Shown piece after piece: positions 1 to 64,000 of a stretch of 64,000 nt of DNA. Both the position numbers and the translations under genes were made by a program. The notes beneath the pieces were generated by a model. It did not search any database. It was not told where the DNA came from and saw only the letters and a program-made list of their open reading frames with translations. Where the stretch lies: IMG/VR virus record IMGVR_UViG_3300046167_000453, positions 1 through 64,000 of that record; one strand, written 5' to 3'. This stretch comes from a virus. The stretch's first letter is position 1. Every line of letters begins with the position of its first letter.

Positions 1-417
1 CCATATGAAGCAGGTAAAAGAAGCACAGGTTGGGCTAAATACAAACCGCCTCAAATTGAATTAGATGTTGTTATTCTTGCGGCTTCTTACGGAGAAGGTC
101 GTAGAGCAAATGTATTCGGAACTTTTGAGATGGGCGTTAAGTCCGAAAGTGGATTTACTAACATTGGTTCTATTGGTAGTGGGTTTACTGATAGCGATTT
201 GATTAGTTTAACTAATCAGTTGCGTAAGGTTGTAGAGTCTTACAATGATGGAAGGTATGTATTCCTTCCTCGAATTGTTTTGGAAGTTAAGGCTGATTTA
301 ATTAGCCGAGATGCAAAGGGAAATATAGGTTTGCGATTCCCTAGAATGAAACGAATTAGAAATGATAAGTTTGTAGCAGACATAAACACGATTGAAGATG
401 TGGAGAGATTAATATGA
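1..417 (+). CDS. lig: ATP-dependent DNA ligase, C-terminal part (5' end outside window)
   Basis: The frame is open from the first base, so the gene starts outside the window. What remains is the end of the nucleotidyltransferase domain and the OB-fold domain of an archaeal/eukaryotic-type ATP-dependent DNA ligase. The ligase motif V region is visible as GKRSTGWAKYKP, followed by the usual region with ELDVVILAASYGEG and the OB-fold motif GLRFPRMKRIRNDK near the end. Such enzymes seal nicks between Okazaki fragments. The stop overlaps the start of the next gene by 4 bases, so it belongs to the replication operon. A second, divergent ligase-like protein lies in the late block (43.8-46.3 kb). Confidence 0.88.
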   Translation, partial: PYEAGKRSTGWAKYKPPQIELDVVILAASYGEGRRANVFGTFEMGVKSESGFTNIGSIGSGFTDSDLISLTNQLRKVVESYNDGRYVFLPRIVLEVKADLISRDAKGNIGLRFPRMKRIRNDKFVADINTIEDVERLI

Positions 418-863
418 TAGAAGTAGGAGGATTAACAGTAATAGATTTTAAGACATATTCTTGTGTTAAAATTGACACGGAAGGATATGCACACTTAAAA
501 GACATAACTACTACGCAGGGAAGACCAAAGAAAATGAAAGCAGTATTAGTTCCGTATTTTGAGAATGGCGTTTTTATTACACCTGAACCTGAACCAGTGG
601 AAGAGTTTAAAGTAAAAACTAAAATTAGTGTAAGGAAAGTTGCAAAGGAAGAAGTAGAAATGCCTATTAGTAATTCAGCAATACGACTATTATCTGAATG
701 GGCAGATACAGGAATCCGTAATGCCATTATCAATGCACAACATAATGCTATGCGTAGAGGTGCAAAAACAATCCAAGCAGGAGATATTTATTGGTTGGAG
801 ACTAATATGCAAGTTCGTGGCTATTGGCCCACACAGAACGAATATGCAAAGAAGGAGGAATAA
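414..863 (+). CDS. Histone-fold-like protein
   Basis: A 149-residue protein whose C-terminal part (about residues 85-125) aligns without gaps to helix 2, loop 2 and helix 3 of archaeal histones such as HMfB. It shares the helix pattern ISNSAIRLL...AIINAQHNAMRRG and the loop/helix-3 motif AKTIQAGDI (archaeal RKTIKAEDI). By eye about 14 of 41 positions are identical. The first histone helix is not obvious; the N-terminal 80 residues are a separate, probably beta-rich segment. It could bind DNA or pair with another histone-fold protein, as histones do. It sits between ligase and the clamp-loader genes. The fold assignment is inferred from sequence only. Confidence 0.55.
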   Translation: MIEVGGLTVIDFKTYSCVKIDTEGYAHLKDITTTQGRPKKMKAVLVPYFENGVFITPEPEPVEEFKVKTKISVRKVAKEEVEMPISNSAIRLLSEWADTGIRNAIINAQHNAMRRGAKTIQAGDIYWLETNMQVRGYWPTQNEYAKKEE

Positions 864-865
864 GT

Positions 866-1261
866 GTGTTTAGTAAAGATATGTTGATTGGTATTATTCT
901 CGGTATGTCTAAGACTGATATTTACTTAGATAGAAATGATAAGTCACAAATTGGTTATAGAGTTAGGCTTAGGGTAAATCTTCGAGCAAACGCTGAGTTC
1001 CTTTTGGCGATTCAACGAAGTTTAGAACAACACCAAATAGGCACTACCTATAAGGAGACTGAACATAAGAGCCGCCCTAAGCCAATTCTTAGGATTGGTG
1101 GAATTAAAAACTTGTATAAATTATGTCTTTTAATTCCTGAGACTTTACCGGATGCAAAGGATGAATGGGTAGTATTTAGGAAAGCAGTAGATATTGTAGC
1201 CAATGATAGACACTTGCAACTAGACGGCTTAGAAGAATTATTTGAACTAAAAGGGGTTTGA
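866..1261 (+). CDS. Small LAGLIDADG-like protein, probably without nuclease activity
   Basis: GTG at 866 is chosen because AAGGAGG at 852-858 is 7 bases upstream. The roughly 131-residue product starts with a degenerate LAGLIDADG-like helix (MLIGIILGMSKTD), then a beta-rich stretch with alternating charges (YRVRLRVNLRAN) and a helix AIQRSLEQHQIG, the usual order of a single LAGLIDADG domain. The acidic residue that coordinates metal in active enzymes is not at the expected place, so DNA binding without cutting is more likely than homing activity. Its position inside the replication operon suggests a domesticated role. Family assignment is tentative. Confidence 0.45.
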   Translation: MFSKDMLIGIILGMSKTDIYLDRNDKSQIGYRVRLRVNLRANAEFLLAIQRSLEQHQIGTTYKETEHKSRPKPILRIGGIKNLYKLCLLIPETLPDAKDEWVVFRKAVDIVANDRHLQLDGLEELFELKGV

Positions 1262-1263
1262 TT

Positions 1264-1698
1264 ATGGGATTTACAACAATGGAAATAAAAAGGCCGATAC
1301 TCTTAACTGGTAAAGCGGGAACGGGAAAAACAACTAAAGCAAAAGAATGGTTGCCGGATGCCGCATTGTATTATGCTAACGAAATGAATATTAGAGAATT
1401 AGGTTCGATGTCAATAGAAAACGGTATAATCATAGAGGACATTCACATTAAACCGAAGAAAGATGAGATACTCAATGTTCTTAGAAAGTATCGAGGGCAA
1501 GTTATAATTACTTCTATTAACGAAAAGTCAGTGCCTAAAGACATTAAGAGTATGTGTCAAATCAAAAGAGCAGGTTCAACTAAACATTTACTAAATGCTA
1601 TTCAAGAAATAGCACCACGCTCTTGCGAGCCTTTGTCAATGGAACAAGACACTTACAGTTTAGTTTCAATGTATCTAAAGGAAACGATAGAGATTTGA
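1264..1698 (+). CDS. rfcL: Clamp-loader large subunit (RfcL-like), N-terminal AAA+ part
   Basis: The start ATG 1264 lies 7 bases after AAGGGG. The protein opens directly with a Walker A motif GKAGTGKTT (about residues 16-24), has a Walker B-like IIIEDIH and a sensor-1-like stretch VIITSINEKSVP. This is the layout of a minimal AAA+ clamp-loader ATPase. The frame ends at 1698, but the RfcL-like sequence NVSKGNDRDLMAKIL continues in another frame before the next gene's first ATG. Adding one base near 1669 joins both into a 283-residue protein. RfcL opens the sliding clamp together with RfcS, encoded just downstream at 2401. Confidence 0.62.
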   Translation: MGFTTMEIKRPILLTGKAGTGKTTKAKEWLPDAALYYANEMNIRELGSMSIENGIIIEDIHIKPKKDEILNVLRKYRGQVIITSINEKSVPKDIKSMCQIKRAGSTKHLLNAIQEIAPRSCEPLSMEQDTYSLVSMYLKETIEI

Positions 1699-2114
1699 TG
1701 GCAAAAATATTGAAGTATAATAAACCATCCGATACACAAATGCTTTCTTGGTTGGTTGAAAACATGCACCCAAACAAAATAGTATTCATTGATAGTGTAG
1801 TAAAGCGTAGATGGCCCTTGTCTTATTTTTATGAGATGTTGGCATATACCCATAGTGGTAAAACATTCGGGCAAGTATCAATGCCAAAGAGAGGCAAGTA
1901 TTCACAGAAACCTAAACTAATCAAAAGGTTGGGAATTAAAAGTGGAGAAGAACGACTATTCAAGCAGTTTAAGAAAGACGAAGAGTTTGTAGAGTTTGCT
2001 AAAACTAAACTTAACAATGGCGATTGTCGAATACTTGGATTAGGAGAAAAGAGAAGAAGAAAAAAGACTGACCCAATAAGGGTTCAGCAAAAAACATTAG
2101 GTGATTACCTATGA
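1698..2114 (+). CDS. rfcL: Clamp-loader large subunit (RfcL-like), C-terminal part with PIP box
   Basis: Starts at ATG 1698 overlapping the previous stop, but homologous-looking sequence in this frame begins about 15 codons earlier (KGNDRDLM), so this is probably the second half of the same gene. It contains DTQMLSWLVENM, resembling the RfcL collar region, a Lys/Arg-rich segment EKRRRKKTD and the extreme C-terminus QKTLGDYL. That end matches the PCNA-interacting PIP box (Q-x-x-L-x-x-aromatic-hydrophobic), placed as in archaeal RfcL. A PCNA-like clamp is encoded at 5661. Alternatively it is a separate PCNA-binding protein. Confidence 0.6.
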   Translation: MAKILKYNKPSDTQMLSWLVENMHPNKIVFIDSVVKRRWPLSYFYEMLAYTHSGKTFGQVSMPKRGKYSQKPKLIKRLGIKSGEERLFKQFKKDEEFVEFAKTKLNNGDCRILGLGEKRRRKKTDPIRVQQKTLGDYL

Positions 2115-2398
2115 GTAGAAATAAAAATAATAAAAAAAGAATTAGAGCGATTCTAGAAGAAGGGCCAAAAACAACAGGTCAAATTATGACAAGGTTGAAA
2201 GATGACGAATCTACTAGAGGAACAAGAAAGATTACTGTAAATGGTGAAATAATTGGATATAAGAAAGTTAAGCGTTCTAATAGGCGTTTAGATGCACCTA
2301 CTATGAACCAATTGTGTAACATTATGCGAAGTGTTGCAAATAAAGAAGGCTTTTGTAAAGAAACGAAGCAGGTAATTTGGGAATTAAAGGTGGAATAA
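2111..2398 (+). CDS. Small winged-helix-like DNA-binding protein
   Basis: A 95-residue basic protein overlapping the RfcL end by 4 bases. The N-terminus RIRAILEEGPKTTGQIMTRL has the spacing of a winged-helix first and second helix, and the second half (MNQLCNIMRSVANKEGF...VIWEL) fits a recognition helix plus wing. It resembles in size and pattern the two small proteins at 8441 and 8635. Position between the two clamp-loader genes suggests a role in early regulation or replication. No specific family is recognised. Confidence 0.5.
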   Translation: MSRNKNNKKRIRAILEEGPKTTGQIMTRLKDDESTRGTRKITVNGEIIGYKKVKRSNRRLDAPTMNQLCNIMRSVANKEGFCKETKQVIWELKVE

Positions 2399-2400
2399 AT

Positions 2401-3090
2401 ATGTTATGGACAGAAAAATATAGACCAAAGAAGATAGGAGATATTGTAGGGCAAGAACATTTTGTAATGGATGCCGCTACTTGGATTGAAGAAAGAAATA
2501 TGCCAAATGTATTATTGTTTGGTAATGCAGGAACAGGTAAAACTGCATCTGGAATTGCATTAGCGAGAGATATTTTAGGTGATTGTTTTAATGATAACTT
2601 TGTAGAAGTAAATGCTTCCGATGATAGGCGACTTGAAGTTGTAAGAACAACAATTAAGAATGTAGCCCAAAGTGGAACAATTGGAGATGTGCCTTTTCGA
2701 GTAATTCTACTGGATGAATTAGGAGGAATGACGGTTGATGCTCAAAGCGCATTGAAGCGCATTATGGAAAGATATGCACATAATGTTCGTTTCATTATTA
2801 CTTGTAATGACCGAAGTAAGATTATTCACCCGCTACAAAGTCGGTGTGCTAATTATCATTTTAAGCCACTTACTAATGAAGTCATTCTTGGTGTAATCAA
2901 ATCAATGCTTCAAAAAGAGCAAGTAACTGTATTTGCAGATGATGAATTAGCAACCTTCATATATGAGGTAGATGGAGACTTGCGTAGAGCGATAACCGAG
3001 ATACAGGCGGCTAAGTCTTCCGGCTTCTCTTTATCGAAACAAATAGAATCGTCTCACAAAGAATACAATGAAATATTAATCGAAATTTAA
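2401..3090 (+). CDS. rfcS: Clamp-loader small subunit RfcS, N-terminal and central parts
   Basis: ATG 2401 follows GGTGGA and begins MLWTEKYRPK, the conserved start of clamp-loader subunits. Walker A is FGNAGTGKT, followed by EVNASDDR, Walker B LLDELGGM, the SRC motif (LQSRCANYHF) with the arginine finger, and sensor 2 around GDLRRAITEIQ. These are the hallmarks of archaeal RfcS, which loads PCNA at primer ends. The frame stops at 3090 at about residue 229, before the C-terminal collar domain. The missing domain is present immediately downstream in another frame (3072-3314). Joined length would be about 304 residues, close to typical RfcS. Confidence 0.93.
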   Translation: MLWTEKYRPKKIGDIVGQEHFVMDAATWIEERNMPNVLLFGNAGTGKTASGIALARDILGDCFNDNFVEVNASDDRRLEVVRTTIKNVAQSGTIGDVPFRVILLDELGGMTVDAQSALKRIMERYAHNVRFIITCNDRSKIIHPLQSRCANYHFKPLTNEVILGVIKSMLQKEQVTVFADDELATFIYEVDGDLRRAITEIQAAKSSGFSLSKQIESSHKEYNEILIEI

Positions 3091-3314
3091 ATAAAAATCC
3101 AAACAAAGCACTAGCAACCCTTCATAACATAATCTATGAAGGTAGAAGCGTTAAACAAATCTGTTTAGGTTTGCATAATGCTGTTATTGCTTCGGATGGC
3201 TTGGATAATGCTACCAAGTATAAACTGTTAAGAACAGTCGGAGAAAGCGAATACCGTTCAACTACCATGACTCCGAAAGTATTACTATCATGGATGGTTG
3301 GACAATTAATATGA
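3072..3314 (+). CDS. rfcS: RfcS C-terminal collar domain in shifted frame
   Basis: This frame is open from 3072 to the TGA at 3312 and has no convincing start of its own. It encodes NKALATLHNIIYEGRSVKQI, KYKLLRTVGESEYR and VLLSWMVGQLI, which match the helical collar domain that holds clamp-loader subunits together. It completes the truncated RfcS upstream. The switch must occur between 3072 and 3090, where the sequence has A and T runs. One missing base there would explain it. Programmed frameshifting is possible but no canonical slippery heptamer is in phase. Confidence 0.7.
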   Translation, partial: NINRNLNKNPNKALATLHNIIYEGRSVKQICLGLHNAVIASDGLDNATKYKLLRTVGESEYRSTTMTPKVLLSWMVGQLI

Positions 3315-3330
3315 AGAAGGAAGTGAAAAT

Positions 3331-3705
3331 ATGTTAAGCGAAAAAATGCAAGCAGAAATAGAAAAGAGCGCACAATACCTGAAAATGACGGTAGAGGAAG
3401 CAACTGAAAAATATACGGAAATTTGTTCCGATAATAACATGGAAGTAAATGACGATTTAGGCTTAGGTCTATGGCGTTCATATGCGGCACAAGTTGTTCG
3501 ACGAGCAAAACAAGGTGAATCTCCGAAATCTACCGGAAGCAATTCTTTAGTAAAGAAATGCTTTGGTGTTTTTGTTGCCTTAGAAGCACCAAGAGATATG
3601 ATGTCTTGGAATCGTAATAAAGCAAAAGAAGAATACAACCGTGATTCGGATAATGCTTTGAATGAAGGACATGTAGCAGTTGCCTACAAAGAATGCTTTA
3701 GGTAA
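3331..3705 (+). CDS. Probable ssDNA-binding protein, N-terminal part
   Basis: The start ATG 3331 is preceded by GGAAGTGAAAAT, a ribosome site seen at several genes here. The 124 residues include a helical N-terminus (EATEKYTEICSDNN) and a conserved-looking KKCFGVFVALEAPRDMMSWN segment. The frame is lost near AYKECF; removing one A from the AAA at about 3688-3690 gives AYKNALGKWM and joins it with the next frame into a protein of about 407 residues. The position between clamp loader and recombinase fits a single-strand DNA-binding protein. See the next entry for the OB-like region and acidic tail. Confidence 0.5.
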   Translation: MLSEKMQAEIEKSAQYLKMTVEEATEKYTEICSDNNMEVNDDLGLGLWRSYAAQVVRRAKQGESPKSTGSNSLVKKCFGVFVALEAPRDMMSWNRNKAKEEYNRDSDNALNEGHVAVAYKECFR

Positions 3706-4555
3706 GTGGATGATTAGCCGTTATCATAATGGTGAATATCAAGAGCGAATGGTCGCTGATTTACCCGCCGGTGCAGAAGAAATGCCGGATGGTGTAATGG
3801 TTATTCCTTTGGATAATACTAAAACATACATGAATGGCGGAGAAAACCGAAGTTACGGTAAGCCTTTGCCTTTGGAACAAATGCGAAGAACAGGTATTTT
3901 CTACGGAAGTGTAGATGGTGCTGATATGAAGCGATATACCTTTTCATATAAGAATGATGGTGGAGTAGCATTTACTCCCGATTGTTATGACTTTGTTCAC
4001 TTTGTAGCGATTCCTTCCGAAGATGGTAGTAATCTATATGGTATGACAATGACAACAAAAGACAGTCTTATCCGTAATGCTGACTTAGACCCCGATAACT
4101 CAGATTATCGAGATATGGGAGAAGTAGAATGGTTAAGTGTTCTTAATGAAAACTTTGAAAGTCATATGGTTGAATTGGTAGAAATTGACCGAGCGCACAT
4201 TACTCGCCAAACACTACCTGCCAAAGACCGTTTCGTTATTACTGGTGGAACAGTTTGTAATATGAATATGATGCCGACTTCAAATGGTAATCGCATTCTA
4301 AATATTACAGACTTGAATGCTGAATTCGATTATGATAATGAATCAAACATGACTACTTGTTGGATTCCCGAACATCTAAATATTGACTTTGGTATTGGTT
4401 CTACTGTAATTGTTGTTGGTCGAACATCACAACGATTGATTGATGGAGTTGCTGACCCTGTAACTATCAATGTTTCTTCTGTTCTTGTAACTGAAAAGCG
4501 TGGTGCGCCTGTTGAAGTAGATGCGCCGGTTGAAGAATCATTTGATTGGTTTTGA
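3680..4555 (+). CDS. Probable ssDNA-binding protein, C-terminal part with OB-like region and acidic tail
   Basis: Continues the previous frame after a one-base shift; the apparent TTG start at 3680 is probably not used. The latter half has alternating beta pattern (FVITGGTVCNMNM, RILNITDLNAEF, GSTVIVVGRTSQR, INVSSVLVTEKR) typical of an OB-fold, and the protein ends in a Pro/Glu/Asp-rich tail with EESFDWF. Acidic tails ending in aromatic residues are a hallmark of phage and bacterial ssDNA-binding proteins (SSB, T7 gp2.5), where they recruit partners. Function is inferred from fold pattern and context rather than a clear family match. Confidence 0.5.
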   Translation: MPTKNALGKWMISRYHNGEYQERMVADLPAGAEEMPDGVMVIPLDNTKTYMNGGENRSYGKPLPLEQMRRTGIFYGSVDGADMKRYTFSYKNDGGVAFTPDCYDFVHFVAIPSEDGSNLYGMTMTTKDSLIRNADLDPDNSDYRDMGEVEWLSVLNENFESHMVELVEIDRAHITRQTLPAKDRFVITGGTVCNMNMMPTSNGNRILNITDLNAEFDYDNESNMTTCWIPEHLNIDFGIGSTVIVVGRTSQRLIDGVADPVTINVSSVLVTEKRGAPVEVDAPVEESFDWF

Positions 4556-4566
4556 TATTTAAATAG
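4556..4566 (+). promoter_or_regulatory. Candidate archaeal TATA box
   Basis: TATTTAAATAG directly after the ssDNA-binding gene stop is an AT-rich element of the archaeal TATA-box type in the first real intergenic gap (91 bases) of the early block. A start site about 25 bases downstream would leave a leader of roughly 60 bases before the ribosome site AAAGGAGG at 4631-4638. It could drive the Sak4-clamp-polymerase operon. Supported by sequence pattern and position only. Confidence 0.4.
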
Positions 4567-4576
4567 TAAAGTGCGT

Positions 4577-4626
4577 GTGTAGTCTTACACCAATGAATGT
4601 AGGCCAAAATGGGTGCAAAGCCCATT
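4577..4626 (+). other. Leader with two short hairpins
   Basis: Two inverted repeats precede the gene at 4647: GTGTA-GTCT-TACAC (4577-4590) and AATGGG-7 nt-CCCATT (4608-4626). The second ends 5 bases before the AAAGGAGG ribosome site, so its formation could influence translation of the downstream gene. The stems are short (5 and 6 pairs), so this could be chance. Confidence 0.3.
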
Positions 4627-4646
4627 CCTTAAAGGAGGAAAAATAA

Positions 4647-4913
4647 ATGAATGATATTATAGAAGATAGATTCATTCTAAAGGGAGAAAGTTATATTGCA
4701 GATTTGCAAAAGGTTGATTTTCTAACTTGGAATGAAAATGATAAGATAGCAGAAACATACTTTGTTAAGTTTCACATTGGAGAAAAAGAAACAAGGTTTG
4801 TCTGTTCATCGAAGAAAGAATTACTCGGCATCATCAAGGCATGGTGTCAAGCGAATGGTAAAAATGTAAATATAAATGAAAATGATATAGGTGATTGGCT
4901 TGCTAGGGATTAA
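4647..4913 (+). CDS. Hypothetical protein, first gene after the internal promoter
   Basis: An 88-residue acidic protein with an ideal ribosome site (AAAGGAGG, 8 bases upstream). It shows a beta-hairpin-rich middle (ETYFVKFHIGEKETRFVCSS) followed by a helix (KKELLGIIKAWCQANG). No family is recognised. It overlaps the Sak4-like gene by 23 bases, so the two are likely translated together and may be functionally linked. Confidence 0.6.
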   Translation: MNDIIEDRFILKGESYIADLQKVDFLTWNENDKIAETYFVKFHIGEKETRFVCSSKKELLGIIKAWCQANGKNVNINENDIGDWLARD

Positions 4914-5664
4914 GAAAGAAAAAACAAATTTTAAAGAATTGATGGCTCAAAAAAGAGCGCAACGAAAAGCACGAATGGTATTAGGTATTTGGGGAGAACC
5001 CAAGACCGGAAAGACTGGAATTGCATTAGACTTCCCCGATAAGAACATTTATGTTCTTGATTGGGATAGAGGCGTTGAATCAACTTGGTTTGAACACCAT
5101 GATGCAACAGACCGAATCAATGTATATTGTCCAATTGTAATGCGAAAGGATAACATTATGGATATAGATAAGAGCGAACAAAACTCTCTCGACTTCATTA
5201 ACTTTGCTAAAGAACAAATGGAAGCAGGTGAAGACATTGTATTCGTTATGGATGGTGTTGATACTTGGCTTGATAGTTGTATTCTAAAGGTTAATCCTAA
5301 CCCAAGAGTTGTGACAAAGATTATGCCGTTTCAGTATGGTAATAGAAACAAGACTTTCTATTTCCTATTGGAAGCAATTTACCAATTGAATTGTGATGTA
5401 ATTTACATTACTCACGAAACAGAAAAGTATGTTGATAATACCCCTGTTGGTGTGCAACCTGCTTGGAAAGATTGGGGCGGAAAACTGGAACAAGAGATTT
5501 ACTGCTCAAAGAAGAAGGTCAAGAATGAATTACATTTCAGTGCTGAATTGATTGGTTCAAGAACCAATGGTAATTTAGTCGGAAAGAAATGGACTGTGCG
5601 AGAAGGAACTCCCCCTAATATTCAATGGAACGGTGTTCCTGAATTAAGGGAGGGAAAGGTTTGA
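4891..5664 (+). CDS. Sak4-like RecA-family ATPase / recombinase
   Basis: A 257-residue protein with Walker A GEPKTGKTG (about residues 35-43), a beta strand and aspartates after it (NIYVLDWDRGVES), Walker B-like DIVFVMDGVD and a later CDVIYITHETEK strand. Size and motif spacing match Sak4-type single-strand annealing ATPases (AAA_24 family) of phages, which cooperate with ssDNA-binding proteins. The start is GTG 4891 overlapping the previous gene. It lies between a ssDNA-binding candidate and the clamp, supporting a recombination-dependent replication role. Radically reduced RadA is an alternative name for the same fold. Confidence 0.75.
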   Translation: MIGLLGIKKEKTNFKELMAQKRAQRKARMVLGIWGEPKTGKTGIALDFPDKNIYVLDWDRGVESTWFEHHDATDRINVYCPIVMRKDNIMDIDKSEQNSLDFINFAKEQMEAGEDIVFVMDGVDTWLDSCILKVNPNPRVVTKIMPFQYGNRNKTFYFLLEAIYQLNCDVIYITHETEKYVDNTPVGVQPAWKDWGGKLEQEIYCSKKKVKNELHFSAELIGSRTNGNLVGKKWTVREGTPPNIQWNGVPELREGKV

Positions 5665-6428
5665 AGTTTGTTGTAAATAACAAACAAATGGAGAAAGCAT
5701 TAACAGACATTCAAGGAAAAGGAAAGTATCTCGGTAATGGAGGACTTGGCTCATCTAAGATGGGTTCTTACTTTTACATGACACTTAATGATAATTCTTT
5801 GGAGATTTGGAACGGGGATGCTACATTTGGAATGAATATTACATTAACCGTAGAAGGCGTAACGAATGGTTCTTTTATTGGTGATGCTAATTTTATTATT
5901 CCTTACTTGAAAAAGTTTGGTGAAAGTGTATTCTTTGAGAGTGGAGACTTTTTGAAATTAACTTCTGGAACAAAGAAGGCTTCTCTACCTATGGTGGTTA
6001 ATCACCCAAACATGGATGCTATCTCTCGTATTAGAGAAATGGTAAAGCACATTTCATATGAAGAAGCATTAGACAAACTTTGGTCTTTTGGCTCAAAAAC
6101 TTTTGAAGGGGCATTTCAATTAAATAGTGATATTTTTAATGAAGCAATAAGTCTTTGTGAATTAGTTAAGAGTGGAGTTTACAAACTAAACTATCTCGGT
6201 GGTAATGTAACCTTTTCAAGTAGAGCAAACGCTTCAAACCAATATGAACAAACAATTCAATTAGCATCAGCGATAGGAGAAGACGCAACGCTTGAATATT
6301 CAGGCCCGCTACATAACTTCTTTGAAAAAGGACAGACTCTTAACTTTTATGTGAAAGATGAATTCCCTTTAATTATTGTAGCCAATAACAGAATGATATT
6401 AAAAGCCCCGTATTCGGGAGGAAATTAA
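5661..6428 (+). CDS. pcn: PCNA-like sliding clamp
   Basis: A 255-residue protein of the right length for PCNA, starting with TTG 5661 (GGGAGGGAAAGG upstream). It has the repeated beta-strand pattern of clamp domains, with SLEIWNGDATFGMNITL resembling the PCNA segment around its DNA-facing sheet, and a C-terminal DEFPLIIVANNRMILKAPY resembling the final PCNA strand motif. Similarity is diffuse, as usual for viral clamps. Its role is supported by PIP-box-like C-termini on RfcL (QKTLGDYL) and PolB (QTKLEDWF) in the same operon. Confidence 0.72.
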   Translation: MKFVVNNKQMEKALTDIQGKGKYLGNGGLGSSKMGSYFYMTLNDNSLEIWNGDATFGMNITLTVEGVTNGSFIGDANFIIPYLKKFGESVFFESGDFLKLTSGTKKASLPMVVNHPNMDAISRIREMVKHISYEEALDKLWSFGSKTFEGAFQLNSDIFNEAISLCELVKSGVYKLNYLGGNVTFSSRANASNQYEQTIQLASAIGEDATLEYSGPLHNFFEKGQTLNFYVKDEFPLIIVANNRMILKAPYSGGN

Positions 6429-6429
6429 A

Positions 6430-6642
6430 ATGATAATTAGTAAATGTATAGATGAAAAGCATATTTACACAGCATGGAGAGAAAACGGAGAAAGAAAGTT
6501 TAAACTTGAAGCACATGAGCCATACTTCTTTATTGAGGATGATGAGTTTGAATTTGAAAACTATACAGTGAACAAATACATTTCTCGTTCTTTCAAGTAT
6601 GAGAAAGGAGGATTGGGTTTCTCTTCAAGGAAAGTCCTTTGA
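6430..6642 (+). CDS. polB: Family B DNA polymerase, N-terminal fragment
   Basis: Seventy residues starting at ATG 6430, with the N-terminal PolB pattern including HEPYFFIEDDEFE (compare PYFYV in archaeal PolB). The frame is lost near YEKGGLG. In the other frames the expected PolB sequence continues: EDWVSLQGKSF in one and KKVIVEQA in another. Removing one A near 6604-6606 and one base near 6641 gives a continuous N-terminal domain. Two one-base errors within 40 bases is the simplest explanation. Confidence 0.75.
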   Translation: MIISKCIDEKHIYTAWRENGERKFKLEAHEPYFFIEDDEFEFENYTVNKYISRSFKYEKGGLGFSSRKVL

Positions 6643-8114
6643 AGAAAGTTATTGTTGAACAAGCAACGGATATTTACAAGGCTCGTAAAATGTGGAATAA
6701 AACATATGAAGCAGATGTGCCTTTTGGATTTAGATATGCTATTGATAAGTTAAATGAACTACCTGAATTTAAACTGCGAAAGTGGTATTGGGATATGGAA
6801 TGGCAACAAGGCGGAGAACACCATGATAAGATTACTACTATTGTAATGTATGATAATTATGATGAGAAGTATTACCAATGGGTTTGGTTTCCTAAAGGAT
6901 TAGAACCTAATATTACTCCCTATGGGATTTCGGGTAAATCTATCCATGAATTTGAAACTAAATGGTTTAGTAGTGAAAAAGATATGATTGAATCATTTAT
7001 CAATGTTATGATAGATAAAGACCCCGATATGTTAATAGCATGGTTTGGCCTTAAATTCGATTTGCCTAAATTACTTGAAAGGTGTTGTGCATTGGGTATC
7101 AACCCTATGCGTATGTCTCCAATTAACCGCATAGACGGGGTTAAAAAGACCGGCAACGGCTTTACTTTCAGTAAGGGTGAAAGTGGATTCTCTCCTATAC
7201 AACAGCCATTAGGGGGTCGCATAACCCTCAATTTAGACCTTGCCTTTGAGCGACAATGGAATGATTCACAAAGAGGAACATTGCCATCAATGAGTCTTGA
7301 GTTTGTATCTCAAACATTATTCGGTGAAGGTAAATCAAAGGAAACTATTTTTGAAGACCCGAATGAGTTTTACCGTAGAGGTTGGCTTGAAGATACAGAA
7401 GCCTATTTGAAATATGCTTTAATAGATGTTGAGTTACTTGTGAGAATAGATGAAACAAACTTTTGTAGTGAAGCGATTATTGCACTACAACGATTACTTG
7501 TTGCACCGTTTGAAGCGTGTTTTTATGCGAGTCACATGGGTTCTATTTACTTTATGCGTAATGCTGATTGGATTTGTAAGACTGGAAGTAAAGTGGATAA
7601 AAGAGAAACTTATGACGGTGCTATGATTTACGACCCGCTTAGTGAAGGAACAAACGGATTACATTTGAATGTAGCCGCCTTTGATTTTGCCGGTCTTTAT
7701 CCATCAATGATGATTGCTCGCAATATTTCTTTTGAAACTAAAAGCGAAGAACCTACGGAGTTTGCAGTTAATATCGCTACTCCAAGAGACTTTAGCCCTG
7801 TAACAAGAAAGCACATGTTGTATTACAAAACAGATAAATTGGGCTTATTGCCAAGAGCAGTTCTCGAATTGAAAGAGTTGCGAAATGAATATAAGCGTCT
7901 TATGAGAGATGCGAGAGAAGCAGGAAACGATTCGGAAGTAGTTAAGTGGAATAACAATCAAATGGCTGTAAAGCGTTTAATGGCATCTTTTTATGGCATT
8001 GTTGCATTTCAAGGATTTGGTTGGGCTGATGTTAATTTGGCCGCAAGTATTACTGCAAGTGCAAGAGAAGCAATTAGATTAGCAGCATTCAAAGCAAAGG
8101 AGATGAAAATATGA
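6639..8114 (+). CDS. polB: Family B DNA polymerase, exonuclease domain and palm motifs A and B
   Basis: A clear PolB core. Exonuclease motif I is YWDMEW (D52, E54), motif II WFGLKFDLP (D141), motif III YALID (Y259, D263). Polymerase motif A is DFAGLYPS (D349) and motif B KRLMASFYG (K445-G453). The frame ends at KEMKI (TGA 8112-8114), precisely where the motif C strand should start. Motif C is found 1.36 kb downstream at 9479. TYEADVPFGFRY near the start is the conserved N-terminal PolB signature, so this fragment joins the 70-residue piece upstream. Confidence 0.95.
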   Translation: MKKVIVEQATDIYKARKMWNKTYEADVPFGFRYAIDKLNELPEFKLRKWYWDMEWQQGGEHHDKITTIVMYDNYDEKYYQWVWFPKGLEPNITPYGISGKSIHEFETKWFSSEKDMIESFINVMIDKDPDMLIAWFGLKFDLPKLLERCCALGINPMRMSPINRIDGVKKTGNGFTFSKGESGFSPIQQPLGGRITLNLDLAFERQWNDSQRGTLPSMSLEFVSQTLFGEGKSKETIFEDPNEFYRRGWLEDTEAYLKYALIDVELLVRIDETNFCSEAIIALQRLLVAPFEACFYASHMGSIYFMRNADWICKTGSKVDKRETYDGAMIYDPLSEGTNGLHLNVAAFDFAGLYPSMMIARNISFETKSEEPTEFAVNIATPRDFSPVTRKHMLYYKTDKLGLLPRAVLELKELRNEYKRLMRDAREAGNDSEVVKWNNNQMAVKRLMASFYGIVAFQGFGWADVNLAASITASAREAIRLAAFKAKEMKI

Positions 8115-8224
8115 AATGTAAAAAACCATTAGCACACAACCCTCAATTTGAAGGAAAGCACCATTGTAAATTATGTGAAGGAGAGAAAAAAAATGGAGAA
8201 GGAAAAGAAAGAAACAATTTGTGA
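8111..8224 (+). CDS. Tiny Cys-containing protein, first gene of the PolB-splitting cassette
   Basis: A 37-residue reading frame starting at ATG 8111, overlapping the polymerase stop (ATGA). An AAAGGAG ribosome site at 8095-8101 lies within the last polymerase codons. The product has MKCKK and HHCKLCEG, three cysteines plus histidines that could bind zinc. It is too short for family assignment. Confidence 0.4.
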   Translation: MKCKKPLAHNPQFEGKHHCKLCEGEKKNGEGKERNNL

Positions 8225-8444
8225 CATAACTGAAAGATGTGGTAAAATAATTTATCCTGATGCTAATAAGGTTCATGGACTTGTAATGGAGAAGAGAAAA
8301 GAAGGTATTAAGTTAAATTATTATTACTGCGAGTATTGTTTGGGTTTTCATACAACGAGTATGACTATGAAGCAACAGAGGCAATACTTGTTCAGCATTG
8401 AAAAGTCACACAGATACAGAAGAAAGAAGGAGGAATCAAAATGA
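8193..8444 (+). CDS. Small zinc-ribbon-like protein in the PolB cassette
   Basis: ATG 8193 follows AAGGAG at 8178-8183. The roughly 83-residue basic product has ICDITERCGKIIYP in the first half and YYYCEYCLGFHTTS in the second, giving two Cys pairs spaced like a zinc ribbon, and a Lys/Arg-rich C-terminus. It overlaps the next gene by 4 bases. Probably a nucleic-acid-binding protein; no named family. Confidence 0.55.
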   Translation: MEKEKKETICDITERCGKIIYPDANKVHGLVMEKRKEGIKLNYYYCEYCLGFHTTSMTMKQQRQYLFSIEKSHRYRRKKEESK

Positions 8445-8638
8445 AATTAATAGAAAAGTGGGTCATGGAATCAATCAATAGCCTTAATACAACATTTACA
8501 GTAGAAGAAGTAAGAGATAATATTATATCCAAAAAAGGTAATAGTCTTATTATTGGAAGTAATACCCAACTTGCATCTTATTGTAGAAGGCATGGTTATA
8601 GGATTGGCCCAATGACATATAGGAGGAAAAGAATATGA
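8441..8638 (+). CDS. Small winged-helix-like protein in the PolB cassette
   Basis: A 65-residue basic protein with AAGGAGG upstream. The pattern is a helix (EKWVMESINSLN), FTVEEVRDNIISKKG as second helix, a spaced serine/threonine-rich turn, and QLASYCRRHGYRIG as recognition helix and wing. The next gene has the same organisation, so the two look like tandem relatives. Likely DNA-binding. Confidence 0.5.
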   Translation: MKLIEKWVMESINSLNTTFTVEEVRDNIISKKGNSLIIGSNTQLASYCRRHGYRIGPMTYRRKRI

Positions 8639-8847
8639 CTAAAATGAATTCTAGAATGAGAGGATGGATTGATAAAGCAATAGTGGGTCAAGAAGAACCA
8701 TTTACTGCTAGAGAAATATATGAAAAGATACTTAGGGATAGACCTAATTCAAACTACATAACGAGTGTATATTCAGTGGGTTCATACTTAAGTAGAATTT
8801 GTATCAAGCAAAGAAATAAAGAATATAATATATATTGGAGGAAATAA
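8635..8847 (+). CDS. Small winged-helix-like protein, tandem relative of the previous gene
   Basis: A 70-residue basic protein with an AGGAGG site just upstream of ATG 8635. It shows RGWIDKAIVGQ, FTAREIYEKILRDRP and a later VGSYLSRICIKQRNKEYNIYW, the same helix-helix-wing order as the preceding gene. Probably DNA-binding. Its overlap with the previous gene shows co-translation. Confidence 0.5.
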   Translation: MTKMNSRMRGWIDKAIVGQEEPFTAREIYEKILRDRPNSNYITSVYSVGSYLSRICIKQRNKEYNIYWRK

Positions 8848-8848
8848 C

Positions 8849-9019
8849 ATGAGAACAAAAATAGTAACAGTTAAAGTATCGTATGATACAGAAGAAACAT
8901 GGGATATTACCATGCAAGAAATAAAAGAAATATTTCAAATGATGAATAACTTGAAGCGTCATGCTATTATTTTAGAAGTTGAGCAGGGTGTCAATTATGA
9001 TGATGGACAGAACGAATGA
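8849..9019 (+). CDS. Hypothetical 56-residue protein in the PolB cassette
   Basis: ATG 8849 is preceded by GGAGG. The product starts with a beta strand pattern (TKIVTVKVSYD), then a helix (ITMQEIKEIFQMMNNLKRH) and a strand (AIILEVEQG), suggesting a compact alpha/beta fold. No family recognised. Supported by ribosome site and tight spacing. Confidence 0.45.
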   Translation: MRTKIVTVKVSYDTEETWDITMQEIKEIFQMMNNLKRHAIILEVEQGVNYDDGQNE

Positions 9020-9128
9020 GTTATTAGAAGAATTGCTGGCTATGATAGCAAGAAGTAATAAGATATTGATGATGGTAAATATCGTGAACATAGCGACCAT
9101 TATAACAATAATTACGGTGGTAATATGA
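8997..9128 (+). CDS. Tiny predicted membrane protein in the PolB cassette
   Basis: Three consecutive ATGs start this frame. The roughly 43-residue product has an amphipathic N-terminus (DRTNELLEELLAMIARSNK) and a strongly hydrophobic C-terminal segment (VNIVNIATIITIITVVI), likely one membrane helix. It overlaps both neighbours by a few bases. Function unknown. Confidence 0.4.
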   Translation: MMMDRTNELLEELLAMIARSNKILMMVNIVNIATIITIITVVI

Positions 9129-9289
9129 ACGAATTGAAAGAAATGAAAAAGAAAATTAAGATGCTAGAAGACGAATTGGCTGAATTGTATAAAGACAATA
9201 AGGCACTTACTAAGATGTATAAGGCAATTCAAGAATTACAAGAACAACATGACGCACCTGCGGCCAAGTTTACATATTATTTGGGATGA
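9125..9289 (+). CDS. Small coiled-coil protein in the PolB cassette
   Basis: A 54-residue protein starting ATG 9125 after GGTGG, overlapping the membrane protein stop. Residues 1-40 are a highly charged heptad-like helix (EMKKKIKMLEDELAELYKDN), ending in a short Ala/Pro-rich tail. Probably an oligomerising coiled coil; no family. Confidence 0.45.
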   Translation: MNELKEMKKKIKMLEDELAELYKDNKALTKMYKAIQELQEQHDAPAAKFTYYLG

Positions 9290-9293
9290 TTAG

Positions 9294-9482
9294 ATGAGAA
9301 AAAACATCGAGAAAATTGTTTATTTTATTAAAGAATACATTAGGGAACAAAAGAGAATAGACTGGGAAAGAAGATACAATATTTACTGGAAAGTTGATGA
9401 ACAAGAAGAAAAGAGACTTAAAGAAATGTTTGGTGAAAACCCCTACAATAAAAAGAAAAATTTTTGGGATGATTATGTATGA
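9294..9482 (+). CDS. Small charged protein, last gene of the PolB cassette
   Basis: A 62-residue Lys/Glu/Arg-rich helical protein (NIEKIVYFIKEYIREQ...EEKRLKEMFGENP). Its ATG is preceded by TTGGGATGATTAG, nearly the same sequence that precedes the PolB C-terminal start at 9479 (TTTGGGATGATTATGT). It overlaps that start by 4 bases. Function unknown. Confidence 0.5.
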   Translation: MRKNIEKIVYFIKEYIREQKRIDWERRYNIYWKVDEQEEKRLKEMFGENPYNKKKNFWDDYV

Positions 9483-10363
9483 AGGTAGTATATGGACACA
9501 CTGATTCAATCTATGTTCAAATAGATTCAGTAGAAGAAGCACAAGTAGCAATTAAAGAAATAGAAGCATCAGTGAGAGAACACTTTCCTAATGTAATGCA
9601 ACTTGAACAACACCCCGTTGTATTAGAATTCGAGAAATACTATTCGGCATTGGGCGTTGGAACAACTAAAAATAGAAATGCAGGTATGATTACTTGGGAT
9701 GATGGAGAATGGTTAAAAGAACCCAAGTTTACTATGACTGGCTTTACTGCTAAAAGGGTAAGCGAAACTCCCTTTGCGAAAGAAATTCAAACGAGCGCAC
9801 TAAAACAATGGGTAAATCAAGAACCGTTGGGCAGAATAAATATTAGGTTATTTAACTTATATTCTTCTGTATTGAAAGGAGAGATACCCGTATCTTCTCT
9901 AATTAAGAGAAGTCGGTTAAAAAGTGAAAGATTTAGCGTTAAGTGTAACGAATGCAATTCTAAGTATAACTTGCATGAATGTTTAGATATTAAGTGGTGT
10001 CTAAAATGTGGAACAGATACAAGACAATTTGTTACATTACAAAATAAAAGACCTAGTGTTGGGTCAGGAATTGCAGGGGTTCTTTACGCTAAACAAAAAC
10101 ATGATATGAGTTTTGATGATTCATATTTATTTATGAAGGTAAAGCATAACGATACCTTCATAAACCCATTGACTAAGGAAGAAAAAGTCGTAGAGTATAT
10201 GTCCGGCACAACCTATGAGGACTTTAATGATTATGAGCCGGATTGGGAACACTACGCACAACAGGTCTTGAAAAAGGCCGAACCAATTTATCGAGCGATG
10301 GATTGGGACTTATCAAGTATAAGAACAGGAAAATTACAAACAAAATTAGAGGATTGGTTTTAA
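9479..10363 (+). CDS. polB: Family B DNA polymerase, motif C, thumb and PIP box
   Basis: Begins MKVVYGHTDSIYV, the PolB motif C strand-turn-strand, continuing exactly from where the upstream fragment (KEMK) ended. The first motif C aspartate is histidine (YGHTDS); the second, metal-binding one (D9) is kept. A zinc-ribbon-like insertion with C156, C159, C168, C174 and C177 sits in the thumb region. The C-terminus QTKLEDWF is a PIP box for clamp binding. With the upstream pieces the polymerase would be about 855 residues, normal for the family. The two pieces must associate or be joined for activity. Confidence 0.93.
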   Translation: MKVVYGHTDSIYVQIDSVEEAQVAIKEIEASVREHFPNVMQLEQHPVVLEFEKYYSALGVGTTKNRNAGMITWDDGEWLKEPKFTMTGFTAKRVSETPFAKEIQTSALKQWVNQEPLGRINIRLFNLYSSVLKGEIPVSSLIKRSRLKSERFSVKCNECNSKYNLHECLDIKWCLKCGTDTRQFVTLQNKRPSVGSGIAGVLYAKQKHDMSFDDSYLFMKVKHNDTFINPLTKEEKVVEYMSGTTYEDFNDYEPDWEHYAQQVLKKAEPIYRAMDWDLSSIRTGKLQTKLEDWF

Positions 10364-10364
10364 C

Positions 10365-11294
10365 ATGGAACAAGATGAAAAATATAATGCGGTAATTTCC
10401 GCTATGAGCGAATATACCTATGACTGGAAGCCGGAGAATTACGATGACCCGTCTATGCCAATATTAAAAATAACCAAGTCTTCGCTTGGTTCTTTTGGTT
10501 GGTGTAATAAAAAGTATGACTTTTCATACATTCAACGATTGCCACAAGACCAAAGCGAGGCTATGCGTAAAGGAACTGTGCTTCACAATCATAGAGAAGA
10601 CTATTTTAACGAGTTTGATATTAAGAAAGTAGATTCAATGACTGCTGATGAGGTGGGGGAATACATAACAGGAATAACACCTATTGATGAATACTATGAT
10701 ATTTCATTAAACATAGCATCGTTTGAAACAAACCGATATTTACAAGCAAGAGCAGAAAATAAGACTGATGAATACTTACCTGTATGTAACGAAGGAAAGT
10801 TTGATGCTGAAATAGTTATACCTAAAGGCCCATACAAGGGTGATGCCTCACTTAATTACCAACCGTTTACTTTACAGCGTGATTATAAGATTCATATTCA
10901 AGGAATCATTGATAGAATATTTATGGAAGATGGGGGATATGTTCCCTTTGAGTTCAAAACTGGGCCGTGGAAGGATTACAAGGCCGGTGATATGAGGAAA
11001 GAAATGGCGTTTTATCAATTGCTAATTGAAAATGCTGATGATGAAGTCTTGATTAAGAACGGCCTACGCCCTAATGTGCCTGTTACTCATTGGGGTTGGT
11101 ATTATCCTGTTTCAAACTATGTCTTTGCTCAACCTGTTAAGACTCGTTCTATGACTTCTGTTATGTTTGGTATTGCTAAACTTCTTAGAGCGTATGAAAT
11201 GAAACAGTTTCCGACTAAGTTTTATTATAAGACCTGTTCTTTTTGTAGTTTCTTTGGAATATGTGATGCCGCACAAGAAGATACATGGGTGTGA
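10365..11294 (+). CDS. Cas4/RecB-like Fe-S exonuclease
   Basis: A 309-residue PD-(D/E)xK nuclease of the Cas4/AddB type. It has one N-terminal cysteine (C47 in WCNKKY) and three C-terminal ones (C291, C294, C300), the spacing that holds a 4Fe-4S cluster. Between them are a helix with RKGTVLHNHRE, the active-site strands IIDRIF (Asp) and VPFEFKTG (Glu-x-Lys) and the QxxxY-like EMAFYQLL. Such enzymes resect DNA ends in recombination and repair. It starts 1 base after the polymerase stop, in the replication operon. Confidence 0.87.
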   Translation: MEQDEKYNAVISAMSEYTYDWKPENYDDPSMPILKITKSSLGSFGWCNKKYDFSYIQRLPQDQSEAMRKGTVLHNHREDYFNEFDIKKVDSMTADEVGEYITGITPIDEYYDISLNIASFETNRYLQARAENKTDEYLPVCNEGKFDAEIVIPKGPYKGDASLNYQPFTLQRDYKIHIQGIIDRIFMEDGGYVPFEFKTGPWKDYKAGDMRKEMAFYQLLIENADDEVLIKNGLRPNVPVTHWGWYYPVSNYVFAQPVKTRSMTSVMFGIAKLLRAYEMKQFPTKFYYKTCSFCSFFGICDAAQEDTWV

Positions 11295-11298
11295 TATT

Positions 11299-11439
11299 AT
11301 GGATGATATGCAAAAAATAGCCTTTGATGCAATAACTATTCTATCTCACTTAGGTAAATACGATGAAGATACATTGGGATATGCGAGAGCATTACTAAAT
11401 AGATATGAAGGTGTGATAAATGGACAACGAAATGATTAA
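11299..11439 (+). CDS. Hypothetical 46-residue helical protein
   Basis: ATG 11299 begins just after the nuclease stop. The product is helical and acidic (KIAFDAITILSHLGKYDEDT). It overlaps the next gene by 20 bases. No family; retained because of tight operon spacing. Confidence 0.4.
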   Translation: MDDMQKIAFDAITILSHLGKYDEDTLGYARALLNRYEGVINGQRND

Positions 11440-11794
11440 ACTGAAAGTATTAGCAAGGTCTTGGACATTCTCGGAAATATCTAATCTCAAAAAGACAATA
11501 GATGTTCTTTGTAGCGAGATATATAACGAGTCTAAACTAAGTGAAAGATTTAACTTAGTTAGAGAAGTTAAAATAAATGAAGGGTTTGTTGGACACACAT
11601 TTGAAGATGTAATGAGACAGGCTATAAAAATAAAACTATCTGGTGAAATAGCCGGAGTAATTAGAGAAATGCTAGATACAGCAACCGTAGATTTTGGAGG
11701 GAATAAAAATGAAATATCCGAGGGAAGTATGGGCGGGAAGCCACATAAAGAACGCACCACAAATGAAAAGAAGAGTAGTCTTATCGAAGATTGA
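11420..11794 (+). CDS. Hypothetical helical protein upstream of primase
   Basis: A 124-residue charged, mainly helical protein (KLKVLARSWTFSEISNLKKT...EDVMRQAIKIKLSGEIAGVI). It overlaps the primase start by 86 bases, so the last part might be a frame extension rather than functional sequence. The overlap suggests coupled translation with primase. No family recognised. Confidence 0.5.
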   Translation: MDNEMIKLKVLARSWTFSEISNLKKTIDVLCSEIYNESKLSERFNLVREVKINEGFVGHTFEDVMRQAIKIKLSGEIAGVIREMLDTATVDFGGNKNEISEGSMGGKPHKERTTNEKKSSLIED

Positions 11795-12761
11795 ATACAT
11801 TAATTTTGTCAATGCACAAAACAATAGAACTAATGTATATACAACAGTATATGATTTCGAGCATTTTTCAGAAACTGCAAAAATAGATTCTTCTGTAATA
11901 CTAGATAGAATTTTTCTTGACTTTGACGCACATGGAGAAAGAATCGAAAAAGCATTTAGGGATGTTAAAGTAATAATGGAATTGGTATTAGAACAAGAAT
12001 TTGAATATACTTTATTTTTCTCAGGTCGGGGTTTTCATATGTTTATTTTTGGTGAATTGGTAGAAGACATGAGAAGTATTCAATATTTCTTTAGGGAAAT
12101 TAAAAAGTATTTAATTTCAAAGGTGGGTGATGACATTACTCTTGATGATAGAGTGGGTCAAAAGACCCGACTAAGAAGAGTTCCCAATACTGTAAATATG
12201 GCTTCTGCTGATAGTAACGGTAATCCGTATTATTGCATCCCTTTGCTAGAAGAAGACCTTTCTAAAGACATAAGCGAAATACTTTCTTTAGCATCAAACA
12301 TGCGCCTTATCCCCTTCCGTAAGGGTGGTAAAAACAAGGCCAAGTTTCCCGATGCACCCCCCATTGAAGAGGTTGGAGGCGAGGTTTCTGTGCCTAAGCA
12401 TACGGGTAAATTGCCAATGTTGCCATGTTTACACAATGCTATTATGGTAGAGAATCCTTCACATATGGCGAGAGCATACCTCGTTTCATGGTATAGAGAT
12501 TTATTGACGCAAAGAAGAAAATTAACAACGACAGAACAAAAGCAACAAGTTTTAGAAATTATAGTAGAAGAAATAAAAAACCTAGTAGAAACTAATGAAG
12601 GAATATGGCTAGACTGGAATGAATACGAAACAAGAAAACACGCTCGATTTACAGTGTTTGGTAATTATAAAACACCATTCTGTAAGACTGTGCTAATCCC
12701 CGATGGGTATTGTGTGGGGAAGTGTTGGCGATACCCGACCTTTTTAGATAAGGAGGACTAA
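11709..12761 (+). CDS. priS: Archaeo-eukaryotic primase with PriS catalytic core and PriL-like Fe-S end
   Basis: A 350-residue protein that appears to join both primase subunits. The PriS part has the metal-binding FLDFDAH (D71, D73), the nucleotide-binding SGRGFH (105-110) and the basic DDRVGQKTRLRRVPN. The C-terminal part carries LPCLHNAI (C240), then PFC (C325), YC (C335) and KC (C339) around a DWNEYETRKHARF stretch, the arrangement of the PriL Fe-S domain. It would make the primers used by PolB. ATG 11709 is chosen; GGAGGG lies 8 bases upstream. Confidence 0.85.
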   Translation: MKYPREVWAGSHIKNAPQMKRRVVLSKIEYINFVNAQNNRTNVYTTVYDFEHFSETAKIDSSVILDRIFLDFDAHGERIEKAFRDVKVIMELVLEQEFEYTLFFSGRGFHMFIFGELVEDMRSIQYFFREIKKYLISKVGDDITLDDRVGQKTRLRRVPNTVNMASADSNGNPYYCIPLLEEDLSKDISEILSLASNMRLIPFRKGGKNKAKFPDAPPIEEVGGEVSVPKHTGKLPMLPCLHNAIMVENPSHMARAYLVSWYRDLLTQRRKLTTTEQKQQVLEIIVEEIKNLVETNEGIWLDWNEYETRKHARFTVFGNYKTPFCKTVLIPDGYCVGKCWRYPTFLDKED

Positions 12762-12762
12762 T

Positions 12763-13458
12763 ATGTTAATTATAGATAGTAGAGAAAAAGAAGGCTCGAA
12801 ACTAGTAAAATTAGTTGAGAGTAAGGCGAAAGCACTTAATATCCAAACGGAAAAGAAGTGGCTTGAAATAGGAGATTATGTTTTTGATGATGTTTGTTTT
12901 GAAGCCAAATCAACAACAGATTTTTTAGGTTCTGTAATAAGTAAAAGACTTTGGACACAAATAGATAATATGGATAGACACTACAAGACAAATGTAGTTA
13001 TTATCTATGGCACAATCGAGGAAGCCATATTCAATGTGAAGAAATACTCAAAGGCAAACATACAAGAACCTGCTAGAAGTATTATGTTAAATAATAAATT
13101 TCTAGGTGCAATAGGTAGAATTACATTAGATACTGATGTAAAGGCTTTTTGGACTCCAACCGAAGAAGAAGCCTCATTGATAATTACAGCAATTTGTAAA
13201 ATGAAACCAATAAAAAGAGATGTTATACGCCCCGAAGTATTCAAGCGTGTAACTACTGATGATTTAAGACTTGATGTTCTCACAAGTATTAAAGGAGTAT
13301 CTATCAAAAAAGCCAAACTTCTTATTAAAGAGTTTGGTTCAGTGATGGAAATAGGAGAACAAACAGAAGAGGAATTACAGTTCCTTGAAGGCATTGGCTT
13401 AGTATTAGCCTCTCGCATTCTAAATACTTTAAATTCAGAAAAGAAGGTGAAAATATGA
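12763..13458 (+). CDS. XPF/ERCC4-family structure-specific nuclease with HhH domain
   Basis: A 231-residue protein with the ERCC4 nuclease motifs: IIDSREK (D5, E8), WLEIGDYVF and FEAKSTTDF, a variant of the ERK-x3-D catalytic motif, followed by ISKRLWTQ. The C-terminal 60 residues form a tandem helix-hairpin-helix (TSIKGVSIKKAKLLIKEFG; FLEGIGLVLASRIL) that binds branched DNA. This is the compact archaeal XPF/Mus81 layout without helicase. Such enzymes cut flaps or forks and often bind PCNA. It overlaps the helicase start by 4 bases. Confidence 0.88.
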   Translation: MLIIDSREKEGSKLVKLVESKAKALNIQTEKKWLEIGDYVFDDVCFEAKSTTDFLGSVISKRLWTQIDNMDRHYKTNVVIIYGTIEEAIFNVKKYSKANIQEPARSIMLNNKFLGAIGRITLDTDVKAFWTPTEEEASLIITAICKMKPIKRDVIRPEVFKRVTTDDLRLDVLTSIKGVSIKKAKLLIKEFGSVMEIGEQTEEELQFLEGIGLVLASRILNTLNSEKKVKI

Positions 13459-15029
13459 GTGATGAATATGATGAAGAATATGAAAATGAAATCTTTGAAG
13501 ACTATAAACAAGTGAGTGCCGTTTTTAAACAAAGCCTTCCGGCTATTGTTCAACAGTTTCAAATGTCAGCGGCGAATATATCGCACTACAATGAAACTCC
13601 TGCGGTTATGAGTTTCTTTACAATACTTGGACAGATATGTAAAGATTTTATTGCAATTCCGTTTGAAGAGGAATATGAAGATACTAGAATACATATGTTA
13701 CAAATACAAACATCTGGAACAGGTAAAACAGTATTGTCTAATTTTGTTCAACCTATTGCAAGAAGTGTTTTTGAAAAGATAAATGCTAAACAAAAGCACC
13801 CCTTTAACTTAAATGTCGAAGTGCCACTAAAAGATGCAAATGGTAATATTGAAAAAGACGCTGATGGTAATGCCATTATGCACTATGCAAGAAAACACTT
13901 TGATGTATTTTCTGTTCAAGTAGCAACATCAGCCGCACTTGTTGGGCATTATGCGCTACAAGACGAAATGGAAACAGATGATAATGGAAACTCCCGTTTA
14001 ACTGGAAAGAAGATTTCAGTTAAAATGAACGGTGCTTTAGAAGGAAGTGGTTTAGCCCATTGGGATGAGTTTGAAAGGTCTGGTATTTTTAGCCCTAATT
14101 CTCATCAAGTGGATATGGTTGTATTTTTGAATACAATGCTAAATACATTACATGGTGATTCTTGGGTAATGAAAAAGCAACTGAAAGAAGGAGATATTGT
14201 TGAGACATTTGGAGAGCGTTCTGTATTGGCTATGACTTATCCACCAACTGAATTAAGTAGAATTATGACAGAAACCGGACTACTACAAAGAATGCTTTGT
14301 TATATTCGAGAAGTTCCCGAAGCAATTCAGCATAACATACGAAAGAAAAAGATTGCTAAGTTTGGTAAGTTCAAAGACAGACAAGGCCCAATGGATAAGT
14401 TTTCAGATGAGTTTATGAAAATGTATGATTTGGTATTAGAAAGATATGAAGAAGAATTGAAAGAAGGCAAATCAGAAATAGAAACTAAATGTAATATGAT
14501 GACTTATACTGATTCAGCAAACGATGTATTGGATTTGGAATATGAGAACATGGTAGGTTACATTAATGACTGTGGATTGTTTGTAAGAGAGGTAGCAAAC
14601 TTGTTTATTAACCGATTGTATATCACTACCTCTAAATTAGCAGTATTGTGTTCAATTGCTCAAGCACCTTATATTAAGGATAAATCAAAGATGTTTCATG
14701 TTACGGGGCAAAATGTTAGACAGGCAGGGGCTATCACCCGACAATGTTATATGTCATTGGTAGAATGGCTTGAACGAAGCCTAAAGGAGAAGCGAATGAC
14801 CTCTCCGGTTTTCAATTCAAAGCCATTCAAGGAAAAATACGAAGAGATGGCTAAAAAGACAGAAGACGGGTGGGTTAATCGAAAGTTGTATATCTCTCAA
14901 ATGTGCAAAGTTGTTAAAAAATCTAATGCTCAGGTAAATAGAGATTTTAAAGATAAAGTCCAAATGAATTTTGAACTCAAAAAACAAGGTAGGCAAAACT
15001 ACATTAAACTAAAGGAAGTGAAAGTATGA
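13455..15029 (+). CDS. AAA+/DUF3987-like replicative helicase candidate
   Basis: A 524-residue P-loop protein. Walker A is QTSGTGKT (85-92), a Walker B-like AHWDEFE lies around 201-207 and a sensor-like ERSVLAMTYPP near 250, with TGLLQRMLCYIRE after it resembling an arginine-finger helix. The last 70 residues (ISQMCKVVKKSNAQVNRDFKDKV) look like a winged helix. This organisation is seen in DUF3987-type and MCM-like viral helicases. No other helicase is visible in the block, so it is the best candidate for fork unwinding. Subfamily is uncertain. Confidence 0.6.
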   Translation: MSDEYDEEYENEIFEDYKQVSAVFKQSLPAIVQQFQMSAANISHYNETPAVMSFFTILGQICKDFIAIPFEEEYEDTRIHMLQIQTSGTGKTVLSNFVQPIARSVFEKINAKQKHPFNLNVEVPLKDANGNIEKDADGNAIMHYARKHFDVFSVQVATSAALVGHYALQDEMETDDNGNSRLTGKKISVKMNGALEGSGLAHWDEFERSGIFSPNSHQVDMVVFLNTMLNTLHGDSWVMKKQLKEGDIVETFGERSVLAMTYPPTELSRIMTETGLLQRMLCYIREVPEAIQHNIRKKKIAKFGKFKDRQGPMDKFSDEFMKMYDLVLERYEEELKEGKSEIETKCNMMTYTDSANDVLDLEYENMVGYINDCGLFVREVANLFINRLYITTSKLAVLCSIAQAPYIKDKSKMFHVTGQNVRQAGAITRQCYMSLVEWLERSLKEKRMTSPVFNSKPFKEKYEEMAKKTEDGWVNRKLYISQMCKVVKKSNAQVNRDFKDKVQMNFELKKQGRQNYIKLKEVKV

Positions 15030-15247
15030 AATACGAAAATATATATGTCGTTTTTGACATAACAAAAGGGCCAAAAGTAATAATTGAAACACTGGACACA
15101 TACGGTGATGAAGGTTGGGAATGTTGTAGTATGCTATCAGTTGGCAATATAAACATCGTTGCTTTCTTAAAGCGAAGGATTGGCGGAGAAGAACCCGTTG
15201 ATGAAGAAAGTGCGAAGATTTCAAAACTTTGGTCTAATGGTTCGTGA
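15026..15247 (+). CDS. Hypothetical small protein before the exonuclease
   Basis: A 73-residue protein starting with ATG 15026 after GGAAGTGAAAGT and overlapping the helicase stop by 4 bases. It has an alternating strand-helix-strand pattern (NIYVVFDITKG, EGWECCSMLS, NIVAFLKRR), similar to small DUF4177-like proteins of phages. The family guess is weak. Confidence 0.5.
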   Translation: MKYENIYVVFDITKGPKVIIETLDTYGDEGWECCSMLSVGNINIVAFLKRRIGGEEPVDEESAKISKLWSNGS

Positions 15248-15251
15248 TGCT

Positions 15252-15845
15252 ATGTCTGTATTAGCATTAGATATTGAGACTAAGAATATGTCTCACGAAA
15301 TAGGGGGATTTGGTAATACTCATATGTTTCAAGTATCAACAGTGGCAACATGGGATGGGAATACAGGAACAGTCTATGTGGATGAAACCGTTGATACTTT
15401 CGCAAAAAGCGGCCATGTTATTAAATCACTACAACAGTTAAAGTATGACTTAGACGACCATTTTCAAAAAGGTGGCAAGTTATTAGGACACAACATTGTG
15501 GCGTTTGATTTGCCTATACTTAGAGACTCTATGGATATTTATTGTATTCACAAGTATTTGAACAACGAACAATACATTGACACAAGTAAAGAATTACTTA
15601 AGGGTCATGGTGAAAGATTTCAACTCAAAAACTTAGTTAAATGCACTATGGATGACTCAAAGTTAATGGATAGTGCAGATGCACCTAAGTTATGGAAAAT
15701 GGGAAAATATGATGAAGTAGTAGAGTATTGCATGAAAGACACACAGTTAGTATATGACTTGTGGGGATATGGAAAAGAGAATGGTATTGTAAAAGCCTTC
15801 TCTATTGAAAAAGAAGAATTTATAGATTTAGGAGTTGATTGGTAA
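15252..15845 (+). CDS. DnaQ-like 3'-5' exonuclease
   Basis: About 198 residues with the three DEDDy exonuclease motifs: LALDIETK (motif I), GHNIVAFDLPIL (motif II) and YCMKDTQLVYD (motif III, Tyr and Asp). This is a stand-alone RNase H-fold proofreading-type nuclease, additional to the exonuclease domain inside PolB. ATG 15252 is chosen because the first motif follows within a few residues; in-frame ATGs at 15201 and 15237 are alternatives. The gene lies at the end of the replication block. Confidence 0.82.
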   Translation: MSVLALDIETKNMSHEIGGFGNTHMFQVSTVATWDGNTGTVYVDETVDTFAKSGHVIKSLQQLKYDLDDHFQKGGKLLGHNIVAFDLPILRDSMDIYCIHKYLNNEQYIDTSKELLKGHGERFQLKNLVKCTMDDSKLMDSADAPKLWKMGKYDEVVEYCMKDTQLVYDLWGYGKENGIVKAFSIEKEEFIDLGVDW

Positions 15846-16000
15846 TGTCCACAGCAGAATGGTTTGGCCTATTTATTTTCTTGATAGTAGTTTCGCTATT
15901 ATTCTTTGCAGCGTTTGGTGGTTCTAATATCACTGAACACAGCGTAGATGAATACATTAAGCGACTACTTGGGGATAATAACGAAGGCGAGCAAAAATGA
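15845..16000 (+). CDS. Small single-pass membrane protein
   Basis: Fifty-one residues starting at ATG 15845, overlapping the exonuclease stop (TAATG). Residues 6-25 are strongly hydrophobic (WFGLFIFLIVVSLLFFAAF), followed by an acidic tail (EHSVDEYIKRLLGDNNEGE). It fits a small inner membrane protein of unknown role. Overlap with both neighbours supports it as a real gene. Confidence 0.5.
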   Translation: MSTAEWFGLFIFLIVVSLLFFAAFGGSNITEHSVDEYIKRLLGDNNEGEQK

Positions 16001-16140
16001 GTTTAAAGCAAACTTGTAAGTATTGCGGAGAGAAAACTCTTGCGAAGCGTATATTGGGTTTCTATGTCGGGTCTAGCGACCAAAAGAAACTTTGGGAATG
16101 TAGAGAGTGTTTTGGTATTTGGAGTGTAACTACAAAGTAA
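15997..16140 (+). CDS. Small zinc-ribbon protein, last gene of the early block
   Basis: Forty-seven residues beginning at ATG 15997 (ATGA overlap). Two CxxC pairs (TCKYCGEK and WECRECFG) are separated by 26 residues, a typical zinc ribbon. It ends at 16140, ten bases before a strong terminator-like hairpin. Probably a nucleic acid or protein adaptor; exact role unknown. Confidence 0.6.
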   Translation: MSLKQTCKYCGEKTLAKRILGFYVGSSDQKKLWECRECFGIWSVTTK

Positions 16141-16150
16141 AAAATATTTA

Positions 16151-16188
16151 GGATAGGTTGGCCTTCGGGTCAGCCTGTCCTTTTTTTT
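16151..16188 (+). terminator. Hairpin with UUCG loop and U-tract
   Basis: A 13-base-pair stem (16151-16163 with 16168-16180, including G-U pairs) closed by a TTCG tetraloop and followed directly by eight T. It lies 10 bases after the last early gene, so it should end early transcription before the tRNA and the convergent late genes. The form is that of a bacterial intrinsic terminator; archaeal RNA polymerase terminates mainly on the U-tract, which is also present. Confidence 0.85.
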
Positions 16189-16238
16189 ATGGATTTTTTT
16201 TTCAAAAACTAAGTTAATAGTTTCTTCGTTTTTTAATT

Positions 16239-16313
16239 GAGCGTGTGGTGTAATGGATAGCATTTTGGCCTTCTAAGCCGAAGATACGGGTTCGATTCCT
16301 GTCACGCTCGCCA
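16239..16313 (+). tRNA. tRNA-Arg (anticodon UCU), CCA end encoded
   Basis: A full cloverleaf can be folded. The acceptor stem pairs GAGCGTG with CACGCTC, the anticodon stem TTGGC with GCCGA around loop CTTCTAA (anticodon TCT), the T arm ACGGG with CCTGT around TTCGATT, and the D arm uses G-U pairs. The discriminator base is G and CCA is encoded. It decodes AGA, which is very common in this AT-rich genome, so it probably supplements the host's tRNA pool. It lies between the convergent early and late blocks. Confidence 0.93.
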
Positions 16314-16314
16314 A

Positions 16315-16401
16315 TTAATTGAATAAATCTTCAGATAAAAACCAAAGCATCATAAACCCAAAAATAAAACTAATAGTAAAAGCAAAAAATAAAGGAATCA
16401 T
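16315..16401 (-). CDS. Tiny hydrophobic protein, last gene of the late block
   Basis: Twenty-eight residues, almost entirely one membrane helix (MIPLFFAFTISFIFGFMMLW) with a short acidic end. Its ATG overlaps the stop of the preceding tiny gene (TAATG), suggesting coupled translation. Being the final gene of the late transcript and a membrane peptide, it could take part in cell exit, but it has no family match. Confidence 0.35.
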   Translation of the reverse strand: MIPLFFAFTISFIFGFMMLWFLSEDLFN

Positions 16402-16508
16402 TAACCACACACCTCGCACATTAAATAATGAATGCTTGTCATAGCAATAGGAAAAGAAACTACTATTAATAATAATAGTGTTTTTGAAATCATTTCATTA
16501 ATATTCAT
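16401..16508 (-). CDS. Tiny membrane protein near the end of the late block
   Basis: Thirty-five residues with one hydrophobic segment (TLLLLIVVSFPIAMTSI) and a C-terminal CEVCG pair. The upstream GGTTGATGTGAT resembles the GAGGTGAT ribosome site used throughout the late block. It overlaps the next tiny membrane gene by one base. A lysis-related pair is an attractive but unproven idea. Confidence 0.38.
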   Translation of the reverse strand: MNINEMISKTLLLLIVVSFPIAMTSIHYLMCEVCG

Positions 16509-16534
16509 AGTATCACATCAACCGTCTTTAGTTA

Positions 16535-16762
16535 TTATTGCACTCTAAGTTCAATAACCGGCATAGTATTGGTTCTTGTTCCGCCATCTCCGGTAACTGT
16601 GGCAGGATTAACAGTTCCATTAACTTTAGATTGTAAAGTAGAAGCATATATATTACTTACATATAATTTACTACCATCAGCATTCCAAGATATACCGGAA
16701 AGGAAAAAATCCGTTTCCAGTGTTACTACTCGGCCACCACGGAGATGAACCGATAGTGCCAT
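16535..16762 (-). CDS. Beta-propeller adhesin, C-terminal fragment
   Basis: The useful part begins around GISWNADGSKLYVSN, another blade motif of the propeller encoded just upstream in transcription order, so this frame is the displaced end of that protein rather than a gene with its own start. Removing one T from the T6 run at about 16706-16711 (A-run on the + strand) gives a continuous GFFLSGISWNADG. The end contains a Thr/Val-rich strand region and NTMPVIELRVQ. Confidence 0.6.
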   Translation of the reverse strand: MALSVHLRGGRVVTLETDFFLSGISWNADGSKLYVSNIYASTLQSKVNGTVNPATVTGDGGTRTNTMPVIELRVQ

Positions 16763-17546
16763 AGAAAGAAGTCAAATCAAGTGTAGTAACGAGCGTTCCA
16801 CTTGTAATATCGTAAGCAGTTGATAGGTCGTATTCGTGAATATATCCATCGTGTTCAGCAAGATACATCTTAGTGCCATCGGAATTGAAAATTAAGTCAG
16901 AAATAATGTCATGTGGTAAATCAACGCTACCAAGTAATGTATCGCTGTTTTGAACTACATAATTTGTTGATGTTGAATATTGTTTAATTTTCGATTTACC
17001 ATTAAGCGGAACATTTTGGTAGCCGAAGTAATACTTAGAACCATCATCATTCCAACGAGCGTATCTAATTCCACCACCTGCGTATAAAGAACTACCATTA
17101 AGAGTTACTGTTAAACTACTACCACTTTGAGAGAGAGTCCCACTTCTTACTCTATTTGCGTGATGGTCGGCAATAATTATTTTTGTTGCGGTGCTATCCA
17201 AACCAAAACCCTCACAACTGTTTATACTTAATCCCGTAGGGTTTTGTCTTACAACTGCCCCGTTTCCAGTAGAACTAATTGGTAACTTTGAAAATAATAC
17301 ATGTGTGCTATCAAAGTTATTATTATTACCTCTATTTGAAATATACATGTCTGTGCCTATTACTTGCATACCAGTTAGCCATGCCGAATTAGCCGCACCT
17401 GCGTTAAAGTTAATTCCTACTGCATTGTTTCCGGCAGTTTCATGTATGGCTTTAACAGAAGCCAAATTGTATAAGTCTGTATTAACAGTAACAGCATTAG
17501 CCTTTTGTTCAGCGCAAGAACCAGCAATAGCGAGATACAAACTCAT
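16677..17546 (-). CDS. Beta-propeller protein, likely tail adhesin
   Basis: A 289-residue frame with repeats of the blade signature (WNDDGSKYYFGY, FNSDGTKMYLAE) followed by motifs such as IHEYDLSTAYDITSG. These repeats form beta-propellers in marine virus and bacterial surface proteins and often bind receptors. The end of the frame (FPFRYILEC) is an artefact of a one-base shift; the real end lies in 16535-16762, giving about 337 residues. Placement after the fibre-like gene at the tail end of the operon supports a host-recognition role. Confidence 0.6.
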   Translation of the reverse strand: MSLYLAIAGSCAEQKANAVTVNTDLYNLASVKAIHETAGNNAVGINFNAGAANSAWLTGMQVIGTDMYISNRGNNNNFDSTHVLFSKLPISSTGNGAVVRQNPTGLSINSCEGFGLDSTATKIIIADHHANRVRSGTLSQSGSSLTVTLNGSSLYAGGGIRYARWNDDGSKYYFGYQNVPLNGKSKIKQYSTSTNYVVQNSDTLLGSVDLPHDIISDLIFNSDGTKMYLAEHDGYIHEYDLSTAYDITSGTLVTTLDLTSFYGTIGSSPWWPSSNTGNGFFPFRYILEC

Positions 17547-19786
17547 ACCCCCAAAACAACATAATCAGTTCCGGTTGAAATACAAGTAACACCATTACGA
17601 GCCGCTACTGCAATATCAGTTTGTGCGCCATTCATGTTATCACCCGCACCACTACCACTATTAGTTCTTAATGTAAAACCATTACCGTCATTATTGATAA
17701 TAGTGAAATGAACACCTGCACCTTGATTGTCGGGGATTGTAATAACAATGCTACTCCCTGTAACAAAAACATATCTACCTGCGTGGTCTGATTCGGTTAA
17801 AGTAGTAGAAGCGGTTAAAGCAACAACAGGTAGTCTTGTTGCAAGAAGGGTTTTAGTTGGGGCTACTACTAAATCATCATTTAAAATAGTAGTTCCTGTT
17901 ACTTCCAATGTTGACGCAATAATAATATCATCTGCTAATTTATCACTATTAACTGCATCATCGGCAATATGTTGTGTTCCAATTCCATTATTTTTAACCC
18001 GCAGGGTATCGCTATTTGTTTCAATAGTAGAATCATCTACATTTACTGCTATTACTGCACTTGAAGCAGTAAGACCATCACCCGCAAACAAAGTTGCTAT
18101 GTCATCAATTGACTCTTTATGTATGCCATTGTCTCCACTGTCATTAAATGCTATTGTATCTCCACTCGCAATTGCTTCAGCAGTTAAATTATTTATATCT
18201 AAACTTAGGCTTGGTGTTCCAGTTGTAGCACCACCCGCCAAACCACTATTAGAAGCAGTTGTAATTCCTTCAATATCACCACTACTTGAAGAAACAGCCG
18301 CCCAAGTTAAACCACCTGCCGCACCACTTTGGGCTTGTAGAAAATATCCGTTTGTTGGTGTATTAGAAACTTTAAGGTTGTCTTCATCAACAACATTAGA
18401 AGCAATAACAGTAGCACCATCGGCACTAGAAGTAACTTCGCCTGTATGGTTGGGGTGTTCATATTCTCTATCAATAATTAAATATCCATTAGTCAAGGAA
18501 CTTCCATCCACTGAAAAAGAATCACTTATTGCATATAACATTACAGATTCTAGAGGTCTTAATTTTAAGTTGTTTACATCGGTTTGTCTATAATCCTCAC
18601 CAACACGGTTATCCTCAAATTTATCCGAGGATTGAGTAGTTACTGTTAAATTAGAAGTATCTACATTTTTAATTATAATAACTCTACTTTCAATAGATAC
18701 CGCCGCAGGTAGAGTAATGGTGTTACTATTACTAGAAGCATCCACTACAAGCAAAGAAGTGCTTCCATCATATTGCGTTACTCCCGAAGCACCTAAAGCC
18801 AATGCATTTTCTATTGAAACCAAACCCTCCACTACTAATAATTCTGGTTGAGCAGTTAATGTTCCGTCTCCATCGGAAGTTAGAACTCTATTAGCACCAT
18901 CATTAGCAATAACTTCTGTTAAATCTAAATTAAGAGTAGTGGCGGCGGGATTATCCAAACCAGCACTTACGGTAATTTCTGTCAAATCTAAATTAATAGT
19001 AGCGGAATATGCTCCACTAGCAGTATTCGCTTCCGAAGCAATACCAATACCTGTTCCATCGGTTAAATCAACGCCAGTAATATCTCCTTGAGGTGCTAAT
19101 GCGTTAATTTGAGCAACTGTAACTGATTTAATTACATCGGAAGCATTTGCGTCTTGAATAATAACTTTATCTGAACCATTTGCGGCGGGAGTAACACTCC
19201 CTATGCCGGAAATAAATAAACCGTCACTAGTTCCAGTAATTGAACTTACTTCAGTGTAAGCATTAGAGTTTTCATAAGCAATACTTACACTATTTTCTGT
19301 TTTATCTGTTGTCAAATATTGAACATTTCTTGCGCCACTACTTGTAGTTGATGAGTATTCAACAATAGCAATAATAGTATCTCCCGAAGTATAGTCGGGA
19401 ACTTTATTTGCGGCTGTTGGTTTTCTTATTAGAATGAAATTATTTTCATCAACTACAACAAGATGATAACCTTTATCGTATGTTGTAATTAATTCACTTG
19501 CATTAAATGTAAATGATGCAGAAGTTGTTCCTGTTTTATATTGAGCAACATATTTCTTTCCATCTCTAAGGTATGTTCCTGCTGATACTGCGACTGTTCC
19601 ACCATTAGCCGTTGATTGAGTAATATCAAAATCATTTGAGTTGTTCTTAACTACTAGGTTTTGTCTTGCCATTTGAGAAAGACCTTTGATTAAACCAGTA
19701 TGAGGAAAATCAGAAGCGTCAGTAATTCCGGCTAAAGAACCACCTTGTCCCATTGTTGAAATTTTGTGCGGGTTATTTTCTACCAT
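17543..19786 (-). CDS. Long tail fibre-like protein
   Basis: A 747-residue low-complexity, Ser/Thr/Asn/Asp-rich, beta-repetitive protein typical of phage fibres. Short repeats occur, for example ATINLDLTEI and TTLNLDLTEV, and the segment NNGIGTQHIADDAVNSDKLADD matches the trimeric fibre repeat type common in marine phages. The C-terminus (VFVTGSSIVITIPDNQ...DYVVLGV) resembles fibre-end domains that describe distribution of values on a grid. It lies after the hub protein and overlaps the propeller gene by 4 bases, so both likely form the receptor-binding apparatus. Confidence 0.7.
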   Translation of the reverse strand: MVENNPHKISTMGQGGSLAGITDASDFPHTGLIKGLSQMARQNLVVKNNSNDFDITQSTANGGTVAVSAGTYLRDGKKYVAQYKTGTTSASFTFNASELITTYDKGYHLVVVDENNFILIRKPTAANKVPDYTSGDTIIAIVEYSSTTSSGARNVQYLTTDKTENSVSIAYENSNAYTEVSSITGTSDGLFISGIGSVTPAANGSDKVIIQDANASDVIKSVTVAQINALAPQGDITGVDLTDGTGIGIASEANTASGAYSATINLDLTEITVSAGLDNPAATTLNLDLTEVIANDGANRVLTSDGDGTLTAQPELLVVEGLVSIENALALGASGVTQYDGSTSLLVVDASSNSNTITLPAAVSIESRVIIIKNVDTSNLTVTTQSSDKFEDNRVGEDYRQTDVNNLKLRPLESVMLYAISDSFSVDGSSLTNGYLIIDREYEHPNHTGEVTSSADGATVIASNVVDEDNLKVSNTPTNGYFLQAQSGAAGGLTWAAVSSSSGDIEGITTASNSGLAGGATTGTPSLSLDINNLTAEAIASGDTIAFNDSGDNGIHKESIDDIATLFAGDGLTASSAVIAVNVDDSTIETNSDTLRVKNNGIGTQHIADDAVNSDKLADDIIIASTLEVTGTTILNDDLVVAPTKTLLATRLPVVALTASTTLTESDHAGRYVFVTGSSIVITIPDNQGAGVHFTIINNDGNGFTLRTNSGSGAGDNMNGAQTDIAVAARNGVTCISTGTDYVVLGV

Positions 19787-19787
19787 T

Positions 19788-20171
19788 TTATTCCACCTCT
19801 AATACTAAAAATATTTCTATTTGTTCATTTGCTGCAAACGGGCCAACTCCTTCAAATGCTACTCTTGATAACATAAATGCTGCGGCATCGTCAAAAGAAT
19901 CTCCCGAATCATCTGCGCCAAAACTTGCTTCTCGAATAACCTTACCTGTGATATTTGAACCTTCAACGGATAGTTTTATCTCAACAACATTATCATCGGA
20001 ACGAGTTGCTACATATTGAGAAGGAGTAATATTTAAGGGAACATCTAAAGCAGTTGCGGCAGGACTTGTTGAATTGCCACCTAATCCTAAATCAGCAGAA
20101 CCTTGATTTGTTCCATCAATTAATTCAACAATGTAAGCCGCAAGTTTGTTTCGTAATAAGTCAGTTATCAA
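19788..20171 (-). CDS. Small tail-associated beta protein
   Basis: A 127-residue protein with a TTG start after GGAGGAAG. It has LRNKLAAYIVELIDGTNQGSAD at the start and beta-rich motifs (NVVEIKLSVEGSNITGKVIRE, EQIEIFLVLEVE). It sits between the hub and the fibre gene, overlapping the hub stop by 4 bases, so it is probably a baseplate or fibre-attachment component. No family recognised. Confidence 0.5.
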   Translation of the reverse strand: MITDLLRNKLAAYIVELIDGTNQGSADLGLGGNSTSPAATALDVPLNITPSQYVATRSDDNVVEIKLSVEGSNITGKVIREASFGADDSGDSFDDAAAFMLSRVAFEGVGPFAANEQIEIFLVLEVE

Positions 20172-23100
20172 AATTCTTCCTCCACTAAGTCAGTATAGGT
20201 GATTGATGCGCCACTTGTAAATCCAAGTGGGGTGCTTCCGGTATTTAACGCTGTCGTGAAACCAAGTGTAACTCCGCCAGTAGTGGTTCTTTTACGAACT
20301 AATAGGCGCATTGGTTTAATTTTAATCGAATCTAAGAACCCAAGACCGATGTTTGATTCATTAGATTTAGCATTTTGTTGAGTTTGGGCGGTGTTTATAT
20401 CAATAGCCAATTCTGAAAATCTATCTTCCATCTGAGTATTATATTTTCCTAGTTCCAATTCCATTAAACCTGTAAGAGCATGGGTTATTTCTAGAACTAA
20501 ATATTGGTTTCTAGGAATGTTTTCTTGTTTTATTTCCACTTCTACTATATCTCCGACCTTAAGTTGGCTTATATTAGCATGGCCTACTGTTACTCTAAGT
20601 TTGGTATTATCTCCAGAATGTAGTCTAAGAAGTTCCTTTGCTCTTGTATCTACTTCTTCTTGAGTGGTTAATTTTCTTTCAAACACTTTTAGTGATTTTC
20701 TACCTATTTTGTTAATGCTTCTCATATCTCTTCTTTTAGACTTATGTGATTTTCCGTGAACTATAATTTCATTGTATTCTTCAAAGGTGCTATCTAATAA
20801 ATCGTATTCATATATTCTAATGTCTCCATTATCACTAATGAGTAGATTAGTATAAAAGTCAGAACTCTCTTTGTTTTTAATTGTGAATGTATCTTCTGTT
20901 TGAACTAAAGTTTTATCTTTCTTTTGCAATAAGAAGTTGATTGCTTCAAACAAACTCACCCCATCAAAATTAGGTGCTAAAAATAAAGGATAGTCCTCTC
21001 TTGTTATATCAAAAGAAGTGTTTTGTTCTTCAAATAACTCTTCTATTATATCTTCAGTTTCATTACAAATACTTACAACAGAACCAATCATAGCCCTTTT
21101 AGCATTAGTATCAATAGGAGATTCTCCACCAACTGTAATTGAAGTAATTTCGGAAACAGAAACTACTCCGAGAGTTTCTTGTATAGTATCAAATGAAATA
21201 GTATTCCCTATTACATTCCCTCCTTTTTTAACAAAGGAAAAATTAGTAGAGTAAGTATTATTTCCATCACTTACGCAAAAATTACCATTTTTGTTTTCTA
21301 ACATATCGTCTAAACTTGCGGCTGGAACGATGTTTCTTTTTTGCCCAGAAGCATTTTCAATATCAATGACAACATACATTGAAAGAATACCCTCATTATT
21401 GCCTTGTAAAGTTCTATCTCCCGTTGCTTTATGTAAAGCATAATTATTAGTTTGCTTATAAACATCATTAGCATAAGGCATTTTAGTGTAAGAGGAAGAA
21501 AGAGTATTCAATTCTATTTCCTTTGGGCTAAAATCATATGTGCAAGTGTGATTAGGTTGTAATATTCTATACCACGCGTTTGCTGTCAATTGTAAGTCAG
21601 TTACTATAATATGGGTTTCTGTTCCGTTACTATGGTCTATTTCATGTGAAATAACATAAGGTATATTTGCTTGTGCATTATTATTTAAACCGTAAGTTTC
21701 GGATAATGCAGCAGATATGCTAGCACTACTTCCTGTTGAGTCAATGTAAAACCCACCAGTTGCTAAATATGTTCCCGTCAAATTAACAAACTTTAGCCAA
21801 GAATATTCATCAGAAGCGGCTATATTATATCTAAAAATATCTTGATTTCCAATTGTTTTAGCAGTAGAAGAATAAGATGAAGGTGATTTTAGTCTTGGTT
21901 TAAATCCTAAAAATACTCCATCGGCTAGTTTATCTAAATCAGAACCACTTATTGCCGTTCCCCCTTGTGTTTCCACATTTGCGAAATTAGTGTTCAATGA
22001 ATGTCCTATTATTCCATAAGTTTCACTTTCACTAGTAGCACTATCCTTGTGTTTAGTCGTTGCTTTAATGTGAGAACCAACCATTCCAGAAGAAACTAAT
22101 TGAGTTCCGTCTTCTATTGAATACCTATCTAAGAAAATAGGTAGCCAATATTGCATAAATAAAGCATTACCATCAGCAGCCCCACTTCCATCAATGATTG
22201 GTATACCATCAAATAATTCTAGTAATTTAGAACTGTGAACATTGTCAGTGCCAGCAGAATCTATTAGTTCAAAATCTCCACCTATATTTACAGGATTAAT
22301 TAAGTTGTGTTTTTTATTTGCATTAGAACTAGAAACTCCTAAATGTGTTCCAAAAGTGGCTTCCCATTCATTTTGTGAATATCCATTACCAGCACCATCC
22401 GAACTTGAAACACTATTTAAAACGACTCCTTTGTGCATATGAATTTCTTCGTGTCTTTTAACAAATGAATCTTTAACTCCAACTCCTGTAAATTTAGCCT
22501 CATTAGTATTAGTGATTTTATATATTGCATTAGTAGCAGTATTATGAGAAACTCCATCTGTATTATATCTATTTTCATGTAACAATACTATATTATCATC
22601 TGTTCCATCACTAGCCCCATCACAAACCCCAATAAATCTACCGTGACTATCTAATAGTAAATCACCATCAGCAACAGAAACATCACCTGTAAATGTCAAA
22701 AGTTTAAGGTTGCTATCTTGTGTTGCATGTAATGTTCCTAAATTTGAAGAATGGTCGTGTGAATAATAATAAAATATGGGTAGCGTTGTTTCTTTATCCG
22801 GTGGATTTTCTGGGTCAAATTGATTAAGAGTCCAGTCGAAACAAAGTTCAGTTAATCGCATCATACCAAATCTAGTTAAATCAGAAAGGTTTTTTTCGCT
22901 GGATAGTATCGAGGAAGAAGAATAGTCGCCATCCTTAAAAGAAATTCTATTTGTAACTACTCCTGAATTGTCCTTAGTTTCACTTGAATTGATGCTAGAA
23001 TTTTGACTTAGTGCAAATATATTATAGTTTGTTATTTTTCTAGTTTGACTAGGGTATAAAAGACTATCCTTTCTAGTAGAAGAATATGGCTCTAAATCCG

Positions 23101-24463
23101 AGTTAATAAACAAAAACATTCTAGAAACCTTTTGGTCTGGTTGTAGTAAGAAATCTTTTACTGCAAATGGTGTTTTTTCATGTGTAGTAGAGGTTGAACT
23201 TTCGTGCTCTCTTGGTTCAAAGTGAAAATTAGTAAATGGTAATGAACCGCCATCTTTTACAACTTTAACATCAAAAAAATTAGAACCGCTTGGAGGTAAG
23301 TTTCCTCGACTCTCAATAAGAGTGTGTTTCCAACTATTTATATCAAACTTATCTGTTCCTATTATTTCTCTTTCTAATACGCTGTCAATATAGTGAGCAG
23401 GATTAAATTTGTAAGAAGAGGCATAATATGGGATTTTACTTAATTTTTTATTGTAAATTGATTTAAGTCCACTTATAGTAGTGATATTTGGCCTAATATG
23501 TGACACATTTCCTTTTTCCATATTAATAATTCTATAATAAGGACTTCCGAATCTATCTGAATTAGTTAAAGCATATGTTCCTCCGTTGTATAATAAAGGA
23601 AAATCTAAATGTAATGTTTCACTTGAGTTACCTCTTACTGAATTCAATAAGGCTATTACTTTACCACCATGTAAGTGTGCGCCATTGAGTAATGATAATT
23701 CATGTGTTAATTTACTGCTTTCAAAAATGCTTGAACTATGATAATCCGTTAATACTGAAACAGTAGAACCTTGTGAAGTAGTTACTTCTCTATCAAGATA
23801 AATATAAATGTCAGTTCCATTACTTTGTAAAACAGCAATAGTCATAAAACCAGCAAATATTTCATCTACATATATTGCGTTGCCATGATATTTTCTTGGT
23901 TTAGAATTTAAGGATAGAACTTTAGGAATAGAATTTAACAGTTCCGAAGTAGCAACAGTTGTTCTAATATACCTTTGTGATGTTATATCAGTTGAAACAG
24001 TTGCAAGTGAAGTGAAAGTAGTATCTTGGGTATTACCATAATTAATATCTACTCTTCCAAGAGCCAAAGGTATATGGGGGGCTATTTCTATAACTTGGTT
24101 TCCATCTATTTCTTGAGTAGATAATATGTTAAAATCTATTAAAGTATTCACAGTATCAAAAGTAGCATAGGACTTACTAGAAGCATTATCATCTAATCTT
24201 GCTTGAAAAGGATTATCCGATTTTATGTTCTTTGCTTCACTTAAATAATATCCCCTCGCATTTGGATTGTCTGTATTTATTGATGAACCAACAAGGCTAT
24301 CTCCCTCTACCCCTGCAACTAATTTATTTCCACTTTCAAAGAAAAGACCCTTATTTGCTGTTCCATAAAGGCTAGTTGCAGAAGAAACAAAGGAATTAGA
24401 AGAAAGGGCTTTGTTAAAAACAGTGTATTTTGTTGATGTCTTATATGCTGCTTTTGCAGCCAC
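20168..24463 (-). CDS. Giant tail hub / tip protein, main part
   Basis: A 1,431-residue frame that is the last two thirds of a single protein of about 2,090 residues together with the frames at 24319-25833 and 25802-26449. Around residues 1200-1350 it has features of baseplate hub (gpD/gp27-like) proteins: EYNEIIVHGKSHKSKRR, LTTQEEVDTRAKELLRLHSG, LKVGDIVEVEI and RNQYLVLEITHAL. The rest is beta-rich with many Ser/Asn. The apparent GTG start at 24463 is an artefact: a missing T in the ATTTTT run near 24485 breaks the frame. It would form the tip of the tail. Confidence 0.72.
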   Translation of the reverse strand: MAAKAAYKTSTKYTVFNKALSSNSFVSSATSLYGTANKGLFFESGNKLVAGVEGDSLVGSSINTDNPNARGYYLSEAKNIKSDNPFQARLDDNASSKSYATFDTVNTLIDFNILSTQEIDGNQVIEIAPHIPLALGRVDINYGNTQDTTFTSLATVSTDITSQRYIRTTVATSELLNSIPKVLSLNSKPRKYHGNAIYVDEIFAGFMTIAVLQSNGTDIYIYLDREVTTSQGSTVSVLTDYHSSSIFESSKLTHELSLLNGAHLHGGKVIALLNSVRGNSSETLHLDFPLLYNGGTYALTNSDRFGSPYYRIINMEKGNVSHIRPNITTISGLKSIYNKKLSKIPYYASSYKFNPAHYIDSVLEREIIGTDKFDINSWKHTLIESRGNLPPSGSNFFDVKVVKDGGSLPFTNFHFEPREHESSTSTTHEKTPFAVKDFLLQPDQKVSRMFLFINSDLEPYSSTRKDSLLYPSQTRKITNYNIFALSQNSSINSSETKDNSGVVTNRISFKDGDYSSSSILSSEKNLSDLTRFGMMRLTELCFDWTLNQFDPENPPDKETTLPIFYYYSHDHSSNLGTLHATQDSNLKLLTFTGDVSVADGDLLLDSHGRFIGVCDGASDGTDDNIVLLHENRYNTDGVSHNTATNAIYKITNTNEAKFTGVGVKDSFVKRHEEIHMHKGVVLNSVSSSDGAGNGYSQNEWEATFGTHLGVSSSNANKKHNLINPVNIGGDFELIDSAGTDNVHSSKLLELFDGIPIIDGSGAADGNALFMQYWLPIFLDRYSIEDGTQLVSSGMVGSHIKATTKHKDSATSESETYGIIGHSLNTNFANVETQGGTAISGSDLDKLADGVFLGFKPRLKSPSSYSSTAKTIGNQDIFRYNIAASDEYSWLKFVNLTGTYLATGGFYIDSTGSSASISAALSETYGLNNNAQANIPYVISHEIDHSNGTETHIIVTDLQLTANAWYRILQPNHTCTYDFSPKEIELNTLSSSYTKMPYANDVYKQTNNYALHKATGDRTLQGNNEGILSMYVVIDIENASGQKRNIVPAASLDDMLENKNGNFCVSDGNNTYSTNFSFVKKGGNVIGNTISFDTIQETLGVVSVSEITSITVGGESPIDTNAKRAMIGSVVSICNETEDIIEELFEEQNTSFDITREDYPLFLAPNFDGVSLFEAINFLLQKKDKTLVQTEDTFTIKNKESSDFYTNLLISDNGDIRIYEYDLLDSTFEEYNEIIVHGKSHKSKRRDMRSINKIGRKSLKVFERKLTTQEEVDTRAKELLRLHSGDNTKLRVTVGHANISQLKVGDIVEVEIKQENIPRNQYLVLEITHALTGLMELELGKYNTQMEDRFSELAIDINTAQTQQNAKSNESNIGLGFLDSIKIKPMRLLVRKRTTTGGVTLGFTTALNTGSTPLGFTSGASITYTDLVEEEF

Positions 24464-25833
24464 TTGAGCCTTTGAAAAATTAATGAACTCATTACTGTTC
24501 CTGATACTCCAGAAAGGGTCTGGTAAACATATCCTAAATATACTATTGTTCCACTTGCCGTTTTAGCATAGATTTTATCTCCTATTGTTAATGATACACT
24601 ACCACTTAATGTTGCACTACGACTACCAAATGTAGTAGTTATATTTATTCCTAATGCTGTTAATTTATTATATGGGCTGTTGGTAGAATAAACAATGTCC
24701 TTTGAGAATAATGTATTCTTTTCTATAATTGGGTCAAGTAGTTCTCTTAATTTATCAGCACCATCAACTATCATTATAGTTTGTCCATTTTCTTTTTCTT
24801 GTTTTAATCGAGTAATTCTACCATTTAATTTTTCATTATATATGATATATTGTCCTGTCATTTTATCTAAAGCACTTATGTTATCGTAGCCTTGATTTTC
24901 AAAAGAAAGAGTAAGTAGCCCAGTTTCTCCAATATAGGAAGTAACTCCTACTTCCAGTAAAGAAAACTCATTACTAATTAAAGAAAGATATAAAGAGTCT
25001 TGTCTGCTGTCTAGCATTCTCATTCCCGTTAAAAGAGTGCTATCTAGTCTATTCCATGCTCTTCTGTAAATAATAGTATCTGCCGAAATATCATCTAAGT
25101 CAGTAGTTATACTAAAATTTAATTCTGATTCTAATCTACTATATCTACTAAATCTAATATCAGTTGCGCTTACTGCAACTATTACCATTACTCTTGAGTT
25201 TATTAAAACTTCATCATTGATATTTAAATAGGTAGTCAAATCAACTGGTGTGTTAATTGCATATTGTGATTGAGTGCTTACATTAGTGTCAGTAAATGAG
25301 CCAATACTAGCACCAAAAGAAACCCAGTCGTTAAAGTCACCCCTATGAACCATATGGCGAACTCTTAATGGGTCATAGGTATTTATTTTCTTAGAAAGTA
25401 TTCTATAAGAATCTGCAATTTTAATTTCGGCATAACTGCTTTTTTTACCAATGGATTCTTCTAGTTCTAAATCTACAATATTGTTTGTTGAGTTATTTTT
25501 TGTTGGAGAATAATCGTAATGTAAGTATCTGATTGGGCCTTTAAACGAATAAGCAGCAGTATTATTTATTAAATCGTCAGTATCTCTTCTTGCGTTTGGT
25601 GCAAATAAATCATAATTTGTATCGTCTTGGGTTGCTAATGCAGGTGTAACTCCACTTCCACTTCCGCTTTGGCTTTCATTTAGAGTATAGGTTGCTATTG
25701 CATCTTGAGTTCTCAAATTATCTGAAATAGTCGCCTTTAAAGAATATTTACTGTAATCTACCACTGTTTGTTCATAATCAGTAACAGTAACAAAAGTTAC
25801 TTTATGAGCAGCATTCAATGTAACAGCTCGCAC
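24319..25833 (-). CDS. Giant tail hub / tip protein, middle fragment
   Basis: A 504-residue frame linking the N-terminal and main parts of the hub. It contains beta-rich, hub-like stretches (IRYLHYDYSPTKN, VDLELEESIGKKSSYAEIKI, KLNGRITRLKQEKENGQTIMIV, GADKLRELLDPIIEKNTLF) typical of phage tail-tip proteins where a curve or plane is defined and a field computed. The last 45 residues after SSLIFQ are out of frame; with one extra T the sequence continues as FSKAQVAAKAAYKTST in the next frame. Confidence 0.65.
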   Translation of the reverse strand: MRAVTLNAAHKVTFVTVTDYEQTVVDYSKYSLKATISDNLRTQDAIATYTLNESQSGSGSGVTPALATQDDTNYDLFAPNARRDTDDLINNTAAYSFKGPIRYLHYDYSPTKNNSTNNIVDLELEESIGKKSSYAEIKIADSYRILSKKINTYDPLRVRHMVHRGDFNDWVSFGASIGSFTDTNVSTQSQYAINTPVDLTTYLNINDEVLINSRVMVIVAVSATDIRFSRYSRLESELNFSITTDLDDISADTIIYRRAWNRLDSTLLTGMRMLDSRQDSLYLSLISNEFSLLEVGVTSYIGETGLLTLSFENQGYDNISALDKMTGQYIIYNEKLNGRITRLKQEKENGQTIMIVDGADKLRELLDPIIEKNTLFSKDIVYSTNSPYNKLTALGINITTTFGSRSATLSGSVSLTIGDKIYAKTASGTIVYLGYVYQTLSGVSGTVMSSLIFQRLKWLQKQHIRHQQNTLFLTKPFLLIPLFLLQLAFMEQQIRVFSLKVEIN

Positions 25834-26449
25834 CCAAGCCTTCGTTCATTCGAGCAAAGTATTTTGTATTATGGTCTAATTGGTTTTTCTTATCCAGTGT
25901 ATTAACAAACCAAAAATGTGGCCTTGCAACATGTAAGTTGTTCTGTAAATCTGCTTTTATTCCGGCAGAAAAAGCAACTGCTTTTGAAGTAATTGCTGGC
26001 CCTTTGAATAATTTAAATTTAGTTCCTTGAGCAATCTCGTTTCCTAATTTTGGCTCAAAGTCGAAAGAGTCACCCAATACATCGCTGTTTTTAATTTCTG
26101 TAATTCTAGCAAAGTGATGTTTTAAGTGGTTGTCGGAGTGAACCAAAACAAAATAGTAGTAGTCGTTTATTGTAGAGGCTATGGATGCTAAGTCCTTACC
26201 AGTTGAAGAAACGGTATCAAAACAGCGTATATTATATCCCTTAGTTACGGATAAGTTTTCATATTCGCCTTGTAGTGTAGCACCACTTACTATTTCCGAA
26301 ATTACACTCTCTTCACTATCATCTGTATAAATAGCAGCAAATAAAATCTTATCACTACTAAATGTAGATTGAGTTGTCATTAGTGGATTAGTGGGAACAT
26401 CAAAATTATATTCCGATGTTGAGCCAGTCTTAAATAAATCTAATGTCAT
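25802..26449 (-). CDS. Giant tail hub / tip protein, N-terminal fragment
   Basis: Begins ATG 26449 after GAGGTGGACTT and encodes about 200 authentic residues of a beta-rich protein (LFAAIYTDDSEES, YYYFVLVHSDNHLKHHFARIT, RPHFWFVNTLDKKNQLDH). The end GLGASCYIECCS is produced by a one-base shift; removing one G near 25838 gives NEAWVRAVTLNAAHKV and joins it to the next frame. It overlaps the LamG-like gene by 4 bases. Confidence 0.6.
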   Translation of the reverse strand: MTLDLFKTGSTSEYNFDVPTNPLMTTQSTFSSDKILFAAIYTDDSEESVISEIVSGATLQGEYENLSVTKGYNIRCFDTVSSTGKDLASIASTINDYYYFVLVHSDNHLKHHFARITEIKNSDVLGDSFDFEPKLGNEIAQGTKFKLFKGPAITSKAVAFSAGIKADLQNNLHVARPHFWFVNTLDKKNQLDHNTKYFARMNEGLGASCYIECCS

Positions 26450-27249
26450 AAGTCCACCTCTTCAAATCTAAAGTAAAATAATGTATCGTTATAATTTGGT
26501 AGTAAATTAGTAATAGACGGAAACCTTCTGCGAATAACAGAAGTTAAACACATTTCATGGATTTCGCCCATAAACTGCTTATTAGTGGTCGCACTAAATC
26601 TACCGTCAGCCCCACTACCATTAGCCCCAATAAATAAATCCTCATCTTCAAATGAAAATGTTCCAGATTGTGCATGAGTTCCTGATTTAACTAATAAACC
26701 ATTAAAGTATATTTTTAATTCTTTAGGTGATTCAGCATAGGTGCAAGCAATATGAAATGAATTGTTAATGTATGTCGGGTCGGCATAAGTCTTACGGAAA
26801 AGTTTAGTTGTGCTACTTAGAGTGCCACTGTATGCACTGGTGAGCGTGATGGTATTTAGACTTGCATCTATTGATTCTACCGCCCCTATCGAAGTAAAAA
26901 TGCCTCCTTCAATGATGAATACTTCTTCTCCTGCTACCATCATGTTAGCAGTAATAGATGAACAGGTAATTACATCATTGTTATCATTGTCCGTTGGATT
27001 AACAGTGGTAAATTGGTCGTATTCAACTCTACCATCTGCATTAATGCCGTAATAATCACTATCGCTAGAATAGACCCAAGACCTAGTTCTAGAAGGTAAA
27101 ATAACAGAACTGTCAGTTAAAAATTCTTGAACAGCCCCACTACTTAATTTAACACCCACTAATATTTTATATTCTGCGGGTTGATTAGCAGTTGTTGTAG
27201 TTGCGTTTTTTAATGAAATATAAAAATTGGTGCTAGAAAATATTCTCAT
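26446..27249 (-). CDS. LamG/ConA-like tail protein, main part
   Basis: A 267-residue frame with a concanavalin/laminin-G-like domain signature near the end: NSFHIACTYAESPKELKIYFNG, SFEDEDLFIGANG and QFMGEIHEMCL. Such domains bind sugars or surface proteins and occur in phage tail proteins. The frame is continuous upstream only after a one-base shift near 27290-27296, where SEKYLPVADRITHE links to the short N-terminal frame. Joined length is about 374 residues. Likely an adhesive tail decoration. Confidence 0.6.
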   Translation of the reverse strand: MRIFSSTNFYISLKNATTTTANQPAEYKILVGVKLSSGAVQEFLTDSSVILPSRTRSWVYSSDSDYYGINADGRVEYDQFTTVNPTDNDNNDVITCSSITANMMVAGEEVFIIEGGIFTSIGAVESIDASLNTITLTSAYSGTLSSTTKLFRKTYADPTYINNSFHIACTYAESPKELKIYFNGLLVKSGTHAQSGTFSFEDEDLFIGANGSGADGRFSATTNKQFMGEIHEMCLTSVIRRRFPSITNLLPNYNDTLFYFRFEEVDL

Positions 27250-27286
27250 TTCGTGGGTAATTCTATCAGCAACGGGTAAATATTTT

Positions 27287-27568
27287 TCACTTTGATAAGT
27301 TAGTTAATGTGGATTCATGTCCATTATTAGGCATAATTTTAGTTGATGCAGTAAGAGTCCTACCTCTTAAAGTAGTATCAAAAGCACCATTTATGTCATA
27401 GGGAGTAACTATTGCTTCAAAAGTAAAGTCTCCACTATGCGACCAAATACCATATCCTACATCATCAGCAGAATCCGGCACATTTTCCGAGTAATCTATT
27501 TTAACATGCCCATTACACATAACGGGGAAAACCAAAGCCCTTTGTTTTCCTGTTAAAATATCATACAT
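27287..27568 (-). CDS. LamG/ConA-like tail protein, N-terminal fragment
   Basis: Starts with ATG 27568 after GAGGTGATTTAA. The 93 residues include GDFTFEAIVTPYDINGAFD, the opening strand of a LamG-type domain. The end (STLTNLSK) precedes a premature stop; removing one base gives NLQSEKYLPVADRIT and continues in the 27249 frame. Listed separately because the sequence is broken here. Confidence 0.55.
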   Translation of the reverse strand: MYDILTGKQRALVFPVMCNGHVKIDYSENVPDSADDVGYGIWSHSGDFTFEAIVTPYDINGAFDTTLRGRTLTASTKIMPNNGHESTLTNLSK

Positions 27569-27578
27569 TTAAATCACC

Positions 27579-28034
27579 TCAAGGAACAACAACTGCCACT
27601 TCAAAATCTAAATTAAAAGTTAATTCAAATGCTTCCGCTTCAAGATTAAAAGAAAAAGTTCTCACAAAACCAGTAAGGCCAGTATCTGTTTCACTATCGG
27701 GAAACTTTGAAAATGGTGTTGGAACACCTAAATTATCCTTACTTTGCGAATTACCTCTAGAACCAAAAGTTAATGGTATATTAACACCATTACTTCTTTC
27801 ATTTGTATTTATTGCTGTCCAAGTTCCCCCTGCGGCTTCACAATCGGTTTTAGTTTTATGTGCAGTAATGTCACAAGTGCCACTTAGTTGATAATCACTT
27901 CTTACAAAAGAAGGCATTAAAATAACTAATTCTGAAAATGCTTGATTTTTTGCAAATCCCGTTGAATCTACACCTGCGGCAATCATCTGTGCTATTTCAT
28001 GGGCAGTAAAAGTTACAAATGTATCATTGTTCAC
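27579..28034 (-). CDS. Small beta-rich tail protein with Cys motif
   Basis: A 151-residue frame beginning with GTG 28034, which has no good ribosome site. Sequence in the same frame upstream (KYFIYKGIIRDTQIKKT) looks authentic back to a TAA at 28089-28091, so the real start may be earlier. The middle holds CDITAHKTKTDCEAAGGTWTA, a two-Cys motif with Trp common in extracellular viral repeat proteins, and the end is beta-rich (ETDTGLTGFVRTFSFNLEAEAF). Located between tape measure and LamG-like genes, so probably a distal tail component. Confidence 0.5.
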   Translation of the reverse strand: MNNDTFVTFTAHEIAQMIAAGVDSTGFAKNQAFSELVILMPSFVRSDYQLSGTCDITAHKTKTDCEAAGGTWTAINTNERSNGVNIPLTFGSRGNSQSKDNLGVPTPFSKFPDSETDTGLTGFVRTFSFNLEAEAFELTFNLDFEVAVVVP

Positions 28035-28108
28035 ATTTGTTTTTTTAATTTGAGTATCTCTAATTATTCCCTTGTAGATGAAATACTTTTAGGTAGCCAT
28101 TCCTAAAT

Positions 28109-28279
28109 CTAATGCAGGCAGGTAATTGATTCTCCTGCCGCTACTCCAGATAAAGGCACTGGAAAAGAAGGAATTGTTTTAGTTACAGAAACACCAACAC
28201 TAGTAACTTCTAAGGGAATAGTATTTATTTGTAAATCAGTTCCACTAAATGCTTGTGTTTTAAGATATACATATGTCAT
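28109..28279 (-). CDS. Short tail-region protein, possibly broken at its end
   Basis: Fifty-six residues from ATG 28279 with a perfect GAGGTGATTAA site. It reads MTYVYLKTQAFSGTDLQINT and VSVTKTIPSFPVPLSGVAAG before ending at 28109. In neighbouring frames the sequence goes on with plausible residues (NYLPALDLGMAT), so a one-base error near 28125-28130 may hide a slightly longer protein. No family. Confidence 0.45.
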   Translation of the reverse strand: MTYVYLKTQAFSGTDLQINTIPLEVTSVGVSVTKTIPSFPVPLSGVAAGESITCLH

Positions 28280-28348
28280 TTAATCACCTCATTGTTCTAG
28301 AAGAACCTGTTCTGTTAATCTTTCATATTAATCATATTACTTAACTCA

Positions 28349-30421
28349 TTAGCAATTCCTTTTCATTTCTTGTTTAGAAGTATCTCTTGCGTTGATAGTA
28401 ATATAGTTATTGACAGTCGTTCCACCCATCATTCTATTTGTTTGATAGTTGGTCTTAACTTGCGCCCCTGCTGGTAAATTAACTAATTCCGGCCCTTGTT
28501 CTCCAACAAGAGTCATTCCGCCATGACTTGTTCCACCCATAGCCTTCTTAAAAGGATTTTTAGGTTTTATTGCTTTTGCTAAAGCCTTAATAGCACCACC
28601 CATGTAAATAAATTTAAACATTCTTACCCATAAATCTAGTCCTTTCTCCACATAAACTAAGAAACTATCAACTTTATTTTTAAATTGTATTGCCATTTTG
28701 GTAATTGGTTCAGCGAACCTAGCCCAAAGAACAACAAGCATAGCGGCAATACCTACTACAATTAAGGCAGGTAAGGCTAAGAATGAAAGTGCGGCTAAAG
28801 CCATGCCTACTAACATTTGGATAACAAGAACAGCAACAAGGAATAATCCTATTTTAAGTATAATATCTCCCACTTTCTTTCTAAAAACTTCGTCGTTTTT
28901 AAGTTTAACAAAGAAATCAACAATTAAATCAAATCCTGCTAAAAGTGCAACCCAAGCAACTTTCAATAAGACTTCGCTCGCTTTTAACGCAAATGCTATG
29001 GCTTTATCTAATGCTATTGCTATATAGTCTAGCATAGCAGTATAATCGCCACCAATGAAACTCATAATCGCTTTGTATATTGTTCTTGCTATTTCAAAAG
29101 CGTCTTGTCCTAATTTTTTAATTTCTACAATTAATCCCATTTGTTCTAAAATGTCATAGAATTTTTTAAGATATGCGAATATGACTGCGGCTGCGACAAT
29201 AAATAATATAGCGTATATAAAATACAGCATAGCCATTTTAAATATCGGGCCAACTACTTTAATTAGATTTGCAATTTTCCCTTGAAACTTAGCGGCAGTC
29301 ATGCTTCTAATATCTAAAGATTTGAAACCAAGTTTAATAACAGCAAAGCCTTTAGTTATTGGCCCTAAAATTGGAAGAATATTCTTCATAGTGCCGACTA
29401 AATCTTTTCTCATTCCGGTAAGTGCATCGCTAAGGTCATCACTGGCAATTTCGCTCATTTCACCTGCCATTTGTCTTTGCATTCCCTTTTTTGCCGATTT
29501 TCGCCCTTTCCGAATTGATTTATTCATTTGGCGTTTAGTTAATCCCGCAATGTCCCTTGCTCGTTCTTCGGCCATCTCCATTGCTATTTTGACTCTTTCT
29601 TCATCTAAAGCATAGGCTCTTTTAGCATCTCTTACTCTCAATGAATGTTCTTTATCTAGTATTTCTTTTTTACCATCTAAAACTCTTTTTGCTCTTTGGA
29701 TAGCAAGAGTTTCATCATTTGTTGCTAAAAGAACTTTTTGGTAAACTTCTGTGTTTTTTAACGCGTCTAAAGTTTCATCACTTATTTGTTTCAAAAGACC
29801 AATAGTATTCCTCATAGACTCTTCTTTTCTTACCATCCTCGCAAGAGCATCTGTTTCTCTTTTTATTATTTTATTGTTGCTACCCTTTGCTACTAAATCA
29901 CCAAGCAATCTTTGTTGCTTAATTTGGTCTTTTGTAACATCATTTAAGTTATTTATTGTTCTAGCAACACTATTTTTTATACTCTCTGATTTTTCTGTCT
30001 TAGCATTATCATCTTGAACCAAAGCCAATCCATCAGCCATAGCCTGATTTGTGCTAATATATGTTCTTTCGACTTCATACATAATGTCATTTAACTTAGC
30101 ATATTCATCAGATAATTTCCTATATCCTCTTACCGAATCAACTAATATTTTTTGTTCCTTTAAAGCCCTTTCTGAATTTGCTTTTGAACGAGTTTCAAAA
30201 CCTGCAATAATTGAGAGATATGCTCTCATTTTATTTTGAAAAGCCCATAAAGGCGTTCCCGAAACTAAACGACTAAATGTAGTCCAAGCCTTACCCGCAC
30301 CTTCCGTAGAAGCGGCAACTGATGTAATTGATTTAGTAAAACCCTTAAACTCGATACCTGAGCGTAAAGTGGCTTTGGTTAAACCATCCATAGAAGAAAC
30401 AACATCATCTATTTCAGGCAC
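28349..30421 (-). CDS. Tail tape measure protein
   Basis: A 690-residue protein with a helical, charged N-terminal half (coiled-coil stretches such as ALKEQKILVDSVRGYRK), a central set of hydrophobic helices (FIYAILFIVAAAVIFAYL; LFLVAVLVIQMLVGMALAAL) and the C-terminal signature GGMTLVGEQGPELVNLPAGAQV of tape measure proteins. The real end is probably QEMKGIANELSNMINMKD: removing one A from the A4 run at 28360-28363 extends the frame to 28315. About 700 residues would correspond to a tail of roughly 100 nm by the usual 1.5 angstrom per residue rule. It follows the tail chaperones, as usual. Confidence 0.9.
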   Translation of the reverse strand: MPEIDDVVSSMDGLTKATLRSGIEFKGFTKSITSVAASTEGAGKAWTTFSRLVSGTPLWAFQNKMRAYLSIIAGFETRSKANSERALKEQKILVDSVRGYRKLSDEYAKLNDIMYEVERTYISTNQAMADGLALVQDDNAKTEKSESIKNSVARTINNLNDVTKDQIKQQRLLGDLVAKGSNNKIIKRETDALARMVRKEESMRNTIGLLKQISDETLDALKNTEVYQKVLLATNDETLAIQRAKRVLDGKKEILDKEHSLRVRDAKRAYALDEERVKIAMEMAEERARDIAGLTKRQMNKSIRKGRKSAKKGMQRQMAGEMSEIASDDLSDALTGMRKDLVGTMKNILPILGPITKGFAVIKLGFKSLDIRSMTAAKFQGKIANLIKVVGPIFKMAMLYFIYAILFIVAAAVIFAYLKKFYDILEQMGLIVEIKKLGQDAFEIARTIYKAIMSFIGGDYTAMLDYIAIALDKAIAFALKASEVLLKVAWVALLAGFDLIVDFFVKLKNDEVFRKKVGDIILKIGLFLVAVLVIQMLVGMALAALSFLALPALIVVGIAAMLVVLWARFAEPITKMAIQFKNKVDSFLVYVEKGLDLWVRMFKFIYMGGAIKALAKAIKPKNPFKKAMGGTSHGGMTLVGEQGPELVNLPAGAQVKTNYQTNRMMGGTTVNNYITINARDTSKQEMKRNC

Positions 30422-30638
30422 GCATTTTCCTCTCCGATTCTTTTTGCATTCTGTCCATTTCTTCAGATTTTAATAATTCTACTTGCATATGAACGGATAG
30501 TAATTCTTTAACTAAAGTTATTGGCATTTTATATACTTCTAAAGGACTTATTCCTAAAGCCTTAGATAGAGAATAAACGGTAATTAGAGATATTAATTTA
30601 GGGTTTGATTCTTTACCCTTTAATGTATCTCTAATCAT
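30414..30638 (-). CDS. Tail assembly chaperone, frameshift extension (gpT-like)
   Basis: Seventy-four residues, mainly helical (NPKLISLITVYSLSKALGI, LEVYKMPITLVKELLSVHMQ). It overlaps the upstream chaperone stop by 4 bases and is in the -1 frame relative to it. The A-AAA-AAC heptamer just before would fuse it to the upstream protein as EEKKRMIRDTLKG. This arrangement mirrors the lambda G/GT pair, where the long form recruits the tape measure protein, which here follows directly. It might also be made separately from its own ATG. Confidence 0.65.
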   Translation of the reverse strand: MIRDTLKGKESNPKLISLITVYSLSKALGISPLEVYKMPITLVKELLSVHMQVELLKSEEMDRMQKESERKMRA

Positions 30639-31003
30639 TCGTTTTTTTCTTCATCCTCCTGCATCATAGACATAGGATTAGGAAGTATTTCTTTTAATTG
30701 ATTCCCGACATATGGGCTTATTCTAAGCATATCGAGGGTTGAAAGTGATGGTTCAGTCTTTTCAATAAAGTTTTCAACCATATATCTATACATGGCTTGT
30801 AAGTCAATATCAAAAGACTGTGTTCTTTGGTCTATCTTCATTACTGAATTAAGTGCTTTCTCGGCTTCAAGCCAAGTAGGTTCTTTAATCCAGACTTTTA
30901 AATATTCATCTGATTCGGGAGACACTTTAATAAAGTGTTCCTTCGCTTCTACAAGTGCAAATAAAGCACTCTTATTCGTTACAATTTTCTTATTATTTAA
31001 CAT
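30635..31003 (-). CDS. Tail assembly chaperone (gpG-like)
   Basis: ATG 31003 is chosen because GGTGGA lies just upstream; an earlier in-frame start would lack a ribosome site. The roughly 122-residue acidic, helical protein (ALFALVEAKEHFIKVSPESDEYLKVW, LQAMYRYMVENFIEK) ends in DEEKNE. Position between tail tube and tape measure, size and acidity match tail assembly chaperones. Its last codons contain an ideal -1 frameshift site. Confidence 0.65.
   Translation of the reverse strand: MLNNKKIVTNKSALFALVEAKEHFIKVSPESDEYLKVWIKEPTWLEAEKALNSVMKIDQRTQSFDIDLQAMYRYMVENFIEKTEPSLSTLDMLRISPYVGNQLKEILPNPMSMMQEDEEKNE
30641..30647 (-). promoter_or_regulatory. -1 frameshift slippery heptamer A AAA AAC
   Basis: In the reading frame of the upstream chaperone the codons are GAA AAA AAC GAA TGA, so the heptamer A-AAA-AAC is exactly in phase with the X-XXY-YYZ rule. 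Slippage by -1 avoids the stop 3 codons later and continues into the 30638-30414 frame. The site and place match the conserved tail chaperone frameshift. A caution is that homopolymer errors are frequent in this sequence. Confidence 0.65.
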
Positions 31004-31020
31004 ATTATCCACCTTCAAAA

Positions 31021-31049
31021 ACCAACAAACAAACAAACGGTGTGTTGGT
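31021..31049 (-). other. Inverted repeat between tail tube and chaperone genes
   Basis: ACCAACA and TGTTGGT form a 7-base-pair stem separated by 15 bases with AAC repeats. It lies just after the tail-tube region and before the chaperone ribosome site, so it may reduce readthrough from the highly expressed tube gene or protect the mRNA end. No long U-tract follows on the - strand. Low confidence. Confidence 0.3.
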
Positions 31050-31058
31050 GGAATATGA

Positions 31059-31181
31059 TTACTCTAATTTAGATTCCTTTTTTGGAGTCACCTTTGGAGT
31101 ATCTTTCTTAGCAGGTTTCTTTTTAGAAGCCGCCTTTAATCTTCCTTGAATTAAAATTCCCTTTTCTGCTTTTGAAACCAT
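31059..31181 (-). CDS. Small Lys-rich protein after the tail tube gene
   Basis: Forty residues from ATG 31181 with GGGTGATTAA upstream, 4 bases after the tube stop. The product is strongly basic (GRLKAASKKKPAKKDTPKVTPKKESK), resembling a disordered histone-tail-like peptide. It could bind DNA or an acidic protein surface. Too short for a family. Confidence 0.5.
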   Translation of the reverse strand: MVSKAEKGILIQGRLKAASKKKPAKKDTPKVTPKKESKLE

Positions 31182-31185
31182 TTAA

Positions 31186-32808
31186 TCACCCCTGTAAAAC
31201 CCAATGTGTTTTAACTGTGCAAGAGTTTAAGGTTCTTGGCATAACAGTTCCTTCTACGGTAATTGGGCCTTTATCATCAGGTATAGTAAAATTAGCAGCA
31301 CTTAAATAGTAATCTTGTAATTTGATTAAAATTTGTTCACCGTTGGCTTTATCGAATTGTAAAGTAAGAAGGGTTGAAGAAGTGTCTCCTACTTCTGTTT
31401 GATTTAACAATTCTTCAAATAATTTGTCATCAGTTACCATAGCGGTAAAAGCAACTTCATAGTTTCTTTGTGCAGGAATTGCTTCTTTGATTGACTTATT
31501 ACCCACACCAATGAATCTCTTATCTTGTAGATTGTTATTAATAGTAAGAGTTAAGTTTGTAACCTTTAGGAACTGTTGCCCAAAGACACTAAATAGCCCA
31601 CTTGAAAAGAAGAAAGGTTCTAAAAGTTCAACATCTTTATCAGTAGTGCTTGAATCATTGGCTTGTTCAAAGTTAAACAACTGGCGATTATCAGAAATAC
31701 CGCCTCTTGCTTCATAAGATTCATCTTGGTCTAATGTGTGAACTGCTCTTGTATTCAAATCCAAAGTCATTTTAACTTCTTCATTTTCATTAGCGGTCAT
31801 TGTCAAAGTATTTACACGGTTTCCTCTAGCAATACGAACAAAGGTAGTATCTTCCGAAGCACCATCAGTTGCATTAGTAGTTAATGTTGTAGACTTAGCC
31901 ATAGTTTGTTCTAAAGCAAAGGAAGGTAATTTTTCTCCATTTGATTCTTCAAACTTATAAGTAATTGGGGTTGCTAATGCAGTAGCAGTTGAAGTGGTTC
32001 TATTTAATAATTCAGAAGTTGCCGCAGTATCAAAACCATGAAGTAAAGGCGGAACTAAAGTATCAGATGCTCTTGCGGTTTTATAAAAAATTGGCCCTTG
32101 TTCTAAGAAACTTGTAACTGTGTGTTCTCCTGTTGAATTAGATGATTCAAGATAAACATGTCTTCTATCATCAACAGTGGGTGTTCCATGAGCATTTAGT
32201 AAATCAGTCGGAGAACGAGCAGAAGGATTTCCAAAAGTAGCAGTAATTTCCGAACACTTACCTAAAGCATAATATAAGAAAGCACCATGATTAACTACTA
32301 ATGCTAAGTTTCCACCAGAAGCAGTTTCAATACCCTTGTATTGATGAGTAAAGTTTCGAGAGCCGCCGAGAGAAAGATTCATTTGTTTCATTTCCACTTC
32401 GACATTCGGGAAAGAAGAAGTTTCAAGAAGACCAAGCCAATTATCAGCGTTTAATCTTTTAACTACCCCATTCGCTTCCCCGACACAAGGCGCACCATAT
32501 CCTCTAATGTGAATAAAGTCACCATCAGCCAAAGTATGCCCATGAGCAGGACTTATAATTAAATCCTTTTCAGTATTTGAAGTAACAGTATGAGTAGAAA
32601 TAACAGTTGTTGCACCGCCAGCGTCATATAATTCAACTATACAACCTGTGTATAAATTAGTAACCATTAAAAAATGTGCTTCCCAATCATTATGCGCTCT
32701 TAATGTGGTTGTAGTGCTGTTTGAGTGGTCTAATGGTATATACAAATCCACTTCGGGAATCATGGTTAAACTGGCTTGGCTTCCTAAAAATATATCTTCT
32801 GCTGACAT
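31186..32808 (-). CDS. Major tail tube protein
   Basis: A 540-residue protein with an excellent ribosome site (GGAGAGAGATAAC). The C-terminal third has the features of tail tube proteins: FLKVTNLTLTINNNLQD, VGNKSIKEAIPAQRNYEVAFTAMV and DYYLSAANFTIPDDKGPITVEGTV. It lies between the neck proteins and tail chaperones, the normal place of a tube gene. No tail sheath gene is seen next to it, so the tail is probably non-contractile, though a divergent sheath cannot be excluded. Confidence 0.78.
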   Translation of the reverse strand: MSAEDIFLGSQASLTMIPEVDLYIPLDHSNSTTTTLRAHNDWEAHFLMVTNLYTGCIVELYDAGGATTVISTHTVTSNTEKDLIISPAHGHTLADGDFIHIRGYGAPCVGEANGVVKRLNADNWLGLLETSSFPNVEVEMKQMNLSLGGSRNFTHQYKGIETASGGNLALVVNHGAFLYYALGKCSEITATFGNPSARSPTDLLNAHGTPTVDDRRHVYLESSNSTGEHTVTSFLEQGPIFYKTARASDTLVPPLLHGFDTAATSELLNRTTSTATALATPITYKFEESNGEKLPSFALEQTMAKSTTLTTNATDGASEDTTFVRIARGNRVNTLTMTANENEEVKMTLDLNTRAVHTLDQDESYEARGGISDNRQLFNFEQANDSSTTDKDVELLEPFFFSSGLFSVFGQQFLKVTNLTLTINNNLQDKRFIGVGNKSIKEAIPAQRNYEVAFTAMVTDDKLFEELLNQTEVGDTSSTLLTLQFDKANGEQILIKLQDYYLSAANFTIPDDKGPITVEGTVMPRTLNSCTVKTHWVLQG

Positions 32809-32838
32809 GTTATCTCTCTCCTTTCCTTTACAAACTTA

Positions 32839-33348
32839 CTAAGGGAGTGTTAATGCGAATCTTTTTGCTTCTATTGTTAATTTATAGCCGAATAAACGCT
32901 TACTACGGTCATTACTTTCACTTCTTGAACCAACAAATAATTGATTAAACTTAGACCCATCACTCGCAGTATATCCGGTTCGGCTACGCTCAAGTGCATG
33001 ACGGGCGACCAAGTATAAAGCCCTTAGCCTATCCCTGCCAAAATTAGCATCTGTTCCTGCCCTTTCATCGTGAATCGTTCTTATGTGCATAGTAAATGAA
33101 TATGTTTCATTTCTAACATCAAAGTGAACAGTGGGGTATTCTAGGCTTTGAGAGTCTTCAAAAAAGATAATGACATCTTTTGCAGTCAAATCGTAACGAA
33201 CACCTTTATTCTTTTGTAGGGTTCTTACATCAACAAAGTTTGGAATAGCCACATGGTCGGCTGTAATCGTTCCGGCTTGCTGTAAAGTAGTAGCGGAAGA
33301 AGACCAATTGCTGCTTACTAAATCTATAAGGAGACTGACTTCATCCAT
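32839..33348 (-). CDS. Tail terminator / neck protein
   Basis: A 169-residue protein with an alternating strand-helix pattern (VIIFFEDSQSLEYPTVHFDVRNETYSFTMHIRTIHDERAG, then a helix DRLRALYLVARHALERS). This is the order of tail completion proteins that close the tube end. It directly precedes the tube gene. Begins with ATG 33348 after GGAAGTGA, overlapping the previous gene by 25 bases. Confidence 0.55.
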   Translation of the reverse strand: MDEVSLLIDLVSSNWSSSATTLQQAGTITADHVAIPNFVDVRTLQKNKGVRYDLTAKDVIIFFEDSQSLEYPTVHFDVRNETYSFTMHIRTIHDERAGTDANFGRDRLRALYLVARHALERSRTGYTASDGSKFNQLFVGSRSESNDRSKRLFGYKLTIEAKRFALTLP

Positions 33349-33545
33349 TCATTCACTTCCTTTGCTATTTTTGCGTTTATTGCTTTAGAAAAATTTTCTT
33401 CTGCGTTTCGCATAACTTCTTCATCGCTTAAAGATATATCTATTCCTAAAATTTCGGATAATTCTTGAGTTGCTTTTTGCCTTTCTTTTTCAATATGTAA
33501 GAATCTTTTAAACTCTTTTATCTGAATAAGAGACATATCAAACAT
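33324..33545 (-). CDS. Small neck-region helical protein
   Basis: Seventy-three residues from ATG 33545 with GGGTGATTAA upstream. Mainly helical and charged (IKEFKRFLHIEKERQKATQEL, DEEVMRNAEENFSKAINAKI). Position among connector genes suggests a small neck or head-completion component. No family match. Confidence 0.5.
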   Translation of the reverse strand: MFDMSLIQIKEFKRFLHIEKERQKATQELSEILGIDISLSDEEVMRNAEENFSKAINAKIAKEVNEWMKSVSL

Positions 33546-33549
33546 TTAA

Positions 33550-34095
33550 TCACCCATAAATGCTTTTCTCTCTCTGTCTTTTTGCATTTTGCATTTTATT
33601 CCATTTATACTCGCTAATATGGTTTGGTCTTTCATGGATAAGTTTTTTTGGTATTGACGGAGGCGAATTACTTTGATTGGTGTTTCGTTGGGCTACCTCT
33701 TTTGCTTCTTCTAATGCTTGAGGGTTTGGCTTTAATACATTTTTCCACGCCGTTTTCTGTCTTACTTCTAAAGGTTCTTGTCTACCATATTGTGTTCTTT
33801 CCATCCTTCTAACAACATTCCCCGATTTAGGAATTGGTGGTGCAGTAGCACTTAATTTTTTATCCATAAGAGCATTAAGTTTATTAGTATAAATTTTAAT
33901 ATTTCTTTGATTATTTGATTGTTGGGCTTCTTTCAACTTTGCTTTAATTTGTTCCATTTCTAAATCCGGTGCGGAAGGGATAGGTTTTGCATTCATATCA
34001 GGCTTAGGTGGTGGTTTTGGTGAGTTATTCTCTCCCCTTAGAGTTGCTAATAATTCTGCTTCGTTCACTTTTTTAATTATATCAAACCAATTCAT
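33550..34095 (-). CDS. Pro/Lys-rich neck-region protein with N-terminal MNWFDIIKK peptide
   Basis: ATG 34095 is preferred because GGTGA lies 7 bases upstream, giving the N-terminus MNWFDIIKKVNEAE. This matches a short peptide found at the start of several other late proteins (see findings). The rest of the roughly 181 residues is disordered-looking, with Pro-rich segments (SPKPPPKPDMNAKPIP) and basic helices. It may be an adaptor or a protein packaged in the head. No domain recognised. Confidence 0.5.
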   Translation of the reverse strand: MNWFDIIKKVNEAELLATLRGENNSPKPPPKPDMNAKPIPSAPDLEMEQIKAKLKEAQQSNNQRNIKIYTNKLNALMDKKLSATAPPIPKSGNVVRRMERTQYGRQEPLEVRQKTAWKNVLKPNPQALEEAKEVAQRNTNQSNSPPSIPKKLIHERPNHISEYKWNKMQNAKRQREKSIYG

Positions 34096-34106
34096 GTCAT
34101 TCACCT

Positions 34107-35228
34107 TCAATCAATTAAGAAAACCAAATCCGCTTTGCCCTTGAGCGTGTCATACGCTTCTTTTGTGAGTATATCATACTTTTCCTTCGTGGTGATGTTG
34201 CCACCAGTTTCAGCGATTAAAATAGTTTGGTCGTCATGTCTAAGCAATTCTGCCGCAACTAACATAGTTGTTGCTCTATGAATACTTGACGGAACTCGAC
34301 CATCTCCTGCAATATAAGTGCAAATAATTGAATTTTGAGTATGGTATGGATAGTCTCTTAAAAAGAAAATACGCCCTTCATCCCCTATTGCCCAGAATGA
34401 ACCAAGTCTCTTCATATCCTGCATGTCGGTGAACGCAACTGACGAAGTATTCGATGTTTCACCCGCTTTGTCGGTGAGGGTAAGGGTGCATTCCGAGCCA
34501 TCTTCACCCGCTAAAAGGCTAGAAATGTTTATTTTGTTGCCGTTATCGGGGTCTGTTGAAGCATAGAAGAAATCCGAGATAGCAAAAGAAGAAGATTCTT
34601 CTGAATTTTTAAACTTTTCAGCATTAGCCCCTGTAAATTGAGCAGTCTTAGATGGGTATTCTTCGTTAATTAAATGACAAATTTCTTGTGCTGTGGTCTT
34701 TGAACCATAAGAAGAATCAAAAGTATTTACAGCATTTGTTCCTCCTTCTCCAGTAAAAAATAAATTAAAGGTCTTACCATTATTCGGTAATTGTAATGTA
34801 ATTTTTCTTAGGTGTTTATATCCAGTAGTATCAAGTGTAATGCTCGCTTGTGCTGATGCTAATTCTTGATAACTGTTTCCTTGCCAAACTTGAAGAGAAA
34901 TTACTTTTTTAAGTTTTAAAGTATCTAATTGAACAAAGCCAACATAGCCTCCATAGTATGCTTGCATAGGGTGTCGAATAAACTCAAAGTTATGAAACTC
35001 ATTCTTATAGATAATAGGGCGATAGGAACGCTTAACCTTCTCATCTACAATTCCTTCAATATTTTTAATTATTGCGCCTACTTGCGCTTGAGTTGGATAT
35101 GTAGAAGTAGAAAAAGCAGGTATTTGCAATAAATCAGAAACTGCATTTTTGTCAGTATAATACCCACTACCTGTTGAATAATCAACATTGATTGCTGTAT
35201 AGTCGCTTGGGGAGGATGCAATTGCCAT
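34107..35228 (-). CDS. Head-tail connector protein
   Basis: A 373-residue protein whose first part (FSTSTYPTQAQVGAIIKNIEGIVDEKVKRSYRP) and last part (VPSSIHRATTMLVAAELLRHDDQTI) match the helical ends of gp6-like head-tail adaptors, with an inserted beta-rich central domain. Adaptors bind under the portal and link to the neck. The location between capsid genes and the tail terminator agrees. The central insertion makes it longer than usual. Confidence 0.6.
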   Translation of the reverse strand: MAIASSPSDYTAINVDYSTGSGYYTDKNAVSDLLQIPAFSTSTYPTQAQVGAIIKNIEGIVDEKVKRSYRPIIYKNEFHNFEFIRHPMQAYYGGYVGFVQLDTLKLKKVISLQVWQGNSYQELASAQASITLDTTGYKHLRKITLQLPNNGKTFNLFFTGEGGTNAVNTFDSSYGSKTTAQEICHLINEEYPSKTAQFTGANAEKFKNSEESSSFAISDFFYASTDPDNGNKINISSLLAGEDGSECTLTLTDKAGETSNTSSVAFTDMQDMKRLGSFWAIGDEGRIFFLRDYPYHTQNSIICTYIAGDGRVPSSIHRATTMLVAAELLRHDDQTILIAETGGNITTKEKYDILTKEAYDTLKGKADLVFLID

Positions 35229-35239
35229 TCTTATTCACC

Positions 35240-37177
35240 TTATGCCAATGAGTTTTCTAAAGTTTTAAATGCTCTTTTAGTTGAGTCTATAAATGATTTT
35301 GCTGATTTAATATCGCCGCTATCGTATCTTTGTCCATAAGTAGACCTTTGTTTATCTTTAGTGTCAAGTCCAATATTTGCGGCTTTTGTTTCTATTCTAT
35401 GAGTAGCATTGACTAATGAAGGAGATTGAAAAGTATAAGTAGTTGTCGCCTTTATATCCTGTTTATCCATTATGTCATTTCCCTTTTCGTCTTTCTTTCC
35501 AGTTTTATATTTTACATATTTAGTTATAATTTTTTCTATTATTATTTCTATTTCGTATAAAGCCCCATAGTCTCTAAGGGCTTCTGAAAAAGTAGATTTG
35601 ATATACGGTTTCAACTTCATTTTAAATGCTTCTTTTGCATCTTTATTGGTAAAGGCAGTCGAAGTAACAGTAACATTAGTTTTTTCTTTTAAATCTTCTA
35701 GTTTTGCTTGCACATATTCCTTCATTGGGTCAGTAATAGTATCTTTACGCCATTCTTTAAGTTTTCCTATTTCTAATTTCAGCCATGATTTGAGGCGTTT
35801 TACCTCCTTAATATATGTTTTATAAAAGGCTTTACCTTTTTTCTTAGAATCGCTTAACGCTTTAATTCTTTTTACTACTTTTTTCATCTCGGTATCAATA
35901 ATCGAATTAAGAAGAGTTATTTTTTTCCCATCTACTATTCCTATATAATTAATACGATTAAAATTAGGAAGAATGTATTCTCCCCTACTGACTATTTTTT
36001 TTCTTGTGCCTTTTGGTTTTTCAATTGTCTTTTTTTCACCAGTTTTAGTTTTATAAGTAACTTTATTTTCTGTCCATTTTGGATTTTTGGGTTTTCCGTA
36101 TGGAGAGAAGAATTGATTTATTATTTTTTGTTCTTCTTCAGTATATTGAGTTTCAAATTTATCTGCTGTTTGTATTTTTCCAACCATTAATTCGGCATCT
36201 ATCGTTTCTATTTTATTAGAATATGACATAATGTATGAAGATATTATGTCATTTACTCCAGAGTTGGTTAAAGTGGTAAATTTTGTAGTATCGAGAGACA
36301 ATCCACCGCTAAACTTACCACTTAACGCTTCTTTATTTGCAGTTTTGTTTAAAAATTGAGTTTCAAATATAGCGGAGGTTTGATTTCCAGAATTATAATT
36401 TTCAGAAGTTAAAGAACCCCCCGATATTTCCTGTCCTCTATAACTATCTTCTTTTTTATCTTTAGCAGAAGTAGTTGTAATACCACCTCTTCCTTTTCTT
36501 TTAATAGAACGAGATTCCATCAAAGAAATAGGGGCATATCCTAATTCTTTAAGGTAAGCAATCTTGCTATTAGGCATAGGATTTTCAGGATTATTAAAAT
36601 CTATTTCTTTAAATCTTATAGAGCGTAACTCCACAATAGTTCTTTTTCCCTTCTTTCCCTTCCTTTCATCTGGGCCTACAACATTTAATTTAGTGCTACG
36701 CCCTTTTTCTTTACCGATATATTTTGTATATTCATCGAATTTTTTATCGGGCATACCTTTTCTTTTTTCTTCTCTTGCTTTTTTATTAGTATCAGGATTA
36801 TTTAAAGTAAGAGAAAGGTTACTATTTAAATCTTTAACAGTAAATTTTTCTTTAGTGTTTTTTAGACGCTCTAAGGCTTTTTTTCCAGAAGGGCTTAATT
36901 CTATATTGTGAGTAGTAATCAATTCTTGAATAGGGGTGTTTTCTATCGAAGTTATTGCAGAATTATATACTTTAATGTATTGGTTTTTAATTTTACCTTC
37001 CCAATTCATTATATTAACTTGTTCCATTTCATCTAAAGATAAATCTCTCGCTATTTTTCTATGTGACTTATCTTTATTTGCTAAATACCCACTAAGTAAA
37101 AACAGAACCATTTCTTTTTCAATAGTTATTTTATCTAAAGAAATTTCTTGGCCCGTTCTTGAGTATTTGATTTGCAA
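35240..37177 (-). CDS. Large Lys-rich structural protein of unknown family
   Basis: A 645-residue protein, TTG start at 37177 (GAGTTGATTAAC upstream). It is very rich in Lys, Glu, Thr and Ser, with long helical segments (MKKVVKRIKALSDSKKKGKAFYKTYIKEVKRLKSW) and a C-terminal SIRTKRAFKTLENSLA-like end. A MNWEGKIKN peptide occurs near residue 57. It sits among neck and head genes and could be a head- or tail-associated protein such as a minor head or internal virion protein. No family recognised. Confidence 0.5.
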   Translation of the reverse strand: MQIKYSRTGQEISLDKITIEKEMVLFLLSGYLANKDKSHRKIARDLSLDEMEQVNIMNWEGKIKNQYIKVYNSAITSIENTPIQELITTHNIELSPSGKKALERLKNTKEKFTVKDLNSNLSLTLNNPDTNKKAREEKRKGMPDKKFDEYTKYIGKEKGRSTKLNVVGPDERKGKKGKRTIVELRSIRFKEIDFNNPENPMPNSKIAYLKELGYAPISLMESRSIKRKGRGGITTTSAKDKKEDSYRGQEISGGSLTSENYNSGNQTSAIFETQFLNKTANKEALSGKFSGGLSLDTTKFTTLTNSGVNDIISSYIMSYSNKIETIDAELMVGKIQTADKFETQYTEEEQKIINQFFSPYGKPKNPKWTENKVTYKTKTGEKKTIEKPKGTRKKIVSRGEYILPNFNRINYIGIVDGKKITLLNSIIDTEMKKVVKRIKALSDSKKKGKAFYKTYIKEVKRLKSWLKLEIGKLKEWRKDTITDPMKEYVQAKLEDLKEKTNVTVTSTAFTNKDAKEAFKMKLKPYIKSTFSEALRDYGALYEIEIIIEKIITKYVKYKTGKKDEKGNDIMDKQDIKATTTYTFQSPSLVNATHRIETKAANIGLDTKDKQRSTYGQRYDSGDIKSAKSFIDSTKRAFKTLENSLA

Positions 37178-37188
37178 AGTTAATCAAC

Positions 37189-37854
37189 TCACATTAACCA
37201 TTTAGCCCAAGCCGCACCTTTTTGAATGGCTGAACCTAAATGTAATCCACTTGAAGGAGGTTCATAACTCATTTGATTTTGGGCATCAATCCAATATGGC
37301 CTTCCATATCCGTCTGTTCCCGATGGAGGAATAGGATAGCCCGAACCATTATTCACAGCACCCTGCATTTGTTGATATTGTTGCGTTTGTCCCGTCAATC
37401 CGGCTACTGCCATACCTGCTGTTGGCCCTGCGGGGTTCATTCCTCCCATGTTTCCACTACCTCCGAATCCTTGAGATTCGAGATATTGTTGCTTCGCAAG
37501 TTTGCGTTGATTTACTACTTCTGAGTTAATTGCCGATTGAAGAATCCTTTGAATATCTAAGTCAATATTTTCTTGAGTAATTCTTTCATACTCTCTCATA
37601 GCATCAGCATCAATGCTTATTTTTGAACCAGTAGTAGTAAAAGATAATTTTGCTAGCATTTGGCTAACTACTCTCTCTACTACATCTTCCATTAATTTTT
37701 CAAATGTGCTTAAAAATTGCTCACCATGATATTGAAAAAATTCTTCTACATGGTTGTCTTGTAAAGAAAGTAAGTTATTTACATTCTTAAATTGTTGGTC
37801 GTTTTGTGCGTGAACTGCACCCATTACTGCTTTGTTACTTGTTCCAAATACCAT
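37189..37854 (-). CDS. Helical/glycine-rich virion protein
   Basis: A 221-residue protein from ATG 37854 (AGGAGAGG upstream). The N-terminal half is coiled-coil-like (NNLLSLQDNHVEEFFQYHGEQFLSTFEKLMEDVVERVV), the second half is Gly/Met/Gln/Pro-rich and probably disordered (GNMGGMNPAGPTAG, QQYQQMQGAVNN). It ends with a hydrophobic IQKGAAWAKWLM. Likely a structural linker; family unknown. Confidence 0.5.
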   Translation of the reverse strand: MVFGTSNKAVMGAVHAQNDQQFKNVNNLLSLQDNHVEEFFQYHGEQFLSTFEKLMEDVVERVVSQMLAKLSFTTTGSKISIDADAMREYERITQENIDLDIQRILQSAINSEVVNQRKLAKQQYLESQGFGGSGNMGGMNPAGPTAGMAVAGLTGQTQQYQQMQGAVNNGSGYPIPPSGTDGYGRPYWIDAQNQMSYEPPSSGLHLGSAIQKGAAWAKWLM

Positions 37855-37856
37855 GA

Positions 37857-38333
37857 TTATTCCTCTCCTTTGTTATTAGTTACCATTGATTGTAGTCTTT
37901 TGGTATTAGTTTCTATCTCGGCTATTAGCCGAATTACTTCCGCCATCTCGCTCTCATTATCCTTGACAACGGGGGGCGTTATAATCCATCCGGTTGATGT
38001 CAGCGACAAGACATCATCTCTCGATAAAGTCTTCAATGGGCCACCCTTTAGCATTTGTGGCACTTTAGGTCTAGGAATGAATGCTTTAAAATCTAATCCA
38101 TGTTCGTCTGCTAAAATCTGTTGCTGTAACATCTCCATCTGTTTATGAATATTTGCGTGTTTAGGGCAATAAGTTCCTCTTAAGGGTCTTCCCTTAGTGA
38201 CATTATCTAAAGGAATAGGAGGGCGCATATAATCACCCGATTCCCAAATGTGGTGCATTCCACAAACCACACACCTATCCTTGAGATTAAACTTATATCC
38301 ATACTTAATAATGAATTTTTTCTTCTCCGGCAA
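37857..38333 (-). CDS. Zinc-binding virion-region protein, main part
   Basis: The frame continues from the one starting at 38485 once an A is added to the AAAAA run near 38348 (KEIKKVLLPEKKKFIIKYG). It holds a zinc-finger-like pattern CVVCGMHH...CPKHANIH and a helical C-terminus (SEMAEVIRLIAEIETNTKRLQSM). The combined protein is about 209 residues. Function unknown; it lies next to the GTPase/membrane cluster. Confidence 0.55.
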   Translation of the reverse strand: MPEKKKFIIKYGYKFNLKDRCVVCGMHHIWESGDYMRPPIPLDNVTKGRPLRGTYCPKHANIHKQMEMLQQQILADEHGLDFKAFIPRPKVPQMLKGGPLKTLSRDDVLSLTSTGWIITPPVVKDNESEMAEVIRLIAEIETNTKRLQSMVTNNKGEE

Positions 38334-38485
38334 AAGAACTTTTTGATTTCTTTTAATTGCTTCTTAGGTTTTAATGCCGTAAAAGTATATTCTTCGATAG
38401 AACCCGCACTCCTAAACTGTTGTAGTTTAGGTAAAAATAAATTCTTTGTTTGCGGGCTGTTTATTAAATTCGGTTGTTGATACAT
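38207..38485 (-). CDS. Zinc-binding virion-region protein, N-terminal fragment
   Basis: Begins with ATG 38485 after GAGGAATTAAC. The authentic sequence runs to about KPKKQLKEIKK; after this the frame is lost by one missing A and the rest (FFCRRRKNSLLS...) is spurious. The N-terminus is Gln/Asn/Ser-rich. See the following part at 37857-38333. Confidence 0.5.
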   Translation of the reverse strand: MYQQPNLINSPQTKNLFLPKLQQFRSAGSIEEYTFTALKPKKQLKEIKKFFCRRRKNSLLSMDISLISRIGVWFVECTTFGNRVIICALLFL

Positions 38486-38494
38486 GTTAATTCC

Positions 38495-39163
38495 TCAGTA
38501 ATCTTTTATTAGCGTAGTAATTCCTTTATAGACCATTTCGGGGTCAGACTTTGCCGATACTATATATTTGAATGTTGGTATTCCTTTATCATTTAATTGT
38601 CGCATACCATACTTAAACGGTTCATAAATATCGTGCTTGTCAATTGATTGCCCTTCTCTTAATGGATATTTGTCTCCCCATATGTCATACTTATTTGCCC
38701 AAATACTTACAGCCATAGGGTAATCTGCTTCTTTTTTTCTTTTTCCATTCGGCCAAATATTAGAGGTAATTGTATCTACTAAAAATTTCCATGCTAATTG
38801 ATGGTCTAAGTTAGATGTTGAATCCAAATGCCTATGGTCTATCATAAAAATAATATATTTAACCTTTCTAGATTTCATGTCTTCGACCCATTGTTTCCAA
38901 TACATCGCTTCTCCGCCAATATCTGCACTTTTCAATGTATGAGAGTCTCCGTCAAACTTAACTACTTTTCTACTCGCTCTTTCCAAACCAACTGTTCTTT
39001 TATTGATTTGTTGGACTTCGCCTCTTGTTCTTAATTGGTAACTTAATGTTGTTTTACCAACCATAGTAGCACCATAAACTCCAAAATTAATAGCGTGGAC
39101 TCTTTTATAAAAAGCCACTACTGCTTCTGTAATTAGAATCGCAAAGCCCGCCATTACTGACAT
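38495..39163 (-). CDS. Arf/Ras-like small GTPase with N-terminal membrane segment
   Basis: A 222-residue protein with all main G-protein motifs: G1 GATMVGKTT (31-39), G3 DIGGE (81-85, the Arf/SR-beta form D-x-G-G), G4 NKYD (157-160) and G5 SAK (203-205). Residues 5-19 are hydrophobic (AGFAILITEAVVAFY), predicting an N-terminal membrane anchor. Such GTPases act as membrane switches in eukaryotes and archaea. Here it follows two other membrane protein genes inside the head-neck block, unlike any standard tailed phage gene. Its partner and target are unknown. Confidence 0.8.
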   Translation of the reverse strand: MSVMAGFAILITEAVVAFYKRVHAINFGVYGATMVGKTTLSYQLRTRGEVQQINKRTVGLERASRKVVKFDGDSHTLKSADIGGEAMYWKQWVEDMKSRKVKYIIFMIDHRHLDSTSNLDHQLAWKFLVDTITSNIWPNGKRKKEADYPMAVSIWANKYDIWGDKYPLREGQSIDKHDIYEPFKYGMRQLNDKGIPTFKYIVSAKSDPEMVYKGITTLIKDY

Positions 39164-39385
39164 CTAATGACCCCCAAATACTGACTTAATAGTTTCAATT
39201 ATCCAACCCATAATGTTTATGTCAAAAACACCCATTATGTTTCCTATAAGAAACATAGATAAAGTAGCACAAGACCCCCAAAACCACGCTCGCATTTTAA
39301 TAAAAAACAAATCCGCAGAATGCGCTCTTTGTTGATTATATGCGTAGTCGGAGTCGGAGAATCCCATTAAGTCACCAAGAACCAA
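39164..39385 (-). CDS. Small membrane protein beside the GTPase
   Basis: Seventy-three residues, TTG start with GAGGTGAATTAG upstream. One or two hydrophobic segments (FWGSCATLSMFLIGNIMGVF; INIMGWIIETIKSVFG) follow a hydrophilic N-terminus (FSDSDYAYNQQRAHSADLF). It ends one base before the GTPase starts, so the two are almost certainly co-translated and probably function together at a membrane. Confidence 0.6.
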   Translation of the reverse strand: MVLGDLMGFSDSDYAYNQQRAHSADLFFIKMRAWFWGSCATLSMFLIGNIMGVFDINIMGWIIETIKSVFGGH

Positions 39386-39395
39386 CTAATTCACC

Positions 39396-39809
39396 TCATG
39401 GTTGAAGAGTAGCCAAAAACTCATTAGGCACTTGACTTTCTTCAAACGAAGCGATTTGTGTTTCAGGATAAACATTGTTCCATGAATCCCGCTTATTAAC
39501 TCCGTATTGTTTCATACTTTCACGAAGTTTCTGTTTAATTTGTTGTTCTCTAGCAACCCTTTGAAAGTGTGCTTCAATTTGCCTATCTAGCAACCTAATC
39601 TCAATTCTATCATTAAGAGATAAGTCGAATAGTGCTTTCATAACCATAATGCCACCAACTGTAATCAGCCCAAATAAGACCGAGTGTGCTAATGGGCCAT
39701 AAGGAAAATTAAGACCGTATGCTGAATAGAAATAAACATTTGCCCCACTGACTGTTCCGACAAATAAAATTGTCATAACTAATCGAGTATCGTTATTTAA
39801 TGCCGCCAT
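39396..39809 (-). CDS. Two-helix membrane protein with coiled-coil tail
   Basis: A 137-residue protein from ATG 39809 with GAGGTGATTTA upstream. Two predicted membrane helices (VMTILFVGTVSGANVYFY about 11-28; SVLFGLITVGGIMVMKAL about 43-60) are followed by a charged helix (DRIEIRLLDRQIEAHFQRVARE). First member of the three-gene membrane cluster with the small membrane protein and GTPase. Confidence 0.65.
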   Translation of the reverse strand: MAALNNDTRLVMTILFVGTVSGANVYFYSAYGLNFPYGPLAHSVLFGLITVGGIMVMKALFDLSLNDRIEIRLLDRQIEAHFQRVAREQQIKQKLRESMKQYGVNKRDSWNNVYPETQIASFEESQVPNEFLATLQP

Positions 39810-39818
39810 TAAATCACC

Positions 39819-40097
39819 TCAAGCAAACTCAATAGACACGGCTACTGCACCACTGACTTCTTCAAAGTATAAACCATTAGTGCATAATACACCATGCATG
39901 TCAAATTCAATTGTTTGGTTAGCGGCTAAAGTAATCCTTGCGATTTCTTTACCACTAGCGGCTGTATTGTCATATACTTTAATTACTGCCGCAGCATTAT
40001 TTACTTCTGTCGCATGAATGCTAATCAATTTCACTTGTCCGGTAACTACTAAAGCATTACCTGTTAATACGCCGCTACTTCTACAACCCGCTACCAT
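39819..40097 (-). CDS. Small beta-sandwich virion protein
   Basis: Ninety-two residues, entirely beta-rich: VTGQVKLISIHATEVNNAA, VIKVYDNTAASGKEIARITL, QTIEFDMHGVLCTNGLYFEE, GAVAVSIEFA. This is the pattern of small capsid or tail decoration proteins with a jelly-roll-like fold. It lies within a run of similar small genes after the major capsid protein. Probably a surface decoration protein. Confidence 0.55.
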   Translation of the reverse strand: MVAGCRSSGVLTGNALVVTGQVKLISIHATEVNNAAAVIKVYDNTAASGKEIARITLAANQTIEFDMHGVLCTNGLYFEEVSGAVAVSIEFA

Positions 40098-40154
40098 AAT
40101 ATCACTTCTCTAATTGGTGGAGACAAGCCCCTCCTATTTAATGTGTCGGTTCAA

Positions 40155-40502
40155 TTACTTCTTTAATGAAGTCTTAGGCTTTGTTTGGGCCTTTGTCTTC
40201 TTAAGGGAGGGTTTTGGTAGAATTTTCTTCTTAGGAACAGGAAGTAATTCTTCAAGTAACTTCTTACCTGATGAGATTTCTTTACCCATTTCCGTAGAAA
40301 AGACTTGTAAAAATCTTTCGTTCAATCCTAACAACTCGTCTTTATCTTCTTCACCAAAAACAAAAAAGTAATTAGGGTCAGAAAGACGGATAGCCGCCCA
40401 TTTTACCGGAACGGCTACCCCTTCTTCCCTCGTAATTTCTTGTTTTGGGTTGATATAAAGCCGACGAATTGATGAATTATCACTTAATCGAACTGTTACC
40501 AT
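40155..40502 (-). CDS. Virion-region protein with Lys/Pro-rich tail
   Basis: A 115-residue protein. The first part (TVRLSDNSSIRRLYINPKQ, KWAAIRLSDPNYFFVFGEED) is beta-rich; the last 30 residues are Lys/Pro-rich (PKKKILPKPSLKKTKAQTK) and would be disordered and DNA- or RNA-binding. Gene order places it in the capsid decoration cluster. Family unknown. Confidence 0.5.
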   Translation of the reverse strand: MVTVRLSDNSSIRRLYINPKQEITREEGVAVPVKWAAIRLSDPNYFFVFGEEDKDELLGLNERFLQVFSTEMGKEISSGKKLLEELLPVPKKKILPKPSLKKTKAQTKPKTSLKK

Positions 40503-40511
40503 GTTATCGCC

Positions 40512-40865
40512 TCAAAGGTTGCCCCAAACTCGCAATCTAACTGAATTACCGTTTGCATCATTAGCCAATGTAGCGTTTGTTCCATCCATAGCGGTAAAAA
40601 CAAGGGCTAATGAAGTATTAGATTCATATGCTCCTGTTGCCGATATTTCAATAGAAGGTCTTGCTGTGTGCGCTAAATCATAGCCTGTAATTGTTGCACA
40701 ATGGATTGTAGATAGCCCAAAGTCAGAAGCAGGAATAACTGAACCTGCGGCCAATACAGAAGTAACATCTACTACTGCATCAACAACATATTCGTCACCG
40801 CAAACTTTAGGTCGTGTAATTCCCTTATGGTCTGCCAATAAAACGGTTGTGTGTTCTTGTGCCAA
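40512..40865 (-). CDS. Small beta-rich capsid-region protein
   Basis: A 117-residue protein, TTG start after GAGGTGTTTTA. Beta-rich throughout (HTTVLLADHKG, YVVDAVVDVTSVLAAG, SIEISATGAYESNTSLALVFTAMDG, VRLRVWGNL). Similar in style to the proteins at 39819 and 40876, suggesting related decoration proteins. Located right after the capsid gene region. Confidence 0.5.
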   Translation of the reverse strand: MAQEHTTVLLADHKGITRPKVCGDEYVVDAVVDVTSVLAAGSVIPASDFGLSTIHCATITGYDLAHTARPSIEISATGAYESNTSLALVFTAMDGTNATLANDANGNSVRLRVWGNL

Positions 40866-40875
40866 TTAAAACACC

Positions 40876-41139
40876 TCACTGTCCGATTGCTAGGAAATAA
40901 ACTACATCTCCGCTTACACAGTGAATTGTTACATCTCCACTTTCAAGCGGTAAATCGGCGTTAATTACTGCGGCGGCGGCTTCTTCGGCAGTCCCCTTAT
41001 GTGTAAACATAAGGCTTTCTGTTCGAGTAAGGCCGGTTTCAATATCTCCGTCTGTGCTGTCTGTTGTGGTTTGTCCACACACTAATTTTCTGTTTCCTTC
41101 TAAATTCATTTCTAAATGTATTACTGTTGCAAATGCCAT
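40876..41139 (-). CDS. Small beta-rich capsid-region protein
   Basis: Eighty-seven residues from ATG 41139 with GAGGTGATTAAG. Beta pattern ATVIHLEMNLEG, LVCGQTTTDSTDGD, ESGDVTIHCVSGDVVYFLAIG with one helix (GTAEEAAAAVINADL). First gene after the major capsid protein, a position often taken by decoration or head-closure proteins. Confidence 0.5.
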   Translation of the reverse strand: MAFATVIHLEMNLEGNRKLVCGQTTTDSTDGDIETGLTRTESLMFTHKGTAEEAAAAVINADLPLESGDVTIHCVSGDVVYFLAIGQ

Positions 41140-41150
41140 TCTTAATCACC

Positions 41151-42488
41151 TCATTGTATGTTTGTTATCTTTCCTTGTCCTTTGAAGAATGAACAGCCGA
41201 CTTCACCAATTGTTCGGTAAAGCGCACGATTGCCCAATGTTCCAACACCAAATGGATTTCCGTTTGCGATACCATCCTCAAAGTATTGAGTTGGTTTCAT
41301 AACGGACAACCAAAGGTGGTCTGTATCAAGGAAAAGCATATCACTTAGTTTGGATGAAGCCGCACCAGTAGCGGTCATATCCTTAACAGGAATCAAAGGA
41401 ATATCGTAGTATGTTGCCACACGGAATCCGATTTCTTGTCCTTTTGTTCCACGAACACCATTAACTGTCGGGACAATTTCCTTTCTATCCATAAATCGCT
41501 CTTGGCTTTGCAATAGGTCAGCCAATGCTTGAATAGTGTCATATCCAGTAAGGATAACCTTTGGAGAGCCACCTGCAAGTCGCAAGTTACGAATCATGTT
41601 ATTTAGGAGAGTTAAAGTCAATTGACGAACATTTCCAGCAGTATAATCAGTTCCGAAATCAACTTCTGCATCAAGGAAAGAAGCGGCAGTAAATCGCTCA
41701 CTACCGTAAATTTTTCCTAAATTGTTAGAAGCACTAGTAGTATCAGTTGCGAGAACTCCACCATCAATTAGGAGTAATTCTGCTCTTGATGTAATAACCT
41801 TCAACAATGATGAATAATTGTTACCAATGTTAGGCATAGCGGCAACTTCACCGTAATGTTCTAATGGCATAACTAGCATCTTGTTTTGAACTTCAGCGTG
41901 GTGCTTACCCATATCTTCACGCATTTGCGCTCGAATATCTCCGATTCCATCGTCAATTTGAGCCATTTCCATAGCCAATTCACTGAAATCGAATTGATGT
42001 GCAACAACTTTTGGACTCATGTTTAATTGAGCATAAGTTGGAGCAATTGGGCCTAATCCATCTTGAGCAGTTGAAAGTGCGGCATTCTCAGGAACACCAC
42101 CAATCATATCTGCTCTTGGTGAATCCGAACCTAATTCAGCAAGGTTTTCTGTTCCGCTTGCATCAACGGTAAATAGATTTCCACTACCACCGGCAGGTCG
42201 GCTCTTTAATACTCTCCAACCACTTGAAGAATAAGGTCGCTTTGCAATCATTGAAAGTGCATTGACTTCTCGGTTTAGCATAGACCAAACCTTTTGTCCG
42301 TAAACGATGTTGTATAATGCTGAAACATCGGAAACTCCACTACCAGACAATGATGGAGAACCATCGTGTCCTGTGTGAATACCGCCGACCATACCGGCTT
42401 GCTTCAATAAAGCATTACCGGCAGGTAAGTTGTTAATTCCGTATGTTTGCGCTTCTAAGTCTCTAATTGTGTTAATATATCCTGTCAT
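41151..42488 (-). CDS. Major capsid protein, HK97-fold
   Basis: A 445-residue protein in the position and size range of an HK97-type major capsid protein, right after the protease gene, with the strong site AAGGTGATTTAAG. Recognisable features are an N-terminal region with Gly-rich segments (GGIHTGHDGSPSLSGSG), a long helix region (DFSELAMEMAQIDDGIGDIRAQMREDMGKHHAE; spine helix) and a P-domain style stretch (QLTLTLLNNMIRNLRLAGGSPKVILTGYDT). It would assemble the icosahedral head. Family identification rests on context plus overall pattern. Confidence 0.85.
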   Translation of the reverse strand: MTGYINTIRDLEAQTYGINNLPAGNALLKQAGMVGGIHTGHDGSPSLSGSGVSDVSALYNIVYGQKVWSMLNREVNALSMIAKRPYSSSGWRVLKSRPAGGSGNLFTVDASGTENLAELGSDSPRADMIGGVPENAALSTAQDGLGPIAPTYAQLNMSPKVVAHQFDFSELAMEMAQIDDGIGDIRAQMREDMGKHHAEVQNKMLVMPLEHYGEVAAMPNIGNNYSSLLKVITSRAELLLIDGGVLATDTTSASNNLGKIYGSERFTAASFLDAEVDFGTDYTAGNVRQLTLTLLNNMIRNLRLAGGSPKVILTGYDTIQALADLLQSQERFMDRKEIVPTVNGVRGTKGQEIGFRVATYYDIPLIPVKDMTATGAASSKLSDMLFLDTDHLWLSVMKPTQYFEDGIANGNPFGVGTLGNRALYRTIGEVGCSFFKGQGKITNIQ

Positions 42489-42500
42489 CTTAAATCACCT

Positions 42501-43196
42501 TCAAATGTTGTTCACCATCTTATGAATATCCGACCAATCCATTTCGGCAAGGTCATCTAATGATGGGAGGGTAACTGTTGCTTCTTTTTGAGCCTTAATG
42601 ATTGAATCCTTTTCAGCAGTCAAAGACTTTCGCAATTGAGTAAATTCTTCCTTTAGAGAAGAAATTTCACTTGCTGCGTCATATTGAGACTTTGCTAGAA
42701 TATTCTCACGGTTTGCTCTTTCGGAGTTAAATCGTGTTTCAAAAGACTTTCGGAGGTTATCGTAAGCAAGTGCTTCGAGTTGTTCTTCACGGAAAGCAGC
42801 ATAAGCCTTTTCAATGTTTGAATTGCTCAAATCAAGAGAATCAAACTCATTGTTTGAGAATGCCTTAACAACAGGCATGTCCGAAGAAGTCGGCTTACCG
42901 TTGTTAATTACGATTCGGTCAGCAGGTTCGCCAATTTGGTTTCCTGCGCCATCGAGAGTGCGAAGGTATGCTTTATCTGCTTCTTCATAAGAAGAGTATT
43001 CTGCATTTTCTTCCATTGATTCTTCTTCATCATCAGCCATTTCCATGTCTTCTTCTTCATCAGCCATTTCTGCGGTTTCTGACATAGAAGCCCGTTCCAT
43101 CATGTTTTCATCCTCTTCTTCCTCTTTGCGAAGCATATTAACTTCTTCCAAAAGGGTGTCCAATTCGCTCAGTGCTTTTTCTAGTTTTTCACTCAT
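42501..43196 (-). CDS. Nested scaffold protein from an internal start
   Basis: Inside the protease gene, ATG 43196 (MSEKLEKALSELDTLLEE) is preceded by TAGGAAGTGAAAAA, the same ribosome-site form as at 3331 and 15026. It begins exactly at the junction between protease and acidic scaffold, giving an independent scaffold of about 231 residues, as lambda Nu3 does within gene C. It would let the virus make more scaffold than protease. Confidence 0.55.
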   Translation of the reverse strand: MSEKLEKALSELDTLLEEVNMLRKEEEEDENMMERASMSETAEMADEEEDMEMADDEEESMEENAEYSSYEEADKAYLRTLDGAGNQIGEPADRIVINNGKPTSSDMPVVKAFSNNEFDSLDLSNSNIEKAYAAFREEQLEALAYDNLRKSFETRFNSERANRENILAKSQYDAASEISSLKEEFTQLRKSLTAEKDSIIKAQKEATVTLPSLDDLAEMDWSDIHKMVNNI

Positions 43197-43727
43197 TTTT
43201 TCACTTCCTATATCTTGTTTTAAAATATCGAATTTCGCTTCGGGGTTAATTCCTTTTTCACATATTGTTACTTCATGGAGTTCTAACTTGCTTATTTCGT
43301 TATATTCCCCTAATTCATTGTGGCTTTTCTTTACTTTTTGTAATGCTTGTCCACCAATACTAAATGACCTTAATGACCCTTTGCGAATGTTTCTTCCTAC
43401 TTCCTTTGCTTTTTCAATGTCATCTCTTAGTTTAATTACTACAAAGAATCCCACATCATCTACTTCGGATTTCCATAATTTACCAGTTTTATCTCTATAT
43501 GAATCTACGACTTCTCCAACTTGAACATTTGAATGATTAGTCATTACATTTCTAAACTTTGAGTCTCCCATGAATTTTTTAACTGATTCTTGTAATGCTT
43601 TTAATGTAATCAAATCGTTTTGTTTATCTACAATTTCAATGCTCGCATATCCACCAATCATTAAATCGTCGTTGCTTTTGAGAATGTTGAACTCATCATT
43701 CCTTGTAGCCATGACGCTTATACTCAT
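42501..43727 (-). CDS. Prohead protease (XkdF-like) fused to acidic scaffold
   Basis: About 408 residues. The N-terminal 140 residues form a prohead protease domain: GGYASIEIVDKQNDLI, a conserved histidine in MTNHSNVQVGEVV and a serine in RKGSLRSFSIGGQ, the His/Ser pair of XkdF/HK97-type proteases. The second half is very acidic (MADEEEDMEMADDEEESMEE), then helical (EEQLEALAYDNLRKSFETRF, coiled coil), typical of a scaffold. It ends MDWSDIHKMVNNI, the Trp-containing end shared with 47 kb. ATG 43727 is chosen as AGGAAGG is about 10 bases upstream; an internal start at 43196 is likely. Confidence 0.8.
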   Translation of the reverse strand: MSISVMATRNDEFNILKSNDDLMIGGYASIEIVDKQNDLITLKALQESVKKFMGDSKFRNVMTNHSNVQVGEVVDSYRDKTGKLWKSEVDDVGFFVVIKLRDDIEKAKEVGRNIRKGSLRSFSIGGQALQKVKKSHNELGEYNEISKLELHEVTICEKGINPEAKFDILKQDIGSEKMSEKLEKALSELDTLLEEVNMLRKEEEEDENMMERASMSETAEMADEEEDMEMADDEEESMEENAEYSSYEEADKAYLRTLDGAGNQIGEPADRIVINNGKPTSSDMPVVKAFSNNEFDSLDLSNSNIEKAYAAFREEQLEALAYDNLRKSFETRFNSERANRENILAKSQYDAASEISSLKEEFTQLRKSLTAEKDSIIKAQKEATVTLPSLDDLAEMDWSDIHKMVNNI

Positions 43728-43756
43728 GTTGCTCAAACCTTCCTATTCTCTTTGAG

Positions 43757-43763
43757 TATATAA
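43757..43763 (-). promoter_or_regulatory. Weak candidate TATA box before the protease/capsid genes
   Basis: TTATATA lies in the 47-base gap upstream of the protease gene. A start about 26 bases downstream would fall near 43734, leaving an almost leaderless mRNA for the ATG at 43727 and bypassing the AGGAAGG site. It could boost capsid gene expression but the distance is awkward, so this remains weak. Confidence 0.22.
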
Positions 43764-43774
43764 TAGACACGGCT

Positions 43775-45073
43775 CTATTTGGTAGGGAGGGTCAATTCTT
43801 TATACCTATCCTCATAAATATTCCACACTCCTGCATCTGATTCGTCATCAGCAGGAGTTTGTTTATATCCAGACCATGCTAGCCACATTTCCTTATTATC
43901 TACCTTAAGTCTTCTAATATTGAATTTAGTTTCAAACTTATTTCCTTCTAAGAAATATTCATGATAACCGTGCTTTTGTATTCCTAGTCTTATACTACCT
44001 TCATCTAAAAGTTTTCTTTTAGAAATGTTATTAGCAATCATAGCAGGGAATTTACCTGCTTTACCAAACAACTCAAATATATCGCCATCATCTTCTAAAT
44101 CAATAAGCCAATTTAATGTTTCGTCTTTAAGTTTAATAACTAAGTTTAAATTATCATCATCTCTAAGGTATAATTTAAACTTACCATCCCTATATTCCTT
44201 TGGAGTTTTATATTCCTTAAGAATATTTTCTTCTTGTAATATTTTATCATCTTCCGAATAGAGTTTATTGGTCTTCTCATCATATGAAATACCATCTCTT
44301 TGTTTCATCCAGTCTTTAAGTTTATCTAATTTACTTTCTAGAATATCTTCATAAATGTCTTTATGATTCTTAACTAAATAATTATGTAGTGCTTTAATAG
44401 TTTGCGGGCCTTTCGTTTTCATAAACTGAAAACCTGCCACTGTTAAACGAGATTGTTTAGTTTTCATAATTTCTTCCGCTTGATGCTTCCATAAGTCTAA
44501 ATCTACTAAAGCATTTTTAGCCATCAAATTATCTTCCTCGAAACCATAGATAGTAAATCCATCCATGTCTCCCTTAATTAGAATAGAGGCTTCTCCGTGA
44601 ATATGGTCGGTTATTGTAATACCTTTCTTAAGGGCTTCAACATTATAATTTAATGATTTTTCTCCGTCATTGGATAGCATCTCAAGAGTAATCAATTTGT
44701 CGGGGTGTCTTGCTTCGGGTAATTCTATTACCTTAGCGGAGTGAACGCTGTATATGTCGCCCTTCTTCTTAACATGGTCTATTTTGACTCTCACTATGCT
44801 TCCTAAGTCAGCACTGATTTTAGTGTTAAGAGCCTTACCGACAAGCATATAGGTTTTACCTTCGATTTCTTGATAGTGCTTTCCTTCTCCTTCTGTTGGC
44901 CCTGCACCCAAAGAATAAGCGTAGTTACCACCGGATGATTTCTTATCTAGAACAATCAAATCTAAATCAACAAAACTCTTCCACTTAATCCATTTAGGAT
45001 TTTTCTTAGCCCCAACATAATAAGTAGATGTTGAGTCTTTAATAACCACTCCCTCGGCTGTTGGCATTTCCAT
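43775..45073 (-). CDS. Late ligase-like protein, C-terminal part with motifs IV and V
   Basis: A 432-residue frame beginning near MPTAEGVVIKD (ligase motif IV) and NPKWIKWK (motif V), followed by an OB-like region (SIVRVKIDHVKKKGDIYSV) and about 280 further residues. The end (SIRLGIQKHGYHEYFLEG...LAWSGYKQTPAD) resembles faintly the LigD phosphoesterase signature IQKH. Motifs I and III lie in the next frame upstream; removing one A from the AAA at about 45067 joins them (YGMPTAEGVVIK). It is placed between portal and protease genes, so it may be virion-associated. Confidence 0.6.
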   Translation of the reverse strand: MEMPTAEGVVIKDSTSTYYVGAKKNPKWIKWKSFVDLDLIVLDKKSSGGNYAYSLGAGPTEGEGKHYQEIEGKTYMLVGKALNTKISADLGSIVRVKIDHVKKKGDIYSVHSAKVIELPEARHPDKLITLEMLSNDGEKSLNYNVEALKKGITITDHIHGEASILIKGDMDGFTIYGFEEDNLMAKNALVDLDLWKHQAEEIMKTKQSRLTVAGFQFMKTKGPQTIKALHNYLVKNHKDIYEDILESKLDKLKDWMKQRDGISYDEKTNKLYSEDDKILQEENILKEYKTPKEYRDGKFKLYLRDDDNLNLVIKLKDETLNWLIDLEDDGDIFELFGKAGKFPAMIANNISKRKLLDEGSIRLGIQKHGYHEYFLEGNKFETKFNIRRLKVDNKEMWLAWSGYKQTPADDESDAGVWNIYEDRYKELTLPTK

Positions 45074-45650
45074 AATTGTCCTTAGAGTATTCCTCTATAT
45101 CTTTAATAGAATCTGCTAAACGAGTATCTTTCTTAGAAGGGAAAGTTAAATCTTCACTGGAATGAATGGAGTAATTATTAAACATCAGTTGCATTCTTTG
45201 AGTCAAGGTATCTTCTAATAATGACTTTTCATTGTGCCTTAATAAATCAAACATGTGCATTCTTAATCTACCGTCTGAGTTTTTATCATTAAAAACATGG
45301 GAAATGGTTTCTGCTCTATTAAGTGCTTCATCTCCTTTGAATAGTAACAAAGAACCATCTAATATACAGTCACCAAAATGTTTCTTTTCTAATTCTTCTA
45401 CTTGTTTTTTACACTTAGAAGTAATGTCTTTACCATCAAAAGAGAACACTTTAACCTTCTTGTCTATTTTTTGCATTTGAATACGAAGTCCGTCATATTT
45501 TTCTTGGACATAATATTCTCCACTAAATCCTTTAAGTTCTTTTATGTCGTCTATTTCAAATATACGATACATTGGCTTATTTGGCACTATAAAATCAGAC
45601 TGAGATTTTTCTTCACTAGATTTCTTTTCATCTGCTTTCTTAACAGGCAA
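45039..45650 (-). CDS. Late ligase-like protein, central part with motifs I and III
   Basis: Contains the nucleotidyltransferase motif I EKYDGLRIQ (lysine nucleophile in K-x-D-G), motif III region CILDGSLLLF and motif IIIa RMHMFDLL...EDTLTQRM. The glutamate usual in motif III (DGE) is Ser here. The frame also appears to continue an upstream frame (LSKNDKGEWSELEEIDG before its TTG start). A protein of about 840 residues results when all three frames (43775-46299) are joined by two one-base corrections. Confidence 0.62.
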   Translation of the reverse strand: MPVKKADEKKSSEEKSQSDFIVPNKPMYRIFEIDDIKELKGFSGEYYVQEKYDGLRIQMQKIDKKVKVFSFDGKDITSKCKKQVEELEKKHFGDCILDGSLLLFKGDEALNRAETISHVFNDKNSDGRLRMHMFDLLRHNEKSLLEDTLTQRMQLMFNNYSIHSSEDLTFPSKKDTRLADSIKDIEEYSKDNYGNANSRGSGY

Positions 45651-45693
45651 GCCATCAATTTCTTCTAATTCACTCCATTCGCCCTTATCATTC

Positions 45694-46299
45694 TTAGATA
45701 AGAATATTAACTCTAATAGGACTCATCGCTGCCTTTACTTTCGATTTGACTTTATTTGAGTCTTTTCCATCCCCATAATGCTCTATAATATACAGGTCTA
45801 TATCATCCGCTTGTAGGTCAAGTCCTTGAAGACCCTCCGTAATATCGTCAGGTTCGATGTCTTTAACGGCGTAAATGTCGGGAGATAGTGCTTTACTGTC
45901 TTCTCTAATAGCATAGTGAACAAATTTAACCATGTTACCCGTTGAAGATAACAATGCTTCTAAGACTTCACCTTTGAATCTCTTAGCGAAAGGGTCGTCT
46001 ATGGATTCGGAAGAATAACGAAGTTTCTTAATTCCTTCGTATATTTTTTCTGCATTTTGTGATTGTGGGTCTTTGACATCATCTGCTTCTAAATCAGAAA
46101 TTTCTATAAAGTTCTTTAACTCATTAGACATTTCATTAGAATCTTCATATTTTCCTTTGATGTTATCTACCGCACTTCTCCACTTTGACCCGTATTCTTT
46201 AGGGTCAGTGCGAGCCGATAGATAAGCCACTCTTACTTTTTCAAATAAGCGAACAATTTCATCCGATGTGGACTTATCCTTTTCAAGAAGATAAGCCAT
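45694..46299 (-). CDS. N-terminal domain of the late ligase-like protein
   Basis: A 201-residue helical frame from ATG 46299 (AGGTGAAATAA upstream): STSDEIVRLFEKVRVAYLSA, EGIKKLRYSSESIDDPFAKRF and VLEALLSSTGNMVKFVHYAI. It ends at an apparent stop, but after a one-base correction the sequence runs into LSKNDKGEWSELEEIDG and the ligase frame. It could be a binding domain that brings the ligase module to the virion or DNA. If the stop is real, it is a separate helical protein. Confidence 0.5.
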   Translation of the reverse strand: MAYLLEKDKSTSDEIVRLFEKVRVAYLSARTDPKEYGSKWRSAVDNIKGKYEDSNEMSNELKNFIEISDLEADDVKDPQSQNAEKIYEGIKKLRYSSESIDDPFAKRFKGEVLEALLSSTGNMVKFVHYAIREDSKALSPDIYAVKDIEPDDITEGLQGLDLQADDIDLYIIEHYGDGKDSNKVKSKVKAAMSPIRVNILI

Positions 46300-46308
46300 T
46301 TATTTCAC

Positions 46309-46950
46309 CTATGAACTTCTACCAAAATACATCGTAAGTTCTTTTAAGTCAGAAACGATTTCTTTTAAATCTCTTTCTAATTTCGGTATCTGCTTAATAT
46401 TCGCAGTAAGTAGTTTGGAATTTATTTTTTTCATGGTATCTGATAGAGTATTAAAAGTATTATCAGCCATTTGTTGCTGTTGGTCTGTAAATTCGACATC
46501 TCTATCGTCTTTCTTGAAATCTCCGAATCCACCTTTGCTTTTACTAAGCATAGTCATTTGCTTTGTTAATACTTGGTAAACGGCATCTACTTGCTGTTTA
46601 AGTGCTTTTAGTGCTTTTGTTTCTTCTTCGTTTAAAACACCCTTAGCAAGTTCCTTTTCAATTTTTCTATCCCCTTCAATAACAAACGCTCTTGCTGAAC
46701 GGACAGCAGTAATCATCTTTGCCTTATCAAAACCTTTCTTAATTTTACCACTAGTAAACTCTTCTCCACCGGAATTAGCATGAACCTTGTCTTGCTTAAT
46801 ACCATGCTTGGATGCTTTAGCCTTTGGTCGCTTAACCTTTTCAATAATAGGCTTAGTATCTTCACCATCTCGTAGTGCTTCTAATGTTTCTCTTGCCTTT
46901 AATATCGCTAATTCAATAATTTTTTCTTCTCTTGTTACTTTTTCCGGCAT
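46309..46950 (-). CDS. Coiled-coil protein between portal and protease
   Basis: A 213-residue highly charged helical protein from ATG 46950 (GGTGGACAATA). Heptad-like runs (EEKIIELAILKARETLEALRDGED; DDRDVEFTDQQQQMADNTFNTLSDTMKKIN) suggest an elongated coiled coil. Possibly an additional scaffold or internal head protein. No family. Confidence 0.5.
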   Translation of the reverse strand: MPEKVTREEKIIELAILKARETLEALRDGEDTKPIIEKVKRPKAKASKHGIKQDKVHANSGGEEFTSGKIKKGFDKAKMITAVRSARAFVIEGDRKIEKELAKGVLNEEETKALKALKQQVDAVYQVLTKQMTMLSKSKGGFGDFKKDDRDVEFTDQQQQMADNTFNTLSDTMKKINSKLLTANIKQIPKLERDLKEIVSDLKELTMYFGRSS

Positions 46951-47189
46951 TATTGTCCACCTACCTTTTCGACCATTTTATGAATGTCAGACCAGTCCAT
47001 ACTTCCAACATCTCCCATAGGAGAAGAAATACCACTACCATTATTCATGTTTGGGCTTGGACTTTGAGAAACTACTAAACCGGACTTCATCAATAGATTA
47101 TCCTGATGATATACTGTTTTTTCTAGATTTTCTATCTTTTCTGTTAAAGCCTTAAGAATGGCTAATAACTCTACATTTTGTTCTGTCAC
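46950..47189 (-). CDS. Small coiled-coil protein ending in MDWSDIHKM
   Basis: Seventy-nine residues, GTG start after GGTGATGAAAA. A short coiled coil (LLAILKALTEKIENLEKTVYH) is followed by a Ser/Asn/Gly/Pro linker and the C-terminus SMDWSDIHKMVEKVGG, almost identical to the end of the protease-scaffold protein. The shared tail suggests both are targeted to the same partner in head assembly. Confidence 0.55.
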   Translation of the reverse strand: MTEQNVELLAILKALTEKIENLEKTVYHQDNLLMKSGLVVSQSPSPNMNNGSGISSPMGDVGSMDWSDIHKMVEKVGGQ

Positions 47190-47551
47190 TTTTCATCACC
47201 TTTTTTCTTTGGATAAACTAAATCTCTTAATTGCCGATACAGCAACTCGTAGTCCTTACGAAGTTCAGTAGCAGTAGCCACTATGTCAATGTTCCTATCA
47301 TCCATTGACTTCATTTTTTTCTTGAGTTTATTATCGGACTTAACTAGGTCTAAGTCCTTAAGAACATCAATTAACTCACCCATTTGAGTAAAGTCCTTTC
47401 CGAAAAATTCTGTCGGTTGTGCCGATTGTAGAACCTTTTTAAGACGCTTTCTTTGTTTAGCATCTAATCCGTCAAGTAGTTCTTTTGGCGTGTCTTTCTT
47501 ATTCTCTTTGAGAATAATTTCTTTTCCTTCTTCATAAAAATCCCATGTCAT
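47186..47551 (-). CDS. Charged helical protein of the head region
   Basis: A 121-residue Lys/Asp/Glu-rich helical protein (LLDGLDAKQRKRLKKVLQSAQP, IATATELRKDYELLYRQLRDL) from ATG 47551 with GGGGGAAG upstream. It overlaps the next gene by 4 bases. Its place between portal and scaffold genes suggests a minor head component. No family. Confidence 0.45.
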   Translation of the reverse strand: MTWDFYEEGKEIILKENKKDTPKELLDGLDAKQRKRLKKVLQSAQPTEFFGKDFTQMGELIDVLKDLDLVKSDNKLKKKMKSMDDRNIDIVATATELRKDYELLYRQLRDLVYPKKKGDEK

Positions 47552-50427
47552 TGTTCTTCCCCCTCTAATCTTTCATTTAAATCCTTGAGTCTTTTTCCTT
47601 CTTCTTTTGAATGCTCTTTCCAAGAAGTAATAAAGTCTTCTAAGTCATCATCATCTAAGTCTATTACTTTTTCATATTTCTTTTCTAAATACTTAGCGAT
47701 ATCAGAAATTGAAGATATTTCTTTTCCCTCATCATCAAAAATAGGATTGGCTCTAAATCTTTGAGTCAAAACATCAAGCATCTTTGGCTTTTCTTTAATT
47801 TTTTCTCCTGTCATTTTTGCTCTTTTAATCTCAAAGAATTGTTGAAGCAAAGAAACTTCTTCTCTTTCTTGAGTAGCAGTTTTTAGGTATTCTTCTATTT
47901 CTTTACTCTTGGCGAAAAGCCTTCTACTTTTAGTTTCAAACATTTTAATATTAACATATAAATCCATAACCGCAATAACTTTATTGTCATCAAATGCTTC
48001 AAACAATATATCAAACTCAAATTCCCTCATTCGGCCAATAAATTCTTCTCCTACCGATTCAAAATCTAAGTCTATTTCTTTAATAAACTCATTATAGTCT
48101 TCATTTGCTTCCGTTCTAATACTATATTTACTTAACATTTCTTCTTCTTTAAATTTCTGTAACAATTCTATTACCGCATTTTCTAAATCTCGTTTAGCAA
48201 GTAAAGCCTTTTTGACTCTTTTTATAAGGCCGCCATACGGTCGTATAGGTTCATTTGAAATCACTTTACCTGAACGGTCAGTTTTTCTACCCCCCATAAA
48301 ATCTTTTCTTTTTTGTGGTGGTCTAAGAGATATAGGAACAGTTTTATCCCCTTTGTATGGTTCAAAACTTTCTGGTATTACTTGTTTAATTTTTTGTTTA
48401 GCAGATTGATATTTTTTCTTCATACTATTCATTTCATACACAAATTCTGAGATTCTTTTAAACTCAGTAACATATTCTTTATTTTTCCCGAAACCATCTA
48501 CTATTTTATCTAATAACTTATTTGTTTCGAATAACATTTCTTTATTTTCGGAATACTCCTTTAGTTCTTCCTCTGTAACAGCCAACATTCTTTTTTCTTC
48601 TGCCTCTTTAGCAGAATCAATTGCTTCTTGTAACAATTTACCATGAGACTTACCAGTAACTCTTTGAAACATCTTATTTGGATTTAGTTTTTGTTTAGAT
48701 GGTTTAGTGTCCATAGTAAAAGAATAATACTTACTTAAATCATCAGCAATCTCTTCGGTTAATTCATCATACTCTTTAAGTAAAACCTTTGGAATCTTCT
48801 TAACTTTCTTTTTAAGTTTAAGACCCTGCATAATTTCTTTTTTCCTATTAGCCATGTAATTTTGAATTTCTTTTTTATCTGATTTTAGTTTTGCCCTTGG
48901 GGTAATACCATCTCCCCTTTCAGCAAACTGTTTAATAACATCTAATAAATTAACATCTTTGAATTTCTTCAATCCAAATGTTCTAGATATAGCATTAGCA
49001 CTACTAAGGATTTCGGAATAACCTTCAGATTGTGAATTGTAAGGTTTATTTCTAATTATGATTTTATAATCTCCTTTACCTTTTGAAATGTCAATCATTC
49101 TAAGAGTTCTAATATATTCGCTCGCTTTTTTAAGTTTTCCGTTTTCTTTAATCGAATCCCTTTCTCTCCATCTTTTAATTTCTTCTGCCACTTTAGGAGA
49201 ATTTACATTAGAAATCCTGCTAGTCCTAAGAGTTGAGTCTCGGTCTAATACCTGAACCTTAGTATCTTTTTCCTTCCTGTCTTTCATCCATTCGGGAGTT
49301 GTTCTTGTTGGCGTTGTTCCTCTTGGCTGTTTTTCTTTAGTTGGTTTTTCCATAAGAACCATACTTTCTGGTATTCCTAAAGTCTTTGGATTAACTCCAC
49401 CAACTTTTCTCTTTTCTCCTACTAAACTCAAAATGGCAACAATAAAATCTCCACCATATGAAAGTAGTCCACTAAGAACCTTTGCATTATGTTCTTCATT
49501 TCCTTTTAAAGGAAGTCTTACAAGAGAAACATTGTCTTTAAACTCTTTTTCTAGTTTAGCCCAGAAAGCCTTAGTAACTTTATTAACCTTACTACTATCG
49601 TCAGTTGAGCCGAATAATCTATTCCTCTTCCTTTCTGCTTCTTTAGTTGCCTCAATCAGTTCCTCATTTCTATTATTAATTAATCTAATAATGTTAGTTG
49701 CATTTCTTTTAACCTTAACATCTTTGCTGTCATCCTTTAATTTATTAAGTGCTTCTAGTAAATAGGTATTAACTTCTCTAGTTGCACCCATGCCTTTAGC
49801 ACCAGCACCACCCTTTTGTCTAGTATTTCTACCAGAAGTTTTCAAAAAATCTTTAAGTCTATTCTTATAATCATCACTGTTTTTATCTACTTTACCACCT
49901 TTCATTGGCAAGTCTTCATAAGGAAACTTTACAGCCACTTGTTTTAATCTACTTAAGTATTTTTTTGTCTCAGGTTTATTTAAAATAGTTTTAAGTTCTC
50001 TCAGTGCAGTTTTATTATTTAATGTAAGAAAGAGTTCTTCTCCAGTAATATCAATACTTTTAGTATTTTTATCTCGGCTAAAATCACTAAGTCTAGAATC
50101 CATCTCTTTTCGACTTTGACGAAATTGTCCCTTATAATTAGAATCCTGTCTTGTTTTTTCTTCCTTCTTATGTTGTTTGATTTTTGCCATAGATTCCCTT
50201 ACTTTAAGTTCAAAACTCTTATAAGGTTTGTTATTTTTCTTTCTTTGCGCTATAATTTTTTTATTCTTTTTAACTTCCTTTAAATACCTGTCTAATTCGG
50301 CTTGGTCTGTTTTAGAAGATGTTGCATATTCTTTTCTAATATCACTTTCAATATACTCAATAAGACACTTAATTAAAAATTCTGGGTCGTTCATACGACC
50401 TGCTAATTGTGCCTTTAGGAAGACCAT
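47548..50427 (-). CDS. Very large Lys/Glu-rich protein of unknown family
   Basis: A 959-residue protein, mostly helical and highly charged (KEVKKNKKIIAQRKKNNKPYKSFELKVRE; KEAEEKRMLAVTEEELKEYSENKEML). Similar composition to the proteins at 35240, 58007 and 60595. Such proteins in tailed viruses are often internal head proteins or are ejected with the DNA. It lies between the portal-adjacent gene and the scaffold. Function is not known; sequence shows no enzyme motif. Confidence 0.5.
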   Translation of the reverse strand: MVFLKAQLAGRMNDPEFLIKCLIEYIESDIRKEYATSSKTDQAELDRYLKEVKKNKKIIAQRKKNNKPYKSFELKVRESMAKIKQHKKEEKTRQDSNYKGQFRQSRKEMDSRLSDFSRDKNTKSIDITGEELFLTLNNKTALRELKTILNKPETKKYLSRLKQVAVKFPYEDLPMKGGKVDKNSDDYKNRLKDFLKTSGRNTRQKGGAGAKGMGATREVNTYLLEALNKLKDDSKDVKVKRNATNIIRLINNRNEELIEATKEAERKRNRLFGSTDDSSKVNKVTKAFWAKLEKEFKDNVSLVRLPLKGNEEHNAKVLSGLLSYGGDFIVAILSLVGEKRKVGGVNPKTLGIPESMVLMEKPTKEKQPRGTTPTRTTPEWMKDRKEKDTKVQVLDRDSTLRTSRISNVNSPKVAEEIKRWRERDSIKENGKLKKASEYIRTLRMIDISKGKGDYKIIIRNKPYNSQSEGYSEILSSANAISRTFGLKKFKDVNLLDVIKQFAERGDGITPRAKLKSDKKEIQNYMANRKKEIMQGLKLKKKVKKIPKVLLKEYDELTEEIADDLSKYYSFTMDTKPSKQKLNPNKMFQRVTGKSHGKLLQEAIDSAKEAEEKRMLAVTEEELKEYSENKEMLFETNKLLDKIVDGFGKNKEYVTEFKRISEFVYEMNSMKKKYQSAKQKIKQVIPESFEPYKGDKTVPISLRPPQKRKDFMGGRKTDRSGKVISNEPIRPYGGLIKRVKKALLAKRDLENAVIELLQKFKEEEMLSKYSIRTEANEDYNEFIKEIDLDFESVGEEFIGRMREFEFDILFEAFDDNKVIAVMDLYVNIKMFETKSRRLFAKSKEIEEYLKTATQEREEVSLLQQFFEIKRAKMTGEKIKEKPKMLDVLTQRFRANPIFDDEGKEISSISDIAKYLEKKYEKVIDLDDDDLEDFITSWKEHSKEEGKRLKDLNERLEGEEQ

Positions 50428-50438
50428 ATTAAATCAAC

Positions 50439-50702
50439 TCAAAAAGGAATGTTTTCTTTCTTTCCACGACGCTTTGAAGGTGGTAAAATAACATCGGGAA
50501 CATCATTAGAAGTTCTCATGCTTTTATGTGAAGTATCAGGAGGTAATCCACCAACTGAAAAATCTCGATTCTTTCTAAGGGTTCTTCCATCGGCTGAGTT
50601 TTGAGACTTAACCTTAGCCAATTCTTTCTTCAATCGTATTTCTTTTTGCTTTAAATCTTCTGTCATATTAACCAACTCTTCTTTCTGTTCTTGAATCAAC
50701 AT
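50439..50702 (-). CDS. Small charged protein following the portal
   Basis: Eighty-seven residues from ATG 50702 with CAGGAAATCAAA, overlapping the portal end. Helical N-terminus (EDLKQKEIRLKKELAKVKSQ) and basic, Pro/Ser-rich C-terminus (DVILPPSKRRGKKENIPF). Possibly a portal-associated accessory protein; family unknown. Confidence 0.45.
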   Translation of the reverse strand: MLIQEQKEELVNMTEDLKQKEIRLKKELAKVKSQNSADGRTLRKNRDFSVGGLPPDTSHKSMRTSNDVPDVILPPSKRRGKKENIPF

Positions 50703-52311
50703 TTTGATTTCCTGCTTCAGCAGGTAATCCAGTCATGCGCTTATCCGGCCCTACTTCGTTCCTCGCTTTATTCCTTGTGGCCGGTGGGTTCTCTTGGGGT
50801 TTAGAACCACCACCTTCTGCAAACATTCTAGTTTGTTCATCTAAATCTCTTTGGTCTAAATTAGAACCTGCTAATGGGTCTTTACCCTGTTGTTGTTCTC
50901 CTTCTGCCGGTTGTTCGGGCTGTTCCGGTTCAGGCTTTTTGAAAGTAAATTGCCCGTCTTCATCCATATCAACTTCAAATCCTAAATTTTTAATTGAAGC
51001 AGCAATATTAACTTCTATTTCTCTTTTACGAAGACCTGCAATTTCGTCTTCTTCTTCCGATGGAGGGAGTTTTAATTCCCAATCAGTAATACCAAATTGC
51101 TTTGTTAAGTAGGGGAAAACATAATTATTGTAAACATTCTGTGCCATTTGAACTGCACGATTAGTAACAAGTATTTGCATACCTTCATTATTTAATCCAC
51201 CACTGGTAGTGTTATCAGCCATAAATACTTTACTTACTCCGTAGAATGCTGAGATTCTATCTCTTAAATCATCCTTGACTGAAATATAGTCCATTTCTTT
51301 AAGAGAATCCATAAACTTAATCCACTCTACTGCACCCTTTCCACCTTCGGCTTCAATTCCCATAACAGGAATAAAGTGTGGGTCGGCTTCCATTTTTTCT
51401 TTAACGCCTCTCCAAAAGGCTCTCATCGAATCCATGTTTCTTGTTTGAACCGCCAAAAGACCTCTTGGCATTCTACTCTTAGTGTATGCTGAATTGACAT
51501 AATTCTCCATAGCAATAAGAGTCATAATGTGATTATATAGAGTAATAACAGGAGAAAATCCATAAAGACGACTTGGGCTGTATTTGCTAAAGTGTAGCAC
51601 TTCGCCTTCTAAGAAGTATTGGTCTTCACCATTTGCTCTATTAACAAAGTGAACTGGTTTCATATTAGAACCACAGGTTTCACAAGTAGCATAAGGTTCA
51701 GTAGATAACATACTTCTATGGTTAATGCAAGTAAATCCTTTTGTTCCCTTTACTCCGTTCTCATCAGCATAAATAAACATAGTTACTGGGTCGCCTCGGT
51801 AAATCTCCTTAATGCGGTGCATTCTAATTTTACCATTACCGTCTAAGAAATATTCCTTAACCAAAACAATGTAAGCATCATCCATAGTATTCAAATCATC
51901 TTCTAATTCTTTCAATACATCAATAAATAATTGTTCAGATGGATTAACATATCCTTCCAAAAACTTTTCAGCGAATTGTAATTGCTTAACATCGGGAACT
52001 CTCAAATCATCAGATTCACAACGAGAACACTGTTGAACTGGCCTTTTGTGTTTTTTTCCACAGTTATTACAGATAGCCTCGAAAGCCTTTTCCCAAACAT
52101 ACCCTCTACGGTAAACTTCTTGTTTTAATTGAGTAATACAGGTTCTTACAATTACTGATTGTTGCACCATAGAATAAATAATTGGTGCAGTCATCATGTA
52201 GTTGTTTTGCCTTTCCTGAATACCCATGTTGTATATCTGTCTATCCGCAGGTTTAGGAGTAGAACGCCTAAACAAGTTAGTAAAGGAAAATCTTCTTCTT
52301 TCTTCAGCCAT
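50668..52311 (-). CDS. Portal protein with two zinc-ribbon insertions
   Basis: A 547-residue protein located two genes after the terminase. The central and C-terminal parts match portal proteins: YSPSRLYGFSPVITLYNHI, MDYISVKDDLRDRISAFYGVSKVFMAD and GLNNEGMQILVTNRAVQMAQNVYN, then a Pro/Gln/Glu-rich tail. Two Cys-rich insertions are present: CNNCGKK...CSRC (C81, C84, C95, C98) and FTCINHR...CETCG near residue 205. Portals form the DNA entry ring; zinc ribbons in them are unusual and could bind DNA or terminase. Confidence 0.87.
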   Translation of the reverse strand: MAEERRRFSFTNLFRRSTPKPADRQIYNMGIQERQNNYMMTAPIIYSMVQQSVIVRTCITQLKQEVYRRGYVWEKAFEAICNNCGKKHKRPVQQCSRCESDDLRVPDVKQLQFAEKFLEGYVNPSEQLFIDVLKELEDDLNTMDDAYIVLVKEYFLDGNGKIRMHRIKEIYRGDPVTMFIYADENGVKGTKGFTCINHRSMLSTEPYATCETCGSNMKPVHFVNRANGEDQYFLEGEVLHFSKYSPSRLYGFSPVITLYNHIMTLIAMENYVNSAYTKSRMPRGLLAVQTRNMDSMRAFWRGVKEKMEADPHFIPVMGIEAEGGKGAVEWIKFMDSLKEMDYISVKDDLRDRISAFYGVSKVFMADNTTSGGLNNEGMQILVTNRAVQMAQNVYNNYVFPYLTKQFGITDWELKLPPSEEEDEIAGLRKREIEVNIAASIKNLGFEVDMDEDGQFTFKKPEPEQPEQPAEGEQQQGKDPLAGSNLDQRDLDEQTRMFAEGGGSKPQENPPATRNKARNEVGPDKRMTGLPAEAGNQNVDSRTERRVG

Positions 52312-52322
52312 CCCTTACACCC

Positions 52323-52475
52323 CTACTTGTTTGCAGGTTTCCCATCCTCTATATACTCTTCGACCTTCATTATTGATGGTTTGCCTTGTTTTTCCCAACA
52401 CTCCTTACAAAAACCAAAAGGTATGACTTTTCTATATGATTGAGTGTAACAACGAGTGCAATAAGTATATGCCAT
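52323..52475 (-). CDS. Tiny zinc-ribbon protein before the portal
   Basis: Fifty residues from ATG 52475, with CTRCYT and FCKECWEK forming two Cys pairs, then an acidic end (KVEEYIEDGKPANK). It lies between the LAGLIDADG protein and the portal. Probably a small zinc protein; unrelated proteins of this size are common in this genome. Confidence 0.55.
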   Translation of the reverse strand: MAYTYCTRCYTQSYRKVIPFGFCKECWEKQGKPSIMKVEEYIEDGKPANK

Positions 52476-53843
52476 CTATTCCACTCCACCAATCTGTTCC
52501 ATAGAATCCATCAAAGACATTTTATTATTACCTTGAAGTTTAGCAATATCATCCAAGTATATTCCTTCTTTAGCCCAATCAAAACCTACATGGTCTTTAT
52601 GATTCTCCCACTTCATAAGTTTGAATATTTCATCACAGCGACCTTTATACCAGTCTTGTTTTTTATATGATTTTTTCATTCTTATTAACTCAAGAAGCAA
52701 TTCGGCATTACCTTTCTTTAATCTAAAGTGAGGTAGGCATTTAGTTAATAAGTCAGTAACATGGTCTTGTGAATAAAAATTAAGTCTTTGGACAGGCCGT
52801 GTGTCTTGTGGAGACTTTTGATTTAAATGCAATTTACCAAAACCAATTGACTTGTGCATTTCTTCCATAAAAGCACGACCCCTATCACCAGTAGCAATTA
52901 AGCCTACTCTTGGGTTATGGTTTCTATCCATTGTAATATATCCATCAGAGTCTATAAAAGCCGCAGTATAAGCCCAAATGTTCTTTTTGATTTCATTTGG
53001 CATTTTATAATAACCACCATTAACAACGGCAACATCTAATTTCTTTACCATTTTAGAAATCATATTAGAAGTGGTGTTCTTATGTAATACAGAAGGCATT
53101 TTATCATGAAGTTGTTTTGCTCCAATTCCGGGTTGTTTTCGTATTTCACTTTCAATAAAAGAAAGGACTCTCTCTTTCTTTGATTTAACAAGAGACTGGT
53201 CGGAGATGTTTTTAATTTCTGCTCTAAAGTCCTTCTTTGCTAAACGGCAAGTTTTCTCAAGGGAAGAGTATTCACTACCATAAACCATATCGGTTTTCTT
53301 CAAGTCATGTTCCCAAAACTTACACAATGAATCTACAACTTTCCTTCTCGATTTAACATCGCCCATCTTGTTTAATTTCATTAAATCTTTCTCGTTGAAT
53401 CTCATTTTAAGCAAAGGTTCTTTGTATGGCTTTAACCAATAAATAGAATCAATGCACTTTGAAATATGGTCGGAGTAGCCATCAATAACTGTATCAATTG
53501 CTTTAGCCATTCTTAGTCTATCTTCGCCCTTTAGTTTTCTTCTTGCTTTACGCATTTTTTTTACTAAATCTGGAATATTTTCTCCATCAACAACATATTC
53601 ATTAGGGAAAGAAGAAAGTTGTTTTCTTGCTTCACTAGCATTAATGTTTAAATTTTTAGATAAAGTATTAACTGCTTCGTAATCCGACATAACATAATCG
53701 GAAATACCTTTGTCTATGTCTAATTCAATACCCAAATCACTAAGGGCTTGAACGACAGGTTTCTTTTCCTCTCGTAAATCTTCCAATTCTTCAATCTTGG
53801 GCTTTGATTCTATTAAGTTGTCTTCATTAACCATCATAACCAC
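52476..53843 (-). CDS. LAGLIDADG-domain protein with helical and winged-helix N-terminal parts
   Basis: A 455-residue protein. The C-terminal third carries a LAGLIDADG motif (YTAAFIDSDGYITMDRN) with the acidic residues in place, followed by RVGLIATGDRG, GFGKLHL and a second helix region (HFRLKKGNAELLLELIRM). Before it is a winged-helix-like segment (GIGAKQLHDKMPSVLHKNTTSNMISKM). The N-terminal half is helical and charged. It could be an active site-specific endonuclease lying between terminase and portal, where mobile endonucleases are often found. Exact start (GTG 53843 or ATG 53837/53834) is uncertain. Confidence 0.75.
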   Translation of the reverse strand: MVMMVNEDNLIESKPKIEELEDLREEKKPVVQALSDLGIELDIDKGISDYVMSDYEAVNTLSKNLNINASEARKQLSSFPNEYVVDGENIPDLVKKMRKARRKLKGEDRLRMAKAIDTVIDGYSDHISKCIDSIYWLKPYKEPLLKMRFNEKDLMKLNKMGDVKSRRKVVDSLCKFWEHDLKKTDMVYGSEYSSLEKTCRLAKKDFRAEIKNISDQSLVKSKKERVLSFIESEIRKQPGIGAKQLHDKMPSVLHKNTTSNMISKMVKKLDVAVVNGGYYKMPNEIKKNIWAYTAAFIDSDGYITMDRNHNPRVGLIATGDRGRAFMEEMHKSIGFGKLHLNQKSPQDTRPVQRLNFYSQDHVTDLLTKCLPHFRLKKGNAELLLELIRMKKSYKKQDWYKGRCDEIFKLMKWENHKDHVGFDWAKEGIYLDDIAKLQGNNKMSLMDSMEQIGGVE

Positions 53844-53844
53844 C

Positions 53845-55278
53845 TCAAAAGTTCACACCTATGACTCCATTACTATGCCGCTTATACTTGTTGGTAGTGG
53901 GCGGTTCAAATATGCCTAAGTCGTCAAGGAGTATGAATGTTTCACTCATTGTATGTGTTGCCGCATTCGCTAAGGCAAGGCTCATCACCATATCGTCATG
54001 CGCCCCAATGCCCTCAAACTTACCTTTTTCAGTGATAGCAAACATTGATAATTCTTCAAGCAAAGTCATTGAGACTCTTCTGCTTTCTTCGTTACCATAA
54101 GGCAAGTTAATCTTTTGATTTTCAAAATTCATTTGTAGGCTCAAAATAATCTCTTCCTTTTTCTTTCGAGTAGTATTGAAGTCGTGAACATTTAAGTCGC
54201 TGACATTTCTTAATTCTTGAGTAAAAGATTTAGCGAATGTATTTGTTTCAAATAACACAACTTCAGGATGAAACATCTTTCCAATCAACCTAACCTTTTC
54301 TATGTTTTCTCTAAACTCTACATTCTTAGAACGGTCAATGAATACAATTGTTTTATTGTCGTGTTCATCTACTTCTAATACAGTAATAACATTGTAGTCA
54401 CCATCAGTAGAAATAGCAGGGTCTACTCCAACATAATACTTAAATCCTTCACGGCGATGTGGCTTAAGAATATGTTCTTTACTCTTTGCTTTCTCTAAAT
54501 ACTCAGGATTAAACAAAGAAGTTCCAGTAGAGATAGGAACACACAAGTATTCTCTTGTAAACATTAAAGAACCTACTTCAGCCTTTCTTGCCATTAGTGC
54601 ATCATAATCCCATCTCTCCGGCCATAAGGGTTCATTGAGAGCATTGAAACAAGGATATGTTCGGACAGTATAAGCAGGATTTTCCTCAAGTTGTTGGTAA
54701 ATATCTGTATAACTGAAAGGCGTTCCAATTACTCTCAATGAAGCGGTGTGGTGAAGTGTTGGTATCATGTCACCATAAAACCAATCTGTAACTTTTTGAA
54801 TACCAGTCATACTGAACTCTTTCAAAGGGTCGTCAATAATAATCTCTTGAGGGTGGAGTCCACGAATCTGTGAACCAACGGAACGCTCTAAGATTTGGTT
54901 TCCGTTTGTTAATGTAATATTACCAATAGCCCAACCCCTTGCAGGTTTAAATTGTTTAAGCATTGGGTGAGTAAACATCTTATCAATGTCTCTCATGTGA
55001 ACCATTGTCTGCTTTTGGTTAGAAGATATATACAGCATTTGGTATGGGGGTTCTTGAAAGACTAAGTTCCAAACAACCCAACTGTGCATAAATACAGATT
55101 TTCCGTGGTCTCTCGAACAAACAATAACGGTTCTTTGTGTATCATTCATTAATTCAAGCCACTCTTGTTGGTATTTAGGAAACATGAAACCTAGAACATT
55201 TTGAAAGAAATAGGGGAAGGAGTTTTTAGATAACTCCATATCCATTTGATGTTCAAAGTTAAAGGTTTCTATTTCCAC
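53845..55278 (-). CDS. terL: Terminase large subunit
   Basis: A 477-residue packaging motor protein with GTG start (GGTGATATT upstream). ATPase Walker A CSRDHGKS (54-61), Walker B IIIDD (146-150), and the C-terminal RNase H-like nuclease: VGVDPAIS (283-290), LFETNTF and GAHDDMVMSLALA. Order and length are typical of TerL. It cuts and pumps DNA into the prohead through the portal. No small terminase gene is obvious; candidates are the unassigned genes just upstream. Confidence 0.95.
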   Translation of the reverse strand: MEIETFNFEHQMDMELSKNSFPYFFQNVLGFMFPKYQQEWLELMNDTQRTVIVCSRDHGKSVFMHSWVVWNLVFQEPPYQMLYISSNQKQTMVHMRDIDKMFTHPMLKQFKPARGWAIGNITLTNGNQILERSVGSQIRGLHPQEIIIDDPLKEFSMTGIQKVTDWFYGDMIPTLHHTASLRVIGTPFSYTDIYQQLEENPAYTVRTYPCFNALNEPLWPERWDYDALMARKAEVGSLMFTREYLCVPISTGTSLFNPEYLEKAKSKEHILKPHRREGFKYYVGVDPAISTDGDYNVITVLEVDEHDNKTIVFIDRSKNVEFRENIEKVRLIGKMFHPEVVLFETNTFAKSFTQELRNVSDLNVHDFNTTRKKKEEIILSLQMNFENQKINLPYGNEESRRVSMTLLEELSMFAITEKGKFEGIGAHDDMVMSLALANAATHTMSETFILLDDLGIFEPPTTNKYKRHSNGVIGVNF

Positions 55279-55282
55279 AATA

Positions 55283-55732
55283 TCACCATTTTACTTTATT
55301 TGCCCAATAAGCGGCACTTGTTTTGCCTCTCTTGATGTTCTTAGCGTGTCGGCTCTTAAATGATTTGCGCTTGGCTTTCATTCTTTTGCTTTCACCCTTC
55401 TTTGGTTTTCCGGCTACACTTGCGCCCTGTTCACCAAATCGAATTGTTTTTGTTTTCTTACCGTCTTTAACAACAACAACATGAGATTTCTTAGGATGCT
55501 TTGGTGTTCTCTTTGGCTTACTAAAACCGGAAACCCCCGCCCTCTTTAATGCAGGGTGTTTCTTTCTAAGTATTCTAAAATCTTCAGCATCCAACTTTCC
55601 GTTCTTATTTTTATCAAGTTTCTTTTGCTTAGGACTTAAAGCCTTATTTGTTTTCTCTCTACAAGTTGCACAATCGCAATCCATTTTTTCAGTGCCACAA
55701 TGGGCTTTTAAAACTTCTTTCCATTTACTCAT
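55283..55732 (-). CDS. Lys-rich protein with an EF-hand-like loop
   Basis: A 149-residue basic protein. Near residue 45 it has KLDKNKNGKLDAEDFRIL, a loop with the EF-hand order D-x-N-x-N-G-x-L-D-x-E-D, able to bind calcium. It begins with MSKWKEVLKAH, a variant of the late N-terminal peptide, includes CDCATCRE and ends with a Lys-rich tail (KSFKSRHAKNIKRGKTSAAYW). It lies just before the terminase gene. Role unknown; calcium binding is inferred from the motif. Confidence 0.55.
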   Translation of the reverse strand: MSKWKEVLKAHCGTEKMDCDCATCREKTNKALSPKQKKLDKNKNGKLDAEDFRILRKKHPALKRAGVSGFSKPKRTPKHPKKSHVVVVKDGKKTKTIRFGEQGASVAGKPKKGESKRMKAKRKSFKSRHAKNIKRGKTSAAYWANKVKW

Positions 55733-56130
55733 TTTTCTCGCCTCATTTGATTCTCTTTAGACTTTACATCATCATCAATTGGGCCACCTTTGGCCCAAGT
55801 ATAACAAGTTCTTGCCGAATGGCATTTGAAATCGTGCATCCAACAATAACCTAAACGACCGTCTTTATCAGTAGATAGTGGCATACATTCATCCATTCTA
55901 GGAGATATGTCAAATGCAACACAGTTACTACAATTGGATTTCTTAGCAACCTTAGCAGTAGTATTCCATCGTTTAGCATATTCTTCCCAATACTTTTCAT
56001 CATTTAGATTAAGAGGCCCATATTGAATATGTTTTTCTTTAACAGCCCTATCTCGGTTTTTAGTATTTAATTTTAAGTTCTGCGTTGGCATAGGACAAGA
56101 GAGTTCCTTTATAATTATTTTCCAACTCAT
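55729..56130 (-). CDS. Cys-rich protein, HiPIP-like or zinc-binding
   Basis: A 133-residue protein. Cysteines are arranged as NCSNCVAFD, ECMPLS, GYCWMHDFKCHSARTC, followed by TWAKGGPI. The first part (CxxC-C-GxC) resembles high-potential iron-sulfur proteins, while the density of Cys/His also allows zinc. Begins with the late peptide MSWKIIIKE. Function unknown. Located in the small-gene cluster before the terminase. Confidence 0.5.
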   Translation of the reverse strand: MSWKIIIKELSCPMPTQNLKLNTKNRDRAVKEKHIQYGPLNLNDEKYWEEYAKRWNTTAKVAKKSNCSNCVAFDISPRMDECMPLSTDKDGRLGYCWMHDFKCHSARTCYTWAKGGPIDDDVKSKENQMRREK

Positions 56131-56351
56131 CTTGTAAACGCCCCTCTTCTTTTAGGCTTATGAGTATAAATGTCTCCATCTCGGTGCATAAATATTTTTC
56201 CTTTCTTTTGTAAATTAGATAGTGCTGCTTTAATTTCAGATTCTTCTCCAAACTGTTTTAGGTTCTTCATACCCAATGCACCGCCTTCTTTCTTAATTTC
56301 AGCAAGTATTTTTGCTTCAATGTCCATTTTTAATATATCTTCCCAATTCAT
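56127..56351 (-). CDS. Small winged-helix-like protein with MNWEDILK N-terminus
   Basis: Seventy-four residues from ATG 56351 with AAGGAGGAAAGG. After the MNWEDILKM peptide it has IEAKILAEIKKEGGALGMKNLKQFG, EESEIKAALSNLQKKGKIF and MHRDGDIYTHK, a winged-helix order (helix, helix, helix, wing). A possible small terminase or regulator, but too small for usual TerS proteins. It overlaps both neighbours by 4 bases. Confidence 0.55.
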   Translation of the reverse strand: MNWEDILKMDIEAKILAEIKKEGGALGMKNLKQFGEESEIKAALSNLQKKGKIFMHRDGDIYTHKPKRRGAFTR

Positions 56352-56731
56352 GCACCTTTCCTCCTTTTATAAGTTTTACAAGCACCACAAGTCGGCCTAC
56401 ATCTTTGTTTAGTTCCTTTAGAAGCATCTTTACGACCACAAGGTTTTGTTCCTTTCTTATCATCTTCACATGATTGACAAGAAACCCAACCCTTTTGTCC
56501 ACCTCCACCTTTTCTTGAAAACCAACCGTGTAGTCCCGATTCTTTTTCTCTTTTGAAATTATCTCCGCCTTTCTTTACAGAATTGCCCCAATTCTTTGCA
56601 CCAACTTTACGGCATTGAACCAAAGCACCGGAAGCATAAGCAGAAGGCCATTTCTTATATCGGCTTCTTACTTTGGTATAACAAGCATCCTTTTTCTTTT
56701 TCAATTCTTCAAACCAAAGTTCCGTCATCAC
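56348..56731 (-). CDS. Cys-rich basic protein related to phage/algal-virus structural proteins (DUF5872-like)
   Basis: A 127-residue protein of two parts. The N-terminal part (ACYTKVRSRYKKWPSAYASG, LVQCRKVGAKNWG) resembles a short conserved module in cyanophage structural proteins. The C-terminal part (GLHGWFSRKGGGGQKGWV, CQSCEDDKKG, CGRKDASKG, CRPTCGACKTYKRRK) resembles the DUF5872-like pattern of large algal viruses. Both assignments are from memory of the pattern, without a search. It may be a small structural or DNA-binding protein. Confidence 0.55.
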   Translation of the reverse strand: MMTELWFEELKKKKDACYTKVRSRYKKWPSAYASGALVQCRKVGAKNWGNSVKKGGDNFKREKESGLHGWFSRKGGGGQKGWVSCQSCEDDKKGTKPCGRKDASKGTKQRCRPTCGACKTYKRRKGA

Positions 56732-58002
56732 TTACCACCTCGGCTTTGGTCTTCGACATCATACCTTTCAGTGCTTGAACGAAGCATTTCATCTTGAATA
56801 CCTAATAAACATTTATATCTTCGTTCTGGGAACTTAAGACCAATATTTAAATACATATCCACCATGTTCTTATTAATCTTTCCTAAATTAGAATACCTAA
56901 CAAACTTTTGCTTGTCGCCCATTAAATACTTGTCATCTCGAATAACTTTAATTAGGCCCTTCCACATACCCTTAGTGATTTTTTTATTGGACATTCTAAT
57001 TTTATTCTTTCGGGCCTTAACCAAATCAAACCAACTCCCTGTATTAGACTTAATCCACTTTTGCACTTGGTCTGCATATTTAGTATCTTTAAGTTCTTCT
57101 TGGATTTCTTCGGGAAGTTCTTCCACTTTCATATCCGTGAATCCTCTTTTTCTAAATGAACCCTGTTCTGCTAATTTTTCATTAGCAACATTGATATACA
57201 AAGTTTTACTACCTTTCTCGGATAGAACCTTTTGAACACATAGCCCAAATAGGCCTTTTCCTTTGTAGTCTTCCCTTGTATGAATACCTGCGCCAAGTAG
57301 GACACTCTTATACTTTGCTATTCCACAAACTGCTACGGGAGTTTCACCATCAAATGCAACAAACATTGTTGCCGGTGCAGTAGCCCAAATAGAATCCCTT
57401 GAAAGGTTTGGGCCATAGCGCATACTTCTTTTTACATAATCAAAGTAGCCATCATCATTAAATGCTTTAACTGCGGCATCCTCGGACATCTCCTTGAAAG
57501 TAATATCGCTTTCAGTATAGTTTTGCTTCTTGAAAGTAAGCCTTTGTCCTGTCGGATAATCAGTAGAATAAAGAGCCTTAGCATCCATTACCATTTTCTT
57601 ATACTCATCCGTAACCTTTCCATCAGGAGTAACGAAACTTGCACCCGATTCATTCTTTTTAGAAACGGCAATTGAATCCTGCTTATACTTCTTTGCTAAT
57701 TTAAATATGTCTTTCATGTAATCTTCCGGAACATTCGTAAGCATAAAAGAAGGTTCTAATTCCCATTCAGCATTACCAGTAGCACTTGTAATAGTAAATG
57801 GAGTTTTGTCACCCTTTTTTATTTTATTATTTAATTCAGTTAAATCTTTGAGCATGGCATCGCTTAAGCGAGAGAGTTCTTTACTAGAAGTAGGTCTATT
57901 ACCTTCCTTCGCAGCAATAAAAACATTACTGTTTTTCTTGCTAAGGTTTCTTCTAATCTGCTTCTTATTATAGGCAGGAAGAGTAGTCTGTCGTTTCTTC
58001 AT
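56728..58002 (-). CDS. Late protein with GNAT acetyltransferase domain
   Basis: A 424-residue protein with a basic N-terminus (KKRQTTLPAYNKKQIRRNLSKK). Around residues 220-290 it has a GNAT fold: FVAFDGETPVAVCGIAKYK, the acetyl-CoA loop REDYKGKGLFGLCVQKVLSEKG and LYINVANEKLAEQGSFRKRGF. The C-terminal part contains NTGSWFDLVKARKNK, an internal version of the late Trp peptide, and basic helices. It could modify itself or host proteins on entry or during assembly. Substrate unknown. Confidence 0.7.
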   Translation of the reverse strand: MKKRQTTLPAYNKKQIRRNLSKKNSNVFIAAKEGNRPTSSKELSRLSDAMLKDLTELNNKIKKGDKTPFTITSATGNAEWELEPSFMLTNVPEDYMKDIFKLAKKYKQDSIAVSKKNESGASFVTPDGKVTDEYKKMVMDAKALYSTDYPTGQRLTFKKQNYTESDITFKEMSEDAAVKAFNDDGYFDYVKRSMRYGPNLSRDSIWATAPATMFVAFDGETPVAVCGIAKYKSVLLGAGIHTREDYKGKGLFGLCVQKVLSEKGSKTLYINVANEKLAEQGSFRKRGFTDMKVEELPEEIQEELKDTKYADQVQKWIKSNTGSWFDLVKARKNKIRMSNKKITKGMWKGLIKVIRDDKYLMGDKQKFVRYSNLGKINKNMVDMYLNIGLKFPERRYKCLLGIQDEMLRSSTERYDVEDQSRGGK

Positions 58003-58006
58003 ACAA

Positions 58007-60592
58007 TCACCTAAAGTTCGCTTTCAAAACATATACATGCTCTGCATCAATTCCGTATTCCTTAGCAATACCTTCAAAAGAATCTACTGCTTTAACTACT
58101 CCAATAATCTCACTAGCACTCATATCAATGCTGAAATCTGTTTCCATCTTGGTAATCATGTTTTCCATATCATCATAACTATTTTCATTCTTCATTGAAT
58201 GAATAACTGATTTAGATTTTAATATTCGTAATGTATCATGTGCTTCAAGTAACTTTCGCTGTATTACACTCTTAGTAACTTTATCCAACAAACCTAATAG
58301 CCTTTTAGCCTTTTCATTAGAAAAGGTTTCATTTTCTCCTTTTTCAGTTCTAATTTCTAAATTAGTTCCTCTCGTTTTAATAACATCTACTAGGGCTTGA
58401 ATAGGATATATGTCAGTTGGGTCATTAGCATTCCTAGCATCATACAAATCACTCACCAATTCTTTATTTTTTGGAAATCTATTTTCTTTTTTACCATCTA
58501 TTTCTTTTTTCCCATCTTTAGGTATTAAGCGATAAATAGAACCCAATATTGAGCCGATGTCCTTACTTAAGTTTTTAGTGACAACATCATCATCAAAAAC
58601 ATTTTTTAAAGTAAATAATAAAGTTCTAGACTTTTCGTATAGTTCAGAATAATTAGTAATATTATTTGCACCGGCTAAAGTCTGTAAATACTCAATAATA
58701 TCTTCAATATCTTCTTCTTGTAAAAATGCAGTATCTCGTTCTAGCAATACTTTATTTATAGCAGTAATTGCTTGGTATTTTTCACCTATTGGCCTTGTTG
58801 CTGAAATCAACCTAATAGTAAAGTCTCCCTCGAATGGTAAACGAATACCTGCCCTGTATGGAGAAAATTGAGGGGCTAAGAAACAATTAGCCATAGTCTT
58901 TGAGATTAGATTAACAATTACACTTATTTTTTCATCTAAGTCTTTTGCTTCCTTCATATCAGTCTTATCACTATCATATCTTTGAGAACCCTTTGAACCG
59001 GCCACATATTGCCCATAACTAAACCATATGAACGGCTTTCCTGAACCCCTACTTACCATTCTATCTTCGGGGTCTTTTGATGCTCGCTCAGTTCCTAAAC
59101 CTGTCATATCTACATTTACTTGACTAGAAAGAGTAGTTTTATCTTTTTCTATAAATTCTTTAAATAACATTAAAAAATTATTTATTGTATCTTCTATTTC
59201 TCTCGCTTGTCCAGATAAAGTTCGATATTCATTTGCTAAAGCAGAATCATTAGCCATAAATATAGGCAAGTATAATTCATCTCCAACATCCTCAACAGAT
59301 TCCAAATTTTCTAAAAAATTCTCAAATGTCGCTTTTACATCTTCTTCTTTGAGAGTAGGGTAATTTTCATTATTGTCAGAAAGGTCATCAAAATATTCTT
59401 TCAACTCTTCTTTTAGTTCTTGTAAGTTAGTATTTACCATACCAATTCCTTTAAGTTGATTTCGGAAATATATTAAACCTAATGGGTCTAATGGTTGCTT
59501 CTCATCAAGAGTTTCAGAAAATTCTTCTATTTGAGCAGGCAAAGAATCTTCTTCTATCTTCTCATCTATATCGCTTGACTGTTGCATTTCTCCTTCTTGG
59601 TTATAGTATTTACTATAATCAATATTTTCATACAATCCTACATCTTGAACTTCCATAATACCTCCGATATAATTTAAGAAACTTTCAAATGCTTCATAGG
59701 CAACTACATCTATATCTTTCGTTGCTACTTCTGTTCTATCGAATTTATGTATATAGTTTAGACTCTTTCTGTTTTCTCCATCTGAGATGAATTGATATAG
59801 GGCTTGCATTTCCTTATCCTTTTTTGGTATTTCATCTAACAGTTTAGATAATTCTAGCAATTCATTGTTTAATTGCTCAAACGAATTATTTCCCTTGCCA
59901 ACGCTTATATTTTCCCAATATTTGTAAGTATCTTCTCTTTTTTCGAAGTTTTTCATGCTTTTTGCATTAAAAACACTCTTAACATCGAAGCCAATACCCA
60001 TTCTAGCACTGACTCGTTGGCTTTCTTTGGACTCGCTACGGTTACTATAAGAGTCTTTTATTCTCTCAAATAGCCTACGCATGTTCCTTTTAATGACAGA
60101 AGTTGCTTGCGTATCAGCAGTAAACTCGCTTTTTTTGAGAAGATTCTGCCATTTTCGCTTAATTTCATCCAAATCTATGGCTTTTTTACGCCTATCTTGC
60201 TTCATTCCACCATTAACTAACTTTATTTCATCAGTGTCAAAATCATCTCGTATCATGTCACTAGCATTTAACTTTCTGCCCATATATCTAATTGCAGGTA
60301 TGCTTCTAATTAGACCATTAAGTAAATTCTCATAAAGAGTAGCAGGAGTGGAGGCTCTACCAACGCCTCCCTTTGCTTTAAAGTAATCTTTTATTTCTGC
60401 TATGATTTTTTTTCTTGTTTGGGGTTTGTCATCTCTATCTAAATCAATATATTTTTGGTTAAACATTGGCTCATATTCATTTCTTATTCTTTTTACCAAT
60501 CCAGCCTTAACTTTAGTCAATTCTCTATATTTATCATAATCTAGAACAGATTCATAATTATCTATATAATGGGGTAAATACTCATATTTCAT
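58007..60592 (-). CDS. Very large charged helical protein of unknown family
   Basis: An 861-residue protein from ATG 60592. It is mostly helical and acidic, with few conserved-looking motifs (LKGIGMVNTNLQELKEELKEY, ANCFLAPQFSPYRAGIRLPFEGDFTIRLI, KPFIWFSYGQYVAG). The latter hydrophobic stretches suggest a folded core. Located upstream of the GNAT gene in the late block. Could be an internal virion protein. No family recognised. Confidence 0.5.
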   Translation of the reverse strand: MKYEYLPHYIDNYESVLDYDKYRELTKVKAGLVKRIRNEYEPMFNQKYIDLDRDDKPQTRKKIIAEIKDYFKAKGGVGRASTPATLYENLLNGLIRSIPAIRYMGRKLNASDMIRDDFDTDEIKLVNGGMKQDRRKKAIDLDEIKRKWQNLLKKSEFTADTQATSVIKRNMRRLFERIKDSYSNRSESKESQRVSARMGIGFDVKSVFNAKSMKNFEKREDTYKYWENISVGKGNNSFEQLNNELLELSKLLDEIPKKDKEMQALYQFISDGENRKSLNYIHKFDRTEVATKDIDVVAYEAFESFLNYIGGIMEVQDVGLYENIDYSKYYNQEGEMQQSSDIDEKIEEDSLPAQIEEFSETLDEKQPLDPLGLIYFRNQLKGIGMVNTNLQELKEELKEYFDDLSDNNENYPTLKEEDVKATFENFLENLESVEDVGDELYLPIFMANDSALANEYRTLSGQAREIEDTINNFLMLFKEFIEKDKTTLSSQVNVDMTGLGTERASKDPEDRMVSRGSGKPFIWFSYGQYVAGSKGSQRYDSDKTDMKEAKDLDEKISVIVNLISKTMANCFLAPQFSPYRAGIRLPFEGDFTIRLISATRPIGEKYQAITAINKVLLERDTAFLQEEDIEDIIEYLQTLAGANNITNYSELYEKSRTLLFTLKNVFDDDVVTKNLSKDIGSILGSIYRLIPKDGKKEIDGKKENRFPKNKELVSDLYDARNANDPTDIYPIQALVDVIKTRGTNLEIRTEKGENETFSNEKAKRLLGLLDKVTKSVIQRKLLEAHDTLRILKSKSVIHSMKNENSYDDMENMITKMETDFSIDMSASEIIGVVKAVDSFEGIAKEYGIDAEHVYVLKANFR

Positions 60593-60594
60593 AA

Positions 60595-62568
60595 CTATTC
60601 ACTCTCTTGTTTTTTTTCTTTAAATATCCCAGCATTTTTTAATAAGTTAAATGTTTCTCCTGAGAAAATACCAGAATAGGATTCTTTGTTTTTAATTAAG
60701 TAGTTTAAGTGCAGTTTCAGTTCTTTCTTAAATAAAGTATTGACTTTTTTAAGCCCAATTAAGAGTTTTTTCGACAAGTCACTTACTGCTTGTTCCAAGG
60801 TTGGGTCTGTAAGTGATAAGGCTTCTCCTTCCTCTTCCATAATAGAGTCAATTTTTTCAACCTCACTATCTAAATTGGACTGTGCCACTTTAACTACTAA
60901 GTAATAAGCCATAATAAAACAATCAATGATATCATACTGTTTAGAGAGTTTACTATAATACCTATCTAGATTACCATATTCAAAAACCAAATCAGAAAGA
61001 GGTTTTTTTGTCAATATTGCCCTTTCAATTGCAAATTTTATTGAATTTGGTGTAATTTCTGCTTTTTCAGCCGAACCTAAGTCTTCAGGCTTTATTTCTT
61101 CTGGATTTTCTTTAATAAATTGTTTAAAGTTTCGCTCTATACGCCTAATAGTATTTATTCCTTTTTCATCAACTGCATGGTAAGCATCTCCAACTTTAGA
61201 AAGGTCTTCTAAATCCTTTTCTACCGCAATTTCATCGTAATCGAGATAAATGTCCATCATTGACTGAGATATTCTCTTGTTATTTAAATATCTTTCATAA
61301 TCTCTATCCAATGCTTCTTTAGTCCCTTCTTTATCTGCATCAAAGTTTTTACTTCGTTGAGAATATGCCGCCGTAAATTGTTTTTTACCCATAGCAGGTA
61401 TGACTTGGACTCCTTCGGCAGCGTTTTCAAAAATAGAATCGTTATTTGGTGAAGTCAAAACCCCTTTAACGAATCTAATTGAGGCAACTTTCTTCCCCCC
61501 CGCAGGAAAGTGTATAACTTTTGAAATTCTTTGGTTATTTAAGGTTCTCATATACAAATCTTTACTACCTTTATTGTTTACCTTTCCTGCAAGCATTAAA
61601 ATATTAAAATATTCTTCAATTTGTTTGGCTGTTAAAGACTTAACTGTATCAACATTTTGAGAAGAAGCAGTTTCCATTTCATCTACTTCTAATCTAGCAG
61701 TAAATGGTTTTCTTCCGAGCAATATTCTTGGTAATAAGGGAGGAATACGGCTACTTATAGTTTCATCATCAGAAATATTACCTATTTTTTCAACTAATTG
61801 TATAAATTGACTACTTTCTGTTTTACTTGAGCCACTTGGAGAATATTTTTCACTATCGCTACTAGGAAAAACCTTTCTCCAAGTCTCAAAATTTCTGCCG
61901 GATATATTTTTTTCTCCTTTTTCCCAACCTTCTATGGTTTCTTTACCAGAAGGTTCTGCTAAAGACAGTTCCGCCAACCCAAAATTGTAGATTGGTCTTG
62001 AATTTTCTAAAAAATCATTGACCGTAGGTTCACCTTCTTCGGGAATGTTATTAACATATAACTTATAAAGAGGTTTTCTTTTTTCTTTAGGTATATCCCT
62101 AAGAATATGGTGCATTAAAGTTCCCCTTTTAAACTTATTAGTTAAATAAACAAATAATTTATTTAAATTAGACTCTATTTCTTTATTAGCAAAAATGTTT
62201 TCCAAAGTAGAACCTGCTGTTGAAACAGAAGAAGAAGAGAGTTTAGATATGTGTTCCCTAATTTTAACAAAATTATTAAAAATAGTGCTATTAATTTCTT
62301 CTCTACCTTTACCTTCATTATTTTCTCTATCTTTTTTGAGTTGAGTTACCCAATCATCATACAATTTTCGATATTTGCTCGATTTTTTAAATGCTCTTTT
62401 TAATGACTGATAGGAATTAATATCTTTAAACTCCTGAACTAATTCCATTACTGCTTCAATGTTCTTACTTCTTTTACTTTTACCAGTAGTTAATGCTATC
62501 TGAGCATCAGTAGAAACATCCGAAATTAGAACTAAATTAACTAATTCAGAAATAGGGGGTAAACTCAT
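60595..62568 (-). CDS. Large charged protein of unknown family
   Basis: A 657-residue protein from ATG 62568 (GGAGAGGTTACA). It has helical, Lys/Glu/Ser-rich segments (LVQEFKDINSYQSLKRAFKKSSKYRKLYDD) and a central part with repeated hydrophobic strands (RISKVIHFPAGGKKVASIRFVKGVL). Composition is similar to 58007-60592 and it follows directly upstream of it. Role unknown; may be a head-internal protein. Confidence 0.5.
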   Translation of the reverse strand: MSLPPISELVNLVLISDVSTDAQIALTTGKSKRSKNIEAVMELVQEFKDINSYQSLKRAFKKSSKYRKLYDDWVTQLKKDRENNEGKGREEINSTIFNNFVKIREHISKLSSSSVSTAGSTLENIFANKEIESNLNKLFVYLTNKFKRGTLMHHILRDIPKEKRKPLYKLYVNNIPEEGEPTVNDFLENSRPIYNFGLAELSLAEPSGKETIEGWEKGEKNISGRNFETWRKVFPSSDSEKYSPSGSSKTESSQFIQLVEKIGNISDDETISSRIPPLLPRILLGRKPFTARLEVDEMETASSQNVDTVKSLTAKQIEEYFNILMLAGKVNNKGSKDLYMRTLNNQRISKVIHFPAGGKKVASIRFVKGVLTSPNNDSIFENAAEGVQVIPAMGKKQFTAAYSQRSKNFDADKEGTKEALDRDYERYLNNKRISQSMMDIYLDYDEIAVEKDLEDLSKVGDAYHAVDEKGINTIRRIERNFKQFIKENPEEIKPEDLGSAEKAEITPNSIKFAIERAILTKKPLSDLVFEYGNLDRYYSKLSKQYDIIDCFIMAYYLVVKVAQSNLDSEVEKIDSIMEEEGEALSLTDPTLEQAVSDLSKKLLIGLKKVNTLFKKELKLHLNYLIKNKESYSGIFSGETFNLLKNAGIFKEKKQESE

Positions 62569-62581
62569 TGTAACCTCTCCT

Positions 62582-62881
62582 TTATTTAGTTTCTAGCCAT
62601 CGTAAAAATGCTTTATGTTTCTTAGTGTAATCACCCAAATTCACAATACCAGATTTTTCGCCCTTTTCATCTCTAGGAATAATCCTATCCATTTCTTCTT
62701 CTAAATCCTTTCCAAATTTAGCAACTGCTTCCTTGACTAATTTAGGAATATCTTTCATAGGTAGATTAGGGTTTTGAGAGACATGATAATCTACTTGAAG
62801 GTAAATTTCGGGAAATTCCCTTTCTAATTCTTCATCGTAAGACCATATAGTTTCCTTTTTCAATATATTTTCCCAACTCAT
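62582..62881 (-). CDS. Small acidic protein with MSWENILKK N-terminus
   Basis: ATG 62881 is chosen (AGGAATGATTAAT upstream), giving MSWENILKKETIW. The roughly 99-residue product is acidic and helical (FPEIYLQVDYHVSQNP, PKLVKEAVAKFGKDLEEEMDRI). No family. Part of the group of late proteins sharing the N-terminal Trp peptide. Confidence 0.5.
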   Translation of the reverse strand: MSWENILKKETIWSYDEELEREFPEIYLQVDYHVSQNPNLPMKDIPKLVKEAVAKFGKDLEEEMDRIIPRDEKGEKSGIVNLGDYTKKHKAFLRWLETK

Positions 62882-62886
62882 ATTAA

Positions 62887-63333
62887 TCATTCCTGTTTTC
62901 TCCTATACCACATTGATAGGCGATTGTTTCTCTTTTTTACCAATTCTTCTTCTATTCCGTTAATTTGACTAATTGCTAAACTAATTTTAGTAAGGGCTTT
63001 CTCGACTAAAGGTTCATCCTCTTGGTTGTAATCCAAGTCAATTACTTCACCGTTCAAATCCCGTAGTTTTCTAAAAATGTATGATAAGTGAGATGTAGTG
63101 TTATCGTATGTTGGATTATTTAAGTATCTTTCTTTATCTTCGTTTAGTCTATCCATAATGTCTTCAAATTCTTCTTCGCCGGAATCAAATGGGGGCTTAT
63201 CAAAAATAGCAAGTGATTTAAGAGGGGATAAGGCTTCTATTACTTTATTATATAGATTTACTCCGGCGTAGTGTTTTCCATAGATGAAGTCTTCACGCTC
63301 ATCATCTACTTTCAATATACTTTTCCAACTCAT
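62887..63333 (-). CDS. Acidic protein with MSWKSILKV N-terminus
   Basis: ATG 63333 is selected for its GGAGAGATTAAA site, giving MSWKSILKVDDERE. The roughly 148-residue product is helical (NKVIEALSPLKSLAIFDKPPF, DIMDRLNEDKERYLNN, ALTKISLAISQINGIEEELV). No family. It is the first complete gene of the late block in this window. Confidence 0.5.
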   Translation of the reverse strand: MSWKSILKVDDEREDFIYGKHYAGVNLYNKVIEALSPLKSLAIFDKPPFDSGEEEFEDIMDRLNEDKERYLNNPTYDNTTSHLSYIFRKLRDLNGEVIDLDYNQEDEPLVEKALTKISLAISQINGIEEELVKKRNNRLSMWYRRKQE

Positions 63334-63349
63334 TTTAATCTCTCCTTTA

Positions 63350-64000
63350 TCAAAAAGTATCAAGAAGACCCTTTTCCATTAATATATACATTAGTCCTTC
63401 AAGTGCCTCTCTATCATATTTATTTTCTAAATCCTCAATAGCGTAGTTTACCTGTTCTTTAGTAAATTCATCAAACTTATTCATATTATCTTGTGCTAAT
63501 TTAATTATCTTAGGAACGCTTTTTTTCCTGTTCTTTTCCTTGCTTGCTAGTTGCTTATTCCTAAGTCCTGAAAGGTCGAAATCTATACTGATAGTTTCGT
63601 CACCAACATTAACAATAAAAGGTTCACGCAAGTCCTCCATTTCCAAATAATGATAGTGGGGTGGATTGACATACTTCATTAGTCCGTGAACTAATTCCTT
63701 AAATTTTTCCAAAGTGTATAGGTCTACTCTTCCACTCCATTTTAACTCAATTGGTTTATTTTGTTTGAGCCCTTTTTTTAGCGTATTTAAAATTTCTAAA
63801 AACCACTCATTTAGCAGCCTACCGCCTAGTTTATTCATATCAAAATACACATTATACACATTATATTTAGGTTGTTGATAGGTTTGTCCGTCACTACCTT
63901 CAGTATGGCTGACGCTTTCTACAACTCCTATCATCTCATCAATATACTCTACTTTAATATCATTATCTGTTTTAATTTTAGGTTTAGACCATCCGGTATT
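63350..64000 (-). CDS. Partial protein of unknown family at the window edge
   Basis: The frame is open to the last base, so the gene extends beyond the window (N-terminus missing). The visible part includes NTGWSKPKIKTDND at the edge, YNVYNVYFDMNKLGGRLLNEWF, ELKWSGRVDLYTLEKFKELVHG and a C-terminal helical DNMNKFDEFTKEQVNYAIEDLENKY. It resembles an alpha/beta domain but no family is recognised. Confidence 0.5.
   Translation of the reverse strand, partial: NTGWSKPKIKTDNDIKVEYIDEMIGVVESVSHTEGSDGQTYQQPKYNVYNVYFDMNKLGGRLLNEWFLEILNTLKKGLKQNKPIELKWSGRVDLYTLEKFKELVHGLMKYVNPPHYHYLEMEDLREPFIVNVGDETISIDFDLSGLRNKQLASKEKNRKKSVPKIIKLAQDNMNKFDEFTKEQVNYAIEDLENKYDREALEGLMYILMEKGLLDTF

Follow-up and report, generated by a model that had tools for sequence, protein, structure and literature searches.

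Natural DNA polymerases made in two parts are few, and they are usually explained by inteins or by homing genes; Kelman is said to have described one such enzyme, a split PolB3 of Methanobacteriales, in 1999. Aeromonas phages 25 and 44RR have a split gene 43 and therewith a two-gene family-B polymerase (PMC2988022). For the Aoguangviridae (order Magrovirales), a figure legend of the 2023 ICTV profile labels a PolB-NTD and a PolB-CTD, and the split of magrovirus PolB is itself already in print in that legend (PMC10768690). We analysed a stretch of 64,000 nucleotides (the window) belonging to a 71,693-base IMG/VR virus contig, in which PolB is likewise encoded as two genes, here with 1,364 bp and eight tiny genes between them, and compared it with relatives in which this interval is differently filled, or empty.

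A family-B polymerase encoded in two halves

Both polymerase genes lie on the plus strand. The N-half (6430-8114) carries the exonuclease domain, motif A (DFAGLYPS) and motif B (KRLMASFYG), matches the Pfam families DNA_pol_B and DNA_pol_B_exo1 as well as phrog_262, and ends in AAFKAKEMKI, with its stop at 8114. The C-half (9479-10363) opens with MKVVYGHTDS at 9479 and comprises motif C (YGHTDS, 9491-9508) with its palm strand, a zinc ribbon, the thumb and, at its very end, a PIP box (QTKLEDWF, 10337-10360). The halves occupy complementary parts of Pfam DNA_pol_B (positions 28-193 and 222-371, respectively) and complementary coordinates in their PDB sequence matches, and a profile search with the C-half leads to residues 692-823 of Pol delta. 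AlphaFold models the N-half (using the copy from relative L002) with a pLDDT of 89 and an archaeal PolB as its best structural match; the C-half model (pLDDT 83) retrieves family-B polymerases.

A preliminary description of the window had let the upstream fragment end at KEMKI and the downstream one restart at MKVVYGHTDS, with eight small genes in between, and our analysis confirms this arrangement, the ORFs all lying on the plus strand and most being joined by short stop/start overlaps. The PIP box it assigned to the C-half is confirmed as well: an alignment of 47 C-halves shows its Q and W without exception, and the pattern Q..h..W[FWY] is present in 153 distinct C-halves. Its start for the N-half, at 6639, has to be corrected to 6430, as a frame shift near 6620-6645 breaks the gene into two ORFs (6430-6642 and 6639-8114); this frame shift is private to the window contig, the gene being continuous in all of the approximately 90 relatives read.

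The gene directly before polB (5661-6428), which is without a Pfam or PDB sequence match, might at a guess encode a sliding clamp (PCNA), judging by position alone. Elsewhere in the window, RFC-S (2377-3090) is on the plus strand and MCP, portal and TerL are on the minus strand, the archaeal-type replisome genes and the tailed-virus head module pointing opposite ways. The virus group is very common in the oceans and appears to have archaea as its hosts, the host expected of a magrovirus-type genome being Poseidoniales (MGII); a scan of cellular genome contigs with the N-half returned no cellular relatives.

The split is old and fixed in position

Relatives were gathered through the N-half, the C-half, the TM protein of the insert, a search pattern for YGHTDSIY at the DNA level and an alignment of the N-half. 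The polymerase is split at the same place in 311 of 311 IMG/VR loci in which both halves are readable, all of them with YGHTDS; these loci are redundant, some contigs having been fetched more than once, and the counts therefore refer to loci and not to viruses. Deduplication leaves 194 distinct N-half ends and 200 distinct inserts. The other loci with an N-half comprise prematurely ending contigs, the HF2 outgroup, and two loci with variant motif-C contexts, L348 (DIKYGHTDS) and L365 (YAHTDS), both of which are split too. In a motif-C scan of IMG/VR, the ORF holding the motif extended at most 60 aa upstream of it in all 265 matches, and no intact relative was found either with YGHTDS or via the N-half alignment; intact single-gene PolB was encountered only in the distant haloviruses HF2 and HRTV-27 (YGDTDS; 25% identical). 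The split is thus not a recent event in the window genome, but is old, universal and fixed in position in a large magrovirus-like group. That the window might be an assembly chimera, as the preliminary description had considered, is rejected because the same junctions recur in many independent contigs.

Three relatives (L189, L208 and L350) have no insert, the N-half stop and C-half start overlapping as ATGA, in different frames. One of them, L350, is nested beside insert-bearing relatives: it differs from L240 and L346 in lacking their 361-bp insert, while the N-half tails are 97.5% and the C-halves 91% identical, and L192 is also filled. In this comparison of genomes with and without an insert, polB is split in both. 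The proposal that the cassette splits PolB is consequently unsupported, and we conclude that the cassette is not what keeps the polymerase split, because relatives with an empty junction stay split.

The gap between the halves is a gene slot

The distance from N-half to C-half ranges from -4 to about 2,550 bp (SD 500 bp; IQR 408-1245), whereas at several other joints close by in this gene block the median is a few bases. In the two closest genomes, whose halves are 100% and 99.3% identical, the cassettes differ by 89 bp. Within the clade of the window, variable genes are found at two positions, before a core of three genes (B56, TM and CC) and between CC and the C-half, and the smallest cassette (474-480 bp) consists of the core alone. 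This core is confined to one clade, with 59 representatives on the N-half tree (SH-aLRT 100), and deeper lineages carry other tiny genes, namely a hydrophobic pair (f5/f8), zinc ribbons and an HTH-like family. The gap is a gene slot that holds unrelated genes in different clades, and in which small genes are gained, lost and swapped.

The eight genes of the window, all on the plus strand, illustrate this composition. Before the core stand a 37-aa CxxC (zinc-type) gene (8111-8224; family in 18 of 54 close cassettes), an 83-aa CxxC gene (8193-8444; 8/54) and two winged-helix-like genes of one family, of 65 aa (8441-8638; 35/54) and 70 aa (8635-8847); the winged-helix fold of the 65-aa product is assigned by sequence appearance only, with no usable Pfam or PHROG match. 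The core itself is formed by B56 (8849-9019), present in 51 of the 54 cassettes, TM (8997-9128; 52/54), a protein of about 43 aa with one hydrophobic helix predicted from its sequence, and CC (9125-9289; 53/54), which is 54 aa long and coiled-coil-like. Conservation within the core is highest in TM. A 62-aa gene (9294-9482) follows CC, ahead of the C-half, and occurs in 3/54 cassettes and not in L002; it is the exception among the eight ORFs, seven of which come from families recurring widely in relatives. Pfam matches of the tiny genes (SNAD3 deaminase, ABC_tran_CTD and others) all fall under the curated cut-offs and were ignored. An antisense ORF runs over B56 in 47 cassettes and was read as a mere reflection of that conserved gene on the plus strand. 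A hidden DNA or RNA element within the TM gene was also considered, and dropped on account of its third-position conservation, which, judged apart from the ribosome site, is only a little higher (0.78) than that of polB segments (0.71-0.74).

Signs of insertion at the 3' end of the N-half

The last nucleotides of the N-half (CAAAGCAAAGGAGATGAAAATATGA, 8090-8114, plus strand) combine a Shine-Dalgarno sequence with an ATGA stop/start overlap. Of the 194 distinct N-half ends, 192 have a Shine-Dalgarno-like motif within their final 25 nt, and 171 of the 194 share stop and following start in an overlap; the KE[ML] endings are partly just this Shine-Dalgarno sequence read in frame. Upstream of C-half starts, such a motif is present in 140-167 of 188 cases, depending on strictness. 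Such motifs, suggested in the preliminary description for each half, are thus common at both places in relatives; that of the C-half in the window (GGGATGATT) is weak.

Inside 7 of 171 inserts, 16-22 nt of the N-half end are repeated exactly; in control windows no match exceeded 14 nt. The gene that comes straight after the N-half in L033 is separated from it in L046 by a GIY-YIG gene, which ends in KAKEMKE, a copy of the old junction; L246 has the same pattern with an 89-aa gene. Lineages also appear to switch here: up to the end of its N-half, L014 matches L093 at 98% identity, but from 23 nt short of that end, and on through the insert and C-half and beyond, it matches L246 at 95%, and L316 changes partner just before the C-half, although both could be assembly chimeras, as some recombinant loci probably are (for example L178, in a 184.7-kb contig). 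As read from these sequences, the copies of the N-half end, together with the lineage that changes at precisely this place, suggest that genes are inserted there by recombination. Most inserts carry neither a duplication scar nor a nuclease.

Nucleases are nevertheless present in the slot of several relatives, as GIY-YIG (T5orf172/MUG113 with HTH) or HNH genes, and one PemK-type gene was also found. They bring to mind an origin in homing, of the kind put forward for split genes of T4-like phages: a free-standing homing endonuclease gene would have landed ahead of motif C, dividing polB a single time, and other genes would have taken its place later. The duplicated N-half ends fit such a history, as does the precedent of the T4-like phage 25, with a Seg endonuclease in its split gene 43 (PMC2988022). 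By parsimony on the tree, the empty state changed three times independently, in keeping with an ancestral slot that was occupied, and L350, set against the filled L240 and L192, offers an empty target, though one in which polB is still split. Against a homing origin, the empty forms make the split independent of any insert; moreover, no nuclease gene was found by Pfam or PHROG in the window insert, nor is there one in most others, and the phage 25 precedent is subject to the same doubt, since its endonuclease may have come into a polymerase gene already in two parts (PMC2988022). We consider a homing origin possible but doubtful.

Selection on the halves and on the core genes

Pooled dN/dS is 0.12 for the N-half and 0.11 for the C-half, which indicates that both are under selection; the values for the core are about 0.26 (B56), 0.16 (TM) and 0.34 (CC), making CC the fastest-evolving of the five genes measured. 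The catalytic motifs are kept in 47 N-halves and 47 C-halves, except that His replaces the first Asp of motif C in every case. Polymerase activity is not guaranteed given this replacement; primer-independent PolBs without the first motif-C Asp are active (PMC7544198). We infer that the halves assemble non-covalently into an active enzyme, an assembly made credible by analogy with phage 25, whose split gene-43 products co-purify and polymerise (PMC2988022).

The preliminary description had envisaged a functional split polymerase held together by its partners. A split polymerase under purifying selection, its active site shared by two polypeptides, is supported; that cassette proteins are needed to hold the halves is unsupported, in view of the empty forms and of clades whose inserts have nothing in common with this one. 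The cassette proteins, chiefly B56, TM and CC, could still be accessory subunits that bridge or anchor the polymerase halves. The full core is found in about half of the distinct inserts (102/200), in the same order and adjoining the C-half, the best 80 IMG/VR matches of TM (except one 279-base fragment) all adjoin a polB half, the core has coiled-coil and membrane character, and the slot of a sister clade also has tiny hydrophobic proteins (f5 and f8). Set against this are the other half of the inserts and all empty forms, from which the core is missing, the loci L053 and L031, in which CC is the only core gene kept, and the comparatively fast evolution of CC itself, so that a role as accessory subunits seems unlikely to us.

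We give hardly any credence to a decaying PolB, with non-functional halves and a host enzyme replicating the virus, for although motif C has lost its Asp to His in all relatives and the window N-half is frame-shifted, dN/dS is near 0.12, all other catalytic residues are kept, the frame shift is confined to the window contig, and no locus of sufficient length lacks either half. Erratic loss of a pol-c intein, as suggested for Methanobacteriales, is just as improbable: motif C is a classic intein site (YGD/TDS; PMC549080), and erratic excision has been proposed for split archaeal PolB (PMC4104785), but the break is not exactly at that site, lying instead about six residues upstream in every relative, before M-K-V-V-Y-G-H, it is clean, each half stopping or beginning a few residues at most from the palm sequence, and Pfam reveals no intein domain. 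An intein relic is rejected on position and on the lack of intein domains, and an intron likewise, as no group I or II intron was matched in Rfam up to E = 1 in 6000-11500. What survives of the idea of a former mobile insertion is a variable insert, the GIY-YIG and HNH genes of relatives and the duplicated N-half ends; the intein part of it does not.

Proposed reading: a split polymerase with a gene-insertion slot at its joint

Taken as a whole, the locus is very probably best explained as a two-polypeptide PolB, encoded by coupled genes in one operon, whose junction is a gene-insertion slot. The replicative polymerase would be made as two polypeptides, the N-half bringing the proofreading exonuclease and motifs A and B, and the C-half motif C, the thumb and the PIP box, and the active site would form only once they assemble. 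The two genes would be translationally coupled within the operon through overlapping start and stop codons, by which the C-half would stay expressed despite inserts. Small genes may enter just after the terminal Shine-Dalgarno/ATGA sequence of the N-half, in some cases leaving a copy of the N-half end behind, and would be lost or replaced between lineages. Homologous recombination during co-infection, and occasionally the passage of GIY-YIG or HNH nucleases through the slot, are the likely drivers. The window would then represent a state with the core of its clade and faster-changing genes on either side. Rather more tentatively, at somewhat less than an even chance, we suggest that the slot acquires genes recurrently: genes would be added serially, with scars, at the 3' end of the N-half, unrelated viruses would exchange the C-half, cargo and downstream genes at the joint, and the permanent split would make the slot tolerable.

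Comparison with known systems

The slot and its turnover seem not to have been reported before, a search of the accessible magrovirus literature having met with no account of slot, empty forms or recombination. The locus represents a two-part polymerase that hundreds of loci of a globally common virus group have in fixed form, accompanied by natural empty-site controls, which make the survival of a polymerase cut through its active-site palm directly testable. An essential gene here offers small virus genes, the majority of unknown function, a place to dock, and the junction is a joint at which polymerase halves seem to be re-paired between lineages.

The Aoguangviridae share with the window a PolB encoded as two genes and are marine, with a clamp-loader small subunit, extensive replication genes and HK97-type head genes; the accessible parts of their profile make no mention of a gene slot, empty forms, turnover or recombination (PMC10768690). 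Nanoarchaeum equitans PolB is also split at motif C, motifs A and B being parted from the C-terminal part (PMC549080, PMC4104785), but its genes are far apart and joined in their products by a trans-splicing split intein at YGD/TDS, of which there is none here. The split PolB3 of Methanobacteriales is another natural two-polypeptide archaeal PolB, although it belongs to a cellular lineage and has been proposed to derive from intein excision (PMC4104785).

Among phage systems, intronless homing of the T4 type (mobE, segG and others) resembles the slot in placing promoter-less cassettes between phage genes with start/stop overlaps (PMC2988022); its cargo is the endonuclease itself, whereas most inserts here are without a nuclease. 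Phage 25 has a homing endonuclease in the gap, as do some relatives of the window, and its halves co-purify and are active (PMC2988022). In phages 25 and 44RR, however, the split falls between motifs A and B (43B begins before NSLYG) and not before motif C, the gap of 44RR is about 48 nt and untranslated, and in neither phage is the gap a slot with a turnover of many genes, as it is here.

Motif C in the split polymerase

All 311 IMG/VR loci in which both halves of the split family-B polymerase gene are readable, a redundant set that counts loci rather than viruses, carry motif C as YGHTDS (window copy at 9491-9508), with histidine in place of the first aspartate. The motif reads YAHTDS in L365, the polB locus of one relative. 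Within the group, the aspartate-to-histidine change and the polB split occur together.

A CxxC...CxxC zinc ribbon at residues ~156-177 of the window's C-terminal half is kept in most relatives and reduced or lost in some (alignment A4); it sits in the thumb region.

Integrity of the polB loci

The window's N-terminal half has a private frame shift at 6620-6645, whereas all relatives read are uninterrupted at the matching site. The shift is either an artefact of sequencing or assembly or a genuine lesion of this single genome. The 184.7-kb contig IMGVR_UViG_3300021958_000021 (L053, L178, L180) has two polB loci with halves apparently swapped, and is probably two viruses co-assembled and joined at polB.

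Genes downstream of and between the halves

Immediately 3' of the C-terminal half lies a PD-(D/E)XK nuclease gene (10365-11294), and an ERCC4-type nuclease with HhH domains is encoded on the same side of polB at 12763-13458. Between the halves, a ~43-aa hydrophobic single-helix protein (8997-9128), also found in relatives, is nearly invariant among viruses with ~30% polB divergence. The polB slot of L201, a distant relative, contains a gene resembling toxins of the PemK/MazF type (Pfam E = 4e-16).
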